Position numbers and translations under genes: made by a program
Assembly (NCBI RefSeq): GCF_900110115.1
Contig: NZ_FOCM01000001.1
Location: 62,001-126,000, forward strand
Reading direction: 5' to 3'
DNA length: 64,000 bases
DNA from: Palleronia pelagia
GTDB taxonomy: Bacteria > Pseudomonadota > Alphaproteobacteria > Rhodobacterales > Rhodobacteraceae
Shown: positions 1 through 64,000 of the stretch, in pieces
Layout: each line of letters opens with the position of its first letter
Numbering within the stretch: position 1 is the first letter of the stretch
The notes under the pieces: model-generated
Databases searched by the model: none
What the model saw: the letters and a program-made list of their open reading frames with translations, nothing else
What the model was told of the DNA's origin: nothing

Positions 1-95
1 TCGAACCGCACGCCGCCGTCGCCGTCCGACAACTCGCCCAGCCGGGCGAGCAGGGACTGCACTCGGTGGTTTTCGCCCGGCTCGGATTCGGTCAT
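1..95 (-). CDS. N-terminal fragment of an unidentified protein, cut by the window edge
   Basis: Only about 31 N-terminal residues are visible, beginning MTESEPGENHRVQSLLARLG, so the product cannot be identified with confidence. The spacing of hydrophobic residues after RVQSLLARL vaguely recalls the start of ExoD-type exopolysaccharide proteins, but this is weak. The ATG lies only five bases beyond the T-run of the prfC terminator and has no visible Shine-Dalgarno sequence. The true start may therefore be internal, for example the GTG at 60-62, or the gene may be leaderless. Confidence 0.4.
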   Translation of the reverse strand, partial: MTESEPGENHRVQSLLARLGELSDGDGGVRF

Positions 96-99
96 GTGG

Positions 100-127
100 C
101 AAAAACGCGCAGGCGCCCCGGCGCGTT
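100..127 (-). terminator. Rho-independent terminator of prfC
   Basis: On the minus strand the arms AACGCGC and GCGCGTT form a 7-bp stem around a 10-base GC-rich loop. The second arm runs into a TTTTT tract at 105-101. It starts nine bases beyond the prfC stop codon, where a transcription stop is expected. Confidence 0.75.
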
Positions 128-135
128 CCGATTGC

Positions 136-1743
136 CTAGACCATCATCTCTTTTGTCGCGGTCAGGTTGATGTCGGGATAGTCCCGCGCCACACGGTCGA
201 TGTCCCATTGCAGGCGCGTTAGGTAGACGAGGTCGCCGTCATTGTCGTGGGCGATGTGCTGCTTGTTGGCCTGCACGAATTTGTCCACCGCCGCGTCCGT
301 GCCCGACACCCAGCGGGCCGAGGTGAACTGCGAGCCCTCGAAGCGGACGGGCAGGCCGTATTCCAGCTCGATCCGGCTGGCCAGGACCTCGAACTGGAGC
401 GCGCCGACCACGCCCACGATGAACCCCGCGCCCATCATCGGCTTGAACACCTTGGCGGCGCCTTCCTCGGCGAACTGGCTCAGGGCCTTGTCCAGGTGCT
501 TGGCCTTCATCGGGTCGCCCGCGCGGCAGTTCTGCAGAAGCTCGGGCGCGAACGAGGGGATGCCGCTGACGCGCAGCGCCTCGCCTTCGGTCAGCGTGTC
601 GCCGATGCGCAGCTGCCCGTGGTTCGGGATGCCCATGATGTCGCCGGCCCAGGCCTCTTCGGCCAGCTCACGGTCGGAGGCCAGGAACAGCACGGGGTTC
701 GAGATCGCCATGGGCTTCTTCGAGCGCACATGGGTCAGCTTCATGCCGCGCTTGAAATGCCCCGACGCCATGCGGACGAAGGCCACGCGGTCGCGGTGCT
801 TGGGGTCCATGTTGGCCTGCACCTTGAAGACGAAGCCGGTGACCTTGTCCTCGTCGGGGCTGATCTGGCGCGGCTCGGCCTTCTGCGGCTGGGGCTGGGG
901 GCCGAAATCGCCGATCCCGGTCATCAGCTCCTTCACGCCGAAGCTGTTGATGGCGCTGCCGAACCAGATCGGCGTGAGCGTCCCGTCCAGAAGCGCCTGC
1001 TGGTCGAAGGCCGGAAGCAGCTCGCGCGCCATCTCGACCTCTTCGCGCAGCTGTTCCAGCAGGGCGGGGGGCACGTGATCGGCCATCTTCGGGTCGTCGA
1101 GGCCCTGCAGCCGGATGGTCTCGGCTACCTTGTTGCGGTCGGCCCGGTCCATGAGTTCCAGCCGGTCGTTCAGGATGTCGTAGCAGCCCAGGAAATCGCG
1201 GCCCTGGCCGATGGGCCAGCTGGCCGGCGTCACGTCGATGGCCAGGTTTTCCTGGATCTCGTCGATGATCTCGAACGTGTCGCGCGCCTCGCGGTCCATC
1301 TTGTTGCAGAAGGTCAGGATCGGCAGGTCGCGCAGGCGGCAGACCTCGAACAGCTTCTGGGTCTGGCTCTCCACGCCCTTGGCGCCGTCGATCACCATCA
1401 CCGCCGCGTCCACCGCGGTGAGCGTGCGATAGGTGTCTTCCGAGAAGTCGCTGTGGCCGGGCGTGTCCACCAGGTTGAAGCGGTAGGTGCCGAAATCGAA
1501 GGACATGGCCGAGGCCGAGACCGAGATGCCCCGGTCCTTTTCCATCTGCATGAAGTCCGAGCGCGTGCGCCGCGCCTCGCCCTTGGCGCGGACCTGTCCG
1601 GCCATCTGGATGGCGCCGCCATACAGCAGGAACTTCTCGGTCAGCGTGGTCTTGCCCGCGTCCGGGTGGCTGATGATGGCAAAGGTCCTGCGCCGCGCGA
1701 TCTCGGGCGGCAGGGGGGCGGCATTGTGCGAACGATCCAACAT
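136..1743 (-). CDS. prfC: Peptide chain release factor 3 (RF3)
   Basis: RF3 is a translational GTPase that recycles RF1 and RF2 from the ribosome after peptide release. The protein (535 aa from the chosen start) has every GTPase motif: a P-loop in SHPDAGKTTL, VDTPGHSDF as G3, and NKMD as G4. These are followed by the family's domains II and III, which include MGAGFIVGVVGALQFEVL. The length matches RF3 (about 530 aa) and is far shorter than EF-G. I took the ATG at 1743 (MLDRSHNAAPL) because family members begin close to this point. An upstream in-frame codon at 1779 would add 12 unconserved residues. A terminator lies just downstream and the gene appears to be transcribed alone. Confidence 0.95.
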   Translation of the reverse strand: MLDRSHNAAPLPPEIARRRTFAIISHPDAGKTTLTEKFLLYGGAIQMAGQVRAKGEARRTRSDFMQMEKDRGISVSASAMSFDFGTYRFNLVDTPGHSDFSEDTYRTLTAVDAAVMVIDGAKGVESQTQKLFEVCRLRDLPILTFCNKMDREARDTFEIIDEIQENLAIDVTPASWPIGQGRDFLGCYDILNDRLELMDRADRNKVAETIRLQGLDDPKMADHVPPALLEQLREEVEMARELLPAFDQQALLDGTLTPIWFGSAINSFGVKELMTGIGDFGPQPQPQKAEPRQISPDEDKVTGFVFKVQANMDPKHRDRVAFVRMASGHFKRGMKLTHVRSKKPMAISNPVLFLASDRELAEEAWAGDIMGIPNHGQLRIGDTLTEGEALRVSGIPSFAPELLQNCRAGDPMKAKHLDKALSQFAEEGAAKVFKPMMGAGFIVGVVGALQFEVLASRIELEYGLPVRFEGSQFTSARWVSGTDAAVDKFVQANKQHIAHDNDGDLVYLTRLQWDIDRVARDYPDINLTATKEMMV

Positions 1744-1829
1744 GGGCTGCGATATAGGCCGCGCGGGATTGGCACGCAATCGGGCGCGTTTCGTGGTATG
1801 CTGAACCCACCTGACGGGGAGGTGGACTC

Positions 1830-2204
1830 ATGGAACTGATGGCAGTTGCGAAACAGCTGGTCGAGCGGGTGCGCGATGGCGACGGCACCCGGCTGCTGGA
1901 CGAGATCTACGACGAGGATGCGCGCTCGATCGAGGCCTGGAGCCCCGAGGGGCAGGACCGGGAGACGCGCGGGCTGGACGCGCTGCGCGGCAAGCATGCC
2001 TGGTGGGACGAGCACATGGAGACCCACGCGATGGAGGTCGAGGGGCCGTTTCCCCACGGCCATGACAAGTTCGCGGTGATCTACCAGGTGGACGCCACCG
2101 ACCGGTCGAATGATCAGCGCTTCCAGATGCGCGAGGTCGCCGTCTACACGGTCGCGGACGGCAAGATCACGCGGGAAGAGTTCTTCTACGACAGGCCCGG
2201 CTGA
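1830..2204 (+). CDS. SnoaL-like / NTF2-fold protein
   Basis: This 124-residue protein looks like a SnoaL-like NTF2-fold member. It has an N-terminal helix with LLDEIYDEDARSIEAW, a central segment, and a beta-rich C-terminus ending MREVAVYTVADGKITREEFFYD, a pattern typical of the fold. Such proteins bind small ligands or act as isomerases or cyclases, and the substrate cannot be deduced here. GGGGAGGTG just upstream supports the ATG at 1830; MAVAKQ at 1839 is an alternative. Its stop codon directly abuts the stop of the convergent gene at 2205, with no bases between them. Confidence 0.75.
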   Translation: MELMAVAKQLVERVRDGDGTRLLDEIYDEDARSIEAWSPEGQDRETRGLDALRGKHAWWDEHMETHAMEVEGPFPHGHDKFAVIYQVDATDRSNDQRFQMREVAVYTVADGKITREEFFYDRPG

Positions 2205-2609
2205 TCAGAAGCGCAGCGTCATCGTGCGACGCCCGGACGGGCAGCAGCGCGGGTCGCCGTCCTGCAGCACGTACAGTTCCAGCAGCAGCCCTTCGGGCGC
2301 GGGGGTGACCGACGCGATGCCGCCGGTCAGGTCGAATTCGGCCGCGCGCACGAAGCCGTCGTCGCGGGCGACATAGGCGTAGTAGCCCAGGCTCACCGCG
2401 TTGCCGCCGGGAAAGGGATACGCCGCCTGCACCAGGTAATCGCCCGCCCCGTCCTGGTCGAAATCCCACGCCCACGCCTTCACGGTGTCCAGGGTCCTGC
2501 CCTCTGCCAGGTCGGCGCGGATCGCGGGCGGGGCCTCCACGCTCGGCAGGGATTGGGCGGCAACCGGTCCGGCGGCCACGAGCGCCAGTGCAAGGGCGCG
2601 GATCAGCAC
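2205..2609 (-). CDS. Small secreted protein of unknown function
   Basis: The 134-residue product begins with a typical signal peptide (MLIRALALALVAAGPVAAQS, cleavage probably after AAQ), so it should be periplasmic. The mature part contains an FDQDGAGDYLVQ segment resembling descriptions of calcium-dependent or FG-GAP-like turns, and a CC pair near the C-terminus (DGDPRCCPSG). I do not recognise a family. The start is a GTG overlapping the end of the upstream Hint-domain gene by seven bases, so the two are probably translated from one mRNA. Confidence 0.6.
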   Translation of the reverse strand: MLIRALALALVAAGPVAAQSLPSVEAPPAIRADLAEGRTLDTVKAWAWDFDQDGAGDYLVQAAYPFPGGNAVSLGYYAYVARDDGFVRAAEFDLTGGIASVTPAPEGLLLELYVLQDGDPRCCPSGRRTMTLRF

Positions 2610-3604
2610 GCCGAGGCGCGCCGCAGGGTGTCGACGGAAATCGGGGTGCGGGTGCCGTGCTCGTCCAGCTCGGCCGCGGGGGGCAGACCTTCGCCGGCAT
2701 GCGATGCCACGGCCTCGGGCAGGGCGTTGCGGGTGCGGGTGTCGACCAGCAGCGTCTCGGCGGCGATGCCCTCGGCATAGATGATCTCGTGCCGGTCGAA
2801 GAGCAGCTGGTAATACTCGACGAACCCGCCATCGGTGCGGGTCACGGTGTCGCCATTGACCAGGTATTTCGCCTTCACCAGCACCTCGGCCCGGCCGACG
2901 CCCGCGCGGTCCTGGCGCTGGTAGACGAATAGGCGGTGGTTGGGGCTGACGATCAGGTCGTTCTCGTTGTGCAGAACGCCCTTGGCGATGCGGATCGGGG
3001 CGAAGGCGCCGATGGCCCGCACGGTGCGTGTGCCGACCCAGCGCACCTGCTGCACGCCGTGGTCGCGGGTCAGGACCGGATCGCCCACGCGCAGCTTCTC
3101 GATGGGAACCTGGCGTCCGTTGGCCATGGTGATGTGGGTGCCGCGGGTGAAGGACACGCAGGCGGCCTCGGCAAAGCGGGCGGCGGCCGCGTCGCGGTCG
3201 ACGGTGACCAGCGTGTAGTCGCGGCGCGACGCCAATGGGGCCAGCGGGAACAGGTAGACCTGCGCGATGGTGCAGCGGTCGCGGTTCAGCTCGACAATGA
3301 CCAGCGTTTCGACCGCGGTACCGTCGGTGGACATGAACGTGGCCAGGCAGTCCAGGTGCAGATCCGCCCCGACCAGCCCCGCCTCGGTGCCCGGTGCCAC
3401 GACCATCTGGCCCGGACGGTGCGAGACCGACAGGCGCACCGGCTCGGCCCCGCGCATCAGGGCATAGGTGTCGCCCAGGATCAGGTCGTCGGCCACCGAA
3501 AGCGGGTCGCCCAGGTTGGCGCCGTCCACCGCGATGAACGACTGGGCGGGATAGATGACTAGGCTTTGCGCCGGATCCTGTTCGATCGCGGAAAGAAGGG
3601 TCAT
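2603..3604 (-). CDS. Hint-domain protein (intein/hedgehog-like fold)
   Basis: The 333-residue protein has an N-terminal beta-rich region of about 145 residues followed by a Hint module starting at Cys149 (CVSFTRGTHI). The module shows the usual order: GT-x-I, then VPIEKLRVGDPVLTRDHG, then QVRWVGTR, then a SPNHRLFV block with the conserved His. Such Hint2-type proteins are abundant in Rhodobacteraceae and are thought to be exported or self-processing, but their substrates are mostly unknown. The ATG at 3604 was chosen because upstream codons are low-complexity Arg-rich sequence. It is the first gene of a two-gene unit with the small secreted protein. Confidence 0.8.
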   Translation of the reverse strand: MTLLSAIEQDPAQSLVIYPAQSFIAVDGANLGDPLSVADDLILGDTYALMRGAEPVRLSVSHRPGQMVVAPGTEAGLVGADLHLDCLATFMSTDGTAVETLVIVELNRDRCTIAQVYLFPLAPLASRRDYTLVTVDRDAAAARFAEAACVSFTRGTHITMANGRQVPIEKLRVGDPVLTRDHGVQQVRWVGTRTVRAIGAFAPIRIAKGVLHNENDLIVSPNHRLFVYQRQDRAGVGRAEVLVKAKYLVNGDTVTRTDGGFVEYYQLLFDRHEIIYAEGIAAETLLVDTRTRNALPEAVASHAGEGLPPAAELDEHGTRTPISVDTLRRASAC

Positions 3605-3882
3605 GTGGAAACTCGTACTAGCAAGGCCCCGTTGCCCGCCGCGCAGCCCTGCGGCGACGGAAGTTCGGAGCCTGCCAACGCTACCCGATTTCGGCCCGTG
3701 CGACAATCGCGACGGGTCGGCGGGGTCATTTGGACGCGCGACCGGTTCGGCCTGGTAAACGAGGGAGCGTTTGCGCGCAGACTGTTTCGATACCGGACAC
3801 GCTCGTCCGGGTCTTTTGCAGTGGGCGGCACGCGGGCGCGGTGCTAAGTCACGGCCCGACACAATCGGGAAGGAGACACGGC

Positions 3883-4662
3883 ATGGATCTGGGAATTTCG
3901 GGCAAGCGCGCGCTGGTCACGGCGTCGTCCAAGGGGCTTGGGCTGGGCTGCGCCGAGGCGCTGGCCGAAGCGGGCTGCAACCTCGTGATGAACGCGCGCG
4001 GGGCCGAGGCGCTCGAGGCCGCGGCGGCACGCATCCGCGAGCGCTGGGGCGTCGAGGTCACCACCGTGGCCTGCGATGTCACCACGGCCGAAGGGCAGAA
4101 GCAGGTGCTGGACTCCGCGGGGCAGCCCGACATCCTGGTCACCAACGCCGGCGGCCCGCCCCCGGGCATGTGGACCGACTGGGACCGCGACGACTTCATC
4201 GCGGCGCTGGACGCCAACATGCTGACGCCCATCGCGCTGATGAAGGCCTGCGTGCCCGCAATGATGGAGCGGGGCTGGGGCCGCGTCGTCAACATCACCT
4301 CGGTCTCGGTCAAGGCACCCGTGCCGGTTCTGGGCCTGTCGAACAGCGCGCGCGCCGGCCTGACGGGATATGTCGCCGGCACTTCGCGCCAGGTGGCGGG
4401 CAAGGGCGTGACGATCAACAACCTCTTGCCCGGCATCCACGCGACCGACCGCGCCGATGCGCTGGACAAGGGCGTGGTCGAGAAGGAGGGCATCAGCTTC
4501 GACGAGGCGCGCGCGAACCGGCAGGCGACGATCCCAGCCGGTCGCTATGGCACGCCCGAGGAGTTCGGGCAGGCCTGTGCCTTCCTGTGCTCGGTCCATG
4601 CCGGGTTCATCGTCGGGCAGAACGTTCTGCTGGACGGCGGCGCGACCAACCTGTCCATGTGA
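3883..4662 (+). CDS. SDR-family protein with altered catalytic Tyr/Lys
   Basis: This is a 259-residue Rossmann-fold short-chain dehydrogenase/reductase relative. The cofactor motif TASSKGLGLG lies at residues 13-22, and an NAG motif (TNAGGPPPG) follows. The family's YxxxK catalytic pair is not present: the aligned stretch reads LSNSARAGLTG, placing Ser153 and Arg157 where Tyr and Lys are expected. I recall a subfamily of reductase-like SDRs with this LSNxxR pattern, so it is probably a natural variant and not a sequencing error. The substrate is unknown. AAGGAGACACGGC supports the ATG at 3883. It stands alone, 278 bases from the divergent Hint gene. Confidence 0.85.
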   Translation: MDLGISGKRALVTASSKGLGLGCAEALAEAGCNLVMNARGAEALEAAAARIRERWGVEVTTVACDVTTAEGQKQVLDSAGQPDILVTNAGGPPPGMWTDWDRDDFIAALDANMLTPIALMKACVPAMMERGWGRVVNITSVSVKAPVPVLGLSNSARAGLTGYVAGTSRQVAGKGVTINNLLPGIHATDRADALDKGVVEKEGISFDEARANRQATIPAGRYGTPEEFGQACAFLCSVHAGFIVGQNVLLDGGATNLSM

Positions 4663-4724
4663 TCGTCTTGATGGCGCGGGGCCGGGCTGCTAGCTGCACC
4701 TGACGAAACTTGTCGGACATCGCG

Positions 4725-5807
4725 ATGCCGCTTACGACTCTCCGCCTTCAGGTCGACGACCTGTGCTGCTCCTTCGACGGCCGGCAGGTGGTGAGCGATG
4801 TCACCCTGTCGGTTGCCGAAGGCCAGGTCATGTGCCTGCTGGGGCCGTCCGGCTGCGGCAAGTCCACCACCCTGCGGGCCATCGCCGGGGTCGAGATCCC
4901 CGACAGCGGGACGATCCGCATCGACGGCGCCCCGGTCTTCGGCCCCGAGGGCAGCGTGCCGCCCGAGCATCGCGGCGTCGGCTTGATCTTCCAGGATTTC
5001 GCCCTGTTCCCCCACCTGTCGGTGGCCGACAACGTGGCCTTCGGTCTGAAGGGCCGCAAGAAGGACAAGCGCGCCCGGGCCCATGCCCTGCTGGAGCGGG
5101 TCCATCTCGAGCGCTATCTCGACAGCTATCCGCACGAGCTGTCGGGCGGCGAACAGCAGCGGGTCGCTCTGGCCCGGGCCATCGCGCCGAAGCCCCGCGT
5201 CATGCTGATGGACGAGCCTTTCTCGGGCCTCGACAACCGGCTGCGCGACGGCATTCGGGACGAGACGCTGGCCCTGTTGAAGGAGGAAGGCACCGCCGTC
5301 CTGCTGGTCACGCACGAGCCGGAAGAGGCGATGCGCATGGCCGACGAGATCGCGCTGATGCGCGATGGGCGGATCGTGCAGCGCGGTGCGCCCTACAACG
5401 TCTACAACGCGCCGGCGGACCGGGCCGCCGCCGCCTTCTTCAGCGATATCAACGTGATCGAGGGCGAAGTTAACGGGGCGCTGACCGATACGCCCTTCGG
5501 CCAGTTCCTCGCCCCGGGCCAGCCCGACGGCACCAAGGTCGACATCGCCATTCGCCCCCAGCACGTGCGCATCGACTTCGATCGGGACGGTCGCGGGCCG
5601 AATCCCACGCCGCAGGACGGTACGCCCGCCCGAGCGGTGGTCGTGCGGTCGCGTTTCATCGGTAACGAAAGCCTTGTTGAATTCAGGCTGGACGCGACGG
5701 GCGGCAAGATGATCGCCACGGTGCCCTCGGTCTTCCTGCCCAAGCCGGGTACGCCGCTGTGGCTGATGATCCGCCGCGACCGCTGCTTCGTCTTCCCCCG
5801 CGCATGA
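4725..5807 (+). CDS. ABC transporter ATP-binding protein, FbpC/PotA-like
   Basis: This ATPase subunit of an importer has 360 residues. Walker A is GPSGCGKST (40-48), the Q-loop is in IFQDFALFPH, the signature LSGGEQQR is near 139, Walker B is in VMLMDEPFSGLD, and the switch His is in LLVTHEPEEA. After residue 240 comes a TOBE-type domain (IAIRPQHVRI, then SRFIGNESLVEFRL), typical of iron(III), polyamine or sulfate importers. No permease or binding-protein gene is nearby, so the partner must be encoded elsewhere. Neither possible start has a clear ribosome site; I prefer the ATG at 4725 over the in-frame TTG at 4710. The stop overlaps the next start (ATGA). Confidence 0.85.
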   Translation: MPLTTLRLQVDDLCCSFDGRQVVSDVTLSVAEGQVMCLLGPSGCGKSTTLRAIAGVEIPDSGTIRIDGAPVFGPEGSVPPEHRGVGLIFQDFALFPHLSVADNVAFGLKGRKKDKRARAHALLERVHLERYLDSYPHELSGGEQQRVALARAIAPKPRVMLMDEPFSGLDNRLRDGIRDETLALLKEEGTAVLLVTHEPEEAMRMADEIALMRDGRIVQRGAPYNVYNAPADRAAAAFFSDINVIEGEVNGALTDTPFGQFLAPGQPDGTKVDIAIRPQHVRIDFDRDGRGPNPTPQDGTPARAVVVRSRFIGNESLVEFRLDATGGKMIATVPSVFLPKPGTPLWLMIRRDRCFVFPRA

Positions 5808-6538
5808 GCAACGGCGTGCTGCTGCAGCGCCTTCCCGACGACGCGGTGGCCCATCCTTTGCCGGGGACGCGACCGATCGATCCCGACGACTGGCTGCGTG
5901 TGGATGAGGCCTATGCCGCGCAGATGGCCTTGCGCGACTCGTTGCTCGATGACCGCCCGCACCTGGTGCGCGACGTGCTGCCAGACGGCCGCGCAGCGGC
6001 GCGGGAGGCCTTGGCGCTGGTCGTGGACCACCTGTCGCGGCGGTCGGATTTCGAGGTCACGCAGGACACGGTCCGACGGCCCGACGGCAGGCGCGTTTCG
6101 CTGAACGACGACAATCCGCTGGGCACCATCGGCCGGTTGGTGCAGGAGGATCTGTGCATTCTTGCGCCATCGCCCGAGGGTCACCGCCTCGTCGGGGCGG
6201 TCCTGTGTTTTCCGTCGGCCTGGACGTTGGCGCAGAAGATGGGCCGCACGCTGGACGCCTTGCACGGCCCCGTGCCGGACTATCAAGGCGATGTCGCGCG
6301 GCGCGTTCAGCGGTTGTTCGACGGGGTACGGCCAGACCGGCCGCTGGTCCGGCACAATCTCCTGCATCACGACAGCGACGCGCTGTTCAATCCGCGGCTG
6401 GAATTCTCGCAAACACCGCGCGGGCCGGGCGACTCGCGGTTCAAGCGGGTCGAGCGGCAGGTGATCCTGCGGCTGCCCGAAACGGGACTGGTGGGCTTTT
6501 CGATCCACACCTACCTGGTCGCCGCGGCCGGGGGCTAG
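5804..6538 (+). CDS. DUF3445 / heme-dependent oxidative N-demethylase-like protein
   Basis: The 244-residue protein matches my recollection of DUF3445, the family of the heme-binding alpha subunit of heteromeric oxidative N-demethylases. Recognisable stretches are the N-terminal DPDDWLRVDEAYAAQMALRD, the central LVQEDLCIL, the PSAWTLAQKMGR segment, and the C-terminal LVRHNLLHHDSDALFNPRLE followed by RVERQVILRLP. The HNLLHHD segment offers candidate heme ligands. It overlaps the ABC ATPase gene by ATGA and is probably coupled to it. The genes for the other demethylase subunits are not nearby, so the substrate (a methylated amine in known cases) is uncertain. Confidence 0.75.
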   Translation: MSNGVLLQRLPDDAVAHPLPGTRPIDPDDWLRVDEAYAAQMALRDSLLDDRPHLVRDVLPDGRAAAREALALVVDHLSRRSDFEVTQDTVRRPDGRRVSLNDDNPLGTIGRLVQEDLCILAPSPEGHRLVGAVLCFPSAWTLAQKMGRTLDALHGPVPDYQGDVARRVQRLFDGVRPDRPLVRHNLLHHDSDALFNPRLEFSQTPRGPGDSRFKRVERQVILRLPETGLVGFSIHTYLVAAAGG

Positions 6539-6558
6539 CGGGGCCGCAAAGGCAGCTG

Positions 6559-7017
6559 TCAGTGCAGGAGTGCGCCGCGCATGGGTTCGGGGCTGATCCG
6601 GCCCGAGACGGGCAGGCGGCGGGGGATGTCCTGCAGGACAGCCCAGGTGAATTGCGTGGGACGCAGCACCTGGCTGGTGGGTTTCCACAGGATCGAAGCT
6701 GCGGACAGACGCATGCTGATCCGCCGCGCCAGTTCGTAGCAGAGTTGCCGCGCCACCAGGCCTTCGACGGTCTCGGCGGCCCGGACGGCGATAGCCACTT
6801 CCGATCCCTTGCCGAAAGCCGACGACTGAAGCTCGATGATGCCGTGATCCGTCTCGATCCGCATGCTCTCACCATCGAAGCCCAGATCCTGCGACAGGAT
6901 GCATACGTCGGCCTGACGAAGGCACCAGCATACGGGGCCCGAGATCGCGTAGAAATCGGGAGCCTTGCCGGGACCGAACCGGACTTTGGCCGTAATGACC
7001 TTTGGCTCGCGTGTCAT
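6559..7017 (-). CDS. Conserved-looking protein of unknown function
   Basis: The 152-residue protein has no signal peptide or membrane segment. It contains a cysteine-bearing N-terminal part (ISGPVCWCLRQADVCILSQ), a region suggestive of a beta sheet (MRIETDHGIIELQSSAFGKGSEVAIAV), and a helical C-terminal half. I do not recognise the family. GAGGAAACA precedes the ATG at 7017. It is transcribed leftward towards the convergent DUF3445 gene, 20 bases away. The upstream 219 bases to the glnA terminator are AT-richer than their surroundings and probably hold its promoter. Confidence 0.6.
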   Translation of the reverse strand: MTREPKVITAKVRFGPGKAPDFYAISGPVCWCLRQADVCILSQDLGFDGESMRIETDHGIIELQSSAFGKGSEVAIAVRAAETVEGLVARQLCYELARRISMRLSAASILWKPTSQVLRPTQFTWAVLQDIPRRLPVSGRISPEPMRGALLH

Positions 7018-7236
7018 TGTTTCCTCACTCGTAGTTCAAATGCCGATGGAGAAACACTGTTGGCCGATCACGGCGCGAAAAGGGCGGACGAGAGGTAAAT
7101 ACCGTCAAAAAACAAGATGGCTCAATCCGGCTTCGCGAAGCCGTGATGCCGTGATGCAGACCGTGTCACTCGGCCAATATCGCATCATACTATCGAATTA
7201 TCGGCTGGATGCCACTGCTAAGCCGGATTTCCTACG

Positions 7237-7264
7237 AAAAAGGGGCGCCGACGAACGGCGCCCC
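7237..7264 (-). terminator. Rho-independent terminator of glnA
   Basis: On the minus strand a perfect 8-bp stem, GGGGCGCC with GGCGCCCC, encloses a 7-base loop (GTTCGTC) and is followed directly by TTTTT. It lies 26 bases beyond the glnA stop codon. Confidence 0.92.
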
Positions 7265-7290
7265 TTCGATATGCTCGGCTGAGACCGGGG

Positions 7291-8697
7291 TCAGCAGCTG
7301 TAATACATCTTGAATTCCATCGGGTGCGGGCAGTGCTCGTAGGCGTAGATCTCTTCCCACTTCAGATCCATGTAGCCCTGGATCTGATCCTTGGTGAAGA
7401 CGTCGCCCGCGGTCAGGAAGTCCATGTCCTTCTCCAGTTCGTCCAGCGCTTCGCGCAGCGACGAGCAGACGGTCGGGATCTCGGCCAGCTCCTCGGGGGG
7501 CAGATCGTAGAGATCCTTGTCCATGGCTTCGCCCGGGTGGATCTTGTTCTTGATCCCGTCGATGCCGGCCATCAGCAGGGCGGCGAAGCACAGGTAGGGG
7601 TTCGCCGACGGATCGGGGAAACGGGCCTCGACGCGCTTGGCCTTGGGGCTTTCGGCCCACGGGATCCGGACGCAGCCCGAGCGGTTGCGGGCCGAGTAGG
7701 CGCGCAGCACGGGTGCCTCGAAACCGGGGATCAGGCGCTTGTAGCTGTTGGTCGACGGATTGGTGAAAGCGTTCAGCGCCTTCGCGTGCTTCAGGATGCC
7801 GCCGATGAAATACAGCGCCTCGTCGCTCAGGTCGGCGTACTTGTCACCGGCGAAGAGCGGCTTGCCGTCCTTCCAGATCGACATGTTCACGTGCATGCCG
7901 GTGCCGTTGTCGCCCGAGATGGGCTTGGGCATGAAGGTTGCCGACTTGCCATAGGCGTCGGCCACGTTGTGGATGACGTACTTGTACTTCTGCAGGTTGT
8001 CGGCCTGTTCGACCATGGTGCCGAAGATCAGCCCCAGCTCGTGCTGGCACGAAGCGACCTCGTGGTGGTGCTTGTCCACCTTCATGCCGATCCGCTTCAT
8101 GGTCGACAGCATCTCCGAGCGCAGGTCCTGCGCGTCGTCGACGGGGTTCACCGGGAAGTAACCGCCCTTGATGCCGGGGCGGTGGCCCATGTTGCCCATC
8201 TCGAAGTCCGCGTCGCTGTTCCACGCGCCGTCCTGGGCGTCGACCTCGTAGCTGACCTTGTTCATGGCCACCGAGTACTTGACGTTGTCGAACAGGAAGA
8301 ACTCGGCCTCGGGGCCGAAATAGGCGGTGTCGCCGATGCCGGACGAACGCAGGTATTCCTCGGCGTTGCGCGCGGTGCCGCGGGGGTCGCGGTCATAGCG
8401 TTCGCCGGTATCGGGCTCGACCACGGTGCAGTGCACGCAGATGGTCTTCTCCGCGTAGAACGGATCCATGTAGGCCGATCCCGCGTCGGGCATCAGTTTC
8501 ATGTCTGACTGCTCGATGGATTTCCAGCCGGCGATGGACGAGCCGTCGAACATGAAGCCGTCTTCGAGGAAGTCCTCGTCGACCTCGTGCGACATCACCG
8601 TAACGTGCTGCAACTTGCCTCGCGGGTCGGTGAAGCGGATGTCGACATATTCGATCTCTTCGTCCTTGATCTTCTGGACGAGTTCCTTGTTGTTCAT
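7291..8697 (-). CDS. glnA: Glutamine synthetase, type I (adenylylatable)
   Basis: Glutamine synthetase forms glutamine from glutamate, ammonia and ATP in the cytoplasm and is the main ammonium-assimilating enzyme. The 468-residue length matches the type I-beta dodecamer subunit. Visible motifs are the N-terminal FTDPRGKLQHVTV, MFDGSSIAGW, the ATP-binding KPISGDNGTGMHVN, and the C-terminal adenylylation loop KDLYDLPPEE with Tyr397. Activity should thus be reversibly adenylylated by GlnE under PII control. It follows glnB on the same strand after a 50-base gap, the usual alphaproteobacterial glnBA operon, and ends at a strong terminator. Confidence 0.98.
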   Translation of the reverse strand: MNNKELVQKIKDEEIEYVDIRFTDPRGKLQHVTVMSHEVDEDFLEDGFMFDGSSIAGWKSIEQSDMKLMPDAGSAYMDPFYAEKTICVHCTVVEPDTGERYDRDPRGTARNAEEYLRSSGIGDTAYFGPEAEFFLFDNVKYSVAMNKVSYEVDAQDGAWNSDADFEMGNMGHRPGIKGGYFPVNPVDDAQDLRSEMLSTMKRIGMKVDKHHHEVASCQHELGLIFGTMVEQADNLQKYKYVIHNVADAYGKSATFMPKPISGDNGTGMHVNMSIWKDGKPLFAGDKYADLSDEALYFIGGILKHAKALNAFTNPSTNSYKRLIPGFEAPVLRAYSARNRSGCVRIPWAESPKAKRVEARFPDPSANPYLCFAALLMAGIDGIKNKIHPGEAMDKDLYDLPPEELAEIPTVCSSLREALDELEKDMDFLTAGDVFTKDQIQGYMDLKWEEIYAYEHCPHPMEFKMYYSC

Positions 8698-8747
8698 GGA
8701 ATACCCTCTTTCCCTGATTGGACTGGTCTTGTCGGACGCGCGGCCGG

Positions 8748-9119
<372 letters not shown>

Positions 9120-9203
9120 TCAGACCACTTCCCGCGCCGGGCCTCAATTGGATAGGCTGGGGGCAAGGGCGGTCGCTGGGGGTCATTCCTAGGGCGTGCT
9201 GAA

Positions 9204-9209
9204 ATTATA
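9204..9209 (-). promoter_or_regulatory. Possible -10 element of the glnB promoter
   Basis: The minus strand reads TATAAT here, a perfect sigma-70 -10 hexamer, and would start transcription about 110 bases before glnB. No good -35 hexamer lies at the proper spacing, which fits an activator-dependent promoter such as one driven by NtrC. The same AT-rich patch may also serve the divergent NAD(P)HX gene. Confidence 0.4.
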
Positions 9210-9251
9210 TGCAATGTGGCTTACGGCTGTGCAGTTTGTGAAGGGGTATCG

Positions 9252-10820
9252 ATGGAGCGTTTGCTGACTGCCGCAGAAATGCGCGAAACCGAGAAAGCTG
9301 CCATGGAAAGCGGCGAAACCTCGGGGCGCCACTTGATGGAGCGGGCGGGCGAAGGGGCCGTGGCCGCTATCCTGTCGGAGTGGCCGGATCTGGCGGGCGG
9401 ACCGCACCGCGCCGCCGTCTTGTGCGGCCCCGGAAACAACGGGGGCGACGGGTTCGTGGTGGCGCGCCTGCTGGCGGACCGCGGCTGGACGGTCGAGGTC
9501 TATCTTTACGGTGACCCCGATCGCGTCGCCGGCGATGCGCGCGCGAACCTCGAAGCCTGGACGGCCCGGCATCCGCTTCAGCCAATGGAGCAGGCAGCCG
9601 GCGCAACGCCGCCCGACCTGCTGATCGACGCCATGTTCGGCATCGGCGTGTCGCGTCCGATCCCCGACCTTTGCATGCAGGCCTGGCACGCGCTTGCCGC
9701 ATCGGACGCGCCCTCAGGGCCGCCGGGGCGCACCGTCGCGTTGGACTGCCCGTCGGGCTTCGACGTGGATCGCGGCGGCTACTTCCTGCCCGAGCCCGAG
9801 GGGAATGATCCCGCCGCATGGCGGCTGCTTCCGGACCTGTGCGTCACCTTCCACGCGGCGAAGCAGGGCTTGTTCCTCGACGAAGCCGCCCGCCGCCCCC
9901 CGCGCGTCGTAGCTATCGGGTTGGCCGAGCACGCCGCCGCGACCGGCGCCGCCACCCGTCTGCTGTCCGGTGACGCCGCCGAGCAACGCGCGTGGTACCG
10001 CCGTGTCACGGGCGGCGACGAGCACCTCCATAAGTACGACCGGGGCCATGCGCTGGTCCTGGGCGGCGGGCCGGGAAAGGGCGGCGCCGCGCGCATGGCG
10101 GCCCGGGCGGCGCTGCGGGCGGGCGCCGGGTTGGTCACCGTCGCCGTGCCCCGGGACGCACTGCCCGAGAACGCGGCGCAGCTGAACGCGATCATGCTGT
10201 CTGCGATGGACACGCCCGACGACCTGGACCGCCTTCTGGAGGACGGGCGCCTTTCGGCCGTTTGCCTCGGTCCGGGGCTCGGGGTGGGGGCGCGCACCCG
10301 TGAGCTGGTCCGGTCCGCGCTGGACGGCGACCGGCGGGTGGTGCTGGATGCCGACGCATTGACCAGCTTCCGCGAGGCGCCGGAAACGCTATTCGAGATG
10401 CTGAACGGCGATTGCGTGCTGACCCCGCACGAGGGCGAATTCGCCCGCCTCTTTCCCGACCTCGCCGAACGGGGGCGCAGCCTGTCCAAGATCGACGCGG
10501 CCCGGCAGGCCGCCGCACGCTGCGGCGCGGTGGTCCTTCTGAAGGGGGCCGCGACGGTCATTGCCGATCCGGAGGGGACGGTCGGCGTTCACGCCGCGCT
10601 TTACGACCGCAGGGTGCCGCAGCTGGCGACGGCAGGGGCAGGGGACGTGCTGGCCGGGTTCATCACCGGGCTTTGCGCCGCGCCGGGCCGTGACACGCGC
10701 GCCGTGACCGAGCTGGCCGCCTGGCTGCACGCCGAATCCGCACGCACCTTCGGCCCCGGTCTCATCGCCGAGGATCTGCCGGATGAGCTTCCGAAGGTGC
10801 TGGCCGCGCTCGGTGCTTGA
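9252..10820 (+). CDS. nnr: Bifunctional NAD(P)HX epimerase / ADP-dependent dehydratase
   Basis: This repair enzyme restores NADH and NADPH from their hydrated, inactive forms. The N-terminal half (about residues 1-210) is the epimerase domain with CGPGNNGGDGFVVARLL and ALDCPSGFDVD. The C-terminal half is the ribokinase-like dehydratase, with LVLGGGPGKGGAARMAARAA, LGPGLG, LTPHEGEFARL, LLKGAATVI and the nucleotide-site loop TAGAGDVLAGF. The 522-residue length fits the fused YjeF type. The ATG at 9252 follows GAAGGGG. It is divergent from glnBA and convergent with trpD; the 140 bases after it show no clear terminator. Confidence 0.93.
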   Translation: MERLLTAAEMRETEKAAMESGETSGRHLMERAGEGAVAAILSEWPDLAGGPHRAAVLCGPGNNGGDGFVVARLLADRGWTVEVYLYGDPDRVAGDARANLEAWTARHPLQPMEQAAGATPPDLLIDAMFGIGVSRPIPDLCMQAWHALAASDAPSGPPGRTVALDCPSGFDVDRGGYFLPEPEGNDPAAWRLLPDLCVTFHAAKQGLFLDEAARRPPRVVAIGLAEHAAATGAATRLLSGDAAEQRAWYRRVTGGDEHLHKYDRGHALVLGGGPGKGGAARMAARAALRAGAGLVTVAVPRDALPENAAQLNAIMLSAMDTPDDLDRLLEDGRLSAVCLGPGLGVGARTRELVRSALDGDRRVVLDADALTSFREAPETLFEMLNGDCVLTPHEGEFARLFPDLAERGRSLSKIDAARQAAARCGAVVLLKGAATVIADPEGTVGVHAALYDRRVPQLATAGAGDVLAGFITGLCAAPGRDTRAVTELAAWLHAESARTFGPGLIAEDLPDELPKVLAALGA

Positions 10821-10960
10821 AGGGCCAGCCAGCATGGGCGCAACCAGAGCGCCGTAGCGCGGCGTTGCCGGTCCGGAAGCACTGACGACGTGACGCCAGC
10901 CCTCTGCGCATCACTTGCTCATGTGGAACGACGAAGCGGCTGCGCCCGCCCGGCCGCGTG

Positions 10961-11980
10961 TCAGTCCTTCAACGGAGACACCCGGGCCAGGCTGCGAACC
11001 TTCTCAAGCGCCGCGCCCGAATCGATACTTTCGCGCGCCATCTCGACGCCCGCTGCCAGGTCGTCCGCACGCCCGGCCACCACCAGCGCCGCCGCCGCGT
11101 TCAGCAGCACGGCGTCGCGATAGGCGCCGGTCGCGCCCTCCAGCAGCGCGCGGAAGGCGCGGCCGTTCTCGTCCGGGGTGCCGCCCACGATGGCCTCGAA
11201 CGGATGCACGGGCAGTCCCGCATCCTCGGGCGCGATCTCGTGCTCGGTCACCGCGCCGTCCTCGAGTTTCAGAACCGTGCTGGGTGCCGCGATCGAGATC
11301 TCGTCGGTGCCGTCGCCGCCATGGACCAGCCAGGCGCGCGTGCTGCCCAGCGCGCCCAGCGTCTCGGCCATGGGCCGCAGGACCTCGCGCGAGAACGCGC
11401 CGGTCAGCTGGTATTTCACACCCGCGGGGTTCGTCAGCGGGCCGAGAATGTTGAAGATCGTGCGCGTCCCCAGCTCGGACCGGGTGGGCATCACGTGGGC
11501 CACGGCGGGGTGATGCATGGGCGCCATCATGAAGCCAATGCCGACCTCGTTCAGCGCGCGCTCGACCGTTTCGGGGCCGACCATCACGTCGATGCCCATC
11601 TGCGCGATCGCATCCGCGGCGCCGGATTTCGAGCTGAGGTTGCGGTTGCCGTGCTTGGCCACCGGAACGCCCGCGCCCGCGACCACGAAAGCCGTGGCGG
11701 TCGAGATGTTCAGCGTGCCCTTGCCGTCGCCGCCGGTGCCGACGATGTCCATGGCGCCCTCGGGCGCGCGCACGGCGCGGCATCGCGCGCGCATGGCGGC
11801 CGCGGCGGCGGCGTATTCGGCGACCGATTCTCCGCGCGTGCGCAGAGTCATCAGGAACCCGCCGATCTGGCTGGGCGTCGCTTCGCCGTCGAACAGCATC
11901 CCGAAGGCGGTCTCGGCCTCGGGGCCGGTCAGGGGGCGGTCGACGGCGGCGGCGATCAGGGGCTTCAGGTCATCGCTCAT
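10961..11980 (-). CDS. trpD: Anthranilate phosphoribosyltransferase
   Basis: TrpD transfers phosphoribose from PRPP to anthranilate, the second step of the tryptophan branch. The 339-residue protein shows the PRPP-binding motif [17 protein letters not shown], then [18 protein letters not shown] and the late conserved block [11 protein letters not shown]. The ATG at 11980 overlaps the trpG stop codon (ATGA), indicating translational coupling. In many Rhodobacteraceae trpC follows; here the next gene is the unrelated convergent nnr, so the cluster ends at trpD. Confidence 0.96.
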
Positions 11981-12558
11981 GCCGGGACCGCGCAGAGGTC
12001 CAGGAAGTTGCGCAGCATGGCGTGACCATGCTCGGACCGAATCGACTCGGGGTGAAATTGCACGCCATGGATGGGCAGCGACCGGTGCGCCAGCCCCATA
12101 ATGGTGCCGTCGGCCAGCTCGGCCGTGACCTGCAAACTGTCGGGCAGCCCGTCGCGTTCGACCACCAGCGAATGATAGCGGGTCGCGCGCAGCGGGCTGG
12201 GAAGCCCCTTGAACACGGATGCCCCCGCATGGCGCATCTCGTCCACCTTGCCGTGCACGATGGCGCTGTGGCGGATCACCCGCCCGCCCATGGCCTGCCC
12301 GATGGCCTGGTGGCCCAGGCAGACACCCAGCAGCGGGGTGCCGCTGTCGGCGGCCGCCTGCACCATCTCGAGGCAGATGCCGGCCTGGTCGGGGTCGCAG
12401 GGGCCGGGCGACAGCACGATGCCGGCGGGTCGCTTGGACATGGCCTCCGCCGCGCTCAGCGTGTCGTTGCGCACGACCTCGACCTCGGCGCCGAGTTCGC
12501 CGAGGTAATGCACGAGGTTCCAGGTGAAGCTGTCGTAGTTGTCGATAAGCAGGAGCAA
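11977..12558 (-). CDS. trpG: Anthranilate synthase glutamine amidotransferase subunit
   Basis: TrpG releases ammonia from glutamine for the TrpE subunit. The class I amidotransferase features are present: the N-terminal [18 protein letters not shown], the nucleophile in [10 protein letters not shown], and the His-Glu pair in VQFHPESI. I placed the start at the TTG 12558 ([11 protein letters not shown]), which gives 193 residues, the usual length, and has AAAGG upstream. Longer in-frame starts add 22 or fewer unconserved residues. trpE is not adjacent; the upstream gene is the divergent DUF610 protein. Confidence 0.93.
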
Positions 12559-12755
12559 GCCGCCGGGCCTTTCGAGTGGAAACGGGGGGTGATCCCGTTG
12601 ATCTGTCGCGATATACATGCGCAAAGGCGCGTCGAAGCGTCAAGCTGGGCCGACGACGGCGCCGCGTCAAGCGCTGGCCGGGCGGTCCGTTTTCAGGCGG
12701 GGCTGAGCGAAGGGCTCCGCGCCCCGAGGCATGTTACGGAGAAGCCCAGTTGAGC

Positions 12756-15188
12756 ATGGCGTTGTTGAAAGGCGTTGCCACCGGCGCGGTCGTCTCGCTG
12801 AGCATTGTGGTCGTGGCGTCGCAGATGCTGAACCTGCAGACCCTGAGCACGACGCCGCCCGAGGCCGCGACGGCGCTGGACGATAGCGGCACTTTGCCCG
12901 GATCCGGCCCCGACACGCCTGTCGACGAGGCTGTGTCGCCCACTATCCCGGGTTCCTTCGACGCCGCGGACGCCACGGACGAGACGACGGCCGATCCGGC
13001 CAGCCCGGAGCCGCCCGCGTCGTCCGACACCGATCTCGCGGCCGACGGTCCCGGAGATGCGCCCGCCATGCCCGACACGAGCGGCGACGCGGCGGCGACC
13101 CTGCAGATGGGCGCGCCCGACACCGCCGCCGAAAACGCTGCGATCGACCGCGGTATGGCGGCCGATATTCCGCCCGCCGACACACCCGACAGTCGTCTTT
13201 CGGCCGCGCCCGAAGCCGATCCGATCCCTGCCGCTGTGCCGGCCGCGCCAGGGCCCACGTTGATCGTCGATCCTGACGTGACGCTGGCGGCGCCGGCGAT
13301 CCCGGATGGTCCGGCCATTGCCTCGGCGCCCGATATCGCTGCCAAGATCGACATGTCGGCTCCCGCCGCGCCGGAGGCGGCAGACACGATCCAGTTGGCC
13401 GAAGCGCCCGATCCGCTGGGCCCGCGGCCCGCCGCGCCCTCCGGCGAAACGCCCGAAACGGGCGCCGAAGCCACCATCCCCGGGGATGCGGGCGGACCGG
13501 CCGAAGGCCCGGCGGGCGAGGCGCCGGCAGAGGGTCCCGTGGACGACGCCGTCGACACAGCGCCCGAGACCGAGATCGAGACGACCGAAAACGCGCCCTC
13601 CGATGCCCAACGCGATCCTGTCGTCGACGCGGCCGAAGATCCTTCGGCCGGCGGCGTGGCCGATCTCGCCCCCGAGGCGATGCCCGGGTCCGGCCGTGAT
13701 ACGGCTGGTGAGACGCCCGCGTCGGACGAAAACCCCGCCGGTGCGCCCGATGACGCCGCCGCCGACATCATGATCGCCCAGGACATGACGGGCGAGCTTG
13801 ACCCGAACGCGGCCGCTTCTGATACGGGAACGGAAAATAACGCGCCGACCGGGCCATCGCAGGACGAGACGCCGCGCGGGGTCAGCGCCGCCGATGTGAT
13901 CGACATGGACCAGATCGTCAGGTCCGATGAAGACACGTCCGGTCGGAACGAGCCCCCGGCCGGTGCGGGGATCGACGGAACCGATGAACTCGAGGCCGGC
14001 GTGCCCGAGCCCGACATGGACGACGACATCGCCACGTCTTTCCCGTCCGCAATGGCCGATAGTGAAGCGGCCCCGCCGTCCGCGCAGCCGGGTGGCGTGC
14101 GAGTGAACCGCCTGGTCCAAATCGAACCCGCGCCTGAACCCGAGCCCGCACCGGACGGTCAGGGGGGCGACGCCGACGGACCTGCGGGCGAGAGTGATGC
14201 ATCGGGCGAAGCGGATGGCGACGACTCGGGTCTGGCGGGCTCGGGCCAGGGCTCGGATGCAACGGATGCCGCCGATTCTGATTCCGCCCCCGAGGCCCAG
14301 GACGACCCGTCGCTCAGCCCCGACGAACGGGTGGCTCTTGCCGAGTCCGAGGATCCGGCTGCCGGACCGACCGCACCGTCGTCCAACCTGATCGAGCGGC
14401 GGGCGCAGGGCTTCATGCCCGATTCCGGCGTTCCCGGCGCGGACCCCGGCGCTGAGTCGCCCGGCGCGCCGGTCGTGACTGCCAGTCCGCTCGAAATCGA
14501 TCCGGACGCGCCGGTGGCCGAACTGACGGGCGACCCCATGACCGACTTCCGGCAACCCTTCGACAACCCTGAGGATCTCCCGGTAATGGCGGTGATCCTG
14601 CTGGATTATGGCGGGCCGATGATCGACGTGCCGGTCAACGCGACCATCGCGCTGGACCCGACCATGCCCGATGTCGCGGACCGCGCTGCCGCCTATTTCG
14701 CCATGGGCTTCGAGGTGGCGGTCATGCCCGACACCACCGGCGGCGGCTCGCCCGCAGAGATCAGCGAGGCATTGCGCGCCAGCCTGTCGGCCGTGCCCTT
14801 CAGCCTGGCCGTGGTCGAGGATCCGTCGCGCCCCATCGGCACCGCGACCGAAACGGTCGAGGTCATCCTTGACGGTTTGTCGGACAGTGGACACGGGCTG
14901 GTGACCTTGCCCGAAGGCCAGAACCGGGCGCAGCAGCTGGCGGCGCGGGCCGATGTGCCGGCGGGCCTGGTATTCCGCCAGATCGACAACCAGGGACAGG
15001 ACCTGGCGGCGGTGAAACGCTTCCTCGACAACGCCGCCTTCCGCGCGCGGCAGGAGGAAACGGTCATCCTGCTGGGCCGCAACCGCCCCGAGACGACCGG
15101 AGCGATCCTGGAATGGCGCCTGGGCAATCGCGCCTCCGACGTCGAGCTTGCGCCTTTGTCGGCGGCTCTGGTCCCCACGGGTGACTGA
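12756..15188 (+). CDS. Membrane-anchored divergent polysaccharide deacetylase (DUF610/YibQ-like)
   Basis: The 810-residue protein has three parts. An N-terminal membrane anchor (GVATGAVVSLSIVVVASQML) is followed by about 560 residues of low-complexity Ala-, Pro-, Asp- and Glu-rich stalk. The C-terminal domain (from about residue 605, MAVILLDYGGPM) has the DUF610/YibQ look of a divergent NodB-type deacetylase, including IALDPTMPDVADRAA, then DTTGG and VIFLL-like strand patterns. It is probably periplasmic and anchored in the inner membrane; activity on glycans is inferred only from the fold family. The ribosome site GGAGAAG serves either the ATG at 12756 or the TTG at 12750. The stop overlaps rarD. 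Confidence 0.78.
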   Translation: MALLKGVATGAVVSLSIVVVASQMLNLQTLSTTPPEAATALDDSGTLPGSGPDTPVDEAVSPTIPGSFDAADATDETTADPASPEPPASSDTDLAADGPGDAPAMPDTSGDAAATLQMGAPDTAAENAAIDRGMAADIPPADTPDSRLSAAPEADPIPAAVPAAPGPTLIVDPDVTLAAPAIPDGPAIASAPDIAAKIDMSAPAAPEAADTIQLAEAPDPLGPRPAAPSGETPETGAEATIPGDAGGPAEGPAGEAPAEGPVDDAVDTAPETEIETTENAPSDAQRDPVVDAAEDPSAGGVADLAPEAMPGSGRDTAGETPASDENPAGAPDDAAADIMIAQDMTGELDPNAAASDTGTENNAPTGPSQDETPRGVSAADVIDMDQIVRSDEDTSGRNEPPAGAGIDGTDELEAGVPEPDMDDDIATSFPSAMADSEAAPPSAQPGGVRVNRLVQIEPAPEPEPAPDGQGGDADGPAGESDASGEADGDDSGLAGSGQGSDATDAADSDSAPEAQDDPSLSPDERVALAESEDPAAGPTAPSSNLIERRAQGFMPDSGVPGADPGAESPGAPVVTASPLEIDPDAPVAELTGDPMTDFRQPFDNPEDLPVMAVILLDYGGPMIDVPVNATIALDPTMPDVADRAAAYFAMGFEVAVMPDTTGGGSPAEISEALRASLSAVPFSLAVVEDPSRPIGTATETVEVILDGLSDSGHGLVTLPEGQNRAQQLAARADVPAGLVFRQIDNQGQDLAAVKRFLDNAAFRARQEETVILLGRNRPETTGAILEWRLGNRASDVELAPLSAALVPTGD

Positions 15189-16107
15189 CGACGCGTCCTT
15201 ATCAAGGCGCGGCTTGGTCGGGCTGGCCGCCTGCCTTGGCGCGAGCGTCATCTGGGGTCTATCGCCGCTTTACTACGCGGCGCTGGACCATGTTCCGGCC
15301 ATCGACATCATCGCCCATCGCACCGTCTGGTCAGCGGTGCTCTTCGCCGCGATCCTGTCGGCCACGGGCCGGCTCGGGGCCTTGCGCCGGGTGATGACGG
15401 ATCGCGGTGCAATGGTGCGGCTGACGCTGGCCGCCATCCTGATCTCGGTCAACTGGCTGGTCTTCGTGCTGGCGGTGCAGCGCGGGTCCGTAATCGAGGC
15501 CTCGTTGGGCTACTACATCTTCCCGCTCGTGGCCGTGGCGCTGGGCCGCGTGGCGTATGGCGAACGGCCCAGCCGATTGCAGTGGACGGCGGTGGCGCTG
15601 GCCTCGGCGGGGGTTCTGGTGCTGGGGGTGGGGCTGGGCGTCGCGCCTTGGATCAGCCTGCTGCTGGCGGGAAGTTTCGCGACCTACGGTACGTTGAAGC
15701 GCGGACTGGCCACCCACGCCACCGTCAGCGTGACGGTCGAGGTCGCATTGCTGGCACCCGTCGCGCTGGCCTGGATCGTGCTGCGGGACGGCGCCCATTT
15801 CGACGAGGGGCTACTAACTCGGGCGCTGCTGATCGGGACGGGGCCGCTGACCGCGCTGCCGCTGGTGCTGTTCGCCGTGGCCGCCCAGCGGCTTCATTTC
15901 GCGACGCTTGGGATCTTCTTCTACGTGAACCCGACCTTGCAGTTCCTGATTGGCGTCACCGTCTTCGCCCAGGCCTTCACCCCTTGGCACCAGGTGGCGT
16001 TCCCGCTGATCTGGACGGCGGTGAGCCTTTATTCCTGGTCGCTCTGGCGCAGTTCCAGGCGATCGCGCAGGGCGGCCATGGCGGCCTCGGCATCCGGCAC
16101 AACCTGA
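15181..16107 (+). CDS. rarD: RarD-type EamA-family permease
   Basis: The 308-residue protein has about ten hydrophobic segments arranged as two EamA repeats. It opens with the RarD hallmark GLSPLYYAALDHVPAIDIIAHRTVWS, and also carries SVNWLVFVLAVQRGSVIEASLGYYI and IFFYVNPTLQFLIGV. Members are inner-membrane metabolite exporters of the drug/metabolite superfamily; the substrate is unknown. The GTG at 15181 overlaps the DUF610 gene by eight bases, suggesting coupling. The last 26 codons overlap the 3' end of the convergent LOG gene by 79 bases. Confidence 0.88.
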   Translation: MTDDASLSRRGLVGLAACLGASVIWGLSPLYYAALDHVPAIDIIAHRTVWSAVLFAAILSATGRLGALRRVMTDRGAMVRLTLAAILISVNWLVFVLAVQRGSVIEASLGYYIFPLVAVALGRVAYGERPSRLQWTAVALASAGVLVLGVGLGVAPWISLLLAGSFATYGTLKRGLATHATVSVTVEVALLAPVALAWIVLRDGAHFDEGLLTRALLIGTGPLTALPLVLFAVAAQRLHFATLGIFFYVNPTLQFLIGVTVFAQAFTPWHQVAFPLIWTAVSLYSWSLWRSSRRSRRAAMAASASGTT

Positions 16108-16610
16108 ACGAATCCCATCAGCGAATGGTCGGCGAAACCCTGTTCGACCACGTGGTCCATCAGCGTCACCAGCGGGTCCCAGAAGCCGTTCACATTGACC
16201 AGCACCACGGGCTTGGCATGCAGGCCCAGCTGGCGCCAGGTCAGCGCCTCGAAGAATTCGTCCAGCGATCCCGCGCCGCCGGGCAGCATGACCACCGCGT
16301 GGGCGTTCATGATCATCACCTTCTTGCGCTCGTGCATGGTCTCGGTGACGACGAAGCTGTCCAGGTCGCGCTTGCCGACTTCCATGTCCAGCAGGTGCGT
16401 CGGGATGACCCCCATGGTCGCGCCGCCCGCAGACTGCGCCGCGCGCGCGACCCGGCCCATCAGCCCCACATCGCCCGCGCCGTAGACCAGCCGCCAGCCG
16501 GCCGCCGCCAGCCCCCGGCCCAGCGCATCGGCCGCCGCGGCGAAGGCCGGGTCGGCCCCCTCGCGCGAGCCGCAATAGACACAGATCGACGGGGTGTCGG
16601 GGCTGGACAT
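16029..16610 (-). CDS. LOG-family nucleotide 5'-monophosphate phosphoribohydrolase
   Basis: The 193-residue protein is a LOG-family (TIGR00730-type) member. These enzymes cleave the N-glycosidic bond of nucleoside monophosphates and, in plants and some bacteria, release free cytokinins. It shows the N-terminal CVYCGSREGADP, VYGAGDVGLMG, and the catalytic signature PGGAGSLDEFFE with the Arg in MHERKKVMI upstream. The physiological substrate here is unknown. The ATG at 16610 was chosen because family members begin about eight residues before the CVYCGS motif. It overlaps rarD tail-to-tail by 79 bases. Confidence 0.9.
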   Translation of the reverse strand: MSSPDTPSICVYCGSREGADPAFAAAADALGRGLAAAGWRLVYGAGDVGLMGRVARAAQSAGGATMGVIPTHLLDMEVGKRDLDSFVVTETMHERKKVMIMNAHAVVMLPGGAGSLDEFFEALTWRQLGLHAKPVVLVNVNGFWDPLVTLMDHVVEQGFADHSLMGFVQVVPDAEAAMAALRDRLELRQSDQE

Positions 16611-16720
16611 GGCAAACCTTGCAAATTGGCGTTTTTTGACGGCAGAACACGGCGTTGCTAGACTTGATGAGCCAGGCGGGCAAGGCCCGCTGTGCCGCCG
16701 ATGCCGGGAGAAGTAGACTG

Positions 16721-18346
16721 ATGACCGCCCAAGTGGTGCGATTGGCCGCCGTGGCCGTGTCGCTGAGCCTAGTTGGCTTGGTGGTCTTCGGGCCGGAAAG
16801 TGATTTGTCGCCTCGTCAGACGAGCGAGCCTCTCGACCCTTCCTCAAACGAATCCGCCACGCCCGAACCCGTGCAAACCGCAGACGCCGCCGGAGAGGAC
16901 GCAGTCACCCCTTCGCGCGAGGCGGCAGCATCGGTCGGACAGGATGCAGCCACGACAGAGGGTGTTTCGATGCCCGGGACCGTTTCGTCCGACGCGCCCG
17001 GGCCGTCGGCGGAAGCGCCAGAGACCGATACGGTCGAAGCAGACACGGCCGACCTATCCGGGTCAGCGCCGGACGCGACTTCGAACGACCAGAACAGCGA
17101 GACCAGTGAATCGGCCCGGGCCATCAATGTGGACCTCTTCCGCGTCGAGCCCGATGGCAGCGGGATCCTGGCCGGATCGGGCCGCCCCGGAGCGCGGTTC
17201 GACCTGCTTCTGGACGGCCAAGTGGTGGGCGACGCCACGGCCGGGGACGATGGCGGGTTCGTCAGCTTCTTCACCTTGCCCGCCAGTGACGCGCCGCAGG
17301 TCCTGCGCCTGTCGGGCGAGGGGGCCAGCAGCGACAGCTTCATGATCCAGCCTCTGCGCGCGCCGTCCGCCGCGCCCGCGGTGGCCGATGCCAATGTCGA
17401 CACGCCCGAGGACGCGCGGCCCGAGACGGCGGGCGCCGCCGCCCGCAGCCTGGATGCGCCGTCCTCGACCGGGGGCGATCCCGCGACGGCCCTCGATGCG
17501 GGAACGACCGATGTCGTCGCCGGGCTGACGCCGGATGTGGCCACACCCGCCGTGCCGCCGCTGGCGACAGGCGACGCCGGGGCCCTCGCGAACGACCCGT
17601 CCGAAACTGCCGCAACGGAATCGGGCGGGCCGGCGGGAACGCCGCCGCCCCCGTCAGTGCCGGCGGCCGCCCAGCCCGCCCCGGGCCCCGATGCGCCCAG
17701 CGTGGCCGTGGACACTTTGCCCGATGCGCCCGAGGCAAGCGCACCGCCGGTCCAGACCGGCCCCGTAGCCACGGCGACTGCGCCCGGTGATGCCGCGCCC
17801 CCCGCCGCGCCGCGGGTGATCCGGGCGGGGCGCGACGGCGTAGCGGTCGTGCAGGACGGTGACACGGCCCGGCCCGAGGCGCTGAGCGATCTGAGCATCG
17901 ACACCATCACCTATGCCGATGGCGGCGCGGTGCGGCTGGGCGGGCGCGGGAATGCCGGGGGGCAGGTGCGCGTCTACGTGGACAACGCCCCGGTCGAACT
18001 GGCCACCACCGCGCCCGACGGTCAGTGGCGGGCGGACCTGCCCCGGCTGGATCCCCGCGTCTATACCCTGCGCGTGGATCAGATCGACGCCGACGGGCGC
18101 GTGACCTCGCGCGCCGAGACGCCATTCCGCCCCGAAACCCAGAGCGCGCTGGCGCGGCTCGAACGAGATGCCGACGGCAACGAGGTGGCGCTGGTGACGG
18201 TGCAGCCGGGCTTCACGCTCTGGCGGATCGCGGACGAGAACTACGGCGACGGTTTCGCCTACGTCCGGGTGTTCGATGCGAATTCGGACAAGATCCGCGA
18301 TCCCGACCTGATCTATCCCGGGCAGGTCTTCACCGTTCCCCAGTGA
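16721..18346 (+). CDS. Membrane-anchored Ig-like and LysM domain protein
   Basis: The 541-residue protein begins with an N-terminal membrane segment (VVRLAAVAVSLSLVGLVVFG). It continues with an acidic Ala/Thr/Ser/Pro-rich stalk, a first Ig-like beta domain near residues 145-200, more low-complexity stalk, a second Ig-like domain near 395-465, and a C-terminal LysM motif (VQPGFTLWRIADENYG through IYPGQVFTVP). LysM binds peptidoglycan, so it probably ties the inner membrane to the wall. Domain order resembles LysM proteins common in Rhodobacteraceae. GGGAGAAG precedes the ATG at 16721. Confidence 0.85.
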   Translation: MTAQVVRLAAVAVSLSLVGLVVFGPESDLSPRQTSEPLDPSSNESATPEPVQTADAAGEDAVTPSREAAASVGQDAATTEGVSMPGTVSSDAPGPSAEAPETDTVEADTADLSGSAPDATSNDQNSETSESARAINVDLFRVEPDGSGILAGSGRPGARFDLLLDGQVVGDATAGDDGGFVSFFTLPASDAPQVLRLSGEGASSDSFMIQPLRAPSAAPAVADANVDTPEDARPETAGAAARSLDAPSSTGGDPATALDAGTTDVVAGLTPDVATPAVPPLATGDAGALANDPSETAATESGGPAGTPPPPSVPAAAQPAPGPDAPSVAVDTLPDAPEASAPPVQTGPVATATAPGDAAPPAAPRVIRAGRDGVAVVQDGDTARPEALSDLSIDTITYADGGAVRLGGRGNAGGQVRVYVDNAPVELATTAPDGQWRADLPRLDPRVYTLRVDQIDADGRVTSRAETPFRPETQSALARLERDADGNEVALVTVQPGFTLWRIADENYGDGFAYVRVFDANSDKIRDPDLIYPGQVFTVPQ

Positions 18347-18361
18347 TCCGGGCCGCGCTTG

Positions 18362-19003
18362 TCAGGCGCGGGCCAGCGCGGTCTCGAGGTCCCCGTAGCC
18401 GGTCCGGCGCCGCTCGAACGCCAGGCCCAGCCTGCGCGCCGCGTCCTCGGCGCGCGCCGTGAGCGTCGCATCGTCGGTCTGCGCCAGGTAGACCAGCGTG
18501 GTGTAGTGGCCGAAATAGGCATCGCGCAGCTGCGGATGCCGGTCGAGCCCGAGGGGCCTGGTCACGAAGGCGTCGAACTGCCGGGCGAGGAAATCGGTCA
18601 GGTAGAAGCACGTCATGTCGTCCTCGCCGCGCGCGGCGAAGCGGTCGAGCCCGTCGAAGAAGGCGTAGCAATGGGGGCCCGCGATCATCTCGACGCCCAG
18701 CCGCGCGCAGGTCGCGGCCAGCGCGCCGCCGGTCCCGCAATCGGCATAGGCCACGAAGATCCGGTCATAGCGGTCGCGGTGTTGCGCCACCGCCCCGGCC
18801 ACCGCGTCCGGAATGCGGTCCGGCGTGTTGTGCAGGATGGCGGGCAGGCAGGCCAGATCCATGTGGCTCCAGCCGTTCAGGCGGATCAGCGCCGTGATTT
18901 CGTGTGCCAGCGCCCCGCAGGCGAGGATCAGGATCCGTCCGTCTCCGCTGGGCGCTGTGCCGCCATGGGTCAGCGTATCGACTGGCGGGAGCGTATCAGC
19001 CAA
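18362..19003 (-). CDS. DUF1638 protein
   Basis: The 213-residue protein matches my memory of DUF1638: an N-terminal RILILACGALAHEI, then HMDLACLPAILHNTPDRIPDAV, YDRIFVAYADCGTGGAL, and GPHCYAFF. The recurring Cys residues suggest a metal or cofactor site. I recall DUF1638 genes near corrinoid methyltransferase genes, and here a corrinoid protein gene lies 0.9 kb upstream on the same strand. No biochemical role is established to my knowledge. No ATG precedes the conserved region outside the neighbouring gene, so I used the TTG at 19003, which overlaps the ybjQ stop by eight bases. Confidence 0.75.
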   Translation of the reverse strand: MADTLPPVDTLTHGGTAPSGDGRILILACGALAHEITALIRLNGWSHMDLACLPAILHNTPDRIPDAVAGAVAQHRDRYDRIFVAYADCGTGGALAATCARLGVEMIAGPHCYAFFDGLDRFAARGEDDMTCFYLTDFLARQFDAFVTRPLGLDRHPQLRDAYFGHYTTLVYLAQTDDATLTARAEDAARRLGLAFERRRTGYGDLETALARA

Positions 19004-19310
19004 GGCGCACGGCCGTCCCGTAGGCAAGGACCTCGGACGCGCGTTCGGCGATCTGCGACGTCTCGAACCGCGCGCCGACGATGGCGTCGGCCCCCAGCGC
19101 CCGCGCCTCGGCCACCATGCGGTCATGGGCCTGTTCGCGCGCGCCGGCCAGCAGCTGCGCGTATTCCCGAACCTCGCCGCCCACGAGGTTGCGCAGGCTG
19201 GCGACGATGTCGCTGCCCACGTGCTTGGCGCGCACGGTCGATCCGCGCACGAGGCCCAGCGTTTCGGTGATCTGCCGGCCCGCGACCGTTTCGGTGGTGG
19301 TGATGAGCAT
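18996..19310 (-). CDS. YbjQ/UPF0145 heavy-metal-binding-domain protein
   Basis: The 104-residue protein is a clear YbjQ-family member, which form pentamers. It has the start LITTTETVAGRQITETLGLVRGST, a central ALLAG-type helix with AREQAHDRMVAEARALGADAIVG, and the terminal VLAYGTAV. Physiological function is unknown despite the metal-binding name. GAGAGGG precedes the ATG at 19310. It lies between a small membrane protein and DUF1638, and overlaps the latter, so these genes probably form an operon. Confidence 0.88.
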   Translation of the reverse strand: MLITTTETVAGRQITETLGLVRGSTVRAKHVGSDIVASLRNLVGGEVREYAQLLAGAREQAHDRMVAEARALGADAIVGARFETSQIAERASEVLAYGTAVRLG

Positions 19311-19322
19311 GACGCGGCCCTC

Positions 19323-19538
19323 TCAGCGCGGGGTCTGGTCGTAATGGTCGTCCTCGTGCGAGGACAGACGCTGGGCGATCACCCGCCAGACGACGTAGAG
19401 AACAAGGGCGGCGGGGATCAACAGGGTCAGCGCCAGCGGCGCATGCAGCCCGGCCACGATCATGCTGCCCAGCCAGATGGTCAGACCGGCGGCGAAAACC
19501 ACGATCACGAGGATCAGGACGAACTTGTCGAGCGGCAT
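19323..19538 (-). CDS. Small two-helix membrane protein
   Basis: The 71-residue product has two predicted membrane helices (FVLILVIVVFAAGLTIWLGSMI and LALTLLIPAALVLYVVWRVI) and a polar His/Asp-rich tail. The gene has a strong AGGAGGTGC ribosome site and ends 12 bases before ybjQ, so it is very likely real and co-transcribed. I do not recognise a family; it may assist or anchor neighbouring products. Confidence 0.7.
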   Translation of the reverse strand: MPLDKFVLILVIVVFAAGLTIWLGSMIVAGLHAPLALTLLIPAALVLYVVWRVIAQRLSSHEDDHYDQTPR

Positions 19539-19587
19539 GGCGCACCTCCTGTCCCAGATATAGGGGCCGTCGATGCGCCGCGGAAGA

Positions 19588-19791
19588 TCAGTCCGCCGCG
19601 TTGGCGCCGTGCCCTTTCAGAATCATGCGCACCAGCAGCGCGGCCAGCAGGGCGACGGGCATCATGGCCGCCAGCCCGGGCGCGCTCAGCGCATCGGCCG
19701 AGAGGGCGACGGCGGTGCGCAGCGAGGCGAGGAAGAACACGGTGGGAAGGGCGACGAGGGACAGCAGGACAACATTGATCTTGCGGTGCAT
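19588..19791 (-). CDS. Small hydrophobic protein
   Basis: The 67-residue product has two hydrophobic segments (NVVLLSLVALPTVFFLASL and LAAMMPVALLAALLVRMIL). GGAG lies nine bases before the ATG. Codon use and strand fit the neighbouring genes. The family is unknown, and support is weaker than for the small membrane protein downstream. Confidence 0.5.
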   Translation of the reverse strand: MHRKINVVLLSLVALPTVFFLASLRTAVALSADALSAPGLAAMMPVALLAALLVRMILKGHGANAAD

Positions 19792-19897
19792 TCGAAAGGG
19801 CTCCGGTTGTGTCGCCCTCAGAGTTAAGATGCGTCATGGCGAAAAAGCGGCGCCAATTGGCGCTCATTCGGGAATTGTCGCGACCGTCCCGGGTCGC

Positions 19898-19926
19898 CCA
19901 CCGGAAGCAGCGTTCGCTTCCGGTGG
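19898..19926 (-). terminator. Strong hairpin after the corrinoid-protein gene
   Basis: A perfect 11-bp stem (CCACCGGAAGC with GCTTCCGGTGG on the plus strand) encloses a 7-base loop, ten bases past the corrinoid gene stop. No T-tract follows on the minus strand, so it may be an mRNA 3'-end stabiliser or a weak terminator instead of a classic intrinsic one. Confidence 0.6.
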
Positions 19927-19935
19927 GGTAGGGGA

Positions 19936-20634
19936 TCAGGCGACGCCCTGGTTGTGGCGACGGGCGACCTGGGCCTTGGCCGTTTCCACGGCGACCGCGG
20001 CATCCCGGCAATAGGCATCGGCGCCGATGGCCTTGCCGAATTCCTCGTTCAGCGGCGCGCCGCCCACCAGCACGATATAATCGTCGCGGATGCCCTTCTC
20101 GACCATGCTGTCGATGACGACCTTCATGTAGGGCATCGTCGTGGTCAGCAGGGCGGACATGCCCAGGATGTCGGGCTGTTCGGTCTCCAGCGCTTCAAGA
20201 TACTTCTCGACCGCGTTGTTGATGCCCAGGTCGACCACCTCGAACCCGGCGCCTTCCATCATCATGGCGACGAGGTTCTTGCCAATGTCGTGGATGTCGC
20301 CCTTCACGGTGCCGATCACCATCTTGCCCATGCGCGGGGCGCCCGTCTCGGCCAAGAGCGGCTTGAGGATGGACATGCCACCCTTCATGGCGCCCGCGGC
20401 CAGCAGGACCTCGGGCACGAAAAGGATGCCGTCTCGGAAGTCGTTGCCGACGATGGTCATGCCGCCCACCAGCGCCTTGGTCAGCACGTCGTAGGGCTGC
20501 CATCCGCGCTCGAGCAGGATGTTGACGCCTTCCTCGATCTCTTCTTTCAGGCCGTCATACAGGTCGTCGTGCATCTGCTGGACAAGTTCGTCATCGTCCA
20601 GTTCGCTCAGGATGATCTCTTCGTCGTCTGACAT
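19936..20634 (-). CDS. Corrinoid (B12-binding) methyl-carrier protein
   Basis: The 232-residue protein carries a methyl group on cobalamin. It has an N-terminal four-helix cap (residues about 12-100, including FVPEVLLAAGAMKGGM) and a Rossmann-type B12 domain. That domain contains GTVKGDIHDIGKNLV with the cobalt-ligand motif DxHxxG (His115 as lower ligand), then MSALLTTTM and LVGGAPLN. It resembles MtbC/MttC and the MetH B12 domain. The homocysteine methyltransferase gene nearby suggests it is the B12 part of a split methionine synthase of the kind I recall from Phaeobacter and Dinoroseobacter. An AAGGAG site precedes the ATG. Confidence 0.9.
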   Translation of the reverse strand: MSDDEEIILSELDDDELVQQMHDDLYDGLKEEIEEGVNILLERGWQPYDVLTKALVGGMTIVGNDFRDGILFVPEVLLAAGAMKGGMSILKPLLAETGAPRMGKMVIGTVKGDIHDIGKNLVAMMMEGAGFEVVDLGINNAVEKYLEALETEQPDILGMSALLTTTMPYMKVVIDSMVEKGIRDDYIVLVGGAPLNEEFGKAIGADAYCRDAAVAVETAKAQVARRHNQGVA

Positions 20635-20766
20635 CTTGCACTCCTTCTAAAGGCGCGGCGTTTCAGTTCCGTATGGCGGAACCGGCCGCGGCCAGTTGGT
20701 GATTGGCGACATGGATTGTCGATTTGGCGACGTTAAGACACTGTTTCGTCGCCCGATCTGGCATAT

Positions 20767-20781
20767 GTTCCTTTTTCGTTC
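20767..20781 (+). promoter_or_regulatory. LexA (SOS) box upstream of the radical SAM gene
   Basis: The sequence GTTCCTTTTTCGTTC is an exact match to the alphaproteobacterial LexA operator GTTC-N7-GTTC, as established for Rhodobacter. It ends 12 bases before the ATG of the radical SAM gene and overlaps a possible -10 (TATGTT at 20764-20769), an ideal place to block transcription. Confidence 0.75.
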
Positions 20782-20793
20782 TAGTCTGGCCGC

Positions 20794-21888
20794 ATGTCTC
20801 GCCGCCCTCATACCGCTCCGCCGCGCCAGCGCACGCCCGGGCGCGGCACCGACAGCAACCCCGAAACCCGTTTCGACCGCTACGCGCGGGTGGCCGAGGA
20901 TGACGGTTGGGCGGTCTCCGAGGATGAGGATCTGCCGACCCTTAGGACCGAGGTGCGGGACGAGTCGCCGCGCCGTGTCATCACGCGCAACACGTCGCCC
21001 GATATCGGCTTCGACCGGTCGATCAACCCGTATCGGGGCTGCGAACACGGCTGCGTCTACTGCTTCGCGCGGCCCAGCCACGGGTATCTCGGCATGTCGC
21101 CGGGGCTGGACTTCGAAACGCGGCTCATCGCCCGTCCCGACGCGCCCGCGCGGCTGGAGACCGAGCTGCGGCGGAAGGGCTACGCGCCCGCGACCATCGC
21201 CATGGGCACCAACACCGACCCCTACCAACCGATCGAGCGGGATCGCCGCATCATGCGCGGCATTCTCGAGGTGTTGCAGCGGTTTCGTCACCCGCTGAGC
21301 ATCGCCACCAAGGGCAGCCTGGTCGAACGCGACGCGGACATCCTGTCCGAGATGTCGGGGCAGGGTCTGGCGCGGGTCGGTGTGTCGGTCACAACGCTGG
21401 ACGCCGGGCTGGCCCGGACGCTGGAGCCGCGCGTGCCGTCGCCCGCGCGCCGGCTGAAAACGATCGAGCGTCTGGCCCGTGCCGGGGTCGAGGTGCGGGT
21501 CATGGCCTCGCCGCTGATCCCGGGCCTGACCGATCCCGAGCTCGAATCGATCCTGCAATCGGCGCGCGACGCGGGCGCGGTGGCCGCCTCGTGGATCATG
21601 CTGCGCCTGCCCTTCGAGGTGTCGGGCCTTTTCGAGGACTGGTTGGAGACCCACGCGCCGGGCCGCCGCGACAAGGTGCTGGCGCGCCTGCGCGAAATGC
21701 ATGGCGGCAAGACCTACTCGGCCGAGTGGGGGCACCGTATGCGCGGCGAGGGGGTGCACGCGGCGTTGATCGCGAAACGGTTCGATCTGGCCGTCAAGCG
21801 GCTGGGTCTGGTCGAACATCTCCCGCCTCTCAGGTGCGATCTGTTCCAGGTGCCGCTGGGCGATGCGCGGCAGCCGTCGCTGTTCTAG
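20794..21888 (+). CDS. PA0069/Rv2578c-family radical SAM protein, SplB-related
   Basis: The 364-residue protein has the radical SAM cluster motif CEHGCVYC at Cys83, Cys87 and Cys90, followed by FARPSHGYLG. The TIM-barrel half contains TIAMGTNTDPYQPIE, LSIATKGSLVERD and VMASPLIPGLTD. This matches the PA0069 family, relatives of spore photoproduct lyase whose reaction is unknown. The perfect LexA box just upstream points to DNA-damage control. The gene lies between the corrinoid protein and methyltransferase genes but on the opposite strand, and ends in the three-hairpin element. Confidence 0.9.
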   Translation: MSRRPHTAPPRQRTPGRGTDSNPETRFDRYARVAEDDGWAVSEDEDLPTLRTEVRDESPRRVITRNTSPDIGFDRSINPYRGCEHGCVYCFARPSHGYLGMSPGLDFETRLIARPDAPARLETELRRKGYAPATIAMGTNTDPYQPIERDRRIMRGILEVLQRFRHPLSIATKGSLVERDADILSEMSGQGLARVGVSVTTLDAGLARTLEPRVPSPARRLKTIERLARAGVEVRVMASPLIPGLTDPELESILQSARDAGAVAASWIMLRLPFEVSGLFEDWLETHAPGRRDKVLARLREMHGGKTYSAEWGHRMRGEGVHAALIAKRFDLAVKRLGLVEHLPPLRCDLFQVPLGDARQPSLF

Positions 21889-21892
21889 GCCG

Positions 21893-21954
21893 AAGATCAT
21901 CCGGGATGATCTTTTCGAGACAATCCCGGATTGTCTCCGGCACATGATCCGGAA

Positions 21955-21961
<7 letters not shown>
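21893..21961. repeat. Three-hairpin intergenic element, copy 1
   Basis: Three consecutive hairpins fill the space between convergent genes. Hairpin 1 has arms AAGATCAT and ATGATCTT (21893-21913), hairpin 2 arms GAGACAATC and GATTGTCTC around CCG (21917-21937), and hairpin 3 arms CACATGAT and ATCATGTG (21941-21961). Hairpin 3 overlaps the last codons of the methyltransferase gene. The linker TTCGAGAC and the exit GTCTCCGG are shared with the copy at 38963. It may terminate transcription or protect mRNA 3' ends from both sides. Confidence 0.8.
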
Positions 21962-22977
<1,016 letters not shown>

Positions 22978-23014
22978 GGTGCTTTGCTTCCCAGAATTGA
23001 TTTCCGCTGATGTG

Positions 23015-24826
23015 TCACGAATGCGCGCTGTGGACAAATGCAGATGTTTCATCATCTTCATGCGCCGGTGCCGTTTCGGGCGGTCGCGCGATGCACCACA
23101 GCAGGTCCGCCAGGCCGAGCGCAAGGGCCAGCCGGGAGGGCGCCGCGGCATACAAGGGACGCCAGCGCGGATCGAAATACGATTTGAACCGGCGCAGACC
23201 CTCGCTGCCCCGGGGCTGCCAGCGCGCCCCGTCCGCCACCGCGGCGAGGGAGACCTGGCGCATGCCACAGGCGCGCGCCGCCAGGATCGCGTGCGCGACG
23301 AGCGCGTGCATGGTTCCGTCCGGCGCCTCCGCGTCCCAGCGGACTAGGTCGAGCGTCCACTCCCGAGCGCCCTGGTGCAGCGTGATGAAGGCCACGGCGC
23401 GGCCGCGCAGACGGGCTGTGAAGACGCGCTGATGCGCCACGTAGCAGGGCGCATAGCGGCCCATGGAGACGCCGCGCGCGGGGCCGCAGGCGGCCTGCCA
23501 GGCGCGGTCGATCCGCGCCATGTCGGCGGGGCAGGCGGGGCCGGTGCCGATGGTCACGCCCGCCGTCTCGGCCTTGCGTAGCTTTCGGCGCAGCTGGCGG
23601 CACGCCGGGAGGGCGGGGTCGAAGGTGCTTGCGTCGACCACCGCCTCGGCGCCCAGCCGCAGCCGCGCCCAGCCCCGTGCCCCGAGCCGAACGGCATCGC
23701 GTTCTTCGATCTTGTAGGCGAGCGGGATACGTCCCTGTTCCCATGCCGCATCGATCAGCGTGTCGGCCCGGGTGTAGCCATCGTAGTCCGCACCGATCTG
23801 CGCCAGCGTGTGCGGTGCGGCCCAGCAGGTCGCGGCGGGCCGGCCATGGCGCAGCAGGGCCACCGCGCCGGGCTGATGCAGCAGACCGGCCTCGGCGCGC
23901 GTGGCGTCCGGCGGCGGGGCCAGTCCCGTGGCGGTTCGCGCGGGCAGGTCCGGCGCGGCGAAAAGGCTGGGGCGCAGCGTCAGCGCGGCGAGCGCCAGTG
24001 CTCCGGGCACGGCCACGTGGGCCATTCGGAACGCCATCGCCGCGCAGATGAGCGCGCCCGGCGCCGCCACCGGCAGCGACTGCGCCAGCGTCAGGTCGAA
24101 GCTGCCCGCCCCGCCCGGAAGACCCGACGCCAGGCCGGCGCCAAGGCTCAGCAGGAAGGCCGGAAGCACCTGGAGATAGGGAATCTCGGGCAGGAAGGCC
24201 CAGAACGCGCAGGCCGCGAAGCCGGCATCGGCCATGGCCCAGCCGGCGATGGTCAGCACAAGCGGAAGCGGCGGCAAGCGCCCCGCCCGGCGGTTCAGCG
24301 CCACGGCCAGCAGCCCGGCGGCCACCACGGCAAGGATGCTCCACCCCGCGATGCGCAGCGCGGTGCCGCCCAGCCCGCCCGACACGAAGCCCAATGCGGC
24401 CAGCGTGGCCAGCGCAGCCAGGAAGGCGCCGGAACTGGCGGCCGTCACCATGGCCGCGCGCCCCAGCCCCCCGGCCGGATCGCACCGCCAGCGCACCAGC
24501 AGCCCCACCAGGGGCCCCAGGCCGGTGACCTGCGTGACGCCCAACGCTGCCATCGCGCTGCGCCCGGCGGCCAGCGGGGCCCGGCGGGTGCCGAGCGCGC
24601 GGTGCACCGCGGCCTCGGACCGGGCGAAACAGCCGAAACAGGCGGCGGTGGCCGCAAGCGACAGGGCCCATTGCCCCGGCCCGATCCGGGTCAGCCGTGC
24701 CAGGATGTCGCCCAGCTCGGCCGCCGGCCACGCATCGCGTAGCGCCACCAGGAGGGCCACGGCGAGGAGCATGGGAAAAAGGCCCCGCAAGGCGGGACCC
24801 AGATACGTCGTTACTGCCTGATACAT
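23015..24826 (-). CDS. MprF-like aminoacyl-phosphatidylglycerol synthase/flippase
   Basis: The 603-residue protein joins an N-terminal membrane domain of about eight helices (residues 10-290, with SGLPGGAGSFDLTLAQSLP) to a C-terminal DUF2156 catalytic domain of GNAT fold. The latter includes YKIEERDAVRLGARGW, then CRQLRRKLRKAE and GLRRFKSYFDPRWRPLY. MprF-type proteins transfer lysine, alanine or ornithine from aminoacyl-tRNA to phosphatidylglycerol and flip the product, lowering surface charge. The amino acid used here is not readable from the sequence. It is directly upstream of the methyltransferase gene and may share its transcript. Confidence 0.85.
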   Translation of the reverse strand: MYQAVTTYLGPALRGLFPMLLAVALLVALRDAWPAAELGDILARLTRIGPGQWALSLAATAACFGCFARSEAAVHRALGTRRAPLAAGRSAMAALGVTQVTGLGPLVGLLVRWRCDPAGGLGRAAMVTAASSGAFLAALATLAALGFVSGGLGGTALRIAGWSILAVVAAGLLAVALNRRAGRLPPLPLVLTIAGWAMADAGFAACAFWAFLPEIPYLQVLPAFLLSLGAGLASGLPGGAGSFDLTLAQSLPVAAPGALICAAMAFRMAHVAVPGALALAALTLRPSLFAAPDLPARTATGLAPPPDATRAEAGLLHQPGAVALLRHGRPAATCWAAPHTLAQIGADYDGYTRADTLIDAAWEQGRIPLAYKIEERDAVRLGARGWARLRLGAEAVVDASTFDPALPACRQLRRKLRKAETAGVTIGTGPACPADMARIDRAWQAACGPARGVSMGRYAPCYVAHQRVFTARLRGRAVAFITLHQGAREWTLDLVRWDAEAPDGTMHALVAHAILAARACGMRQVSLAAVADGARWQPRGSEGLRRFKSYFDPRWRPLYAAAPSRLALALGLADLLWCIARPPETAPAHEDDETSAFVHSAHS

Positions 24827-24906
24827 ACCCTACCCGTCGAAGCTGCCCCGACGGGCACGATGACAGGCAGATGCCAAGAATTCGCTAAGGCGAGAAGAGG
24901 TCTTCG

Positions 24907-25221
24907 TCAGCTTTCGTCGGCGAGTTGCGCCTTCGCCTCGGTCAAGAGCTCGGTCATCTTGTCGCGCAGGGTCTTTTCCTCGACCCGGTCGCCCAGGTCG
25001 CCCTTCACCTTGCGGTAGACGTCCTCGTCGCCGGCTTCCTCGAAATCGGCCTTGACCACTTCCTTGGCATACTCGGCGGCGTCGTCGCCGGTCTTGCCCA
25101 TCAGGTCGGCGGCCCAGAGCCCCAGCAGGCGGTTGCGCCGCGCCTCGGCCTTGAACTGCATCTGGGCATCGTGGGCGAACTTGTTCTCGAACGCCTTCTC
25201 GCGGTCGTGCATGTCGGTCAT
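24907..25221 (-). CDS. F1-ATPase inhibitor zeta subunit (DUF1476)
   Basis: The zeta subunit of alphaproteobacterial ATP synthases inserts into F1 to block ATP hydrolysis. The 104-residue sequence is typical: [36 protein letters not shown], then [18 protein letters not shown] and a charged C-terminal helix. GGGAGGTCCCC precedes the ATG at 25221. The gene is divergent from purC, a neighbourhood common in Rhodobacteraceae. The cytoplasmic protein acts on ATP synthase encoded elsewhere. Confidence 0.93.
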
Positions 25222-25370
25222 GGGGACCTCCCTGGTGGTATTCGTTTCTTTTATGCGGCCCGTCGTGCGCGCTGCCAAGCCCCCGTTCTTGCCGGTACGT
25301 CGGCAATCGCCTATACGCCGCAACAACACCCGGGCGCCCGGTGCGCGCGCGCCCCGATCGAGGAGCACCC

Positions 25371-26132
25371 ATGGCACGGCGCAAGAAAATCTACGAAGGC
25401 AAGGCCAAGATCCTGTACGAAGGCCCCGAGCCGGGCACTTTCGTGCAGTATTTCAAGGATGACGCCACCGCGTTCAACGCCGAAAAGAAGGCGACGATCG
25501 ACGGCAAGGGCGTGTTGAACAACCGCCTCTCGGAGTTCTTCATGAAGGGGCTGACGCAGATCGGCATCCCCAACCACTTCCTCAAGCGGCTGAACATGCG
25601 CGAGCAGCTGATCCGCCAGGTCGAGATCATCCCGCTGGAAGTGATCGTGCGCAACTTCGCCGCCGGTTCCATGTCGACGCGGCTGGGCCTGTCGGAGGGC
25701 ACCGCGCTGCCGCGTCCCATCGTCGAGTTCTGCCTCAAGGACGACAAGCTGGGCGACCCGCTGGTCAGCGAAGAGCACATCATCGCCTTCGGCTGGGCGT
25801 CGCAGCAGGACCTGGACGACATGGTGGCGCTGGCGCTGCGGGTGAACGATTTCATGTCGGGCGTCATGCTGGCCGTCGGCATCAAGCTGGTGGATTTCAA
25901 GATCGAGATCGGCCGGGTGTGGGACAACGACTTCCAGCGCCTTATCGTCGCCGACGAGATCAGCCCCGACTCGTGTCGGCTCTGGGATGTCGAGACCGGC
26001 CAGAAGCTGGACAAGGACGTGTTCCGCCGCGACCTGGGCAGCCTGACCGACGCCTATACCGAGGTGGCGCGGCGCCTGGGAGTTTTGCCCTCGAACGTCA
26101 CCCACGCCACCAAGCCTACGCTGATCAATTGA
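25371..26132 (+). CDS. purC: Phosphoribosylaminoimidazole-succinocarboxamide synthase
   Basis: PurC joins aspartate to CAIR with ATP to give SAICAR in de novo purine synthesis. The 253-residue protein has the canonical start [14 protein letters not shown], then [36 protein letters not shown], and [13 protein letters not shown] near the active site. The ATG at 25371 follows GAGGAGCACC. It is followed by purS, a nucleotidase gene and purQ, all on the same strand. Confidence 0.97.
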
Positions 26133-26187
26133 GGGCTGGTGGAGCGCCGTCAGGTATTTTGAGAAAGATGAAGCAGGGGACCCCGCG

Positions 26188-26418
26188 ATGAAGGCACGGG
26201 TACACGTGATGCTGAAGGACGGGGTCCTCGACCCCCAGGGCGAAGCGGTGCGTCATGCGCTGGGCTCGCTCGGCTTCGACGAGGCGCGCGGCGTGCGTCA
26301 GGGCAAGGTGATCGAGCTGGACCTCGAGGACGGCACGTCCGAGGCCCGCATCGGCGAGATGTGCGAGAAGCTGCTCGCCAACACGGTGATCGAATCCTAC
26401 CGGATCGAGATTCTCTAG
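26188..26418 (+). CDS. purS: FGAM synthetase subunit PurS
   Basis: PurS is the small subunit that bridges PurL and PurQ in the three-part FGAM synthetase. The 76-residue sequence is typical: KARVHVMLKDGVLDPQGEAV, then VRQGKVIELDLE and MCEKLLANTVIESYRIEI. It begins 55 bases after purC; the linker includes the AT-rich GGTATTTTGAGAAAGATGAA. The stop codon is followed at once by the GTG of the nucleotidase gene. Confidence 0.95.
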   Translation: MKARVHVMLKDGVLDPQGEAVRHALGSLGFDEARGVRQGKVIELDLEDGTSEARIGEMCEKLLANTVIESYRIEIL

Positions 26419-26961
26419 GTGCGTATCGCCATCGACATGGACGAGGTGCTGGCCGACACGAACGCGGCCAAGCTGACCTTTCTGCGCGAGCGCGGCTATT
26501 CCTTCACCGAGGACGAGATGACGGGCCGCAAGGTCACCGAGCTCGTCAGTGCCGAGGATGCCGCGCGGGTCGAGACGATGCTGCATCGCGGTGTCGTGTT
26601 CGGCAATGTCGACGTCATCGAAGGCGCGCAAGAGGCTCTCTCGCGGTTGGTCGAGGATCACGAGGTCTTCATTGCCACGGCGGCCATGGAATATCCCGCG
26701 TCCTGCGTTCACAAGGTGGCGTGGATGGAGCGGCATTTCCCCATGGTGCCCGTGCTGAACCTGGTCCTGTGCGGCGACAAGTCGATCATCGCGGCCGATG
26801 TGCTGATCGATGATTCGCCGCGCCATTTCGAGGGTTTCGGGGGCATCGTCGTCTGCTTTGATGCGCTGCACAATCGCGGGCAGGACGTCGCCCACCGGCT
26901 GATGCGCTGGTCCGACGCGCCCGACCTCATCGAACGGCTGGAGAAGGAGCGTGCGCAATGA
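26419..26961 (+). CDS. 5'(3')-deoxyribonucleotidase-like HAD phosphatase
   Basis: The 180-residue protein is a NT5C-type HAD phosphatase. It has the nucleophile motif [11 protein letters not shown] (Asp6, Asp8), the second motif Thr in IATAAMEYP, and the acidic motif LIDDSPRHF. Relatives dephosphorylate (deoxy)nucleoside monophosphates. It starts at a GTG that directly abuts purS and overlaps purQ by ATGA, so it is embedded in the purine operon. That position suggests a role in nucleotide pool balance; this is inferred from context. Confidence 0.85.
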
Positions 26962-27626
26962 AGGCGGCCGTCATCGTCTTTCCCGGATCGAACTGCGACC
27001 GTGACCTGGCCGTGGCCCTGCGCGCGGCGGGGTTCGACGTGACCATGGTCTGGCACAAGGACACCGGACTGCCGGCCGATGTGGACCTGGTGGGTCTGCC
27101 GGGCGGGTTCTCGTTCGGCGACTACCTGCGCTGCGGCGCAATCGCGGCCCGCTCGCCCATCGTGTCGGCCGTCGTGGACCACGCGAAGAAGGGCGGCTAT
27201 GTCCTTGGTATTTGTAATGGTTTCCAGATCTTGACCGAGAGCGGCCTGTTGCCGGGAGCGCTGATGCGCAACCGCGAACTTAAATACATCTGCCGGACCG
27301 TGCCGCTGATCGTGAAGAACGCCAGCAGCGCCTTCACCAACGGCTATCGCGACAGGCAAGCCATCGACATCCCGATTGCCCACCACGACGGCAACTATTC
27401 CGCCGATGCCGACACGCTGGAGCGGCTGACGGGCGAAGGGCGCGTGGCTTTCACCTATGCCGCCAATCCCAACGGCTCGCGCAACGATATCGCCGGTGTG
27501 CTGAGCGAAAACGGCCGTGTGCTGGGCATGATGCCCCACCCCGAGCGCGCGGCCGATCCGGCGCTGGGCGGCACCGACGGGCGGGCGCTGTTCACGAGCC
27601 TTGCGCAATCCTTCGCCGACGCCTGA
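26958..27626 (+). CDS. purQ: FGAM synthetase glutaminase subunit PurQ
   Basis: PurQ hydrolyses glutamine and feeds ammonia to PurL for FGAM synthesis. The 222-residue class I amidotransferase has [31 protein letters not shown], the nucleophile in [10 protein letters not shown], and the His-Glu pair in MMPHPERA. It overlaps the nucleotidase gene by four bases. purL is not in the window; the next gene, 37 bases on, is a sensor kinase of unrelated function. Confidence 0.97.
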
Positions 27627-27663
27627 GCTTGCCGGGGCGGACGCGGGCGCGTAATTTCGCGGC

Positions 27664-29421
27664 ATGAGCGCATCCGACCAATCGGTGACCGAAGATACTC
27701 CCCGCCGCCGCTGGGCCTGGCGGCTGGCGGCTGCACTTGCGCTGGCCGCGGCGGTGTCTGTGGTGTGGTTCACCAACATCCTGCTGACCGAGCGTTTCAC
27801 CGAAAGCACCCGCAACCGGGCCGAGGTGCGCCTGGCGCTCTACTCGGGCAACCTGATGAGCGCGCTGCAGCGGGCAGGCGTCGTGCCGCTGCTGCTCAGC
27901 CGGGATCCGGCGCTGATCGGCGCGCTGACATCGAATGATTTCACCGCGACCAGCCAGCGCCTGATCTCGTATCTGGAAGAAATCGGTGCCGCGTCGTTGA
28001 TGTTGCTCGACCGTGACGGACGCGCGGTTGCCGCCACCGACCGGGCACGACTGGGATCGAACCACCGGCAGGAGCCCTATTTCATCAACGCCATCCGCGG
28101 CGACGGGACGGTCTTCTCGACCACACAGCGCGACAGCGGCGCCTTCGCCTTCAGCTATTCCCGGGCGATCCGCGTGGGCGGCAATCTGACCGGCGTGATC
28201 GTCGTTGGGGTGGACCTGCGCCAGTTCGAGGAAAGCTGGGCAGGCTTTTCCGACGCGGTCATGGTGACCAACAGTGAAGGTCAGATCGTGCTGGCGACGG
28301 AATCGCGCTGGCGCGGTCTGACCGAGGACGTGGCGCTGGAACGCCGGTCCGCGACGGGGGCGATCCAGCGGGCGATCCGCGCAACCGCCGACTGGACGGC
28401 ACTGCCCGCCGACGCCTACCTGTCAGGCGAGGCGGTAATGCGGCAGTCCACGCGCATCCCGTTCCAGGGATGGCGGATGACGAGTTTCACCAACTACGCC
28501 TCGGTGCGTGACCAGGTGAATGGCGTCCTGGCGATCGAGATCATGGCTTTCGCCCTTCTTATCGCCGCCGGATCCTTCCTGGCCGGGCGCAAGGCGCTCA
28601 GCCGGTCGATCTTTTTCCAGCGCGAGTCGGCTGAACTCCGCGCGTTGAACGGTGCCTTGCAGCGGGAAATCGCCGAACGCGAGAAGGCCGAAAAGAACCT
28701 CGAAGTGGCCGAGCAGACGGTGGCGCAGACCTCGAAACTGGCAGTGCTGGGCGAAATGTCGGCGTCGGTCAGCCACGAGCTGAACCAACCGCTGGCCGCC
28801 ATGAAGACGTATCTCGCCGGCGCGCGGCTGCTGGTCCAGCGGCATCGCCCGGACGAGGCGCTGGCGTCGTTCCGGCGGATCGACGACCTGATCGAACGGA
28901 TGGGTGCGATCACGCGGCAGCTGAAAAGCTATGCAAGAAAGGGCGGCGACGCGTTCGAGCCCATTGACCTGAGGGCGTCGCTGTCGGCCGCGCTTGCCAT
29001 GATGGAGCCGCAGCTCAAGGCGCGCGACGTGACGATCAGCCGGTCGGTGCCACCCGATCCGGTGCCCGTCATGGCCGACCGCATCCGGGTCGAGCAGGTG
29101 ATCGTCAACCTCCTGCGCAATGCCATCGACGCCACCAAGGACGCCAAGGCGCCACGGATCGAGCTGATCCTGGCCCACGGTGACAACGCGGTTTTGACCG
29201 TGCGTGATAACGGCACCGGGATTAACGATCTCGACGCCCTGTTTGAGCCGTTCTACACGACAAAAGCGCCGGGCGACGGCACAGGGCTGGGACTCGCGAT
29301 CTCCTCCGGGATCGTGGCCGACTTGGGCGGCCGCCTGACAGCCCGCAACGGTCGCGGGGGCGGCGCGGTGTTCGAGATGCTCCTTCCCAGCCTTGAGGGG
29401 GGCCGGGAAGCGGCGGAATGA
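27664..29421 (+). CDS. dctB: DctB-type sensor histidine kinase
   Basis: The 585-residue kinase has an N-terminal membrane helix (residues about 18-38), a periplasmic double-PAS sensor region (to about 290), a second membrane helix (LAIEIMAFALLIAAGSFLAG) and a coiled linker. The cytoplasmic core has an H-box SASVSHELNQPLAAMKT with His371, an N-box VEQVIVNLLRNAIDATK, then VRDNGTGI and the ATP lid FEPFYTTKAPGDGTGLGLAI. This is the DctB layout for sensing C4-dicarboxylates; the real ligand is not proven. It is followed after 13 bases by its response regulator. No dctPQM transporter is nearby. Confidence 0.88.
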   Translation: MSASDQSVTEDTPRRRWAWRLAAALALAAAVSVVWFTNILLTERFTESTRNRAEVRLALYSGNLMSALQRAGVVPLLLSRDPALIGALTSNDFTATSQRLISYLEEIGAASLMLLDRDGRAVAATDRARLGSNHRQEPYFINAIRGDGTVFSTTQRDSGAFAFSYSRAIRVGGNLTGVIVVGVDLRQFEESWAGFSDAVMVTNSEGQIVLATESRWRGLTEDVALERRSATGAIQRAIRATADWTALPADAYLSGEAVMRQSTRIPFQGWRMTSFTNYASVRDQVNGVLAIEIMAFALLIAAGSFLAGRKALSRSIFFQRESAELRALNGALQREIAEREKAEKNLEVAEQTVAQTSKLAVLGEMSASVSHELNQPLAAMKTYLAGARLLVQRHRPDEALASFRRIDDLIERMGAITRQLKSYARKGGDAFEPIDLRASLSAALAMMEPQLKARDVTISRSVPPDPVPVMADRIRVEQVIVNLLRNAIDATKDAKAPRIELILAHGDNAVLTVRDNGTGINDLDALFEPFYTTKAPGDGTGLGLAISSGIVADLGGRLTARNGRGGGAVFEMLLPSLEGGREAAE

Positions 29422-29434
29422 CAGGAGGTGCAGT

Positions 29435-30766
29435 ATGGCTGCGTCCATGAAAATTGCGATCATTGATGACGAACAGGACATGCGCCAATCGATCAGCCAA
29501 TGGCTGGCGCTGTCCGGGTTCGATACCGAGACATTCGGGTCCGCCGAGGATGCCCTGAAGGTGCTGGGGCAGGATTATCCCGGTGTCGTGGTCAGCGACA
29601 TCAAGATGCCCGGCATGGACGGCATGCAGTTCCTCAAGCGCCTGATGGGCGTCGATAGCGCGCTGCCCGTCATCATGATCACAGGCCACGGCGATGTACC
29701 CATGGCGGTCGAGGCGATGCGTGTGGGCGCGTTCGATTTCCTGGAAAAGCCCTTCAACCCCGAGCGCATGACCGAGCTGGCCAAGCGCGCGGTTGGCAAG
29801 CGGCGCCTGACGTTGGACAACCGCGCCCTGCGGCGCGAACTGTCGGACGGCACCGGCATCATGAAGAAGCTGATTGGCTCGTCCCCTGTGATGGAGCGTC
29901 TGCGCGAGGACATCCTTGACCTGGGCCAGGCTGACGGACACGTCCTGATCGACGGCGAGACCGGCACCGGCAAGACGCTGGTCGCCCACGCGCTGCACGC
30001 GGTCGGGGCCAAGGCGGGCCGCAAGTTCGTGCTGTTCTCCTGCGCGGGCCAGGACGAGGAAACGCTGACCGCTCATCTGTTCGGGGCAGGGGGCGAGGAC
30101 ATTCCGCTGCTGGAGCAGGCGCGCGGCGGCACACTGGTGCTGGAGGATATCGACGCGTTGCCCACGGGGTTGCAGGCGCGCCTTCTGACCTGGATGAACG
30201 AGCAGGGCACGCCGGCCGAGACGCGGCTGATCGCCATCTCGAACCTCAGCGAACAGGGCAAGACCTGCGAGGACGTGCTGCGCCCGGACCTCTACTATCG
30301 TCTCGCGGCGATGAAGATCACCCTGCCGCCGCTGCGCCAGCGTGGCGAGGATATCCTGACGCTTTTCGCCCGCTTCTCGGAGCAGGCGGCCGAGGAATAC
30401 GGCTGTGACGCGCCCGAGGTGAACGCACAGGAGGCCGCGCAGCTGTTGCAGGCGCCGTGGCCGGGCAATATCCGTCAGCTGATCAACGTGGCCGAACGCG
30501 CGGTTATGCAGAACCGGCGCGGCTCGGGAAAGATCTCGAGCCTGCTCATGGCCGACGAGAACGACGCCGAGCCGGGGATGACCACCGAAGGCAAGCCTCT
30601 CAAGGAGTATGTCGAGGCGTTCGAACGAATGCTGATCGACAACACGATGCGCCGCCATCGCGGCTCGATCGTCGCCGTGATGGACGAGCTGTGCCTGCCA
30701 CGGCGGACCCTGAACGAGAAAATGGCCAAGTACGGCCTGACGCGATCGGACTATCTCGGCGGCTGA
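29435..30766 (+). CDS. dctD: DctD-like response regulator lacking the GAFTGA motif
   Basis: The 443-residue regulator has a receiver domain (phospho-acceptor Asp55 in VVVSDIKMPGMDG), an AAA+ domain with Walker A GETGTGKT (174-181) and Walker B region GGTLVLEDID, and a C-terminal Fis-type helix-turn-helix (MDELCLPRRTLNEKMAKYGL). Sigma-54 activators carry GAFTGA between these motifs; here the segment reads HLFGAGGEDIPLLEQARGG, shortened and without it. It therefore probably cannot remodel sigma-54 polymerase and may act with sigma-70, as I recall for Rhodobacter capsulatus NtrC. ACAGGAGGTG precedes the ATG at 29435. Confidence 0.87.
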   Translation: MAASMKIAIIDDEQDMRQSISQWLALSGFDTETFGSAEDALKVLGQDYPGVVVSDIKMPGMDGMQFLKRLMGVDSALPVIMITGHGDVPMAVEAMRVGAFDFLEKPFNPERMTELAKRAVGKRRLTLDNRALRRELSDGTGIMKKLIGSSPVMERLREDILDLGQADGHVLIDGETGTGKTLVAHALHAVGAKAGRKFVLFSCAGQDEETLTAHLFGAGGEDIPLLEQARGGTLVLEDIDALPTGLQARLLTWMNEQGTPAETRLIAISNLSEQGKTCEDVLRPDLYYRLAAMKITLPPLRQRGEDILTLFARFSEQAAEEYGCDAPEVNAQEAAQLLQAPWPGNIRQLINVAERAVMQNRRGSGKISSLLMADENDAEPGMTTEGKPLKEYVEAFERMLIDNTMRRHRGSIVAVMDELCLPRRTLNEKMAKYGLTRSDYLGG

Positions 30767-31262
30767 TCCGCGCCCGATACACAGTAAATCCGTCGTGCGC
30801 CGGGTCCCCAAGGGTTGGGCCCGGGCGCGGGTGCGCACCCATGGGTTGTCGCGGATCGCGCATATTGTCGTTGTAAATCGGTCGCCATCTCCTCTATGAA
30901 GAAGGGTAGCGGATGACCGATGGACACATGTCCGTGTCGCCCCCTCGATTTCGCTGGCGGAGATCGACACCGGACAAACCGTGTGTCCCGGCAGACAGAT
31001 CTGGGCCGAGAGGCCCGTGATAATTCCGGCAAAGGATGCGTCCGCGCCGGATCCCGAATGGACGAGCGGAGCGCTGCTTCACTTGTCGGAGATGAACTGC
31101 GATGCGCCGCGCGCCTAGGACAGACCAGCCGATCATGGGGCCCATCGGGCGCCCCCGGCGGTCGCTTTGCGGCCCAGCCATCGCCCGTGACAGACAATCC
31201 GTGCCCCCATGCACAGCACCCCCGCAGGTCGCTGCGCCGCCCGGATTGCGGAATTTGGATTT
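30767..31262 (+). other. 496-base region without a gene: leader of rne
   Basis: No convincing gene lies here. Frames open across it are shadows without a ribosome site. The region contains GC-rich palindromic patches (GGGTGCGCACCC at about 30829-30840) that could end the dctBD transcript. A weak promoter-like pair also occurs: TTGTAA, then 18 bases, then TATGAA, near 30869-30898. A long 5' untranslated leader would fit RNase E, whose mRNA is autoregulated through its leader in Escherichia coli. Confidence 0.5.
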
Positions 31263-33956
31263 ATGGCAAAAAAGATGCTCATCGACGCCACCCACGCGGA
31301 AGAGACCCGCGTCGTGGTGGTGGACGGAAACAAGGTCGAGGAATTCGATTTTGAATCCGAGAACAAGCGCCAGCTCGCTGGCAACATCTACCTCGCAAAG
31401 GTAACGCGGGTCGAACCGTCGCTTCAGGCGGCCTTCGTCGATTACGGCGGCAACCGCCACGGCTTCCTGGCCTTCTCGGAGATCCACCCCGACTATTACC
31501 AGATCCCGGTCGCCGACCGCGAAGCCCTGCTGGCCGAGGAAATGGCCGAGGCCGAGGAAGAGGCCCGGGAAGAGGAAAAGCCCAAGCGTCGCAGCCGTAG
31601 CCGGAGCCGCGCCAAGGCCGCCGACACCAACACCGACGACGCCGTGACCAGCGCGGCCGCCGAGGGCGAGGGCGCGGATGCCGACGAACTGGCCGACGCC
31701 AAGACCGCCGCCGTCATCGACGGTGTGCCGGGCATGGACGTGGTCGACCTGACCGAGGACGACGACGGCGCCGATGCGCCCGGCGACGACGATGACGACG
31801 AGCCCAAGCCCTACGTCGCCGCCGACGATGCGTCCGAGCGGGACGACAACATCGAATCCGTCGCCGACGACGACACCCCGGACGACGTGCGCCCGCGCCG
31901 CAAGCCGCGCGCGAAGAAGTACAAGATCCAGGAAGTCATCAAGGTCCGCCAGATCCTGCTGGTGCAGGTCGTCAAGGAAGAGCGGGGCAACAAGGGCGCC
32001 GCGCTGACCACCTACCTGTCGCTGGCCGGCCGGTACTGCGTGCTCATGCCCAACACGGCGCGGGGCGGCGGCATCAGCCGCAAGATCACCAACGCCGCGG
32101 ACCGCAAGAAGCTGAAGGAAATCGCCACCTCCATCGAGGTGCCGAAAGGCGCCGGGCTGATTATCCGCACCGCGGGCGCCAAGCGCACCAAGACCGAGAT
32201 CAAGCGCGATTATGAATACCTGCAGCGCATGTGGGAGCAGATCCGCGCCCTGACGCTGCAATCCATCGCGCCCGCGCCGATCTACGAGGAAGGCAACCTG
32301 ATCAAGCGCTCGATCCGCGACCTGTACAATCGCGAGATCGACGAGGTGCTGGTCGAGGGCGAGGTCGGCTACCGCGTGGCCAAGGACTTCATGAAGATGA
32401 TCATGCCGTCCCACGCCAAGAACGTGAAGAATTACCACGACCAGATGCCGCTGTTCGCGCGTCACCAGGTGGAAAGCTACCTGGGCGGCATGTTCAACCC
32501 GACGGTCCAGCTTCCTTCGGGCGGCTACATCGTGATCGGCGTGACCGAGGCGCTTGTGGCCATCGACGTGAACTCCGGCCGGGCCACCAAAGAAGGCTCG
32601 ATCGAGGACACGGCCTACAAGACCAACATGGAAGCCGCCGAGGAAGTGGCGCGCCAGCTGCGGCTGCGCGACCTGGCCGGCCTGATCGTGATCGACTTCA
32701 TCGACATGGAGGATCGCAAGCACAACGCGAATGTCGAGAAGCACTTCAAGGAAAAGCTGAAGACCGACCGCGCGCGCATCCAGGTCGGCAAGATCAGCGG
32801 TTTCGGCCTGCTGGAAATGTCGCGCCAGCGCCTGCGCCCCGGCATGATCGAGGCGACGACCCAGCCTTGCCCGCATTGCCACGGCACCGGCCTGCTGCGC
32901 TCGGACGACAACGTGTCGCTCGCCATCCTGCGCCAGCTTGAGGAAGAGGGCACGCGCAAGAAGACGCGCGAGATCTGCGTGACGGCGCCGGTGGCCATCG
33001 CCAACTACCTGATGAACCACAAGCGCGACCACATCATCCAGATCGAGGCGCGCTATGGCATGGTCGTCCGGATCGAAGCCGACGCCACGCTTGTCAGCCC
33101 CGACTACAAGCTCGAGAAATTCAAGCAGCAGATGACCCGGCAGGTCGAGCAGACCGCCGCAATCGTGTCCTCGGCTTCGATGATGGACGAGCTCGACGCG
33201 GTGGACGAGACCAACGAGGTCATCGCAGACGAAGCCCCGGCGGCGAACGGGTCCGAGCCCACGCCGTCGCGCGCCGGATCGGATGACCCGGGCGAGGACA
33301 AGCCGAAGAAGCGCCGCCGCCGCCGTCGTCGCCGCAAGGGCGGAAATGGGGACGGGGCCGACAACGACAACGGCAACGGCAACGGCCAGTCCGAGACTCA
33401 GACTGCCGACGCCAAGTCCGGCGACCAGTCCAGGCAGGACGACGACGCCAAGGCGCCCGACAGCAATGGAGAGGCCAAGCCGGCCGACCAGAACGCGCAG
33501 GACGACGACGACTCGTCCGGTGACAAGCCCAAGCGCAAGCGGTCGCGTGGCGGCCGTCGGCGAAAGCCGGCCGATCCCGTCGCCTCGGAAGCCGCGGCAG
33601 AGACCGACGCGCCCAAGACCGACGATCAGACCGAGGTCGCCGCGCGGGCAGAGACCCCCGCCGCCGCACCCGTGGATGAAACGGCCAGCGACGACAGTGC
33701 GCCGGCCATGGATCAGCCCGTCTCGGACGAGGTGAAGGACCAGATCAGCGCGGACGCCCCCGTCGCGCCGCCGGTCGCGGAAAACGAGCCCGAGAGCCCG
33801 GCGCCCGTGGCTGAGACCAAGGCCGACGACGCGCCCGCCCCCGAGCCTGCGGATTCCGAGCCCGAGAAGGCCGAGCCGGCCATGGCCGATGCCGACCAAG
33901 GGTCCGACGAGTCGCAAAAGCCGAAGAAACGCGGTTGGTGGTCGCTGAGAAGCTAG
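31263..33956 (+). CDS. rne: Ribonuclease E
   Basis: RNase E is the central endoribonuclease for mRNA decay and rRNA/tRNA maturation. The 897-residue protein has the N-terminal start MLIDATHAEETRVVVVDG and a split S1 domain interrupted by an acidic insert (about residues 85-215, with repeated Asp/Glu). The DNase I-like catalytic core holds VAIDVNSGRATKEGS and LIVIDFIDMEDRKH, and the zinc link is CPHCHGTG. The last 270 residues are a disordered scaffold of Arg-rich and acidic blocks ending in KKRGWWSLRS, typical for degradosome binding. The ATG at 31263 gives the conserved N-terminus; no strong ribosome site is seen. Confidence 0.96.
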   Translation: MAKKMLIDATHAEETRVVVVDGNKVEEFDFESENKRQLAGNIYLAKVTRVEPSLQAAFVDYGGNRHGFLAFSEIHPDYYQIPVADREALLAEEMAEAEEEAREEEKPKRRSRSRSRAKAADTNTDDAVTSAAAEGEGADADELADAKTAAVIDGVPGMDVVDLTEDDDGADAPGDDDDDEPKPYVAADDASERDDNIESVADDDTPDDVRPRRKPRAKKYKIQEVIKVRQILLVQVVKEERGNKGAALTTYLSLAGRYCVLMPNTARGGGISRKITNAADRKKLKEIATSIEVPKGAGLIIRTAGAKRTKTEIKRDYEYLQRMWEQIRALTLQSIAPAPIYEEGNLIKRSIRDLYNREIDEVLVEGEVGYRVAKDFMKMIMPSHAKNVKNYHDQMPLFARHQVESYLGGMFNPTVQLPSGGYIVIGVTEALVAIDVNSGRATKEGSIEDTAYKTNMEAAEEVARQLRLRDLAGLIVIDFIDMEDRKHNANVEKHFKEKLKTDRARIQVGKISGFGLLEMSRQRLRPGMIEATTQPCPHCHGTGLLRSDDNVSLAILRQLEEEGTRKKTREICVTAPVAIANYLMNHKRDHIIQIEARYGMVVRIEADATLVSPDYKLEKFKQQMTRQVEQTAAIVSSASMMDELDAVDETNEVIADEAPAANGSEPTPSRAGSDDPGEDKPKKRRRRRRRRKGGNGDGADNDNGNGNGQSETQTADAKSGDQSRQDDDAKAPDSNGEAKPADQNAQDDDDSSGDKPKRKRSRGGRRRKPADPVASEAAAETDAPKTDDQTEVAARAETPAAAPVDETASDDSAPAMDQPVSDEVKDQISADAPVAPPVAENEPESPAPVAETKADDAPAPEPADSEPEKAEPAMADADQGSDESQKPKKRGWWSLRS

Positions 33957-33964
33957 GATCCGAA

Positions 33965-33990
33965 CGCGCCCGGCCCCCGTGCCGGGCGCG
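33965..33990 (+). terminator. Probable terminator of rne
   Basis: A perfect 10-bp stem (CGCGCCCGGC with GCCGGGCGCG) around a 6-base loop starts eight bases after the rne stop. The tail TGTCGTTCC is only partly T-rich, so termination may be incomplete and allow read-through into the MFS gene. Confidence 0.7.
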
Positions 33991-34011
33991 TGTCGTTCCA
34001 GGCCCCGCGGG

Positions 34012-35232
34012 ATGAACCCCGAGGCCGCCGCGCGCAACGTCGCGCTTTACCCGTGGTTCAAGTTCTTCCAGTCGCTTCTGTTCTGGCAGGCGGTCTGGTT
34101 TCTCTATTTCCAGTCCAGCCTGTCGGCCGCGGCAGCCGTGGCGCTCTATGCCGTCTACGATACCGCAACGCTGATCCTCGAGGTTCCGTCGGGCTATGCC
34201 TCGGACCGCCTGGGGCGCCGGCCGACACTGATCCTGGCCGCGGGATGCGGGGCGCTGGGATGCGGCCTGCTGGCGCTGGGCGGCGGGTTCGCCATCTTCG
34301 TGCTGGGGCAGGTGGCGCTGGGGGCGGCCGCGGCGCTTGCCTCGGGGACCGACAGCTCGTTCCTCTACGAATCCCTGCGGGCGCAGGGCCGCGGCGACCG
34401 GGTCGAGGCCGAGGAGCTCCGCGCTTGGCGATTCTCGTTCTCGGCGCTGGCGCTGGCGGCGGTGTCGGGCGGGGCGCTGGGCCTCGTGTCCTTCCCGCTG
34501 ACCTTCGGCCTGGGCGGCGTGGCCTTCGCGGCGGCCTGCTTGATCGCGTGGCTGTTCATCGAACCGCCGCACAGGGGGGCCGAGGCCGCCAACCCGTTGC
34601 CGGGCCTGCGCGCGGCCATCTCGCGGCCGGTGCTGGCATGGCTCTTCGCGCTGGCGGTGCTCATGTACGGCTACAGCCATATCCCCTTTGTCTTCGGCCA
34701 GCCCTTCATCCTGGACGCGCTGCGCCCGCTGGGCCTGTCCGAGGGCACGCCGGCCGTCAGCGGGGTGGTCACGGCGGTCATGATGGTGGTTTCTGTCGCC
34801 GCCTCTTGGGCCGCGCCGGGGCTGCGCCGGCGTTTCGGGCTGGCGGCGCTGCTGCTCTTGGCTTTCGGGATGCAGATCGGGCTGAGCGCGGTGCTGGCCG
34901 CCAGCGCCAGCGCGCTTGTCGTCGCGATCCTGTTCCTGCGGATGGTGCCGGATGCGCTGTCGACGCCCTTCATCCTCGCGAGGATCCAGCCGCTGCTCGA
35001 TGACCATACCCGCGCCACCTACCTCTCGGTGCAAAGCCTGGCCGGTCGCGCCCTGTTCGCCGCCAGCCTGTTCGTGGCGGCCGGCGCCAGTCCCGACACC
35101 GACAGCATGCGCCACGCCGAGATGCAGCCAATCCTTGCCGCCTATGCCGTGGCGGGCCTGATGTGTTGGCTGGGGCTCTTGCTGTGGGCGCGGCGGGTGC
35201 CGGTGGATCAGCCGGCCTTGCGCACGAAGTAG
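34012..35232 (+). CDS. MFS transporter
   Basis: The 406-residue protein has about twelve hydrophobic helices and the MFS loop signature between helices 2 and 3 (GYASDRLGRRPTLI). The start NVALYPWFKFFQSLLFWQAVWFLYFQ and the acidic FLYESLRAQGR segment occur in an uncharacterised MFS subgroup. The substrate is unknown. The ATG at 34012 avoids starting inside the rne terminator hairpin, where an upstream in-frame GTG lies. Its 3' end overlaps the convergent tusA-like gene by 25 bases. Confidence 0.82.
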   Translation: MNPEAAARNVALYPWFKFFQSLLFWQAVWFLYFQSSLSAAAAVALYAVYDTATLILEVPSGYASDRLGRRPTLILAAGCGALGCGLLALGGGFAIFVLGQVALGAAAALASGTDSSFLYESLRAQGRGDRVEAEELRAWRFSFSALALAAVSGGALGLVSFPLTFGLGGVAFAAACLIAWLFIEPPHRGAEAANPLPGLRAAISRPVLAWLFALAVLMYGYSHIPFVFGQPFILDALRPLGLSEGTPAVSGVVTAVMMVVSVAASWAAPGLRRRFGLAALLLLAFGMQIGLSAVLAASASALVVAILFLRMVPDALSTPFILARIQPLLDDHTRATYLSVQSLAGRALFAASLFVAAGASPDTDSMRHAEMQPILAAYAVAGLMCWLGLLLWARRVPVDQPALRTK

Positions 35233-35438
35233 TGCTGCGCGTCGTCGGTTTCGGATTGTCCCAACAACTCGTGGCCAGCTTCGGCGCAGAAATGTGGAAT
35301 GTCGACGATGGCCGCCGGGTCGTCCGCCTGCACGCGGATCACGGCGCCGGGGGCCAGCGCCTGCATCCGCTTGCGCAGCTTCAGCACGGGCAGGGGGCAC
35401 AGCAGGCCGCGCGCGTCCAGATCGTGGTCGAATGTCAT
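35208..35438 (-). CDS. TusA-family sulfur carrier
   Basis: The 76-residue protein has the TusA fold signature: LDARGLLCPLPVLKLRKRM, with the sulfur-accepting Cys in CPxP. This is followed by GAVIRVQADDPAAIVDIPHFCAEAGHELL. TusA proteins pass persulfide sulfur to tRNA thiolation, molybdenum cofactor synthesis or sulfur oxidation; which applies is unclear. It is divergent from ccdA, which handles thiol redox in the envelope. Confidence 0.9.
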   Translation of the reverse strand: MTFDHDLDARGLLCPLPVLKLRKRMQALAPGAVIRVQADDPAAIVDIPHFCAEAGHELLGQSETDDAQHYFVRKAG

Positions 35439-35531
35439 GGGCGCGACACTGCCGGGGGTGTTTCACTTTGTCCACGGGCTTGTGACGCTTGTGCGGATGA
35501 CGCGCTGCGCCCGCTGGGCTAAGCAGACCCC

Positions 35532-36284
35532 ATGCATGGATTCGACATCATCGATGCGAGCCTTCTGCCCGCGTTGCTGATCGCGCTCAGCGCGGGGCTG
35601 CTGTCGTTCCTGAGCCCCTGCGTGCTGCCCATCGTTCCGCCTTACCTGGCCTATATGGGCGGCATTTCCATGTCCGAGATCCAGGCGGGCACGGTCCAGC
35701 GACGCCGCGCGATGCTGCCCGCGCTGTTCTTCGTGCTGGGCCTTTCGACGGTCTTCCTGATCCTCGGGTTCACGGCGTCGGCCTTCGGCGCGTTTTTCCT
35801 GCAATATCAGGATATAATGACGAAGATCTCGGGTGCCGTGGTCACGATCTTCGGCCTGCACTTCCTGGGCCTTTTCCGCATCCCAATCCTCGATCGCGAG
35901 GCGCGGCTCGATGCCGGCGACCGCGGCGGCAGCGGGCTGGGCGCATACGTCCTGGGGCTGGCCTTCGCCTTCGGCTGGACGCCCTGCATCGGCCCGCAGC
36001 TGGGCGCGATCCTCAGCCTTGCCGCGTCCGAGGCCGACGTCGCGCGCGGCACGACCCTGCTGGCCGTCTATGCCGCCGGACTGGGAATCCCGTTCCTTCT
36101 GGCGGCCCTGTTCATCCAGCGGGCGATGGGCGTGATGAACCGGATCAAGCGGCACATGAAGGCGATCGAGCGGGCCATGGGCGCGCTGCTGGTCGTGGTC
36201 GGGGTCGCCCTGATGACCGGGGCCTTCACCGCCTTCTCGTTCTGGCTGCTCAACACGTTCCCCGGGCTGGCCCTTCTGGGCTAA
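35532..36284 (+). CDS. ccdA: CcdA-type thiol-disulfide transporter
   Basis: CcdA moves reducing power from cytoplasmic thioredoxin across the inner membrane for cytochrome c maturation and related thiol reduction. The 250-residue protein has about six helices and the two conserved redox Cys in FLSPCVLPIVPPYLAYMGG and FGWTPCIGPQLGAIL. The second helix block contains FFVLGLSTVFLILGFTA. The ATG at 35532 lacks a strong ribosome site. The following hydrolase gene begins 72 bases later. Confidence 0.93.
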   Translation: MHGFDIIDASLLPALLIALSAGLLSFLSPCVLPIVPPYLAYMGGISMSEIQAGTVQRRRAMLPALFFVLGLSTVFLILGFTASAFGAFFLQYQDIMTKISGAVVTIFGLHFLGLFRIPILDREARLDAGDRGGSGLGAYVLGLAFAFGWTPCIGPQLGAILSLAASEADVARGTTLLAVYAAGLGIPFLLAALFIQRAMGVMNRIKRHMKAIERAMGALLVVVGVALMTGAFTAFSFWLLNTFPGLALLG

Positions 36285-36356
36285 TCGTGGCGCTCCGCTA
36301 CTTATTGTTGCCCGATTTCGTTGCTATCCTTCGCCCAAGCACGAGGGATGTCGCCG

Positions 36357-37625
36357 ATGGAAACCGCCGCCAGCCGCCCGGTCAAGACGCGCCGGGTCTT
36401 CTACCTGCCGGGATACGACCCGATCCACCCGCGCCGCTACCGCGAGCTCTACCGAAAGGAAAGCAAGCAGCAGGCGGCCCTTTCGGGATACGAGATCGGG
36501 ATCAAGCCGCGACAGGGCAAGCGGTACGGCTGGGACGTGGGCGCCCGGATCGAGGGGCGCACGGCTCTCAGCTCGGTCGAAGTGCTGGTCTGGTCCGATA
36601 TCGTGCGCACATCCATGAACGGCGGTATCGCGGCGACCTACGCGCAGCTGGCGCGCACGGCCTGGACCTATATCGCCTCGGGCGCGCTGCGGCGGCTCAT
36701 GTGGCTGCGCAAGGGGCCGGTCATCGCCGCGCTCTACCCGGTGGGGATGCTGCTTCTGCAGCTCGTTCTCGCGGTGGTGGCGGGGCGCATCGTGGGATCG
36801 GCACTCACCTTCGGCCTGACCGTGGGCCTGCATCCGCTCGGGATCGGCCTGGGATGGGTCGGGCCGGTCATCGAGCTGGTCGTCGGCGCGGCGGTGGCGG
36901 TGGCGGCCCTGCGCGGGTTTCGCAGGATCGATAACAGGCTTTACGCCTATTACCTGATGCACGACTACGCCTTCGCGGCGCGGTGGAACGGGGCCAACCC
37001 GCCCGCGCTCGAGGCGCGGATGGACGCGTTCGGCAATGCCATCGCCGCCGCGCTGGCCGAGGACGTGGACGAGGTGCTGGTCATCGGGCACAGCTCGGGC
37101 GCGCATTTGGCGGTGTCGATCCTCGCGGACCTGATCCGCGACGGGAAAGTGCCGGCCAACGGCCCTGTCCTGTCCTTCCTGTCGCTGGGGCAGGTCATCC
37201 CGATGATGAGCTTCCTGCCCGCCGCGGACCGGCTGCGGGCCGACCTGCGGTTCCTGTCCACGACCGACCGGCTGACCTGGGTGGACGTGACCGCCCCCGG
37301 CGATGGCTGCTCGTTCGCGCTGTGCGACCCCGTCGCCGTCTCGGGCGTCGCCCCCGGGACCGGGCAGCGCTGGCCGTTGGTGCTGTCGGCGGCCTTCACC
37401 CAGACGTTGCGGGATGAGACCTGGAATAAGCTGCGCTGGCGCTTCTTCCGGCTGCATTTCCAGTATCTCTGCGCCTTCGACGACCTGCCCGACGATCCGG
37501 GCCGCTACGACTATTTCGCGATCACGGCCGGGCCGCAGACCCTGGCCGCGCGGCTGGCGGGCCGCAAGCCTTCGGCCTCGCGCATTGATGTGGCCGCCTC
37601 GTCCCATACCTCCATGGCTGCATGA
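36357..37625 (+). CDS. Membrane-associated alpha/beta-hydrolase-like protein
   Basis: The 422-residue protein contains a serine hydrolase nucleophile elbow GHSSGA (Ser246), preceded by the strand VDEVLVIG, so an alpha/beta-hydrolase fold is likely. Two hydrophobic helices (about residues 110-175, beginning GPVIAALYPVGMLLLQLVLAVV) interrupt the sequence before the elbow and would anchor it in the inner membrane. The N-terminus (RRVFYLPGYDPIHPRRYRELYR) looks conserved but is not a family I know by name. GAGGG places the start at the ATG 36357; the ATG at 36348 is an alternative. It overlaps the P450 gene by ATGA, so the two probably act together. Confidence 0.7.
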   Translation: METAASRPVKTRRVFYLPGYDPIHPRRYRELYRKESKQQAALSGYEIGIKPRQGKRYGWDVGARIEGRTALSSVEVLVWSDIVRTSMNGGIAATYAQLARTAWTYIASGALRRLMWLRKGPVIAALYPVGMLLLQLVLAVVAGRIVGSALTFGLTVGLHPLGIGLGWVGPVIELVVGAAVAVAALRGFRRIDNRLYAYYLMHDYAFAARWNGANPPALEARMDAFGNAIAAALAEDVDEVLVIGHSSGAHLAVSILADLIRDGKVPANGPVLSFLSLGQVIPMMSFLPAADRLRADLRFLSTTDRLTWVDVTAPGDGCSFALCDPVAVSGVAPGTGQRWPLVLSAAFTQTLRDETWNKLRWRFFRLHFQYLCAFDDLPDDPGRYDYFAITAGPQTLAARLAGRKPSASRIDVAASSHTSMAA

Positions 37626-38968
37626 CGTTGCCGCCCAAGCCGGTGGCGCGACCCGACCGGGTGCCGCTCTGGCGGTATTTCAAGCTGTTCCGCGCCGATA
37701 TCCTGTCCGCGCAGCCCGCGCGGCTCTATCGTGCGTGGATGGCCGAGTTCCGCACGCCGTTCTTCCGGTCCTTCATGGTGAACGATCCGGGCGTCCTGCG
37801 GCTGGTGCTGCGTGACCGGCCCGCCGACTTCCCCAAGGCTGACCGCGTGGGCGAGGGGCTGCGCCCGTTGCTGGGCCGCTCGGTCTTCGTCACCAACGGC
37901 GCGGAATGGGCGCGCCAGCGGCGGATCATCGACCCGGCCTTCGCGGGCGGACGGCTGCGCGATACCTTCCCGGCCATGCTGGAGGCCGCGCGCGCCGGGG
38001 CCGGGCGGCTGCAGACCGGCGTCCAGGACGTCGAGCCCGAGGCCAGCCATGCCGCCGCCGACGTGATCTTCCGCACGCTGTTCTCGATCCCGATCGAACA
38101 TCAGGTCGCGGCGCGGGTCTTCGACGAGTTCCGGGCCTACCAGCGGACCCAGCCCCTGATGAACCTGGGCGCCTTTCTGCGTCTGCCGTCCTGGGCGCCG
38201 CGCCTGCACCGCCGTCGCACCCGCGCGGCGGCCAGGCGCATCCGCGGCCTGATCGCGGGTCTGGTCGATCAACGCCTTGCCGAGGTGGCCGAGGGGCGCG
38301 CGCCAGATGACCTGGCCACCAAGATCCTGACCACCGCCGATCCCGAGACCGGCGCACGCTTCGACGCGGACGAGATGGTGGACCAGGTGGCGATCTTCTT
38401 CCTGGCGGGGCACGAGACCAGCGCGGCGGCCCTGGGCTGGGCGCTGTACCTGCTGGCGACCCATCCCGAGATCCAGGACCGTGTGGCGGCCGAGGCGCGG
38501 GAGTACATGGACGACCCGACCTTCGCGCGCCTGTCGGTTCTGAAAACCACCCGCGACGTATTCCGCGAGACCCTGCGACTGTACCCGCCCGTGCCGATGA
38601 TGGTGCGCGAGACGAGCCGGGCCGAGCGGCTGCGCGACCGCGATGCACGCCGGGGCGACCTGGTGGTGCTGAGCCCCTGGCACCTGCACCGGCACGAACG
38701 GCTTTGGGACAATCCGGATGCCTTTGACCCCGACCGCTGGCAGGACCCGGCCACCCGCGACAGCCAGCGCGACGCCTACATGCCGTTCTCGGCCGGGCCA
38801 CGGGTCTGCACCGGCGCGGGCTTCGCCATGGCCGAGGGGGTGATCCTGCTGGCCGCGATCCTCGCGCACTGGCGCCTGGCCCCGGTCGCGGGGCGGGTGC
38901 CGGTACCGCAGGCGCATCTGACGGTGCGGGCGGCGGAGGGGATCTGGTTGGACCTGTCGCCCAGATGA
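37622..38968 (+). CDS. Cytochrome P450
   Basis: The 448-residue heme monooxygenase has the I-helix motif AGHETSAAALGW, the K-helix ETLRLYPPVPMMVRE, a PERF-like DPDRWQDP, and the heme loop FSAGPRVCTGAGFA with Cys396 as thiolate ligand. Such soluble class I enzymes need a ferredoxin and reductase, which are not nearby. The substrate is unknown; coupling to a membrane-bound hydrolase suggests a lipid or ester. The last codons enter hairpin 1 of the three-hairpin element. Confidence 0.93.
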   Translation: MTLPPKPVARPDRVPLWRYFKLFRADILSAQPARLYRAWMAEFRTPFFRSFMVNDPGVLRLVLRDRPADFPKADRVGEGLRPLLGRSVFVTNGAEWARQRRIIDPAFAGGRLRDTFPAMLEAARAGAGRLQTGVQDVEPEASHAAADVIFRTLFSIPIEHQVAARVFDEFRAYQRTQPLMNLGAFLRLPSWAPRLHRRRTRAAARRIRGLIAGLVDQRLAEVAEGRAPDDLATKILTTADPETGARFDADEMVDQVAIFFLAGHETSAAALGWALYLLATHPEIQDRVAAEAREYMDDPTFARLSVLKTTRDVFRETLRLYPPVPMMVRETSRAERLRDRDARRGDLVVLSPWHLHRHERLWDNPDAFDPDRWQDPATRDSQRDAYMPFSAGPRVCTGAGFAMAEGVILLAAILAHWRLAPVAGRVPVPQAHLTVRAAEGIWLDLSPR

Positions 38969-39030
38969 TCCTGGATCATCTGTTCGAGACTATCCGAGAT
39001 AGTCTCCGGGAGATCATCGCAGATGATCTC
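38963..39030. repeat. Three-hairpin intergenic element, copy 2
   Basis: As in the copy at 21893, three hairpins stand in a row between convergent genes. Arms are AGATGATCC with GGATCATCT (38963-38981), GAGACTATC with GATAGTCTC around CGA (38986-39006), and GAGATCATC with GATGATCTC around GCA (39010-39030). In the middle hairpin the A-T pair of copy 1 is replaced by T-A, a compensatory change. The flanks TTCGAGAC and GTCTCCGG are identical in both copies. Confidence 0.82.
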
Positions 39031-39039
39031 ATCACAGGT

Positions 39040-39270
39040 TCAGCACACCACGCGCACCGGTTCGTTGTTGCAGAAAATAACGAACTGGCCGGCATTCTCG
39101 ACGGCGTGGAAGCCACGGCGTTCCAGCTCGGCACGGAAGGCAGCGCGGCCCATCACCCGCTCCACGTCGCGCGCGGCGCGGCGGACCACGCCACCCGACA
39201 TCGCCGACTTGCTGCGAAAGACCTGGAACAGGAACTGGTCCGGCGTGATCGTCTGGTATCGCGTGTCCAT
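39040..39270 (-). CDS. Small protein of unknown function
   Basis: The 76-residue product (start MDTRYQTITPDQFLFQVFRS) is hydrophilic, with an Arg-rich middle and an FVIFCNNEPVRVVC end. It has no signal peptide or membrane helix. Codon use looks normal and it is the last gene of the fumC-led run. I do not recognise the family. No Shine-Dalgarno sequence is evident before the ATG. Confidence 0.55.
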   Translation of the reverse strand: MDTRYQTITPDQFLFQVFRSKSAMSGGVVRRAARDVERVMGRAAFRAELERRGFHAVENAGQFVIFCNNEPVRVVC

Positions 39271-39294
39271 GCGCCGAGTTTGAGCGCGAAAGGG

Positions 39295-39519
39295 TTAAGA
39301 CTTTCTTTCAAGCGCCCGTTCCAGAACGAAAACCCGGATCGCCGAGGCGAGACCGGTCTCGGGGTCGCGCGCGGCGTCGATAGCGGCGGCAAGGTCGTTG
39401 AGCGCGCGTCCGTCCTCGGCCGCGATGCGCCGGAATTCCCGCCAGAACGGGTCCTCCAGCGACACGGAGGTGCGATGCCCCCGCAGGGTGAGCGAGCGTT
39501 TGACCGGTGGCCCGCTCAC
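39295..39519 (-). CDS. Ribbon-helix-helix domain protein (RHH_4-like)
   Basis: The 74-residue protein fits the RHH_4 family: SLTLRGHRTSVSLEDPFWREFRRIAAEDGRALNDLAAAID. A short beta strand that would contact DNA (RTSVSLE) is followed by two helices, so DNA binding as a dimer is expected. Targets are unknown. It starts with a GTG overlapping the DUF4169 stop (GTGA). Confidence 0.82.
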   Translation of the reverse strand: MSGPPVKRSLTLRGHRTSVSLEDPFWREFRRIAAEDGRALNDLAAAIDAARDPETGLASAIRVFVLERALERKS

Positions 39520-39697
39520 TCGTCCTCGGTGAACTTGTGACCGTCGAGCAGCGCCCGGGCGCGGTCCGTGCGGGCGGCCTCGGCCACCCGCTCGGCCTTG
39601 CTGCGGCCGTGTTTCGCGGCGTTGGCGTCGGCCAGCGCCTTGTCGTCGGCTCGCTTGCGCGCTTTGCGGGCCTTGTTCAGGTTGATCGGGCCATCGC

Positions 39698-39701
<4 letters not shown>
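39516..39701 (-). CDS. DUF4169 small basic protein
   Basis: The 61-residue protein matches DUF4169: it opens with [17 protein letters not shown] and continues with an Ala/Arg/Lys-rich helix containing [24 protein letters not shown]. It is highly charged and probably a single long helix. Function is unknown. It overlaps fumC by ATGA and the ribbon-helix-helix gene by GTGA, so all three are coupled. Confidence 0.8.
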
Positions 39702-41089
<1,388 letters not shown>

Positions 41090-41173
41090 CTGCGGGGTCC
41101 TCACATGCGGTCCTTGGGGTTTCCCAGTGGACTAGCGCAGCGCCGCGCCCGCGACAACGGCGCGCGTGGCCCG

Positions 41174-41662
41174 CTACTTGCGGAAGGCGTCCAGGCTGAC
41201 CACGTCGGCGTCCTTCTTGGGCTTGGGCTTCGCCTCGGCGTCATCGTCGATGTCGATCATGCCGGCGGGCGCGACATCCTCGTCGTCATCGTCGGACGCG
41301 TCCTCATCCTCCTGCGTCTCGAAGCGCAGGCCGAATTCCACCGAAGGATCCACGAAGGTGCGGATGGCGTCGTAGGGGATGTAGAGTGGCTCGGGGCTGT
41401 CGCCGAAATTCAGGGTGACGGAAAAGCCTTCCCCGGTCACCTCCAGCCCGTCGTACCAGTGCTGCATGACCACCGTCATTTCGCCCGGGTAACGGTCGGA
41501 CAGCCAGTCGGCGATCTCGACGTCGGGGTGCATCGTGTCGAAGGTGATGAAGAAATGGTGGTCGCCCGGAAGGCCGTGGTCGCGCACATCCTCGAGCACG
41601 CGTCGGATGAGGCCCCGCATGGCCGCGTGCATCAGGTTGCCGTAATCGATCTTGCGCGTCAT
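41174..41662 (-). CDS. sspB: SspB-family ClpXP adaptor
   Basis: The adaptor delivers ssrA-tagged proteins to ClpXP. The 162-residue protein has an N-terminal substrate-binding domain typical of alphaproteobacterial SspB: IDYGNLMHAAMRGLIRRVL, HFFITFDTMHPDVEI and LYIPYDAIRTFVDPSVEFGL. An acidic linker and the C-terminal tail DADVVSLDAFRK follow; the tail would contact ClpX. Its gene sits on the same strand 107 bases beyond the end of the tmRNA gene that makes its main ligand. Confidence 0.92.
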   Translation of the reverse strand: MTRKIDYGNLMHAAMRGLIRRVLEDVRDHGLPGDHHFFITFDTMHPDVEIADWLSDRYPGEMTVVMQHWYDGLEVTGEGFSVTLNFGDSPEPLYIPYDAIRTFVDPSVEFGLRFETQEDEDASDDDDEDVAPAGMIDIDDDAEAKPKPKKDADVVSLDAFRK

Positions 41663-41769
41663 CGCCTCTGCCCTTGTCGGTTCCTCTGACCATACGACAT
41701 TCGCAAGCGATGAAAAGGGACGAAAGGGCCCGTGCGGAGACCCGCGAAAAGATGAAAATTCGGGGGATG

Positions 41770-42081
41770 AAAATGCAGGCTTCTGTTGCCAGGTGCCTGC
41801 GAACCCCGCCTTACGCTGCTAGGCGCAAGGACTTAGATTTCGGTCTGTTACAGCTTAGGCTGCAACGGCGACCGGAGCACGATTGTCGTTGGCAATTGTA
41901 CTTTTCTGCACCGATATCGGTGGTAGCTCACCGAGACAAAGCAACCCCTTTAGACGTCCGTCGATCCTGTTTCGGCCCCATGAGCCCCCAACGAGGGAAT
42001 TTGGTGGAGCCGCCGGGTACCGCCCCCGGGTCCGATCCGCTTATTACGAGCGCGTTTATGTCCATAGTTCCTTGCAGAACA
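41770..42081 (-). ncRNA. ssrA: Circularly permuted two-piece tmRNA
   Basis: tmRNA rescues stalled ribosomes and adds a degradation tag. On the minus strand the acceptor piece comes first and ends in CGGCTCCACCA (CCA end at 42002). A 22-base spacer (41980-42001) is removed, and then the coding piece begins GGGGCCGAAACAGGATCGAC at 41979. Its first seven bases pair with CGGCTCC, with a G3-U70 pair, the alanine identity signal. The tag frame at 41893-41855 encodes ANDNRAPVAVAA and a TAA stop. A hairpin with arms GCAGGC and GCCTGC (41800-41775) followed by TTTT ends the gene. The 5' end is estimated from the promoter; exact processing sites are not visible. Confidence 0.93.
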
Positions 42082-42087
42082 ACCTAG

Positions 42088-42115
42088 AAATAGGGGGCGC
42101 GGGCGGTCGGTTCAA
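42088..42115 (-). promoter_or_regulatory. Sigma-70 promoter of ssrA
   Basis: The minus strand has TTGAAC (42115-42110), 16 bases, and CTATTT (42093-42088). This predicts transcription starting near 42081, just before the acceptor piece. Confidence 0.65.
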
Positions 42116-42131
42116 GCCCGAAGCGCGACGC

Positions 42132-42482
42132 TCAGGCCAGATTGATCCAGATGCCGACGATGCCCACCACGGCCTCGACCGCGAAGAAGATCACCTTCGA
42201 CCGGGTCACGCCGTCGAGCAGCAGGGACGTGGCGCGCCCCACGGCCCCGCCGCCCCAGGCAAAGCCGATCATGGCATAGGCGATGGGGTCGCCGATCAGC
42301 AGCGCGCCCAGACCCAGCCCCACGAACAGCGCGCCCGAGGCGGCGCGCACCTCGGACACGCCCATGGTCGAGCCCTTGTCCTGGGTGTCGAGTTTTTCCA
42401 TCGTGTAGCGCGGCGCCAGCCAGCCGATGGCGCCGAAGCCGATGGACAGAAGCGCGATGACGATGTTCAGAAGGTCGACCAT
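42132..42482 (-). CDS. DUF4345 membrane protein
   Basis: The 116-residue protein has four hydrophobic helices, with GFGAIGWLAPRYTMEKL, GVSEVRAASGALFVGLGLGALL and AMIGFAWGGGAVGRATSLLLDG, as expected for DUF4345. It should lie in the inner membrane; function is unknown. It is 39 bases from the ssrA -35 hexamer, so the tmRNA promoter sits just beyond its stop. Confidence 0.8.
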   Translation of the reverse strand: MVDLLNIVIALLSIGFGAIGWLAPRYTMEKLDTQDKGSTMGVSEVRAASGALFVGLGLGALLIGDPIAYAMIGFAWGGGAVGRATSLLLDGVTRSKVIFFAVEAVVGIVGIWINLA

Positions 42483-42544
42483 GAAAACTCTCCGCTGATT
42501 TCGCCTTTAGCGACCGGCGCGGCGCAAAGTTCCGGGCGGGCCGC

Positions 42545-43912
42545 CTAGTACAACCGCCGTATTAGCAATAGGAGCCCCGCGAAGGCGCCAAAGACCGCGC
42601 CTGCGGCAAGAAAGGTAGATACCACGGTGCTGCCGGCGTCTATCTCGGTCCGCAGGTCGATCACCACCGAGAGAATGGTCACGCAGGTCAGCGCCGCGAG
42701 GATAATGTTCATCCGCCGTCCCCGGCTGCTTTCGTTCAGCCGCGCGATGTCGCTGATCGCCTGATCGCAACTGTCGAGGACAGATTGCCAGTAAAGGTTG
42801 ATCCGGACCAGCCCTCGGGTCGCCATAAGGTTGTCGAACATCTCGCGCTCGGTGTCGTAGCGGAAAGAGTTCTGGAAAGCGGTTGAGCGGATGTCGATCA
42901 TCACCGACACGCGGATATCCGCGAATTCCTTCTGCAATCCCTCGATCAGGCGGACATCGGCGCTGGCCAGACGGCTCACATCCTTGCCGGCAAGCCGCGA
43001 CTGCACGTCGAGGATGCGGTTGTAGACGCCCGACACCTTATCGACCCAGCGGCGCAGCACCATTTCGTTGTGAGTGGCCAGAACATGCACAAGCAAGAAA
43101 TACGGGCATGTCCCCACGACCTTGCGGCCCTCGTGAAAACTGCGCGACTGGCGCGCGACCTCGATGAGAATGCGCTGGCTTGCGATCACGATCACACCAT
43201 CCTCGGCGAAGATCGGATCGAGGCTATCGAGGGTCTCGGCCCGATCTTGATGTGCGTGATCGAGAACGTTCTGCGCGCAGCCGGCGAAGCTTTCCAAAAG
43301 CGGCGGGAAGGGTGCGTCCGCCTCTGCGCGTGCGGCGAGCACGAGGTCAAACAGGGCTGGGCTTTCCACGAACAAGGCCAGCCGCGCGGGCGACATGTCG
43401 TGGGGCTCGGCGCCCGTCACCTCGGCCAGGAGGCCGTCGATGAATTTGGTCAGGCTCTGGCGGCCGCTGGCGGTCGCAGCCTCGATCCGCGGGGGCGTCG
43501 AAAGCTCCCGCGGGGCCCAGAGCTTTTCGATCAGTGTGACCGCATCCAGTCTTTCGGGCGTGAGCTCCAGATCCCGGAGGTCGAACGCCAGCGAGGCCAC
43601 CGCGCGGCCCAGTGGCAGGGCGGCCACCGACAGATTGAAATGCGCCTCCAGAGCCTCGGGGAACGGGCCGTGATCGATGCTGCGGCCCTCGGTCTCGATC
43701 CTGATCTCGCGCGGGAAGCGCAGGCTGACAGACCCGGTCTTGAGGCCCGGATAGTGTGTGCAGTCGAAAAGCGACGTCGAGGCCCGCAGGTCGACGACGT
43801 CTTCTTCGAAGGTCTGGAAAGCGGTTCCGCTCTGCCAATGGGTGGGCACGGTCGGCAAAGCGAATTCGAAGCTGAGAACCAACGTCGCGGTGGCATCCAC
43901 GGATGCAGTCAT
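42545..43912 (-). CDS. Membrane protein of unknown family with two C-terminal helices
   Basis: The 455-residue protein has a large soluble N-terminal domain (about 390 residues) and two closely spaced C-terminal membrane helices (MNIILAALTCVTILSVVIDL and TFLAAGAVFGAFAGLLLLI) with a charged tail. Helical, coiled-coil-prone sequence precedes them (VYNRILDVQSRLAGKDVSR onward). This topology recalls CorA-like channels, but no GMN motif is present, so I do not assign it. Upstream codons up to 44758 are open but low-complexity and opposite the DUF2182 gene, so I start at the ATG 43912. Confidence 0.65.
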   Translation of the reverse strand: MTASVDATATLVLSFEFALPTVPTHWQSGTAFQTFEEDVVDLRASTSLFDCTHYPGLKTGSVSLRFPREIRIETEGRSIDHGPFPEALEAHFNLSVAALPLGRAVASLAFDLRDLELTPERLDAVTLIEKLWAPRELSTPPRIEAATASGRQSLTKFIDGLLAEVTGAEPHDMSPARLALFVESPALFDLVLAARAEADAPFPPLLESFAGCAQNVLDHAHQDRAETLDSLDPIFAEDGVIVIASQRILIEVARQSRSFHEGRKVVGTCPYFLLVHVLATHNEMVLRRWVDKVSGVYNRILDVQSRLAGKDVSRLASADVRLIEGLQKEFADIRVSVMIDIRSTAFQNSFRYDTEREMFDNLMATRGLVRINLYWQSVLDSCDQAISDIARLNESSRGRRMNIILAALTCVTILSVVIDLRTEIDAGSTVVSTFLAAGAVFGAFAGLLLLIRRLY

Positions 43913-44077
43913 TGCGGTACGCTCCCCTCCCTGTGCGCCAGCGGCGCCCCTTTTCTCGACTTTCGAGCCGGGGGCGCGGTTTTGCAACCGTCGCCCGAGG
44001 ATCACGATTCGATTTGACAGGCGCCACGTATCTGGTCGACCAAGCCGGTGAATGGACCGCGAAGCAGGGAGGCGCGC

Positions 44078-44830
44078 GTGACCCGCTGGACTGGATGGGT
44101 GCGATCGGCGCTTTGGCTCGGCTTCTTCGCGGTGATCCTTGGCGCCTGGTGGTTGATGTACTCCATGGCGCGCATGTCCGGCGTCGATCTGCTGGGGCGC
44201 CCGGTTTCCATGAACATGATGCCGATGGATGGCTTCGGGGCGCTGTTCGTCATGTGGGCGGCGATGATGGCGGCGATGATGCTGCCCACCATGGTGCCGA
44301 CCTTGCGCGCCTATGACGACCTGACGCGCAGCGCGGGCGCCACGCGGGCTGGCTGGCTGGGGGTCCTTGCGGGCTTCTTCGCTGTCTGGGTGGTCTTCGC
44401 GGCCGGTATCGCGGCGGTGCAGGTCGCCCTTTTGCGCGCGGGTGTCATCGACGATCTGGGCATCGCGACGAGCGGCCTGATCTCGGGCGGCCTGCTGATC
44501 GCCGTGGGTCTCTTCCAGTTCACCCGCGCGAAAGAGGTCTGCCACGGCGTCTGCCACGCCCCCACCACATATTTCCTCGGTCACTGGCGCCCCGGCGGGC
44601 ACGGCGGGCTGCGCATGGGCGTTTCGCTGGGCGCCTTCTGCGTCGGCTGCTGCTGGGGCTTCATGGCGCTGGGCTTCGTCGGCGGCGTCATGAGCCTGTT
44701 GTGGATGGGCGCCGCGACCCTGTTTATGGTGCTCGAGAAATTGCCGCAGATCGGCCACCGCCTGCTCCGGCCGGCGGGCGCCGCGCTCTGCCTCGCCGGG
44801 GGCGGTCTCATCGCCGCCTCGATCCTTTGA
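44078..44830 (+). CDS. DUF2182 integral membrane protein
   Basis: The 250-residue protein has about seven hydrophobic segments and the DUF2182 signature WAAMMAAMMLPTMVPTL, with many Met residues. Cys/His motifs CHGVCHAP and CVGCC could bind metal. Family members are called predicted metal-binding membrane proteins; no function is proven to my knowledge. AGGGAGG at 44066-44072 selects the GTG at 44078 over the GTG at 44048. It begins the run DUF2182, DUF1326, DinB, dmdA, acuI. Confidence 0.85.
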   Translation: MTRWTGWVRSALWLGFFAVILGAWWLMYSMARMSGVDLLGRPVSMNMMPMDGFGALFVMWAAMMAAMMLPTMVPTLRAYDDLTRSAGATRAGWLGVLAGFFAVWVVFAAGIAAVQVALLRAGVIDDLGIATSGLISGGLLIAVGLFQFTRAKEVCHGVCHAPTTYFLGHWRPGGHGGLRMGVSLGAFCVGCCWGFMALGFVGGVMSLLWMGAATLFMVLEKLPQIGHRLLRPAGAALCLAGGGLIAASIL

Positions 44831-44850
44831 TCCGTTCCGAAAGGTTGCCC

Positions 44851-45564
44851 ATGTCCGATACGCCCGACACGCCCGCCCCCTCCGACCGTCTGCGGGTGCG
44901 CGACCGCATTATGCAGCAGATGGCGAACCCGCTGCGCCGGAAAAGCAAGCCGACCGAGTGGCGGATGAAGGGCGAGCTGTTCCTCAACTGCTCGTGCGAG
45001 GTGTTCTGTCCCTGCGTCGTGTCGTTGGGCGCGCACCCGCCGACCGAGGGGCACTGCCATGCCTGGATGGCCATCGCCATCGACGAGGGCCATTTCGAGG
45101 GCGAGCCGCTGGACGGGCTGAACATCGGGCTGCTGGTCGACATCCCCGGCCGCATGGCCGAGGGCAACTGGAAGGTCGCGGCCTACGTCGACGACCGCGC
45201 GAGCCAGAAGGCCTATAACGGGCTGCTGAAGATCCTGTCGGGCGCGGCGGGCGGCACAACGGGTCTGTTCACCATGCTGGTGAGCGAGATCATCGGCGCC
45301 GAGCGCGAGCGGGTCGAGATCACCCGCGAAGGCAACCGCCGCACCATCATGGTGGGCCGCAAGATCCAGGGCGAGATCGAGACGCTGGCGGGCAAGTCGC
45401 CCGATCACCCGGTGATGATCTCGAACTCGAAATACTGGATGGGTCCCGACATCATCGCCGCGCGCGGCATCAAGTCCAAGCTGCGCGACTATGGCCGGGT
45501 GTGGGATTTCTCGGGCAAGTCGGCCGAGATCTGCCCCATCGACTGGTCGGGTCCGGGGCGGTGA
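44851..45564 (+). CDS. DUF1326 cysteine-motif protein
   Basis: The 237-residue cytoplasmic protein has the DUF1326 hallmark NCSCEVFCPCVVSLG near residues 48-62, then EGHCHAWMAIAIDEGHFEG and LKILSGAAGGTTGLFTMLVSEIIGAE. The CxCxxxCPC cluster suggests metal or persulfide chemistry. DUF1326 and DUF2182 genes are often neighbours, which suggests a joint function. The stop overlaps the GTG start of the DinB gene. Confidence 0.85.
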   Translation: MSDTPDTPAPSDRLRVRDRIMQQMANPLRRKSKPTEWRMKGELFLNCSCEVFCPCVVSLGAHPPTEGHCHAWMAIAIDEGHFEGEPLDGLNIGLLVDIPGRMAEGNWKVAAYVDDRASQKAYNGLLKILSGAAGGTTGLFTMLVSEIIGAERERVEITREGNRRTIMVGRKIQGEIETLAGKSPDHPVMISNSKYWMGPDIIAARGIKSKLRDYGRVWDFSGKSAEICPIDWSGPGR

Positions 45565-46064
45565 TCACGCCCGCCTGGGTCGCCATGATGGCGCGCTACA
45601 ACGCCTGGCAGAACGGCTGGGTGATCGAGGCGTGCGAGGCGCTGGGCGATGCGAAGCGGCGCACGGACCGGGGCCTTTTCTTCGGGTCGATCCACGGCAC
45701 GCTGAGCCATATCCTCTGGGGCGACCAGATGTGGCTGGCGCGGTTCACCGGGGGCGATCTGCCCGGCATTCGCATCGCGGACTCGGGCGATTACGTGACG
45801 GACTGGTCCGCCCTGGTGCACCAGCGCGCCGAGACCGACGCGGCCTTGGTCGACTGGGCGGGCGGTGTGACCGGGGATTGGCTGGACACCGATTACAGCT
45901 GGCATTCCAAGGCCGCGGGGCGGCAGGTCAGCCGGCCCATGGCGCAGGTTGTCACGCATCTCTTCAACCACCAGACCCACCACCGCGGCCAGATCCATGC
46001 CGCGCTGACCCAGACGGGGCAGGCGACCCGCGACACTGATCTCTTTTTCCTGGAGCCCGACTGA
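45561..46064 (+). CDS. DinB-family protein
   Basis: The 167-residue protein is a DinB-like four-helix bundle. The metal-binding His pattern is visible: HGTLSHILWGDQMW and HLFNHQTHHRGQIHAAL. Relatives include thiol-dependent transferases (bacillithiol or mycothiol) as well as proteins of unknown role. It starts at a GTG overlapping DUF1326 (GTGA) and its stop overlaps the dmdA start (TGATG). This tight coupling to DMSP demethylase is notable. Confidence 0.87.
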   Translation: MITPAWVAMMARYNAWQNGWVIEACEALGDAKRRTDRGLFFGSIHGTLSHILWGDQMWLARFTGGDLPGIRIADSGDYVTDWSALVHQRAETDAALVDWAGGVTGDWLDTDYSWHSKAAGRQVSRPMAQVVTHLFNHQTHHRGQIHAALTQTGQATRDTDLFFLEPD

Positions 46065-47170
46065 TGGCCACGATCTCGCCCTCGCGCCGGTTGCGGCGCA
46101 CGCCCTTTTCCGATGGCAACGAAGCGGCCGGTGTGAAGGGCTACACGGTCTACAACCACATGCTGCTGCCCACCGTCTTCCGCAGCATCGAGGAGGACTA
46201 TCGCCACCTGAAACAGGCGGTGCAGGTCTGGGACGTGGCCTGCGAACGGCAGGTCGAACTGCGCGGTCCCGACGCGGGCCGGCTCATGCAGATGCTGACG
46301 CCCCGCGACCTGCGCGGGATGCTGCCCGGCCAGTGCGCCTACGTGCCGCTGGTGGACGAGACCGGGGGCATGCTGAACGACCCCGTGGCGCTGAAGCTGG
46401 CCGAGGACCGGTGGTGGATCTCGATCGCCGACAGCGACCTGCTGCTGTGGGTCAAGGGTATCGTCTACGGCTACCGGCTGGACGTGCTGGTGGACGAGCC
46501 CGACATCGCGCCCCTGGCCGTGCAGGGTCCGAAGGCCGAGGATCTGGTGGCGCGGGTCTTCGGCGACGGCGTGCGCAAGGTGCGGTTCTTCCGCTTCGGC
46601 TGGTTCGAGTTCGAGGGCACCTGGATGGTCGTCGCGCGCTCGGGCTACTCCAAGCAGGGCGGGTTCGAGATCTACGTGGACGGCTTCGACAACGGCATGC
46701 CGCTCTGGAACGCGCTGATGGAGGCGGGGCGCGATCTGGACGTCCACGCGGGCTGCCCCAACTTGATCGAAAGGATCGAGAGCGGGCTTCTGAGCTATGG
46801 CAACGACATGACGCGCGAGAACACGCCCCACGAATGCGGGTTGGGCCGGTTCTGCGACACGCAGACCGCAATCGGCTGTGTGGGCCGCGACGCCCTGCTG
46901 CGGGTCAGCATGGAAGGCCCCGTGCGCCAGATCCGCGCGCTGGAGCTCGACGCGACATCGGTGCCACCCTGCGACCGCATCTGGAACGTGACGGACGCCC
47001 GCGGCGCGCGCGTGGGCCGCGTCACCTCGGCCGCGCTGTCGCCGGATTTCGGCTGCGGCGTGGCCATCGGCATGGTGCGCATGACCCATTGGGACCCGGG
47101 CACGCACCTGCTGATCCAGGGCCCGGACGGCCCCATCGACGCGCATGTGCGCGAGACATTCTGGAACTGA
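46064..47170 (+). CDS. dmdA: Dimethylsulfoniopropionate demethylase
   Basis: DmdA transfers a methyl group from DMSP to tetrahydrofolate, giving methylmercaptopropionate and 5-methyl-THF. The 368-residue GcvT-fold protein closely matches the Pelagibacter and Ruegeria enzyme as I recall it: SRRLRRTPFSDGNEAAGV, YTVYNHMLLPTVF, QVWDVACERQVE, SGYSKQGGFEIYV and GCPNLIERIESGLLSYGND. These blocks set it apart from plain aminomethyltransferases. It is coupled to the DinB gene and followed 11 bases later by acuI, the known roseobacter arrangement. Confidence 0.94.
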   Translation: MATISPSRRLRRTPFSDGNEAAGVKGYTVYNHMLLPTVFRSIEEDYRHLKQAVQVWDVACERQVELRGPDAGRLMQMLTPRDLRGMLPGQCAYVPLVDETGGMLNDPVALKLAEDRWWISIADSDLLLWVKGIVYGYRLDVLVDEPDIAPLAVQGPKAEDLVARVFGDGVRKVRFFRFGWFEFEGTWMVVARSGYSKQGGFEIYVDGFDNGMPLWNALMEAGRDLDVHAGCPNLIERIESGLLSYGNDMTRENTPHECGLGRFCDTQTAIGCVGRDALLRVSMEGPVRQIRALELDATSVPPCDRIWNVTDARGARVGRVTSAALSPDFGCGVAIGMVRMTHWDPGTHLLIQGPDGPIDAHVRETFWN

Positions 47171-47181
47171 GGGAGAGAGAG

Positions 47182-48177
47182 ATGTTCAAGGCGCTGCTGG
47201 TCGAGAAGGACGACGAGGGCAAGACCCACGCATCCGTGCAGGAGCTGGACGACGACCGCCTGCCCGAGGGCGACGTGACGGTCGCGGTCGAGTATTCCAC
47301 CGTGAACTACAAGGACGGTCTGTGCATCGGGCCGGGCGGTGGCCTCGTCCGCAACTACCCCCACGTGCCCGGCATCGACTATGCCGGCACGGTCGAGAGC
47401 AGCGAGCACGAATGCTACAAGCCCGGCGACAAGGTCGTGCTGACCGGCTGGCGCGTGGGCGAGGCGCATTGGGGCGGCTACGGCCAGAAGGCGCGGGCCA
47501 AGGCCGAATGGCTGGTGCCGCTGCCCGAGGGTCTGAGCACCAAGCAGGCGATGGCCGTGGGCACCGCCGGGTTCACTGCGATGCTGGCCGTCATGGCGTT
47601 GGAGGATCACGGGATTGACCCCGACCGGCCCGAGCCGGTGCTGGTGACCGGCGCCTCGGGCGGGGTGGGGTCGGTGGCCACGGCGATCCTGGCCAACTTG
47701 GGCTACAAGGTCGCCTGCGTCACCGGGCGCCCCGACAACGCCGATTACCTGAAGGATCTGGGCGCCACGCAAATCGTCGCGCGCGAGGATGTGGCCGAGA
47801 CGGTCAAGCGCCCGCTGGAATCCGAGCAGTGGCAGGGGTGCATCGACGCCGTGGGCGGGCCGATGCTGGCGCGCGTCCTGGGGCAGATCTGCTATGGCGG
47901 GTCGGTCGCGGCCGTGGGTCTTGCGGGCGGTGCGGACCTGCCGGCCAAGGTGATCCCGTTCCTTCTGCGCGGTGTGAACCTGCTGGGCATCGACAGCGTG
48001 ATGCAGCCCTACGACAACCGCCTGCGCGCCTGGCAACGGATCGCGAGCGACCTGCCCATGGACAAGCTCGAAGCCATGATCCAGCCCGCGACATTGCAGG
48101 ATTTGCCCCGGCTGGGGTCCGAGATCCTGAAGGGACAGGTGAAGGGCCGCGTGCTGGTCGACGTGGCCGGATCCTGA
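47182..48177 (+). CDS. acuI: Acryloyl-CoA reductase (NADPH)
   Basis: AcuI reduces the toxic acryloyl-CoA formed from DMSP breakdown to propionyl-CoA. The 331-residue MDR-family protein has the AcuI/YhdH features VEYSTVNYKDGL, PHVPGIDYAGTVESS, and the nucleotide-binding TGASGGVGSVATAILANLGY. It has no zinc-binding cysteines. GGGAGAGAG precedes the ATG at 47182. A strong terminator follows. Confidence 0.95.
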   Translation: MFKALLVEKDDEGKTHASVQELDDDRLPEGDVTVAVEYSTVNYKDGLCIGPGGGLVRNYPHVPGIDYAGTVESSEHECYKPGDKVVLTGWRVGEAHWGGYGQKARAKAEWLVPLPEGLSTKQAMAVGTAGFTAMLAVMALEDHGIDPDRPEPVLVTGASGGVGSVATAILANLGYKVACVTGRPDNADYLKDLGATQIVAREDVAETVKRPLESEQWQGCIDAVGGPMLARVLGQICYGGSVAAVGLAGGADLPAKVIPFLLRGVNLLGIDSVMQPYDNRLRAWQRIASDLPMDKLEAMIQPATLQDLPRLGSEILKGQVKGRVLVDVAGS

Positions 48178-48209
48178 ATACCTGAGACGCTCGATGGTCG
48201 GAGATTGCA

Positions 48210-48252
48210 GGGTTCGCCCGGTGTGAAAAGCCGGGCGAACCCACGTCTTTTT
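48210..48252 (+). terminator. Rho-independent terminator of the dmdA-acuI operon
   Basis: A 12-bp perfect stem (GGGTTCGCCCGG with CCGGGCGAACCC) with a 9-base loop is followed, after ACGTC, by TTTTT. Confidence 0.9.
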
Positions 48253-48372
48253 ACATAAATTTTCATTTAGGGGGATCAATCTCGCGCCCCTCCGCGTTAA
48301 ACGGCGGGACGGTGTATGAGGGACGCTCGCGCCGAAATTTACAATAAACCGAGACAAGGAGGGGTAAACGAC

Positions 48373-50028
48373 ATGTCAGACACGACACAGTCACCACAAC
48401 CCGATCTCGACATCCCGACACCCGATGGGGACGTCACAATCATCGAAACGGACTACTCGGTCGGTCAGGATAACGTCGAAGGCGACCTTGGGCCGCTGAA
48501 ATTCGACATTCACAATCCGGTCTTCATGATCTCGTCGCTGACGGTCGTGGCTTTCGTCCTGGTCACGCTGATCTTCCAGGACCAGGCCAGCGCGGCGTTC
48601 AGCTGGATCTTCAACTTCGTCACCACGACGTTCGACTGGTTCTTCCTTATGGCCGCGAACATCTTCGTGGTGTTCTGCCTTTTCCTGTGTGTCTCGCCCT
48701 ATGGCAAGGTGCGCCTGGGCGGCGCCGACGCCAAGCCGGATTTCACCTATTTCTCGTGGTTCGCGATGCTGTTCGCTGCCGGCATGGGCATCGGCCTGAT
48801 GTTCTTCGGCGTGCTCGAGCCCGTGTACCACATGCAGGTGTCGGGACCTCTCGGGCTGGAAGGGCCGTTCACCGACGGCACCCTGAACGAAGAGCAGGTC
48901 GCCGAGGCGCGGGCCCACGGCCTCGCCGCCACGATCTTCCACTGGGCGCTTCATCCCTGGTCGATCTACGCCGTGGTCGCGCTGAGCCTGGCGCTGTTCA
49001 CCTATAACAAGCAGCTGCCGCTTTCGATCCGCTCGGCCTTCTACCCGCTGATGGGCGAACGCGTCTGGGGCTGGCCCGGTCACCTGATCGACCTGATCGC
49101 CGTCTTCGCCACCCTGTTCGGCCTGACCACGTCGCTGGGCCTTGGTGCGCAGCAGGCCACCGCCGGGATGAGCTATGTCTACGGCGTCCCCGACACCATC
49201 AACACGCAGGTCATCGTCATCATGGTCGTGACCGCCATCGCGCTGGTTTCGGTCGTGCGCGGCCTCGACGGCGGCGTGCGGGTGCTGTCGAACATCAACA
49301 TGGTCTTCGCCGCCGCGCTGGTTCTGTTCGTGTTCATCTTCGGGCCGACCGCGCAGATCGTGCGCGATTTCTTCACCGGCCTCGTGACCTACGCGCAGGA
49401 CGTCGTGCCGCTCTCGAACCCGTTCGGCCGCGAGGATGACAGCTTCCGCGAAGGCTGGACCTCGTTCTACTGGGCCTGGTGGATCAGCTGGTCGCCCTTC
49501 GTGGGCCTGTTCATCGCCCGTGTCAGCCGTGGCCGCACCGTGCGTGAGTTCATCACCTGCGTGATCCTGATCCCGACGCTCGTGTCGGTGTTCTGGATGG
49601 CCGTCTTCGGCGGCACCGCGATTACGCAGGTGGTCGAGCAGACGACCGACAGCGGTGTGTACCAGAACGTGATCGGCAGCTACGACGCGTCCATCGCCAT
49701 GTTCGCCATGCTGGGCGAGCTGCCGTTGACCAATGTCCTGTCGACCCTCGCGATCATTCTGGTCCTGGTGTTCTTCATCACCTCGTCGGACTCGGGCTCG
49801 CTGGTCATCGACACGATCACCGCGGGCGGCAAGACCGCCGCGCCCACCGCGCAGCGCGTGTTCTGGGCCACGACCGAGGGCATCGTCGCCATCGTGCTGC
49901 TGATCGGCGGCGGGCTCGAGGCGCTGCAGGCCATGGTGAATGCCACCGGCATCTTCTTCACCTGCGTGCTGCTGGTGCTGTGCTGGTCGCTGCTGCAAGG
50001 TCTGCGGTCCGAGCCCAGGGGCGTCTGA
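48373..50028 (+). CDS. BCCT-family osmolyte transporter (first of two)
   Basis: The 551-residue protein has twelve membrane helices and the BCCT signatures GMGIGLMFFGVLEP, then FHWALHPWSIYAVVALSLALF. The ligand-box region FYWAWWISWSPFVGLFIARVSRGRT holds the Trp residues that cage a quaternary ammonium or sulfonium group. BCCT carriers import betaine, choline, carnitine or DMSP; position after dmdA-acuI makes DMSP plausible. AAGGAGGGG precedes the ATG at 48373. It has its own terminator. Confidence 0.92.
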   Translation: MSDTTQSPQPDLDIPTPDGDVTIIETDYSVGQDNVEGDLGPLKFDIHNPVFMISSLTVVAFVLVTLIFQDQASAAFSWIFNFVTTTFDWFFLMAANIFVVFCLFLCVSPYGKVRLGGADAKPDFTYFSWFAMLFAAGMGIGLMFFGVLEPVYHMQVSGPLGLEGPFTDGTLNEEQVAEARAHGLAATIFHWALHPWSIYAVVALSLALFTYNKQLPLSIRSAFYPLMGERVWGWPGHLIDLIAVFATLFGLTTSLGLGAQQATAGMSYVYGVPDTINTQVIVIMVVTAIALVSVVRGLDGGVRVLSNINMVFAAALVLFVFIFGPTAQIVRDFFTGLVTYAQDVVPLSNPFGREDDSFREGWTSFYWAWWISWSPFVGLFIARVSRGRTVREFITCVILIPTLVSVFWMAVFGGTAITQVVEQTTDSGVYQNVIGSYDASIAMFAMLGELPLTNVLSTLAIILVLVFFITSSDSGSLVIDTITAGGKTAAPTAQRVFWATTEGIVAIVLLIGGGLEALQAMVNATGIFFTCVLLVLCWSLLQGLRSEPRGV

Positions 50029-50065
50029 CCCTACGGCGCGCCCCGCGCGCCACCTGAAAGACGAG

Positions 50066-50101
50066 ACACCCGGCCGGAGAAATCCGGTCGGGTGTTTTTT
50101 T
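50066..50101 (+). terminator. Rho-independent terminator of the first BCCT gene
   Basis: Arms ACACCCGGCCGG and CCGGTCGGGTGT pair over 12 bases with one G-U pair and a 6-base loop. They are followed directly by six more T residues (50096-50101). Confidence 0.93.
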
Positions 50102-50112
50102 ACATAGCGCGT

Positions 50113-50140
50113 TTGAAATGAGGCCGTCTCAAGATATAGT
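50113..50140 (+). promoter_or_regulatory. Sigma-70 promoter of the second BCCT gene
   Basis: TTGAAA (50113-50118) and TATAGT (50135-50140) are separated by 16 bases, predicting a start near 50147, about 75 bases before the gene. Its own promoter and the preceding terminator imply independent control of the two carriers. Confidence 0.65.
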
Positions 50141-50221
50141 CCAAACAACGCTCCCAGAAAACAGACCTACAAAATGTGGATCGGGTCGCGGCACGCGGCC
50201 CCGGCAGAGGGACTATATTCA

Positions 50222-51886
50222 ATGAAACCACCGATAACCGAGATCGACATCAAGACCGCCGACGGCGGCTTCTACGATGGCTTCACCACCCACGTGACAA
50301 TCACGGCAAAGCTGATCATCGGCGCGCTCATCGTCTGGGCCGTGGCATTTCCCGAGCAGGCCGGCGCCTTCCTGTCCAACATCAACAGCTTCATCCTGGC
50401 GTTCTTCAACCTCTGGTACATCTACGCGATCGCGCTGTTCCTTCTGACGTGCTTCATCCTCGCGGCGGTCCCGAGTTCGGGGAAGCTGAAGCTCGGGCTC
50501 GATCACGAGAAGCCCGAATTCGACAACTTCTCGTGGTTCTCGATGATGTTCGGGGCCGGCATCGGGATTGGCATGCTGACCTTCGCCACAGCCGAGCCGC
50601 TGTATCACTGGCAGTCGAACCCGCAGACGATCCAGGGCCTCACCACCGAGTCCGGGGCCGACAACGTGCGCGCGGCCTACCAGTGGTCGTTCCTCCATTG
50701 GGGGCTGGGCGCCTGGGGCGCCTATGCGCTGGCGGGCCTGGGACTTGCGTTCTTCAGCTATCGCCGCGGCCTGCCGCTGACCATCCGGTCATCGCTGACG
50801 CCGCTGTTCGGCGAGCGTATGGCGGGCCGCACCGGGCACGTGGTCGACGTGGTCGCCGTGGTCGCGACCGTGCTGGGCGTGGCGCAGACGCTGGGCTTCG
50901 GGGTCGAGCAGTTCATCGCGGGTCTCGAGCGGATCGGCTTCGGGTCGTGGCTGACGCGCCCGGACGGTGATGGCGGAACGACCTCGACCACCGCAGGCAT
51001 CATCTTCGCGCTGGTCGTCATCATGGGCGCCTCGACCCTGTCGGCGCTGTCGGGCGTGGGCAAGGGCATCAAGTGGCTGTCCAACATCAACATGGGCTTG
51101 TCGTTCTTCCTGCTGGCCTTCTTCGTGATCTTCGGGTCGACCTTCTTCGGGCTGTCGGCGCTGTTCGTCGGCATCTGGGACTACCTGGTCGCGCTGCCGG
51201 GCATGCTGTTCACCGTCTGGGATGCCGATGCCGCCGGCGTCGAGGGCGAGCTTGGCGACTGGCAGGCCGCGTGGTCGGTCTTCTACTGGGCCTGGTGGAT
51301 CGCCTTCGCGCCGTTCGTGGGCCTGTTCCTCGCCCGCATTTCCAAGGGCCGAACCATCCGCGAGTACGTTCTGGGTGCGCTGATCGTGCCGTCGCTCATG
51401 TGCTTCGTCTGGTTCGCGCTGGTGGGTGGCACGGCCATCGACCTCGAGCTGAGCGGCACGGCCGATGGCGCCATCGTCGGTGCGGGGCAGGAGGATCAGC
51501 TGTTCGCGATGCTGGCCGTCATGCTGCAGCCCGCGCTGGCCTGGATCTTCTCGGTCATCGTCGTGGTGCTACTGCTGACCTACCTGGTCACCTCGGCGGA
51601 CTCGGCGGTTCTGATCATCAACACGATCAACGCCGCGGGCGACGAGGGCCCGAAGGCGCGCCCGCACATCCTGTTCTGGGGTGCGGCGCTGGGCCTCGTC
51701 GTCGGGTCGCTGTTGATCGGCGGGGGCCTGTCGGCCGTGCAGACGGCCATGGTGATCGGCGCGCTGCCCTTCTCGGTGGTGATGGTGCTGATGTGCGTCG
51801 CGCTCTTCAAGGCCGTCTACCGCGACTACAAGCGCGAGCAGCAGGGCATCCCGACGCTCTACGATCCGGCCCAGCCGGCCGAGTAG
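50222..51886 (+). CDS. BCCT-family osmolyte transporter (second of two)
   Basis: The 554-residue protein has the BCCT layout of twelve helices: GIGIGMLTFATAEPLYHW, FLHWGLGAWGAYALAGLGLAFF, and FYWAWWIAFAPFVGLFLARISKGRT. The ligand-box has Ala-Phe where the first carrier has Ser-Trp (WWIAFAPF against WWISWSPF), so substrate range may differ. The ATG at 50222 follows GAGGGAC. A strong hairpin lies 16 bases after the stop. Confidence 0.92.
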   Translation: MKPPITEIDIKTADGGFYDGFTTHVTITAKLIIGALIVWAVAFPEQAGAFLSNINSFILAFFNLWYIYAIALFLLTCFILAAVPSSGKLKLGLDHEKPEFDNFSWFSMMFGAGIGIGMLTFATAEPLYHWQSNPQTIQGLTTESGADNVRAAYQWSFLHWGLGAWGAYALAGLGLAFFSYRRGLPLTIRSSLTPLFGERMAGRTGHVVDVVAVVATVLGVAQTLGFGVEQFIAGLERIGFGSWLTRPDGDGGTTSTTAGIIFALVVIMGASTLSALSGVGKGIKWLSNINMGLSFFLLAFFVIFGSTFFGLSALFVGIWDYLVALPGMLFTVWDADAAGVEGELGDWQAAWSVFYWAWWIAFAPFVGLFLARISKGRTIREYVLGALIVPSLMCFVWFALVGGTAIDLELSGTADGAIVGAGQEDQLFAMLAVMLQPALAWIFSVIVVVLLLTYLVTSADSAVLIINTINAAGDEGPKARPHILFWGAALGLVVGSLLIGGGLSAVQTAMVIGALPFSVVMVLMCVALFKAVYRDYKREQQGIPTLYDPAQPAE

Positions 51887-51902
51887 ACAGCAGGCTGACC
51901 GG

Positions 51903-51927
51903 GGGCCGCGCCACGACGGCGCGGCCC
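51903..51927 (+). terminator. Probable terminator after the second BCCT gene
   Basis: A perfect 10-bp stem (GGGCCGCGCC with GGCGCGGCCC) has a 5-base loop. The tail TTGATC is short in T, so efficiency is uncertain. Confidence 0.65.
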
Positions 51928-51978
51928 TTGATCGACGGCCCGGCGTCCTAGCTTGCTGGTGCGAGCGAGAGGACGGCC

Positions 51979-53400
51979 ATGGCAGACAATTCCCCCATCA
52001 TCCTGTGGATTCGCCGCGACCTGCGGCTGAGCGACCATCCCGCGCTGGACCGCGCCGCCGCGACGGGCCGCCCGGTGATCCCCGTTTTCGTGCATGACGA
52101 GGTGGTGGAAGGCCATGGCGCCGCGCCCAAGTGGCGGCTGGGACTCGGTGTTCGGTCGTTCGCCGAGCGCCTGGAAGGGATCGGCTCGCGCCTGATTCTG
52201 CGGCGGGGCGAAGCGGTGAAGGTGCTTCAGCAGCTGGTGGACGAGACCGGCGCCACGACCGTGTGGTGGACCCGCGCCTACGATCCCGACAGCATCCGCC
52301 GCGACGAGGGCGTGAAATCCGCGCTGACGGGGCAGGGGACCGAGGCGGGCAGCGTGCCGGGCCACCTCCTGTTCGAGCCCTGGACGGTCGAGACGCAGCA
52401 GGGCGGGTTCTACAAGGTCTACACCCCCTACAAGCGCGCGGTGTGGGATCGCGAGGTCTCGCCCACGCTCAGCGCGCCGTCCGAGCTGCGGCCGCCGGAC
52501 AGCTGGCCCGACAGCGACGACCTGGACGACTGGCAGATGGGCGCGGCCATGGATCGCGGCGCCGAAATCGTCGCGGGGTTCGTCAATGTCGGCGAAGAAG
52601 CCGCGCAGCAACGGCTGGCCGCCTTCGCCCGCGACGGCATCGCCGACTACGACGACCTGCGCGATCTGCCGGCGAAGGATGGCACCTCGAACCTGAGCGA
52701 GAACCTGACCTACGGCGAAATCTCGGCCCGCGCCTGCTATCACGCCGGGATGCGCGCCATCGACGATGACAAGGCGGGCGCAACCGCCTGGGTGGAAGAG
52801 CTGATCTGGCGCGAATTCGCCTATCACCTCGTCTATCACACACCCAGGTTGGTGTCGGGCAACTGGCGCGAGGAATGGGACAAGTTCCCCTGGAACGAGG
52901 ACGAGCGCGTGGCCGAGGTGAAGGCCTGGAAACAGGGCCGCACCGGCATCCGCTTCGTCGACGCCGCCATGCGCGAGATGTACGTGACCGGCCGGATGCA
53001 CAACCGGTCCCGCATGGTCGTTGCAAGCTACCTGAGCAAGCACCTGATGTGCCACTGGAAGATCGGGATGAAGTGGTTCGAGGACTGCCTGGTCGACTGG
53101 GATCCGGCCAGCAACGCCATGGGCTGGCAGTGGTCCGCAGGATCGGGGCCCGACGCGACCCCCTATTTCCGCGTCTTCAACCCGGTGACGCAGCTGGACA
53201 AGTTCGACAAGAACCGCGCCTACGCCGACCGCTGGATCGCCGAGGGGAAATCGGACCCGCATCCCGACGCGCTGAAATACTTCGAGGCGATCCCGCGGCG
53301 CTGGCCCATGTCGCCCGATGACGATTACCCCGAACCTGTGGTCAGCCACAAAGAGGGGCGCGAGCGGGCGCTGGAGACCTACCAGAACCGCGATTTCTGA
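51979..53400 (+). CDS. phrB: Deoxyribodipyrimidine photolyase
   Basis: Photolyase uses blue light and FADH to split cyclobutane pyrimidine dimers. The 473-residue class I protein has the N-terminal antenna domain (LWIRRDLRLSDHPALD) and the C-terminal FAD domain. The latter includes ELIWREFAYHLVYH, the flavin/DNA block GIRFVDAAMREMYVTGRMHNRSRM, and DWDPASNAMGWQWSAGSGPDA. GAGAGGACGG precedes the ATG. No LexA box is seen upstream. Confidence 0.95.
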   Translation: MADNSPIILWIRRDLRLSDHPALDRAAATGRPVIPVFVHDEVVEGHGAAPKWRLGLGVRSFAERLEGIGSRLILRRGEAVKVLQQLVDETGATTVWWTRAYDPDSIRRDEGVKSALTGQGTEAGSVPGHLLFEPWTVETQQGGFYKVYTPYKRAVWDREVSPTLSAPSELRPPDSWPDSDDLDDWQMGAAMDRGAEIVAGFVNVGEEAAQQRLAAFARDGIADYDDLRDLPAKDGTSNLSENLTYGEISARACYHAGMRAIDDDKAGATAWVEELIWREFAYHLVYHTPRLVSGNWREEWDKFPWNEDERVAEVKAWKQGRTGIRFVDAAMREMYVTGRMHNRSRMVVASYLSKHLMCHWKIGMKWFEDCLVDWDPASNAMGWQWSAGSGPDATPYFRVFNPVTQLDKFDKNRAYADRWIAEGKSDPHPDALKYFEAIPRRWPMSPDDDYPEPVVSHKEGRERALETYQNRDF

Positions 53401-53452
53401 TCGGCTCACGTCCGCGTGTGCGACCCGTCGCGCGGTGGACACGATACGCGGG

Positions 53453-53806
53453 ATGGGTATGTTCCGTCGCATGTCCGTGATCCGCACGATCCTGCTGGCC
53501 GCCTTGACCGCCCTGCTTTTGCCGTGGGCCGCCTACGCGAGCCCGATGGCCGGCGCGGCCCTTGGCGGGTCCGCCGCGTCCGCCGAGATGGGCGATCTGC
53601 GCGCTTCCGGGGTGGACGTCGCTTCGGCGAAACGCGACTGCAAGGGCAAATCGATCCTCGGAGCGTCTTGCGGCCCCGATCTAGCGATCGCGACGGACGC
53701 AGGCTTTACGCGGCCCGCGGAAGTCTCGGTGCCCAGATCGCACATGGATGCGACATCGTCGCCACGCCGGGTGGCATGGGCCGTCTGGGATCCGCCGCGC
53801 GGTTGA
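53453..53806 (+). CDS. Small secreted protein of unknown function
   Basis: The 117-residue product has an N-terminal signal peptide (MSVIRTILLAALTALLLPWAAYA, cleavage near AYA-SP) and a Cys-containing mature part with KRDCKGKSILGASCGPDLAIA. The two Cys could form a disulfide. I do not recognise a family. Start choice among ATG 53453, 53459 and 53471 is uncertain, since no clear ribosome site is seen. It lies between photolyase and an L,D-transpeptidase. Confidence 0.55.
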   Translation: MGMFRRMSVIRTILLAALTALLLPWAAYASPMAGAALGGSAASAEMGDLRASGVDVASAKRDCKGKSILGASCGPDLAIATDAGFTRPAEVSVPRSHMDATSSPRRVAWAVWDPPRG

Positions 53807-53870
53807 GCTTTCGCTTGCCCAATCGCCGAGAACACCCTAACGCCCAGATCGAAATTCACGAGGTTATACG

Positions 53871-54572
53871 ATGATCTCCCGCCGTTTTCTCATGGCCAGT
53901 GCCGGTGCCGCCGCGCTTCAGGCCTGTGCCCGCACTCCAGCCCCCGAGGTGTCGCGGACCGCGACCCCCGCCGTGACGCTTCCGGCACCGGTGCCCGCCG
54001 CCTATGGCGCAATCACCGACGAGCCGTTTCCGATCCCGGCCATCCAGCCCGGCGTGGTCGATCCGCGCCTGTTCCGGCAAGTGGTTGCCTCGCCGCGGCC
54101 CGACATGGAAGAAGGCTCGATCCTGGTCGATCCCGACGCGGCTTACCTGTGGCTCATGCAGGAAGACGGCAACGCCCTGCGCTACGGCGTCAGCGTGGGC
54201 GCCGCCGGGTTCGGCTGGTGGGGCGAGGCCAAGCTGCAATACAAGCGCAAGTGGCCGCGCTGGACCCCGCCCGACGAGATGGTCGAGCGTCGCCCCGAGT
54301 TCGAGCCCTATTCCATCGCCAATGGCGGCATGCCGGGCGGCCCCGACAACCCCCTGGGCGCGCGGGCGCACTACCTGTTCCAGAACGGCGAGGATACGCT
54401 CTACCGGATCCACGGGGCCTGCGAGCCCGCCTATCTTGGCAAGGCGGTGTCGTCGGGCTGTATTCGCATGCTCGATCACGACGCGATCGATCTCTACGAG
54501 CGTGTCCGCGATGGCGTGCGGGTCGTGGTGCTGCCGTCCCTGATGCCCGACCCGCTGAAGACGATCTACTAG
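53871..54572 (+). CDS. L,D-transpeptidase (YkuD family), probable lipoprotein
   Basis: YkuD enzymes form 3-3 cross-links in peptidoglycan or attach proteins to it. The 233-residue protein has the catalytic block YRIHGACEPAYLGKAVSSGC followed by IRM, with His and the nucleophile Cys in SSGCIRM. The N-terminus (ISRRFLMASAGAAALQAC) combines a twin-Arg-like start with a lipobox LQAC, so it is probably a lipoprotein exported to the periplasm. It is upstream of a CFA-type gene after 106 bases. Confidence 0.9.
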   Translation: MISRRFLMASAGAAALQACARTPAPEVSRTATPAVTLPAPVPAAYGAITDEPFPIPAIQPGVVDPRLFRQVVASPRPDMEEGSILVDPDAAYLWLMQEDGNALRYGVSVGAAGFGWWGEAKLQYKRKWPRWTPPDEMVERRPEFEPYSIANGGMPGGPDNPLGARAHYLFQNGEDTLYRIHGACEPAYLGKAVSSGCIRMLDHDAIDLYERVRDGVRVVVLPSLMPDPLKTIY

Positions 54573-54678
54573 GCAGCGTGACGATCCTGCGGCGAGTGTC
54601 GCAACGTAAACCGCTGATTTCCAGTGGCAGGACCGGGGGTGGGCCTTTAGCTTCCTCGAGAACATCACGGGGAGCACG

Positions 54679-55890
54679 ATGGAGAACCTGACATCGACCA
54701 AGGGGCAGGCTGGGCTGCCCCGCTACTTCGCCCAGGCCTTTGCCATGGCCTCGAAGCTGGAACACGGCCGACTGGACTTCGTGCTGCCGGACGGTCGTCG
54801 TTTCCGGGCCGAGGGAACCAAGCCCGGGCCGGTGGCCGAGATCGACATCCACCATCCCGACCTGTTCGCACGGCTGATCCGCGAGGGCGACCTGGGCTTC
54901 TGCGAAGCCTACTTGGATGGCTGGTGGTCCACGCCGGACCTGCAAGCCTTCATGGACGTGGTCCACGCCGACAACGACGATGTCTACGACGGCTTCCCGG
55001 GACAGGGTCTGGTGCGCGCCTACGAGCGGCTGCGCTTCTGGCTTCAATCCAATTCCAAGCGCCAGGCCCGGAAGAACATCAGCCACCACTACGACCTGGG
55101 CAACGATTTCTACAAGCTGTGGCTCGACGACACGATGACCTACAGCTCGGCCCTGTTCACCACGGGGCAGGAAAGCCTCGAGGCGGCGCAGACGGCGAAA
55201 TACGCCTCGCTGGTGGACCAGATGGGCGCCAAGCCCGGCGATCACGTGCTGGAGATCGGCTGCGGCTGGGGCGGATTCGCCGAATACGCGGCGGCCGAAC
55301 GGGGATTGAAGGTCACCGGCCTGACCATCAGCCGCGAACAGCGCGATTACGCCGTTGCGCGCATGGAACGGGCGGGCCTGTCGGACCGGGTCGAGATCAA
55401 GCTGCAGGATTACCGCGACGAGCGGGGTCAGTACGACGGCGTCGCGTCCATCGAGATGTTCGAGGCGGTGGGCGAAAAATACTGGCCGATCTATTTCGAC
55501 ACGCTGCGCGAACGGCTGAAACCCGGCCGCGCGGCCACCTTGCAGATCATCACCGTGGCCGACCGCCGCTGGGAGGTCTACAAGCGCGGTCCGGACTTCA
55601 TCCAGAAATACATCTTTCCCGGTGGCATGCTGCCGTGCCCGTCGGTGCTGCGCGACCAGGTGCGCGCGGCCGGCCTGACCGTGGCGCGATCGGTCGAGTT
55701 CGGCGAAAGCTACAGCCAGACCCTGCGCCGGTGGTTCGATACCTTCAACGACCGCTGGGACGAGGCCGCGCGCCTGGGCTTCGACGACCGGTTCCGCCGG
55801 ATGTGGAATTTCTATCTCACCTCTTGCGCGGCGACCTTCCACGTCGGTAACTGCGACGTGACGCAGATCACCGTGGAAAAGCCCGCCTGA
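54679..55890 (+). CDS. Cyclopropane-fatty-acyl-phospholipid synthase family methyltransferase
   Basis: CFA-type enzymes methylate unsaturated acyl chains of membrane phospholipids with SAM. The 403-residue protein has the family core HHYDLGNDFYKLWLDDTMTY, the SAM motif VLEIGCGWGGFAEYAA, LTISREQRDYA and IEMFEAVGEKYW. Whether the product is a cyclopropane, as in Cfa, or another methylated acyl chain cannot be said. The downstream trgA begins one base after the stop, so these genes are likely co-transcribed. Confidence 0.9.
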   Translation: MENLTSTKGQAGLPRYFAQAFAMASKLEHGRLDFVLPDGRRFRAEGTKPGPVAEIDIHHPDLFARLIREGDLGFCEAYLDGWWSTPDLQAFMDVVHADNDDVYDGFPGQGLVRAYERLRFWLQSNSKRQARKNISHHYDLGNDFYKLWLDDTMTYSSALFTTGQESLEAAQTAKYASLVDQMGAKPGDHVLEIGCGWGGFAEYAAAERGLKVTGLTISREQRDYAVARMERAGLSDRVEIKLQDYRDERGQYDGVASIEMFEAVGEKYWPIYFDTLRERLKPGRAATLQIITVADRRWEVYKRGPDFIQKYIFPGGMLPCPSVLRDQVRAAGLTVARSVEFGESYSQTLRRWFDTFNDRWDEAARLGFDDRFRRMWNFYLTSCAATFHVGNCDVTQITVEKPA

Positions 55891-55891
55891 C

Positions 55892-56338
55892 ATGTATCCC
55901 ACCGCCGCCAAGCTTTTCGCCGCCTTGGGCTACGCGGCCCTGGTCTGGTACGCCAGCCTGCTCATCATTCCCAACCTGCCCGAAGGGCGGTCCGAGGGCC
56001 TGATGCCCGAGGTGAACGCGCTGCTGGCCATGATCCTGGGCTGGCGGATCATGGGCGCCCGCGCCGGTCAGGGCTTCGTCAACGCCATCGGGATCGGGCT
56101 GACCACTGCCGCCGCGATCCTGTTCTGGGCGATCATCATGTGGGCCGGCTACGAGGCGCTGATGCGCTCCATCAACCGGCGCTACAACGGTCCGGTCGAG
56201 GCGATCGAGGCGTCCATCGCGCTCGCCATGGAATTCGCGCAATACACCTGGCCTGGTCAATGCTTGGCGACGCTGGCTGTGGGCGGGATCATCGTGGGTG
56301 TCCTGTCCGAAGCGTTCGCCTGGCGCTACGGGCGCTGA
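55892..56338 (+). CDS. trgA: TrgA-family tellurite resistance membrane protein
   Basis: The 148-residue protein has about four hydrophobic helices and begins YPTAAKLFAALGYAALVWYAS, followed by LLAMILGWRIMGARAGQGF. It resembles Rhodobacter sphaeroides TrgA, which with TrgB raises tellurite resistance by an unknown mechanism. Gene order trgA-trgB-cysK agrees. The stop overlaps the trgB start by one base. Confidence 0.87.
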   Translation: MYPTAAKLFAALGYAALVWYASLLIIPNLPEGRSEGLMPEVNALLAMILGWRIMGARAGQGFVNAIGIGLTTAAAILFWAIIMWAGYEALMRSINRRYNGPVEAIEASIALAMEFAQYTWPGQCLATLAVGGIIVGVLSEAFAWRYGR

Positions 56339-57453
56339 TGCCCGATCTTTTCCTCTTCGGCACTTTGCTGGATGCGTCCTTGCGCGACCTGGTCGCGGGC
56401 GGCGCGGTCGCGACACGCCCGGCCGTTCTGGACGACCACGCGGTAAACCGTGTCGAGGGTGCCGATTTTCCTGCGCTGGTGGCGCAGCCGGGCACCCGCG
56501 TCGAGGGTCTGTTGCTGACGCCCGACGCGACCCAGATGGCCCGGCTGCATTTCTACGAGGAAGGGTTCGGCTTCGGGCCCGAGCCGGTGACGGTGATTGC
56601 GGACGGCCAGCCGGTCGAGGCGATCGTCTACCGACCGCGCGACGGCGTGACCGCCTCGGACACCCCTTGGGATCTTGCCGCCTGGCAGCAGGCATGGGGC
56701 GCGCTCACCCGCCGCGCCGCGCGTGAGAGCATGGGCGACTTCGGCCAGATCGATGGCGCGACGCTGCGCGAGCGGGTGCCGATGATTTTCACGCGCGCCG
56801 ATGCGGCACTGCGCGCCGAAAGCGAAATGGTGCCCTGCACCCTGCGCGCCTCGACGAACCGCGACGCGATCACGGTAGACGACCGCCGGGTGCCCTACGC
56901 CAAGTTCTTCGCGGTCGAGGAATGCGACCTACGCCATCCCCTGCACGGGGGCGGGCAGTCACCACAGGTGACACGGGCAAGCTTCGTCATGTCCGACGCG
57001 GTCACAGTATTGCCCTACGATCCGGCGCGCGACCGGGTGATGCTGGTCGAACAGTTCCGTTTCGGTCCCTTCGCGCGGGGCGATCTCTATCCCTACGCGT
57101 TGGAACCCATTGCCGGGCGCATCGACCCGGGTGAAGGGCCCGAGCAGACCGCGCGCCGGGAAGCCATGGAAGAGGCGCGTTTGTCTCTGGGACCGCTGCA
57201 TCTCGTGGCGCGATACTATCCCAGCCCCGGCGCCACGACCGAGTATCTCTATTCCTATGTGGCCGAGGCGGAACTGCCGGACGGCATCCAGACCATCGCC
57301 GGATCGGATGCCGAGAACGAGGACATCCGGACACATGTCATCACGTTCACGCGCCTGCTTGAGCTGATGGAAAGCGGCGAGGTCGACGTGGGCCACCTTC
57401 TGGTCTCTGTGCTCTGGCTCCAACGCGAGCGGGCGGCCGGCCGTTTTGCCTGA
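56338..57453 (+). CDS. trgB: TrgB: gamma-glutamylcyclotransferase-like plus NUDIX hydrolase
   Basis: The 371-residue protein joins an N-terminal GGCT-like domain (LFLFGTLLDASLRDL, FYEEGFGF) to a C-terminal NUDIX domain of ADP-ribose pyrophosphatase type. The latter has the box GEGPEQTARREAMEEARLSLG and PYALEPIAGRIDPGEGP. In Rhodobacter sphaeroides TrgB contributes to tellurite resistance. ADP-ribose or a related nucleotide-sugar is the likely substrate of the NUDIX part. The ATG at 56338 overlaps the trgA stop. Confidence 0.9.
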   Translation: MPDLFLFGTLLDASLRDLVAGGAVATRPAVLDDHAVNRVEGADFPALVAQPGTRVEGLLLTPDATQMARLHFYEEGFGFGPEPVTVIADGQPVEAIVYRPRDGVTASDTPWDLAAWQQAWGALTRRAARESMGDFGQIDGATLRERVPMIFTRADAALRAESEMVPCTLRASTNRDAITVDDRRVPYAKFFAVEECDLRHPLHGGGQSPQVTRASFVMSDAVTVLPYDPARDRVMLVEQFRFGPFARGDLYPYALEPIAGRIDPGEGPEQTARREAMEEARLSLGPLHLVARYYPSPGATTEYLYSYVAEAELPDGIQTIAGSDAENEDIRTHVITFTRLLELMESGEVDVGHLLVSVLWLQRERAAGRFA

Positions 57454-57557
57454 AATCGGGGAACCCGCCGTGGGGGTGGTCGCTTGAAAGGGGCCCGGCC
57501 GGGGCCTACAACCATCGGCACCGCATAGCACCGCCCAAATCCGAGGGAGCCGCCCAA

Positions 57558-58586
57558 ATGATCCACAGCGACCTGTCCGCCGCCGTCGGGAACACGCCCC
57601 TCATCCGGCTGCACGGCCCGTCCGAGGCCACGGGATGCGAGATCCTGGGCAAGGCCGAGTTCATGAACCCGGGCCAGTCGGTCAAGGACCGCGCCGCACT
57701 GTTCATCATCCGCGACGCCGTCGAAAAGGGCCTGCTTGAACCGGGCGGCACCATCGTCGAGGGCACCGCCGGCAACACCGGCATCGGTCTCAGCCTCGTC
57801 GGCGCGTCGCTGGGCTTCAAGTCCGTGATCGTGATCCCCGAGACCCAGTCCGAGGAGAAGAAGGACATGCTGCGGCTGGCTGGTGCCACGCTCGTGCAGG
57901 TGCCTGCCGTTCCGTACAAGAACGACAACAACTACGTGAAATATTCCGGCCGCCTGGCCGAACAGCTGGCCAAGACCGAGCCGCACGGCGCCATCTGGGC
58001 CAACCAGTTCGACAACGTGGCCAACCGGCAGGCGCACGTGGAAACCACCGGCCCCGAGATCTGGGACCAGACCGGCGGCAAGGTCGACGGCTTCATCTGC
58101 GCCGTGGGCTCGGGCGGGACGCTCGCAGGTGTCGCGCAGGTGCTGCAGCCGAAGGGCGTCAAGATCGGCCTCGCCGATCCCGAGGGGGCAGGCCTCTACA
58201 AGATCTACACCGGGGAAGAAAATCCCGGCGACTCGATCTCGGAAGGGATCGGGCAGGGGCGCATCACCGCCAATCTCGAGGGGCTAAGTCCCGATTTCTG
58301 CTACCGCGTCCCCGATGCCGAGGCGCTGCCGGTGGTGTTCGACCTGCTCCAGCACGAAGGTCTTTGCATGGGCGGGTCCACCGGCGTGAACGTCGCGGGC
58401 GCCATGCGCCTTGCGCGTGAGCTGGGGCCGGGCCACACCATCGTGACGATCCTGTGCGACTATGGCACGCGCTATCAGTCCAAGGTGTTCAACCCCGAGT
58501 TCCTGGACAGCAAGGGTCTGCCGGTGCCCGAGTGGCTGCGCAAGGGATCCGAGCGGATGATGCCCTCGGTCTTCGTCGACACGTGA
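57558..58586 (+). CDS. cysK: Cysteine synthase A
   Basis: CysK makes cysteine from O-acetylserine and sulfide with PLP. The 342-residue protein has the PLP-Lys motif NPGQSVKDRAA (Lys43), EGTAGNTGIGLSLVGASLG for the substrate carboxylate, and the phosphate loop AVGSGGTLAG. Slight length excess over the 310-320 aa norm comes from the C-terminus (ending MMPSVFVDT). trgAB and cysK form the tellurite-resistance locus in Rhodobacter. The stop overlaps the next start by one base. Confidence 0.95.
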   Translation: MIHSDLSAAVGNTPLIRLHGPSEATGCEILGKAEFMNPGQSVKDRAALFIIRDAVEKGLLEPGGTIVEGTAGNTGIGLSLVGASLGFKSVIVIPETQSEEKKDMLRLAGATLVQVPAVPYKNDNNYVKYSGRLAEQLAKTEPHGAIWANQFDNVANRQAHVETTGPEIWDQTGGKVDGFICAVGSGGTLAGVAQVLQPKGVKIGLADPEGAGLYKIYTGEENPGDSISEGIGQGRITANLEGLSPDFCYRVPDAEALPVVFDLLQHEGLCMGGSTGVNVAGAMRLARELGPGHTIVTILCDYGTRYQSKVFNPEFLDSKGLPVPEWLRKGSERMMPSVFVDT

Positions 58587-60961
58587 TGCCGCTTTTGCGC
58601 GCCTGGCTGTGCGCGGTCCTGCTGCTTGTCGCAGGGGCCGTCACGGCGCAGGATATTCCCCGCCCGAACTACGATGCCTGGTCCGAGCTGACGTCCGAGG
58701 TCGAAGAGACGCTCGACGGCTTCGCCACCGTGGGAACGCTCGAGGACCTGCGCGCCGATGTCGCGCAGCGGCGCGAGGCCTTCCTGGCGGCGCAGGACAT
58801 CAACGCGAACCGCATCGCCACCGTCGAAAGCCAGATCGAAGCCCTGGGCCCGCCCCCGGCCGAGGGGGAAGAGCCCGAGGCCGAAGACGTGGCGCAACGC
58901 CGCGCCGAGCTGAACGAGGAGCTGGCCGAACTGCGCGCCCCGGTCATCGCCGCCGAAGAGGCATTTACGCTCGCCAATGGCCTGATCGGCCAGATCGACC
59001 GCACCATACGCGAACAATACGCTCAGCAATTGCTGGCGCGCGAAGCAAGCCCGCTGAACCCGGCCTACTGGCTGGGGGCCGCGGACCTGCTGCTCGAGGG
59101 ATGGGACACCGTCGCGACGCCGGTGATCCAGGCGTGGCAGGATCCCGGTCAGCGGGCGCGGGCCTTCGACAGCCTGGCCGCCGCCGTGCCACTGGCGCTG
59201 GTCGCCCTTCTGCTGATCTTCCGCAGCCGCTGGTGGATCCGCCTGATCTCGGGCTGGGCGGTCAATCACTCGACCCGGGGCCGCGGTGTCGTCTTCTTCC
59301 TGCTGTCGCTGGGCCAGATCCTGTTCCCGACCCTCGGCGTCTATTTCCTGGCGCGCGCCGCGGCGCTGACGGGCTTGTTCGACGGGGCCGCGATGACGGT
59401 GCTGGACGCACTGCCGCTGGTCGCCATGCCGATCTTCGTTTCCAAATGGCTGGCCCATGTCCTTCTGGGCAGCGAGGCCACGGCGCAGCCGTTCTGGCGC
59501 GGCGATGACGTCCCGCTCACGTCGCTTCGGTGGCACAGCGTTCTCATCGGCTACGCGGTGACGGCGATCTTCGCCGTGGCGCTGCTGGCAAACGTGACCG
59601 GGCGCAGTGACGTCCCGGTGGACGTCCTGAAATTCGCGCCGCGCGTTCTGCTTGGCTGCCTGCTGTTCAGCATCGGTCGCATCCTGATCAGGATGGGGCG
59701 TGGCAATACGGACGAGAGCGGGACGCAGAGGGTGGGCAGTTCGCTTCTGCGGCTGATCGGACGGCTGTCGATCATCGCGGGCGTTCTGGGCGTGCTCCTG
59801 GCCGCCGTCGGCTATTCCAACGCGGCGCAGGCGGTGCTGGTCCCCGCGGCCATGACGCTTGGCGTCACGTCGGTCCTGGGTCTGCTGCAAAAGCTGGTCT
59901 CGGACCTTTACGCGCTGCTGACCGGAACGGCCGAGGGCGAAAGCGAGGCGCTCGCCCCGCTCCTGATCGGGTTCCTGTTGGTCCTGGCCGCGCTGCCGGT
60001 CTACGCGCTGATCTGGGGCGCACGCGTCGCCGACCTGACCGAGGTCTGGTCGCGGTTCCGCGCGGGCTTTGCCTTCGGCGACACGCGGATCTCGCCCACG
60101 GATTTCCTGGCCTTCCTGCTGATCTTCGTCATCGGCTATGCGCTGACACGGCTGGTGCAGGGCACGCTGCGCAACACGGTGCTGCCGAAGACCCGGCTGG
60201 ACGTGGGCGGGCGCAACGCCATCGTGTCGGGCGTCGGCTACATCGGTATCTTCCTGGCGGCGCTTCTGGCGATCACCGGCGTGGGGATCGACCTGACCTC
60301 GCTGGCCGTCGTCGCCGGTGCGCTGTCGGTCGGCATCGGTTTCGGCCTGCAGAACGTCGTGTCGAACTTCGTGTCGGGCATCATCCTGCTGATCGAACGC
60401 CCGATTTCCGAGGGCGACATGATCCAGGTGGGCGACCAGATGGGCTACGTGCGCGACATCTCGGTGCGCTCGACCCGGATCGAGACCTTCGACCGCACCG
60501 ACGTCATCGTGCCCAACGCCGATCTGGTGTCGAACTCGGTCATCAACTGGACCCGGGGCAACAACGTGGGCCGGGTGATCGTGCCGGTGGGCGTGGCCTA
60601 CGGCTCGGATACAGAGCGGGTGGCCGAAATCCTGCAGGAGGTCGCCGAGGCGCATCCGATGGTGATGCTGAACCCGCCGCCGGCGATCCTTTTCCGCGCC
60701 TTCGGTGCCTCGAGCCTCGATTTCGAGATCCGCGCCATCCTGCGCGACGTGAATTTCATCGTGGTGGTGCAAAGCGACCTGCTCCACGCCATCGCAAAGC
60801 GCTTCACCGAGGAGGGGATCGAGATCCCGTTCCCGCAGCAGGACCTGTGGCTGCGCAACCCCGAGAGCCTGCGCCCCGTCGCATCCGGCGGGGCAGGGGC
60901 GCCAAGCCCCGACGCGCCACATTCGCAGCCCGATGCCTCGACCCCGGAGAGCCCCGCATGA
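58586..60961 (+). CDS. Mechanosensitive channel with DUF3772 domain
   Basis: The 791-residue protein has a signal peptide (LLRAWLCAVLLLVAGAVTAQ) and a periplasmic coiled DUF3772 region (about residues 25-190). About ten membrane helices and a C-terminal MscS module follow, with VGIGFGLQNVVSNFVSGIIL and ERPISEGDMIQVGDQMGYV. Channels of this large type protect against osmotic downshock. The start overlaps cysK (TGATG) and the end overlaps alaX (ATGA). Confidence 0.9.
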   Translation: MPLLRAWLCAVLLLVAGAVTAQDIPRPNYDAWSELTSEVEETLDGFATVGTLEDLRADVAQRREAFLAAQDINANRIATVESQIEALGPPPAEGEEPEAEDVAQRRAELNEELAELRAPVIAAEEAFTLANGLIGQIDRTIREQYAQQLLAREASPLNPAYWLGAADLLLEGWDTVATPVIQAWQDPGQRARAFDSLAAAVPLALVALLLIFRSRWWIRLISGWAVNHSTRGRGVVFFLLSLGQILFPTLGVYFLARAAALTGLFDGAAMTVLDALPLVAMPIFVSKWLAHVLLGSEATAQPFWRGDDVPLTSLRWHSVLIGYAVTAIFAVALLANVTGRSDVPVDVLKFAPRVLLGCLLFSIGRILIRMGRGNTDESGTQRVGSSLLRLIGRLSIIAGVLGVLLAAVGYSNAAQAVLVPAAMTLGVTSVLGLLQKLVSDLYALLTGTAEGESEALAPLLIGFLLVLAALPVYALIWGARVADLTEVWSRFRAGFAFGDTRISPTDFLAFLLIFVIGYALTRLVQGTLRNTVLPKTRLDVGGRNAIVSGVGYIGIFLAALLAITGVGIDLTSLAVVAGALSVGIGFGLQNVVSNFVSGIILLIERPISEGDMIQVGDQMGYVRDISVRSTRIETFDRTDVIVPNADLVSNSVINWTRGNNVGRVIVPVGVAYGSDTERVAEILQEVAEAHPMVMLNPPPAILFRAFGASSLDFEIRAILRDVNFIVVVQSDLLHAIAKRFTEEGIEIPFPQQDLWLRNPESLRPVASGGAGAPSPDAPHSQPDASTPESPA

Positions 60962-61668
60962 CCGACCTTCTGCATCTCGACGATCCGTTCCGTAAGACCG
61001 CCACGGGCCAGGTGGTCGAGACCGGCGACGGCTGGGTGCGGGTCGATCCGTGCCTGTTCTACGCCACCGGCGGCGGCCAGCCCGGCGACACCGGCGAGAT
61101 CAGATGGGACGGCGGGCAGGCCAAGGTCACGATCTGCGAAAAGGGGGCGGACGGCGCGCCGATCCTGCGGCTTGCCGATGGCGCCGCGCCCGATGAGGGG
61201 CTTCCGGTCGAGCAGGCGATCGACTGGGACCGGCGCTGGGGCCACATGCGCGTGCACACCGCGCTGCACTTGCTGTCGGTGGTGGTGCCGCTGCCGGTGA
61301 CGGGCGGGGCCATCTCGGTCGAGAAGGGGCGTCTGGACTTCGCCATGCCGGATCCGCCCGAGGACAAGGACGCGATCGAGCGGGCGCTGAACGACCTGGT
61401 GGCCCGCGACCTGGCCGTCGGCACGGACTGGATCACCGAGGACGAGCTCGACGCCAACCCGGGCCTCGTGAAGACGATGTCGGTGCAGCCACCGCGCGGC
61501 GCCGGTCGGATCCGGCTGGTACGCATCGGCCAAGGCGACGATCAGGTCGACTTGCAACCCTGCGGCGGCACCCACGTGTCCACCACTGGCCAGATCGGCC
61601 GGTTGCGGCTGGGCAAGGTCGAGAAGAAATCCGCGACCTCGCGCCGGATCACCCTGCACCTCGCCTGA
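60958..61668 (+). CDS. alaX: Alanyl-tRNA editing protein AlaX
   Basis: AlaX hydrolyses Ser or Gly wrongly attached to tRNA-Ala. The 236-residue protein has the editing-domain features FYATGGGQPGDTGEI and the zinc pairs HTALHLL and CGGTH. The length fits the AlaX-M class, which lacks the AlaRS catalytic domain. It overlaps the mscS gene by four bases and is followed by tRNA-Ser(GGA) after 62 bases. Confidence 0.9.
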   Translation: MTDLLHLDDPFRKTATGQVVETGDGWVRVDPCLFYATGGGQPGDTGEIRWDGGQAKVTICEKGADGAPILRLADGAAPDEGLPVEQAIDWDRRWGHMRVHTALHLLSVVVPLPVTGGAISVEKGRLDFAMPDPPEDKDAIERALNDLVARDLAVGTDWITEDELDANPGLVKTMSVQPPRGAGRIRLVRIGQGDDQVDLQPCGGTHVSTTGQIGRLRLGKVEKKSATSRRITLHLA

Positions 61669-61730
61669 GCCCGCGCGGCGTCCACCGGCCCTTGCGCAAG
61701 GGTGGGAAGATGCGCTAGGCGCTTGCCAAC

Positions 61731-61820
61731 GGAGCGGTGGCCGAGTGGTCGAAGGCGCACGCCTGGAAAGTGTGTAGGCGGGAAACCGTCTCCAGGGTTC
61801 GAATCCCTGTCGCTCCGCCA
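61731..61820 (+). tRNA. tRNA-Ser (GGA)
   Basis: A 90-base class II tRNA: acceptor GGAGCGG pairs with TCGCTCC (last pair G-U), discriminator G, and encoded CCA at 61818-61820. The anticodon loop CTGGAAA gives GGA (61765-61767), reading UCC and UCU. There is a long variable arm (GGCGGGAAACCGTC) and a T-arm CAGGG-TTCGAAT-CCCTG. Confidence 0.97.
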
Positions 61821-62251
61821 CTTGCCCCTGCGAACGCGTTCTCCCGATCCGGCTGCGGCAGGATTTTTCCGTTGTTTTCGAGGGTTATGCGGGAGGGGCT
61901 GAGCACTGCCCTAGGCGCGAGAAGGCACGGAAGCGGTCTCTCAGGCCAGATATTCTCTGGACCTCATGACTGCGCCGATTTGGTGAATAGCTTGTAAGGC
62001 ACTGTTAAGCATGGATTTCTTTCTGCGCGACCTGAATACTTCGACTGGGGTCGCGTTCGACCACACGGAACGGAGATCGAACGTTCGCTAGCCGCCGGGT
62101 GAAGCGCACACGCCGATACAGATGTACTGCGCACAACCTGAAGCTCGACGGGAAGGGCGGGAAGCGGACCTTCGCTGCGCACTGACCCAATGACCGCTGC
62201 TGTTCTCGAAGTCGGCTCTTGACCGAGTAGCCCTCGCTTGATGTTCCGACC
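61821..62251 (+). other. 431-base region without a supported gene, after tRNA-Ser
   Basis: Short frames exist but have no ribosome sites or recognisable motifs. The stretch is less GC-rich than its surroundings in places and ends in a segment (about 62155-62205) that looks like decayed coding sequence. Lying after a tRNA 3' end it could mark an old insertion point, yet no copy of the tRNA 3' end is repeated within the window. Confidence 0.4.
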
Positions 62252-63151
62252 TCAGACGCGCTGCCATGCTCGCGAGAGCAGGATGACCACCGGAAAGGTC
62301 ATTGCATAGGTCAGCGCACCGTAGACGACCGAAGGTGTCGCGTAGAGCGGAAAGCCCGCCGCATCGCCCCACAACATCGCCCCCGCAGCAAGCCCCAGCC
62401 CGCTGTTCTGCACGCCGGTCTCTACGGCGATGGTCGTCCGCTGCGGCGCGGACAGACCGCAGGCCTGTCCGAGGGCAAGGCCGAGGCCCAGAAGCAGAAA
62501 GGTGAGAAGCAAAAGCTGCAACCCGATCAAGATTAGGCCGGATCGCAAGGTGTCGGCGACTTCTATGAAGGACCAGCCGATGATCGCTATGAACACGGCG
62601 GAGCAGATGCGGAAGATGGCAAGCTCGTGGCTCTCGACGGGGCGGGGCGCGAGGTAGCGGATCGCCATGCCCAAAAGGACGGGAACCGTGGCAAGCGCAA
62701 TGACGCGCAGCGTGAGATCTTCGAAGGCGACCCGGGTCCCCTCGGTGCCGAGGAAATAGTTCGCCGCCAGCACGGACAGCGCCGGCAGGGTCGCCGCCGA
62801 AAGGAGGTTGCTTACCGCTGTCAGGGATACGGACAGGGCCACGTCACCGCCGGCAATCCGCGTCAGCAGGTTGCTCATCGCCGCACCGGGGCAGAGCGTG
62901 AGGAGCACGATGCCGAGGGCAAGCTCCGCATCCTGTTGCTGGGCCGAGACGAACAGGAAACCCACGATCGGAACCAGAACGATCTGGCTCGCGATCCCGA
63001 GAAAGAGAGCCCCTGGCCGTTTCAAGGAGGACCGGAAGTCGGCGACTGTCAGGCCGAGGCCAAGCGCGAACATCATCACGAAGACCGCGACGGGAACGGC
63101 TACATCGATGATCGTGTCGGTCGTCACGGTTTTGGCCCTCGCGGTATCCAT
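62252..63151 (-). CDS. Bile acid:sodium symporter (BASS) family protein
   Basis: The 299-residue protein has about nine to ten membrane helices and family motifs MMFALGLGLTVADF, LCPGAAMSNLLTRIAGGDVALSVSLTAVSNL and ETGVQNSGLGLAAGAM, the last holding the crossover helix typical of BASS proteins. Substrates in bacteria range from organic anions to pantoate; here unknown. The ATG at 63151 is 109 bases from the divergent carboxymuconolactone decarboxylase-like gene. Confidence 0.88.
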   Translation of the reverse strand: MDTARAKTVTTDTIIDVAVPVAVFVMMFALGLGLTVADFRSSLKRPGALFLGIASQIVLVPIVGFLFVSAQQQDAELALGIVLLTLCPGAAMSNLLTRIAGGDVALSVSLTAVSNLLSAATLPALSVLAANYFLGTEGTRVAFEDLTLRVIALATVPVLLGMAIRYLAPRPVESHELAIFRICSAVFIAIIGWSFIEVADTLRSGLILIGLQLLLLTFLLLGLGLALGQACGLSAPQRTTIAVETGVQNSGLGLAAGAMLWGDAAGFPLYATPSVVYGALTYAMTFPVVILLSRAWQRV

Positions 63152-63260
63152 ATCACGACCAACGTGGCAGATCGAGCCAAAGGCCTGGCAGAGCAGGCCA
63201 AGACGATCGCGGCCTCAATCGCGACAGTCGGTACATGGAAACCAGCAAAGTGAGCCAGCC

Positions 63261-63809
63261 ATGTCCCGCATTCAAATACCCGGTTCGATCTCGGCCGCTC
63301 CGGCCGCGTCCCAAGCCTTTCTCGAGCGCGTCGGCAAGTCGCTCGGAAGCGTCCCGAACCTCTTCCGCCTGACCGCCAACAGCCCCGCCGCGCTGGAGGG
63401 GTATGTCGGGCTGAGCGGTGCGCTCGCCAAGGGCAGCCTGGCGCCCCAGACCCGCGAGCGGATCGCGCTGGCGGTGGCCCAGATCAACGGGTGCGACTAC
63501 TGCCTGTCAGCGCACGCCTACTTGGCCGCGAACGTGGCGAAGCTCGACGCGGCCGAGATCGCCGCGAACCGCGCGGGCGGGTCATCGGACCCCAAGGCCG
63601 ATGCAGCCGTGAAGTTCGCGGCGGCGCTGGTGCGCGCGCGGGGGCAGGTCTCGGAGGCCGACCTCTCCGCGGTGCGGATGGCCGGACATTCCGACGCCGA
63701 GATGGTCGAGATCGTGGCGCATGTCGCGCTGAACACGCTGACCAACTACCTCAACGAGGCGTTCGACACGCCCATCGATTTCCCGGTCGTCACCGCCTCG
63801 GCGGCGTGA
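63261..63809 (+). CDS. Carboxymuconolactone decarboxylase / AhpD-like protein
   Basis: The 182-residue protein has the AhpD-type redox motif [15 protein letters not shown], with CxxC and a nearby His, as in peroxidase-related CMD proteins. The [19 protein letters not shown] start is common in this group. It may reduce organic peroxides, but the reductant is not encoded nearby. The following DUF1348 gene is a frequent partner. Confidence 0.88.
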
Positions 63810-63894
63810 CACCGCGGACACCCCGGTCGCGGTCCCGTCTCCCCCCTCCCGCGCGACCGGGGTGCAATCTGCCCCTGCCACCAGGACCACTGCC

Positions 63895-64000
63895 ATGACA
63901 CGTCCCCCGTTGCCGCCCTTCGATACGCTGTCCGCACGGACCAAGGTTCGCCTGGCCGAGGACGCGTGGAACGGCCGCGCGCCGGAACGGGTCGCGCTTG
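63895..64000 (+). CDS. DUF1348 / NTF2-like protein, 5' part
   Basis: The first 35 codons are visible, starting [20 protein letters not shown] and continuing with [15 protein letters not shown]. This matches the conserved start of DUF1348 proteins (NTF2 fold, function unknown). The gene runs off the window. It follows the AhpD-like gene after 85 bases. Confidence 0.7.

What the first reader, a model, noticed from the sequence alone, without database searches (positions are those of the whole stretch)
20764..21888. A perfect LexA box controls a PA0069-type radical SAM gene of unknown function
GTTC-N7-GTTC at 20767-20781 is the LexA operator of alphaproteobacteria and stands 12 bases before the start codon, over a possible -10. 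The protein belongs to an uncharacterised family related to spore photoproduct lyase. SOS control would make it a candidate DNA-repair enzyme outside sporulating bacteria. No other gene in the window, including photolyase, shows this box.
Basis: partly seen in the sequence, partly recalled or inferred. Interest (0 to 1): 0.75.

Follow-up and report, generated by a model that had tools for sequence, protein, structure and literature searches.

The report
SOS-controlled radical SAM enzyme gene
A gene for an uncharacterised iron-sulfur radical enzyme carries the on-off site of the bacterial DNA-damage alarm, and relatives in quite different bacteria carry their own version of that site, so it is probably a DNA-damage enzyme, but not the spore-repair enzyme it is usually named after.

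Summary
GTTCCTTTTTCGTTC (20767-20781) lies 12 bases before the ATG (20794) of a PA0069-family radical SAM gene (481 bits, cut-off 360). One box alone is not significant (4 in the window, 1.65 expected), but it is conserved: 77 of 80 nearest orthologues, 38 of 41 sampled alphaproteobacterial genera, 39 of 40 further genera of the order; control windows of the same loci: 21 of 1527 and 2 of 362. Non-alpha Pseudomonadota have CTGT-N8-ACAG instead (29 of 39), and two actinobacterial Rv2578c-family relatives have GAAC-N4-GTTC or one mismatch from it. The same box precedes lexA, recA, uvrA and dnaE2 in this genome. It seems to fill a sigma-70 spacer; a leaderless start is inferred.

SOS control of this group is already in print, as a prediction, under the name splB. 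The spore photoproduct lyase analogy fails on catalytic residues: no cysteine at the H-donor position in 161 sequences; 32 have none beyond the cluster ligands. True SPL (PF20903) is over its cut-off in 5 of 299 sampled genomes, not in this one. Best reading: a LexA-repressed nucleic-acid repair enzyme with chemistry different from SPL. Regulation near certain; substrate unknown.

The parts
20759..20764 (+). -35-like element TGGCAT (order consensus TTGca.)
   Evidence: TTG starts exactly 8 nt before the box in 37 of 68 loci of the order; the window itself has TGG there; inferred promoter element
20767..20781 (+). LexA operator GTTC-N7-GTTC (GTTCCTTTTTCGTTC)
   Evidence: conserved 77/80, 38/41, 39/40
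20782..20787 (+). -10-like element TAGTCT, 17 nt after the -35-like element
   Evidence: A at second position in 57 of 68, T at last position in 49 of 68 loci; inferred
20794..21888 (+). PA0069-family radical SAM protein, 364 aa; start codon probably also the transcription start (leaderless, inferred)
   Evidence: NF033668 481.5 bits, Pfam Radical_SAM 66 bits
21040..21063 (+). [4Fe-4S]/SAM motif C83-x3-C87-x2-C90
   Evidence: the three cysteines are invariant in 161 of 161 aligned proteins
21205..21225 (+). G-T-N-T-D-P-Y motif at the place where SPL has its H-donor cysteine
   Evidence: 0 of 161 have Cys at residue 139; T141 and D142 in 161 of 161; the correspondence to SPL is by motif, not by a full alignment

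Best explanation
The gene is a member of the SOS regulon. In undamaged cells a LexA dimer sits on the direct-repeat operator inside the promoter spacer and blocks RNA polymerase; when RecA filaments on damaged DNA trigger LexA self-cleavage, a leaderless mRNA is made. The product is a radical SAM enzyme with an SPL-like barrel that makes a 5'-deoxyadenosyl radical and most likely reverses or processes a damaged base or nucleic-acid adduct. It does so without SPL's cysteine H-donor, so its lesion and chemistry differ from spore photoproduct repair. Shown by comparison: operator, its conservation, its change with the LexA motif, fold, missing residues. Inferred: LexA binding, promoter elements, leaderless start, DNA as substrate.
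For: Box in 77/80 nearest orthologues, 38/41 sampled alpha genomes of 41 genera, 39/40 further genera of the order. Within 300 nt of the match the first two counts are 76/80 and 37/41. Spacers other than 7 reach at most 12/80, 2/41 and 11/40; the reversed pattern CTTG-Nk-CTTG at most 3/80 and 4/41; same-locus 510-nt windows give 21/1527 and 2/362. All 6 misses in the first two sets keep a one-mismatch site. Non-alpha: 0/39 alpha box, 29/39 CTGT-N8-ACAG against 2/348 control windows; one of the other 10 has TTAG-N6-TACTA. Named records, 6 of 28 fetched: P. denitrificans, S. meliloti, S. parapaucimobilis (alpha box), A. caviae (gamma box), Streptomyces GAAC-N4-GTTC and Arthrobacter one mismatch. 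Own-genome boxes at lexA, recA, uvrA, a PcrA-type helicase, dnaE2, PdeM. Box-to-start distance exactly 12 in 35/68. In one genus (L150) the gene stands head to head with TIGR03916, a putative DNA-repair radical SAM gene, over a shared box. SPL structures rank 2 and 3 in Foldseek with the highest query TM of the 50 rows shown, 0.52-0.53 over 305 columns. S. venezuelae vnz_31145 'Radical SAM protein' is listed in a LexA regulon table with a LexA site at -61 and the numbers 19.97 and 1.31, the first of which I read as the mitomycin C RNA-seq fold change (PMC9380542, passage without column heads); its family was not checked.
Against: No binding, expression or activity data for this gene. 9 of 39 non-alpha orthologues show no exact match to any LexA motif tried. 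Two of the alpha sites lie far out (-397 in L063, -415 in L137), and the L150 site may belong to the divergent gene. SOS regulons also contain genes that do not repair DNA. No repair-gene neighbourhood as a rule: of ten own-genome proteins searched in 160 loci, only lexA (5 Ruegeria, about 6 kb downstream) and TIGR03916 (1) among SOS genes turned up. The best Foldseek E-value is NifB, not SPL. Published D. shibae and Caulobacter LexA studies do not name it in the main text. The genome also has two PF03441 (photolyase-type) genes.
Confidence: 0.6

Rival explanations
1. SOS-controlled radical SAM enzyme that does not repair DNA: it modifies RNA, a protein or a nucleotide as part of the damage response.
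For: The radical SAM core is generic: Foldseek also returns NifB (best E-value), lipoyl synthase and RiPP maturases, and the weak profile matches in the PDB include SkfB, NifB and MoaA. No nucleic-acid-binding domain was reported in the family scans.
Against: SPL structures have the best query TM (0.53, 305 columns) of the rows shown. Control by LexA in lineages with different LexA motifs fits a role at damaged DNA.
Confidence: 0.27
2. A true spore photoproduct lyase used outside spores, as the published name splB implies.
For: Fold similarity; the literature names the SOS-controlled gene splB (PMC3323433 sections 7-8; PMC8565304 passages); one PA0069-family gene (G213) rings weakly, below cut-off, with the SPL model (E 3.3e-4), so distant kinship is real.
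Against: PF20903 (SPL) is over the cut-off in 5 of 299 sampled genomes, all one genus, and has no match in the own genome at E 1e-3, while NF033668 is over its cut-off in 111 of 299. No Cys at the SPL H-donor position in 161 sequences; 32 of 161 have no Cys beyond the cluster ligands; the Y99 position is Phe here and in 132 of 161. That the spore photoproduct forms mainly in spore-type DNA is recalled.
Confidence: 0.09
3. The box is a chance match, or serves the divergent corrinoid-protein gene (19936-20634, -) instead.
For: A single match is within chance; the divergent start is 132 bp from the box.
Against: The corrinoid gene was found in only 35 of 160 loci while the box is kept in 77/80 and 38/41; box-to-start distance of exactly 12 in 35/68 on the radical SAM side.
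Confidence: 0.02

Closest known systems
SOS-regulated 'splB' of alpha- and betaproteobacteria (Sanchez-Alberola et al. 2012, PMC3323433)
   Same: Homologue of SPL with predicted LexA sites, in an alphaproteobacterial set that includes P. denitrificans and S. meliloti (figure legend; which species have the site was not visible). The PA0069-family genes of P. denitrificans and S. meliloti carry the alpha box, so this is very probably the same gene.
   Different: The paper reads it as photoreactivation and says it is not observed in gammaproteobacteria; here Aeromonas caviae has the CTGT-N8-ACAG box, and the family lacks SPL's catalytic Cys.
Spore photoproduct lyase (PF20903; PDB 4fhc, 4k9r)
   Same: Radical SAM motif and fold (query TM 0.53); the Tyr before the third cluster Cys (Y97 in B. 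subtilis, by motif) kept as Y89 in 161 of 161.
   Different: No C141 equivalent; Y99 position is Phe in this protein (29 of 161 have Tyr); not matched by the SPL family in the own genome.
Rv2578c family radical SAM protein of actinobacteria (NF038135)
   Same: Next best NCBIfam family (221 bits); Streptomyces and Arthrobacter members carry actinobacterial-type LexA sites, the second with one mismatch.
   Different: Separate NCBIfam family whose cut-off (430) is not reached here; different LexA motif.
TIGR03916 rSAM_link_UDG
   Same: Another radical SAM protein annotated as putative DNA modification/repair, with the alpha LexA box in 30 of 30 loci examined in the order.
   Different: Different family; present in 31 of 61 sampled genomes of the order against 125 of 149 for PA0069.

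Membership tests
PA0069 family radical SAM (NF033668) | Score over curated cut-off, full length | tested here: met
   481.5 bits vs 360, profile 2-348 of 348
PA0069 family radical SAM (NF033668) | CX3CX2C cluster motif | tested here: met
   C83, C87, C90 invariant in 161
LexA/SOS regulon of alphaproteobacteria | GTTC-N7-GTTC operator at the promoter, conserved at orthologues | tested here: met
LexA/SOS regulon of alphaproteobacteria | Host has lexA and recA under the same box | tested here: met
   L166 lexA (two overlapping boxes) and L213 recA
LexA/SOS regulon of alphaproteobacteria | LexA binding and induction by DNA damage | not testable with these tools
   needs EMSA or ChIP and transcript data
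Spore photoproduct lyase | SPL-type radical SAM barrel | tested here: met
   Foldseek 4k9r E 5e-6, TM 0.53/0.56; model mean pLDDT 75, low at 1-50 and 92-105
Spore photoproduct lyase | Match to SPL family model PF20903 | tested here: not met
   no match in own genome at E 1e-3
Spore photoproduct lyase | H-donor cysteine (C141 in B. subtilis) | tested here: not met
   no Cys at residue 139 in 161; 32 of 161 lack any further Cys; the profile alignment to SPL covered only residues 170-284, so the position rests on motif correspondence
Spore photoproduct lyase | Y99 (Bs) after the cluster motif | tested here: not met
   F91 here; F 132, Y 29 of 161; position by motif
Spore photoproduct lyase | Repairs spore photoproduct | not testable with these tools
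   biochemical assay needed

The most novel reading that the evidence does not exclude
PA0069/Rv2578c proteins are an ancient, general SOS enzyme that reverses a DNA lesion by radical chemistry without a protein thiyl step: a direct-repair activity not yet known, kept under LexA in at least three lineages with different operators, and hidden in the literature under the borrowed name splB.
Probability: 0.35. Interest if true: 0.82.

Novelty: new member of a known kind. Interest (0 to 1): 0.5.

Why it matters
It separates two things that the name splB has fused: a regulatory fact (this radical SAM family keeps a LexA site with great steadiness) and an assumed function (spore photoproduct or 'photoreactivation' repair) that the catalytic residues do not support. 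That turns an old label into a testable question: which lesion does an SOS-induced radical SAM enzyme without SPL's cysteine repair? The family was over the curated cut-off in 111 of 299 sampled genomes of the phylum, so an answer would apply widely.

Tried and rejected
Chance motif: rejected by conservation and by spacer and position controls. Control of the divergent corrinoid gene: rejected, since that gene was found in only 35 of 160 loci. A shared lexA promoter in Ruegeria, where five boxes include a reverse-oriented one and lexA is in the locus: rejected, lexA is about 6 kb downstream. Repair-gene neighbourhood: little (the all-against-all clustering there was swollen by spurious ORFs in high-GC DNA and is not used as evidence). 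PDB by sequence: no SPL among the hits with the single protein or the profile up to E 10. Profile-profile comparison with three SPLs: weak, 35% probability, C-terminal part of the barrel only; a first SPL alignment used the wrong strand for one row and was replaced. A4 (five SPL-like proteins) was not used further. The gene caller behind the split of 85 own-genome sites (22 upstream, 57 inside, 6 other) is home-made, and uvrA, the helicase and dnaE2 were scored on pieces cut by the fetched stretch.

Literature: 'PA0069' is in 3 held papers, of which two were opened at the passage (strain construction; a microarray list that also holds uvrA, PA0669 and PA0670) and one only seen in the listing. 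That P. aeruginosa PA0069 belongs to the LexA regulon of Cirz et al. 2006 is recalled, not seen. The D. shibae and Caulobacter LexA papers do not hold splB, radical SAM or photolyase in their main text (supplements not seen); the P. aeruginosa papers opened gave nothing on it. None of the listings of ten searches, most of them aimed at regulation and all of open-licence papers only, showed work on the activity of a PA0069-family protein.

Sampling limits: the alphaproteobacterial sets overlap in part (contigs of the same length, e.g. L042/L158 and L015/L284), so counts are not added up and the 161 proteins are partly redundant. Of the 72 alpha genomes over the cut-off (own included), 41 others were fetched, one per genus; genus g55 was left out. 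All 39 non-alpha genomes over the cut-off were fetched. Of the 125 genomes, 40 were fetched, one per genus not yet seen; about ten genera were left out. The one miss in that set (L279) has only about 46 nt of contig upstream of the gene.

Full report
What is there. The window holds GTTCCTTTTTCGTTC at 20767-20781 and, 12 nt later, the ATG of a 364-aa ORF (20794-21888). The protein is a PA0069-family radical SAM protein (NF033668, 481.5 bits, cut-off 360). The divergent upstream gene (19936-20634, -) is a B12-binding (corrinoid) protein and the downstream gene (21955-23268 as listed, -) a homocysteine S-methyltransferase. The nearest public relative found is Palleronia salina (99% identity).

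Chance. The motif occurs 4 times in the window where shuffles give 1.65 +/- 1.28, and 85 times in the 3.85-Mb genome, against 39 for the pattern read backwards. By itself the box is weak evidence. A home-made gene caller puts 57 of the 85 inside genes, 22 upstream of genes and 6 elsewhere. The upstream ones include lexA (two overlapping sites), recA, uvrA, a PcrA/UvrD-type helicase, dnaE2, a weak ImuA match, PdeM and the TIGR03916 radical SAM gene (two sites); others are not at recognisable SOS genes (for example a DctP solute-binding protein and a VWA protein). So this is the LexA site of this organism, as far as comparison can say.

Conservation. 77 of the 80 nearest orthologues have the perfect motif within -400 to +60 of the match; 38 of 41 genomes sampled across the class, one per genus, have it within -450 to +60; within 300 nt the counts are 76 and 37. 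39 of 40 further genera of the order have it, the miss being a contig end. Controls: other spacers (3-12) reach at most 12/80, 2/41 and 11/40, the pattern read backwards at most 3/80 and 4/41, and same-size windows elsewhere in the same loci give 21/1527 and 2/362. All six misses of the first two sets hold a one-mismatch site. Four Ruegeria loci have the motif only in the opposite orientation; lexA lies in those loci too, but about 6 kb downstream, so the box is not lexA's.

The operator changes with LexA. In 39 non-alpha genomes of the phylum the alpha motif is absent (0/39) but CTGT-N8-ACAG is present in 29, against 2 of 348 control windows. One of the remaining ten has TTAG-N6-TACTA, recalled as the Xanthomonas LexA motif; nine show no exact match to what I tried. 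Named plasmid or chromid records agree: Paracoccus denitrificans, Sinorhizobium meliloti and Sphingomonas parapaucimobilis have the alpha box, Aeromonas caviae (a 4.9-Mb record filed as a plasmid) CTGT-N8-ACAG, and the Rv2578c-family genes of a Streptomyces and an Arthrobacter GAAC-N4-GTTC exactly and with one mismatch (six of the 28 listed records were fetched). The same regulation written in different operator sequences is hard to explain except by selection for LexA control.

Promoter. Aligning 68 of 76 loci of the order on the box (the others lack a plus-oriented box in range or enough upstream sequence) shows TTG exactly 8 nt before the box in 37, A at +16 in 57 and T at +20 in 49, and the start codon exactly 12 nt after the box in 35 (the first in-frame start after the box was taken, which favours short distances). 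This is a -35 / 17-nt spacer / -10 layout with the operator in the spacer, and the start codon about 7 nt after the -10. I infer a LexA-occluded promoter with a leaderless mRNA. In the window the elements are TGGCAT (20759-20764, so not the majority TTG) and TAGTCT (20782-20787).

The protein. The AlphaFold2 model (38 sequences, mean pLDDT 75, residues 1-50 and 92-105 below 50) finds NifB at rank 1 by E-value and SPL at ranks 2 and 3 with the highest query TM-scores of the 50 rows shown (0.52-0.53, 305 columns); the other rows have 0.39 or lower. SPL repair uses C141 as H-donor and Y99/Y97 (PMC5368176, passages). Among 161 PA0069-family proteins only C83, C87 and C90 are invariant cysteines; residue 139, which by motif takes C141's place, is never Cys; 32 proteins have no other Cys (N-terminal ends before the BLAST match were not included); the Y99 position is Phe in 132 and Tyr in 29; the Y97 position is Tyr in all. 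Comparison with three SPLs found in one alphaproteobacterial genus (L236-L238; L236 matches 4fhc at 5e-60) aligned only part of the barrel, so the residue mapping rests on motif correspondence; the count of proteins without any spare Cys does not depend on it.

SPL proper is rare here. PF20903 is over its cut-off in 5 of 299 sampled genomes of the phylum, all of one genus, and has no match in the own genome; NF033668 is over its cut-off in 111 of 299. Of the 117 genomes with any NF033668 match all but two show a single one. So the 'splB' reported under LexA in alphaproteobacteria is very probably this family.

A link. In L150 the PA0069 gene stands head to head with a TIGR03916 gene over one box, and TIGR03916 genes of the order carry the box in 30 of 30 loci (31 matches in 61 genomes, the best 30 fetched). 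Two different radical SAM proteins, both annotated towards DNA repair, are thus LexA-marked in the same order.

What was known. Sanchez-Alberola et al. 2012 (PMC3323433; sections 7 and 8 read) predicted LexA control of splB in alpha- and betaproteobacteria, stated that it is not observed in gammaproteobacteria, and read it as photoreactivation. PMC8565304 (passages) lists SplB/COG1533 in Bacteroidetes SOS networks; PMC7739468 (section 10) a radical SAM protein in the Gram-positive core; PMC9380542 (passage) a Streptomyces venezuelae radical SAM gene with a LexA site and the value 19.97, read here as the mitomycin C fold change. PMC3765255 (passages) links SplB-like proteins to ImuB-C operons. 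PMC3925955 (passages) supposes that a SplB-like protein is the main photolyase of a Paracoccus. What this report adds: the count across lineages, the gamma-type site in Aeromonas, the promoter layout, and the mismatch with SPL catalysis.

Judgement. SOS control of this gene: about 0.95. A nucleic-acid repair or processing role: about 0.6. Spore photoproduct as substrate: under 0.1. The finding is a good confirmation of a published class of prediction plus a correction of its functional label.

Noticed in passing
L175 / G000:C6:220455-221603: A second radical SAM gene (TIGR03916, 'putative DNA modification/repair') has two LexA boxes in this genome, and 30 of 30 loci of the order examined have the box.
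   Followed up: partly
L150, around the PA0069-family start: PA0069-family gene and TIGR03916 gene head to head, about 83 nt between match starts, with one LexA box between them.
   Followed up: partly
L189:1494-1754: A 74-aa DUF3072 gene has GTTCCTTATTTGTTC 21 nt before its start: a possible small SOS protein of unknown function.
   Followed up: no
L231:831-1508: PdeM (ligase-associated DNA damage response endonuclease) has a LexA box overlapping its start.
   Followed up: no
L232:1093-1508: A 132-aa OB-fold protein resembling the C-terminal end of error-prone polymerase (profile 945-1039 of 1047) starts beside a LexA box.
   Followed up: no
window 20666-20682: Inverted repeat GTTCCG-N5-CGGAAC about 31 nt upstream of the divergent corrinoid gene; possibly its operator (read).
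   Followed up: no
window 62068-62082: The 15-mer GTTCGATCTCCGTTC, in no predicted gene, recurs identically at G000:C22:2281-2295.
   Followed up: no
L003, L005, L006, L012, L013: In five Ruegeria loci lexA lies about 6 kb downstream of the PA0069-family gene, on the other strand; four of them have the box only in reverse orientation.
   Followed up: partly
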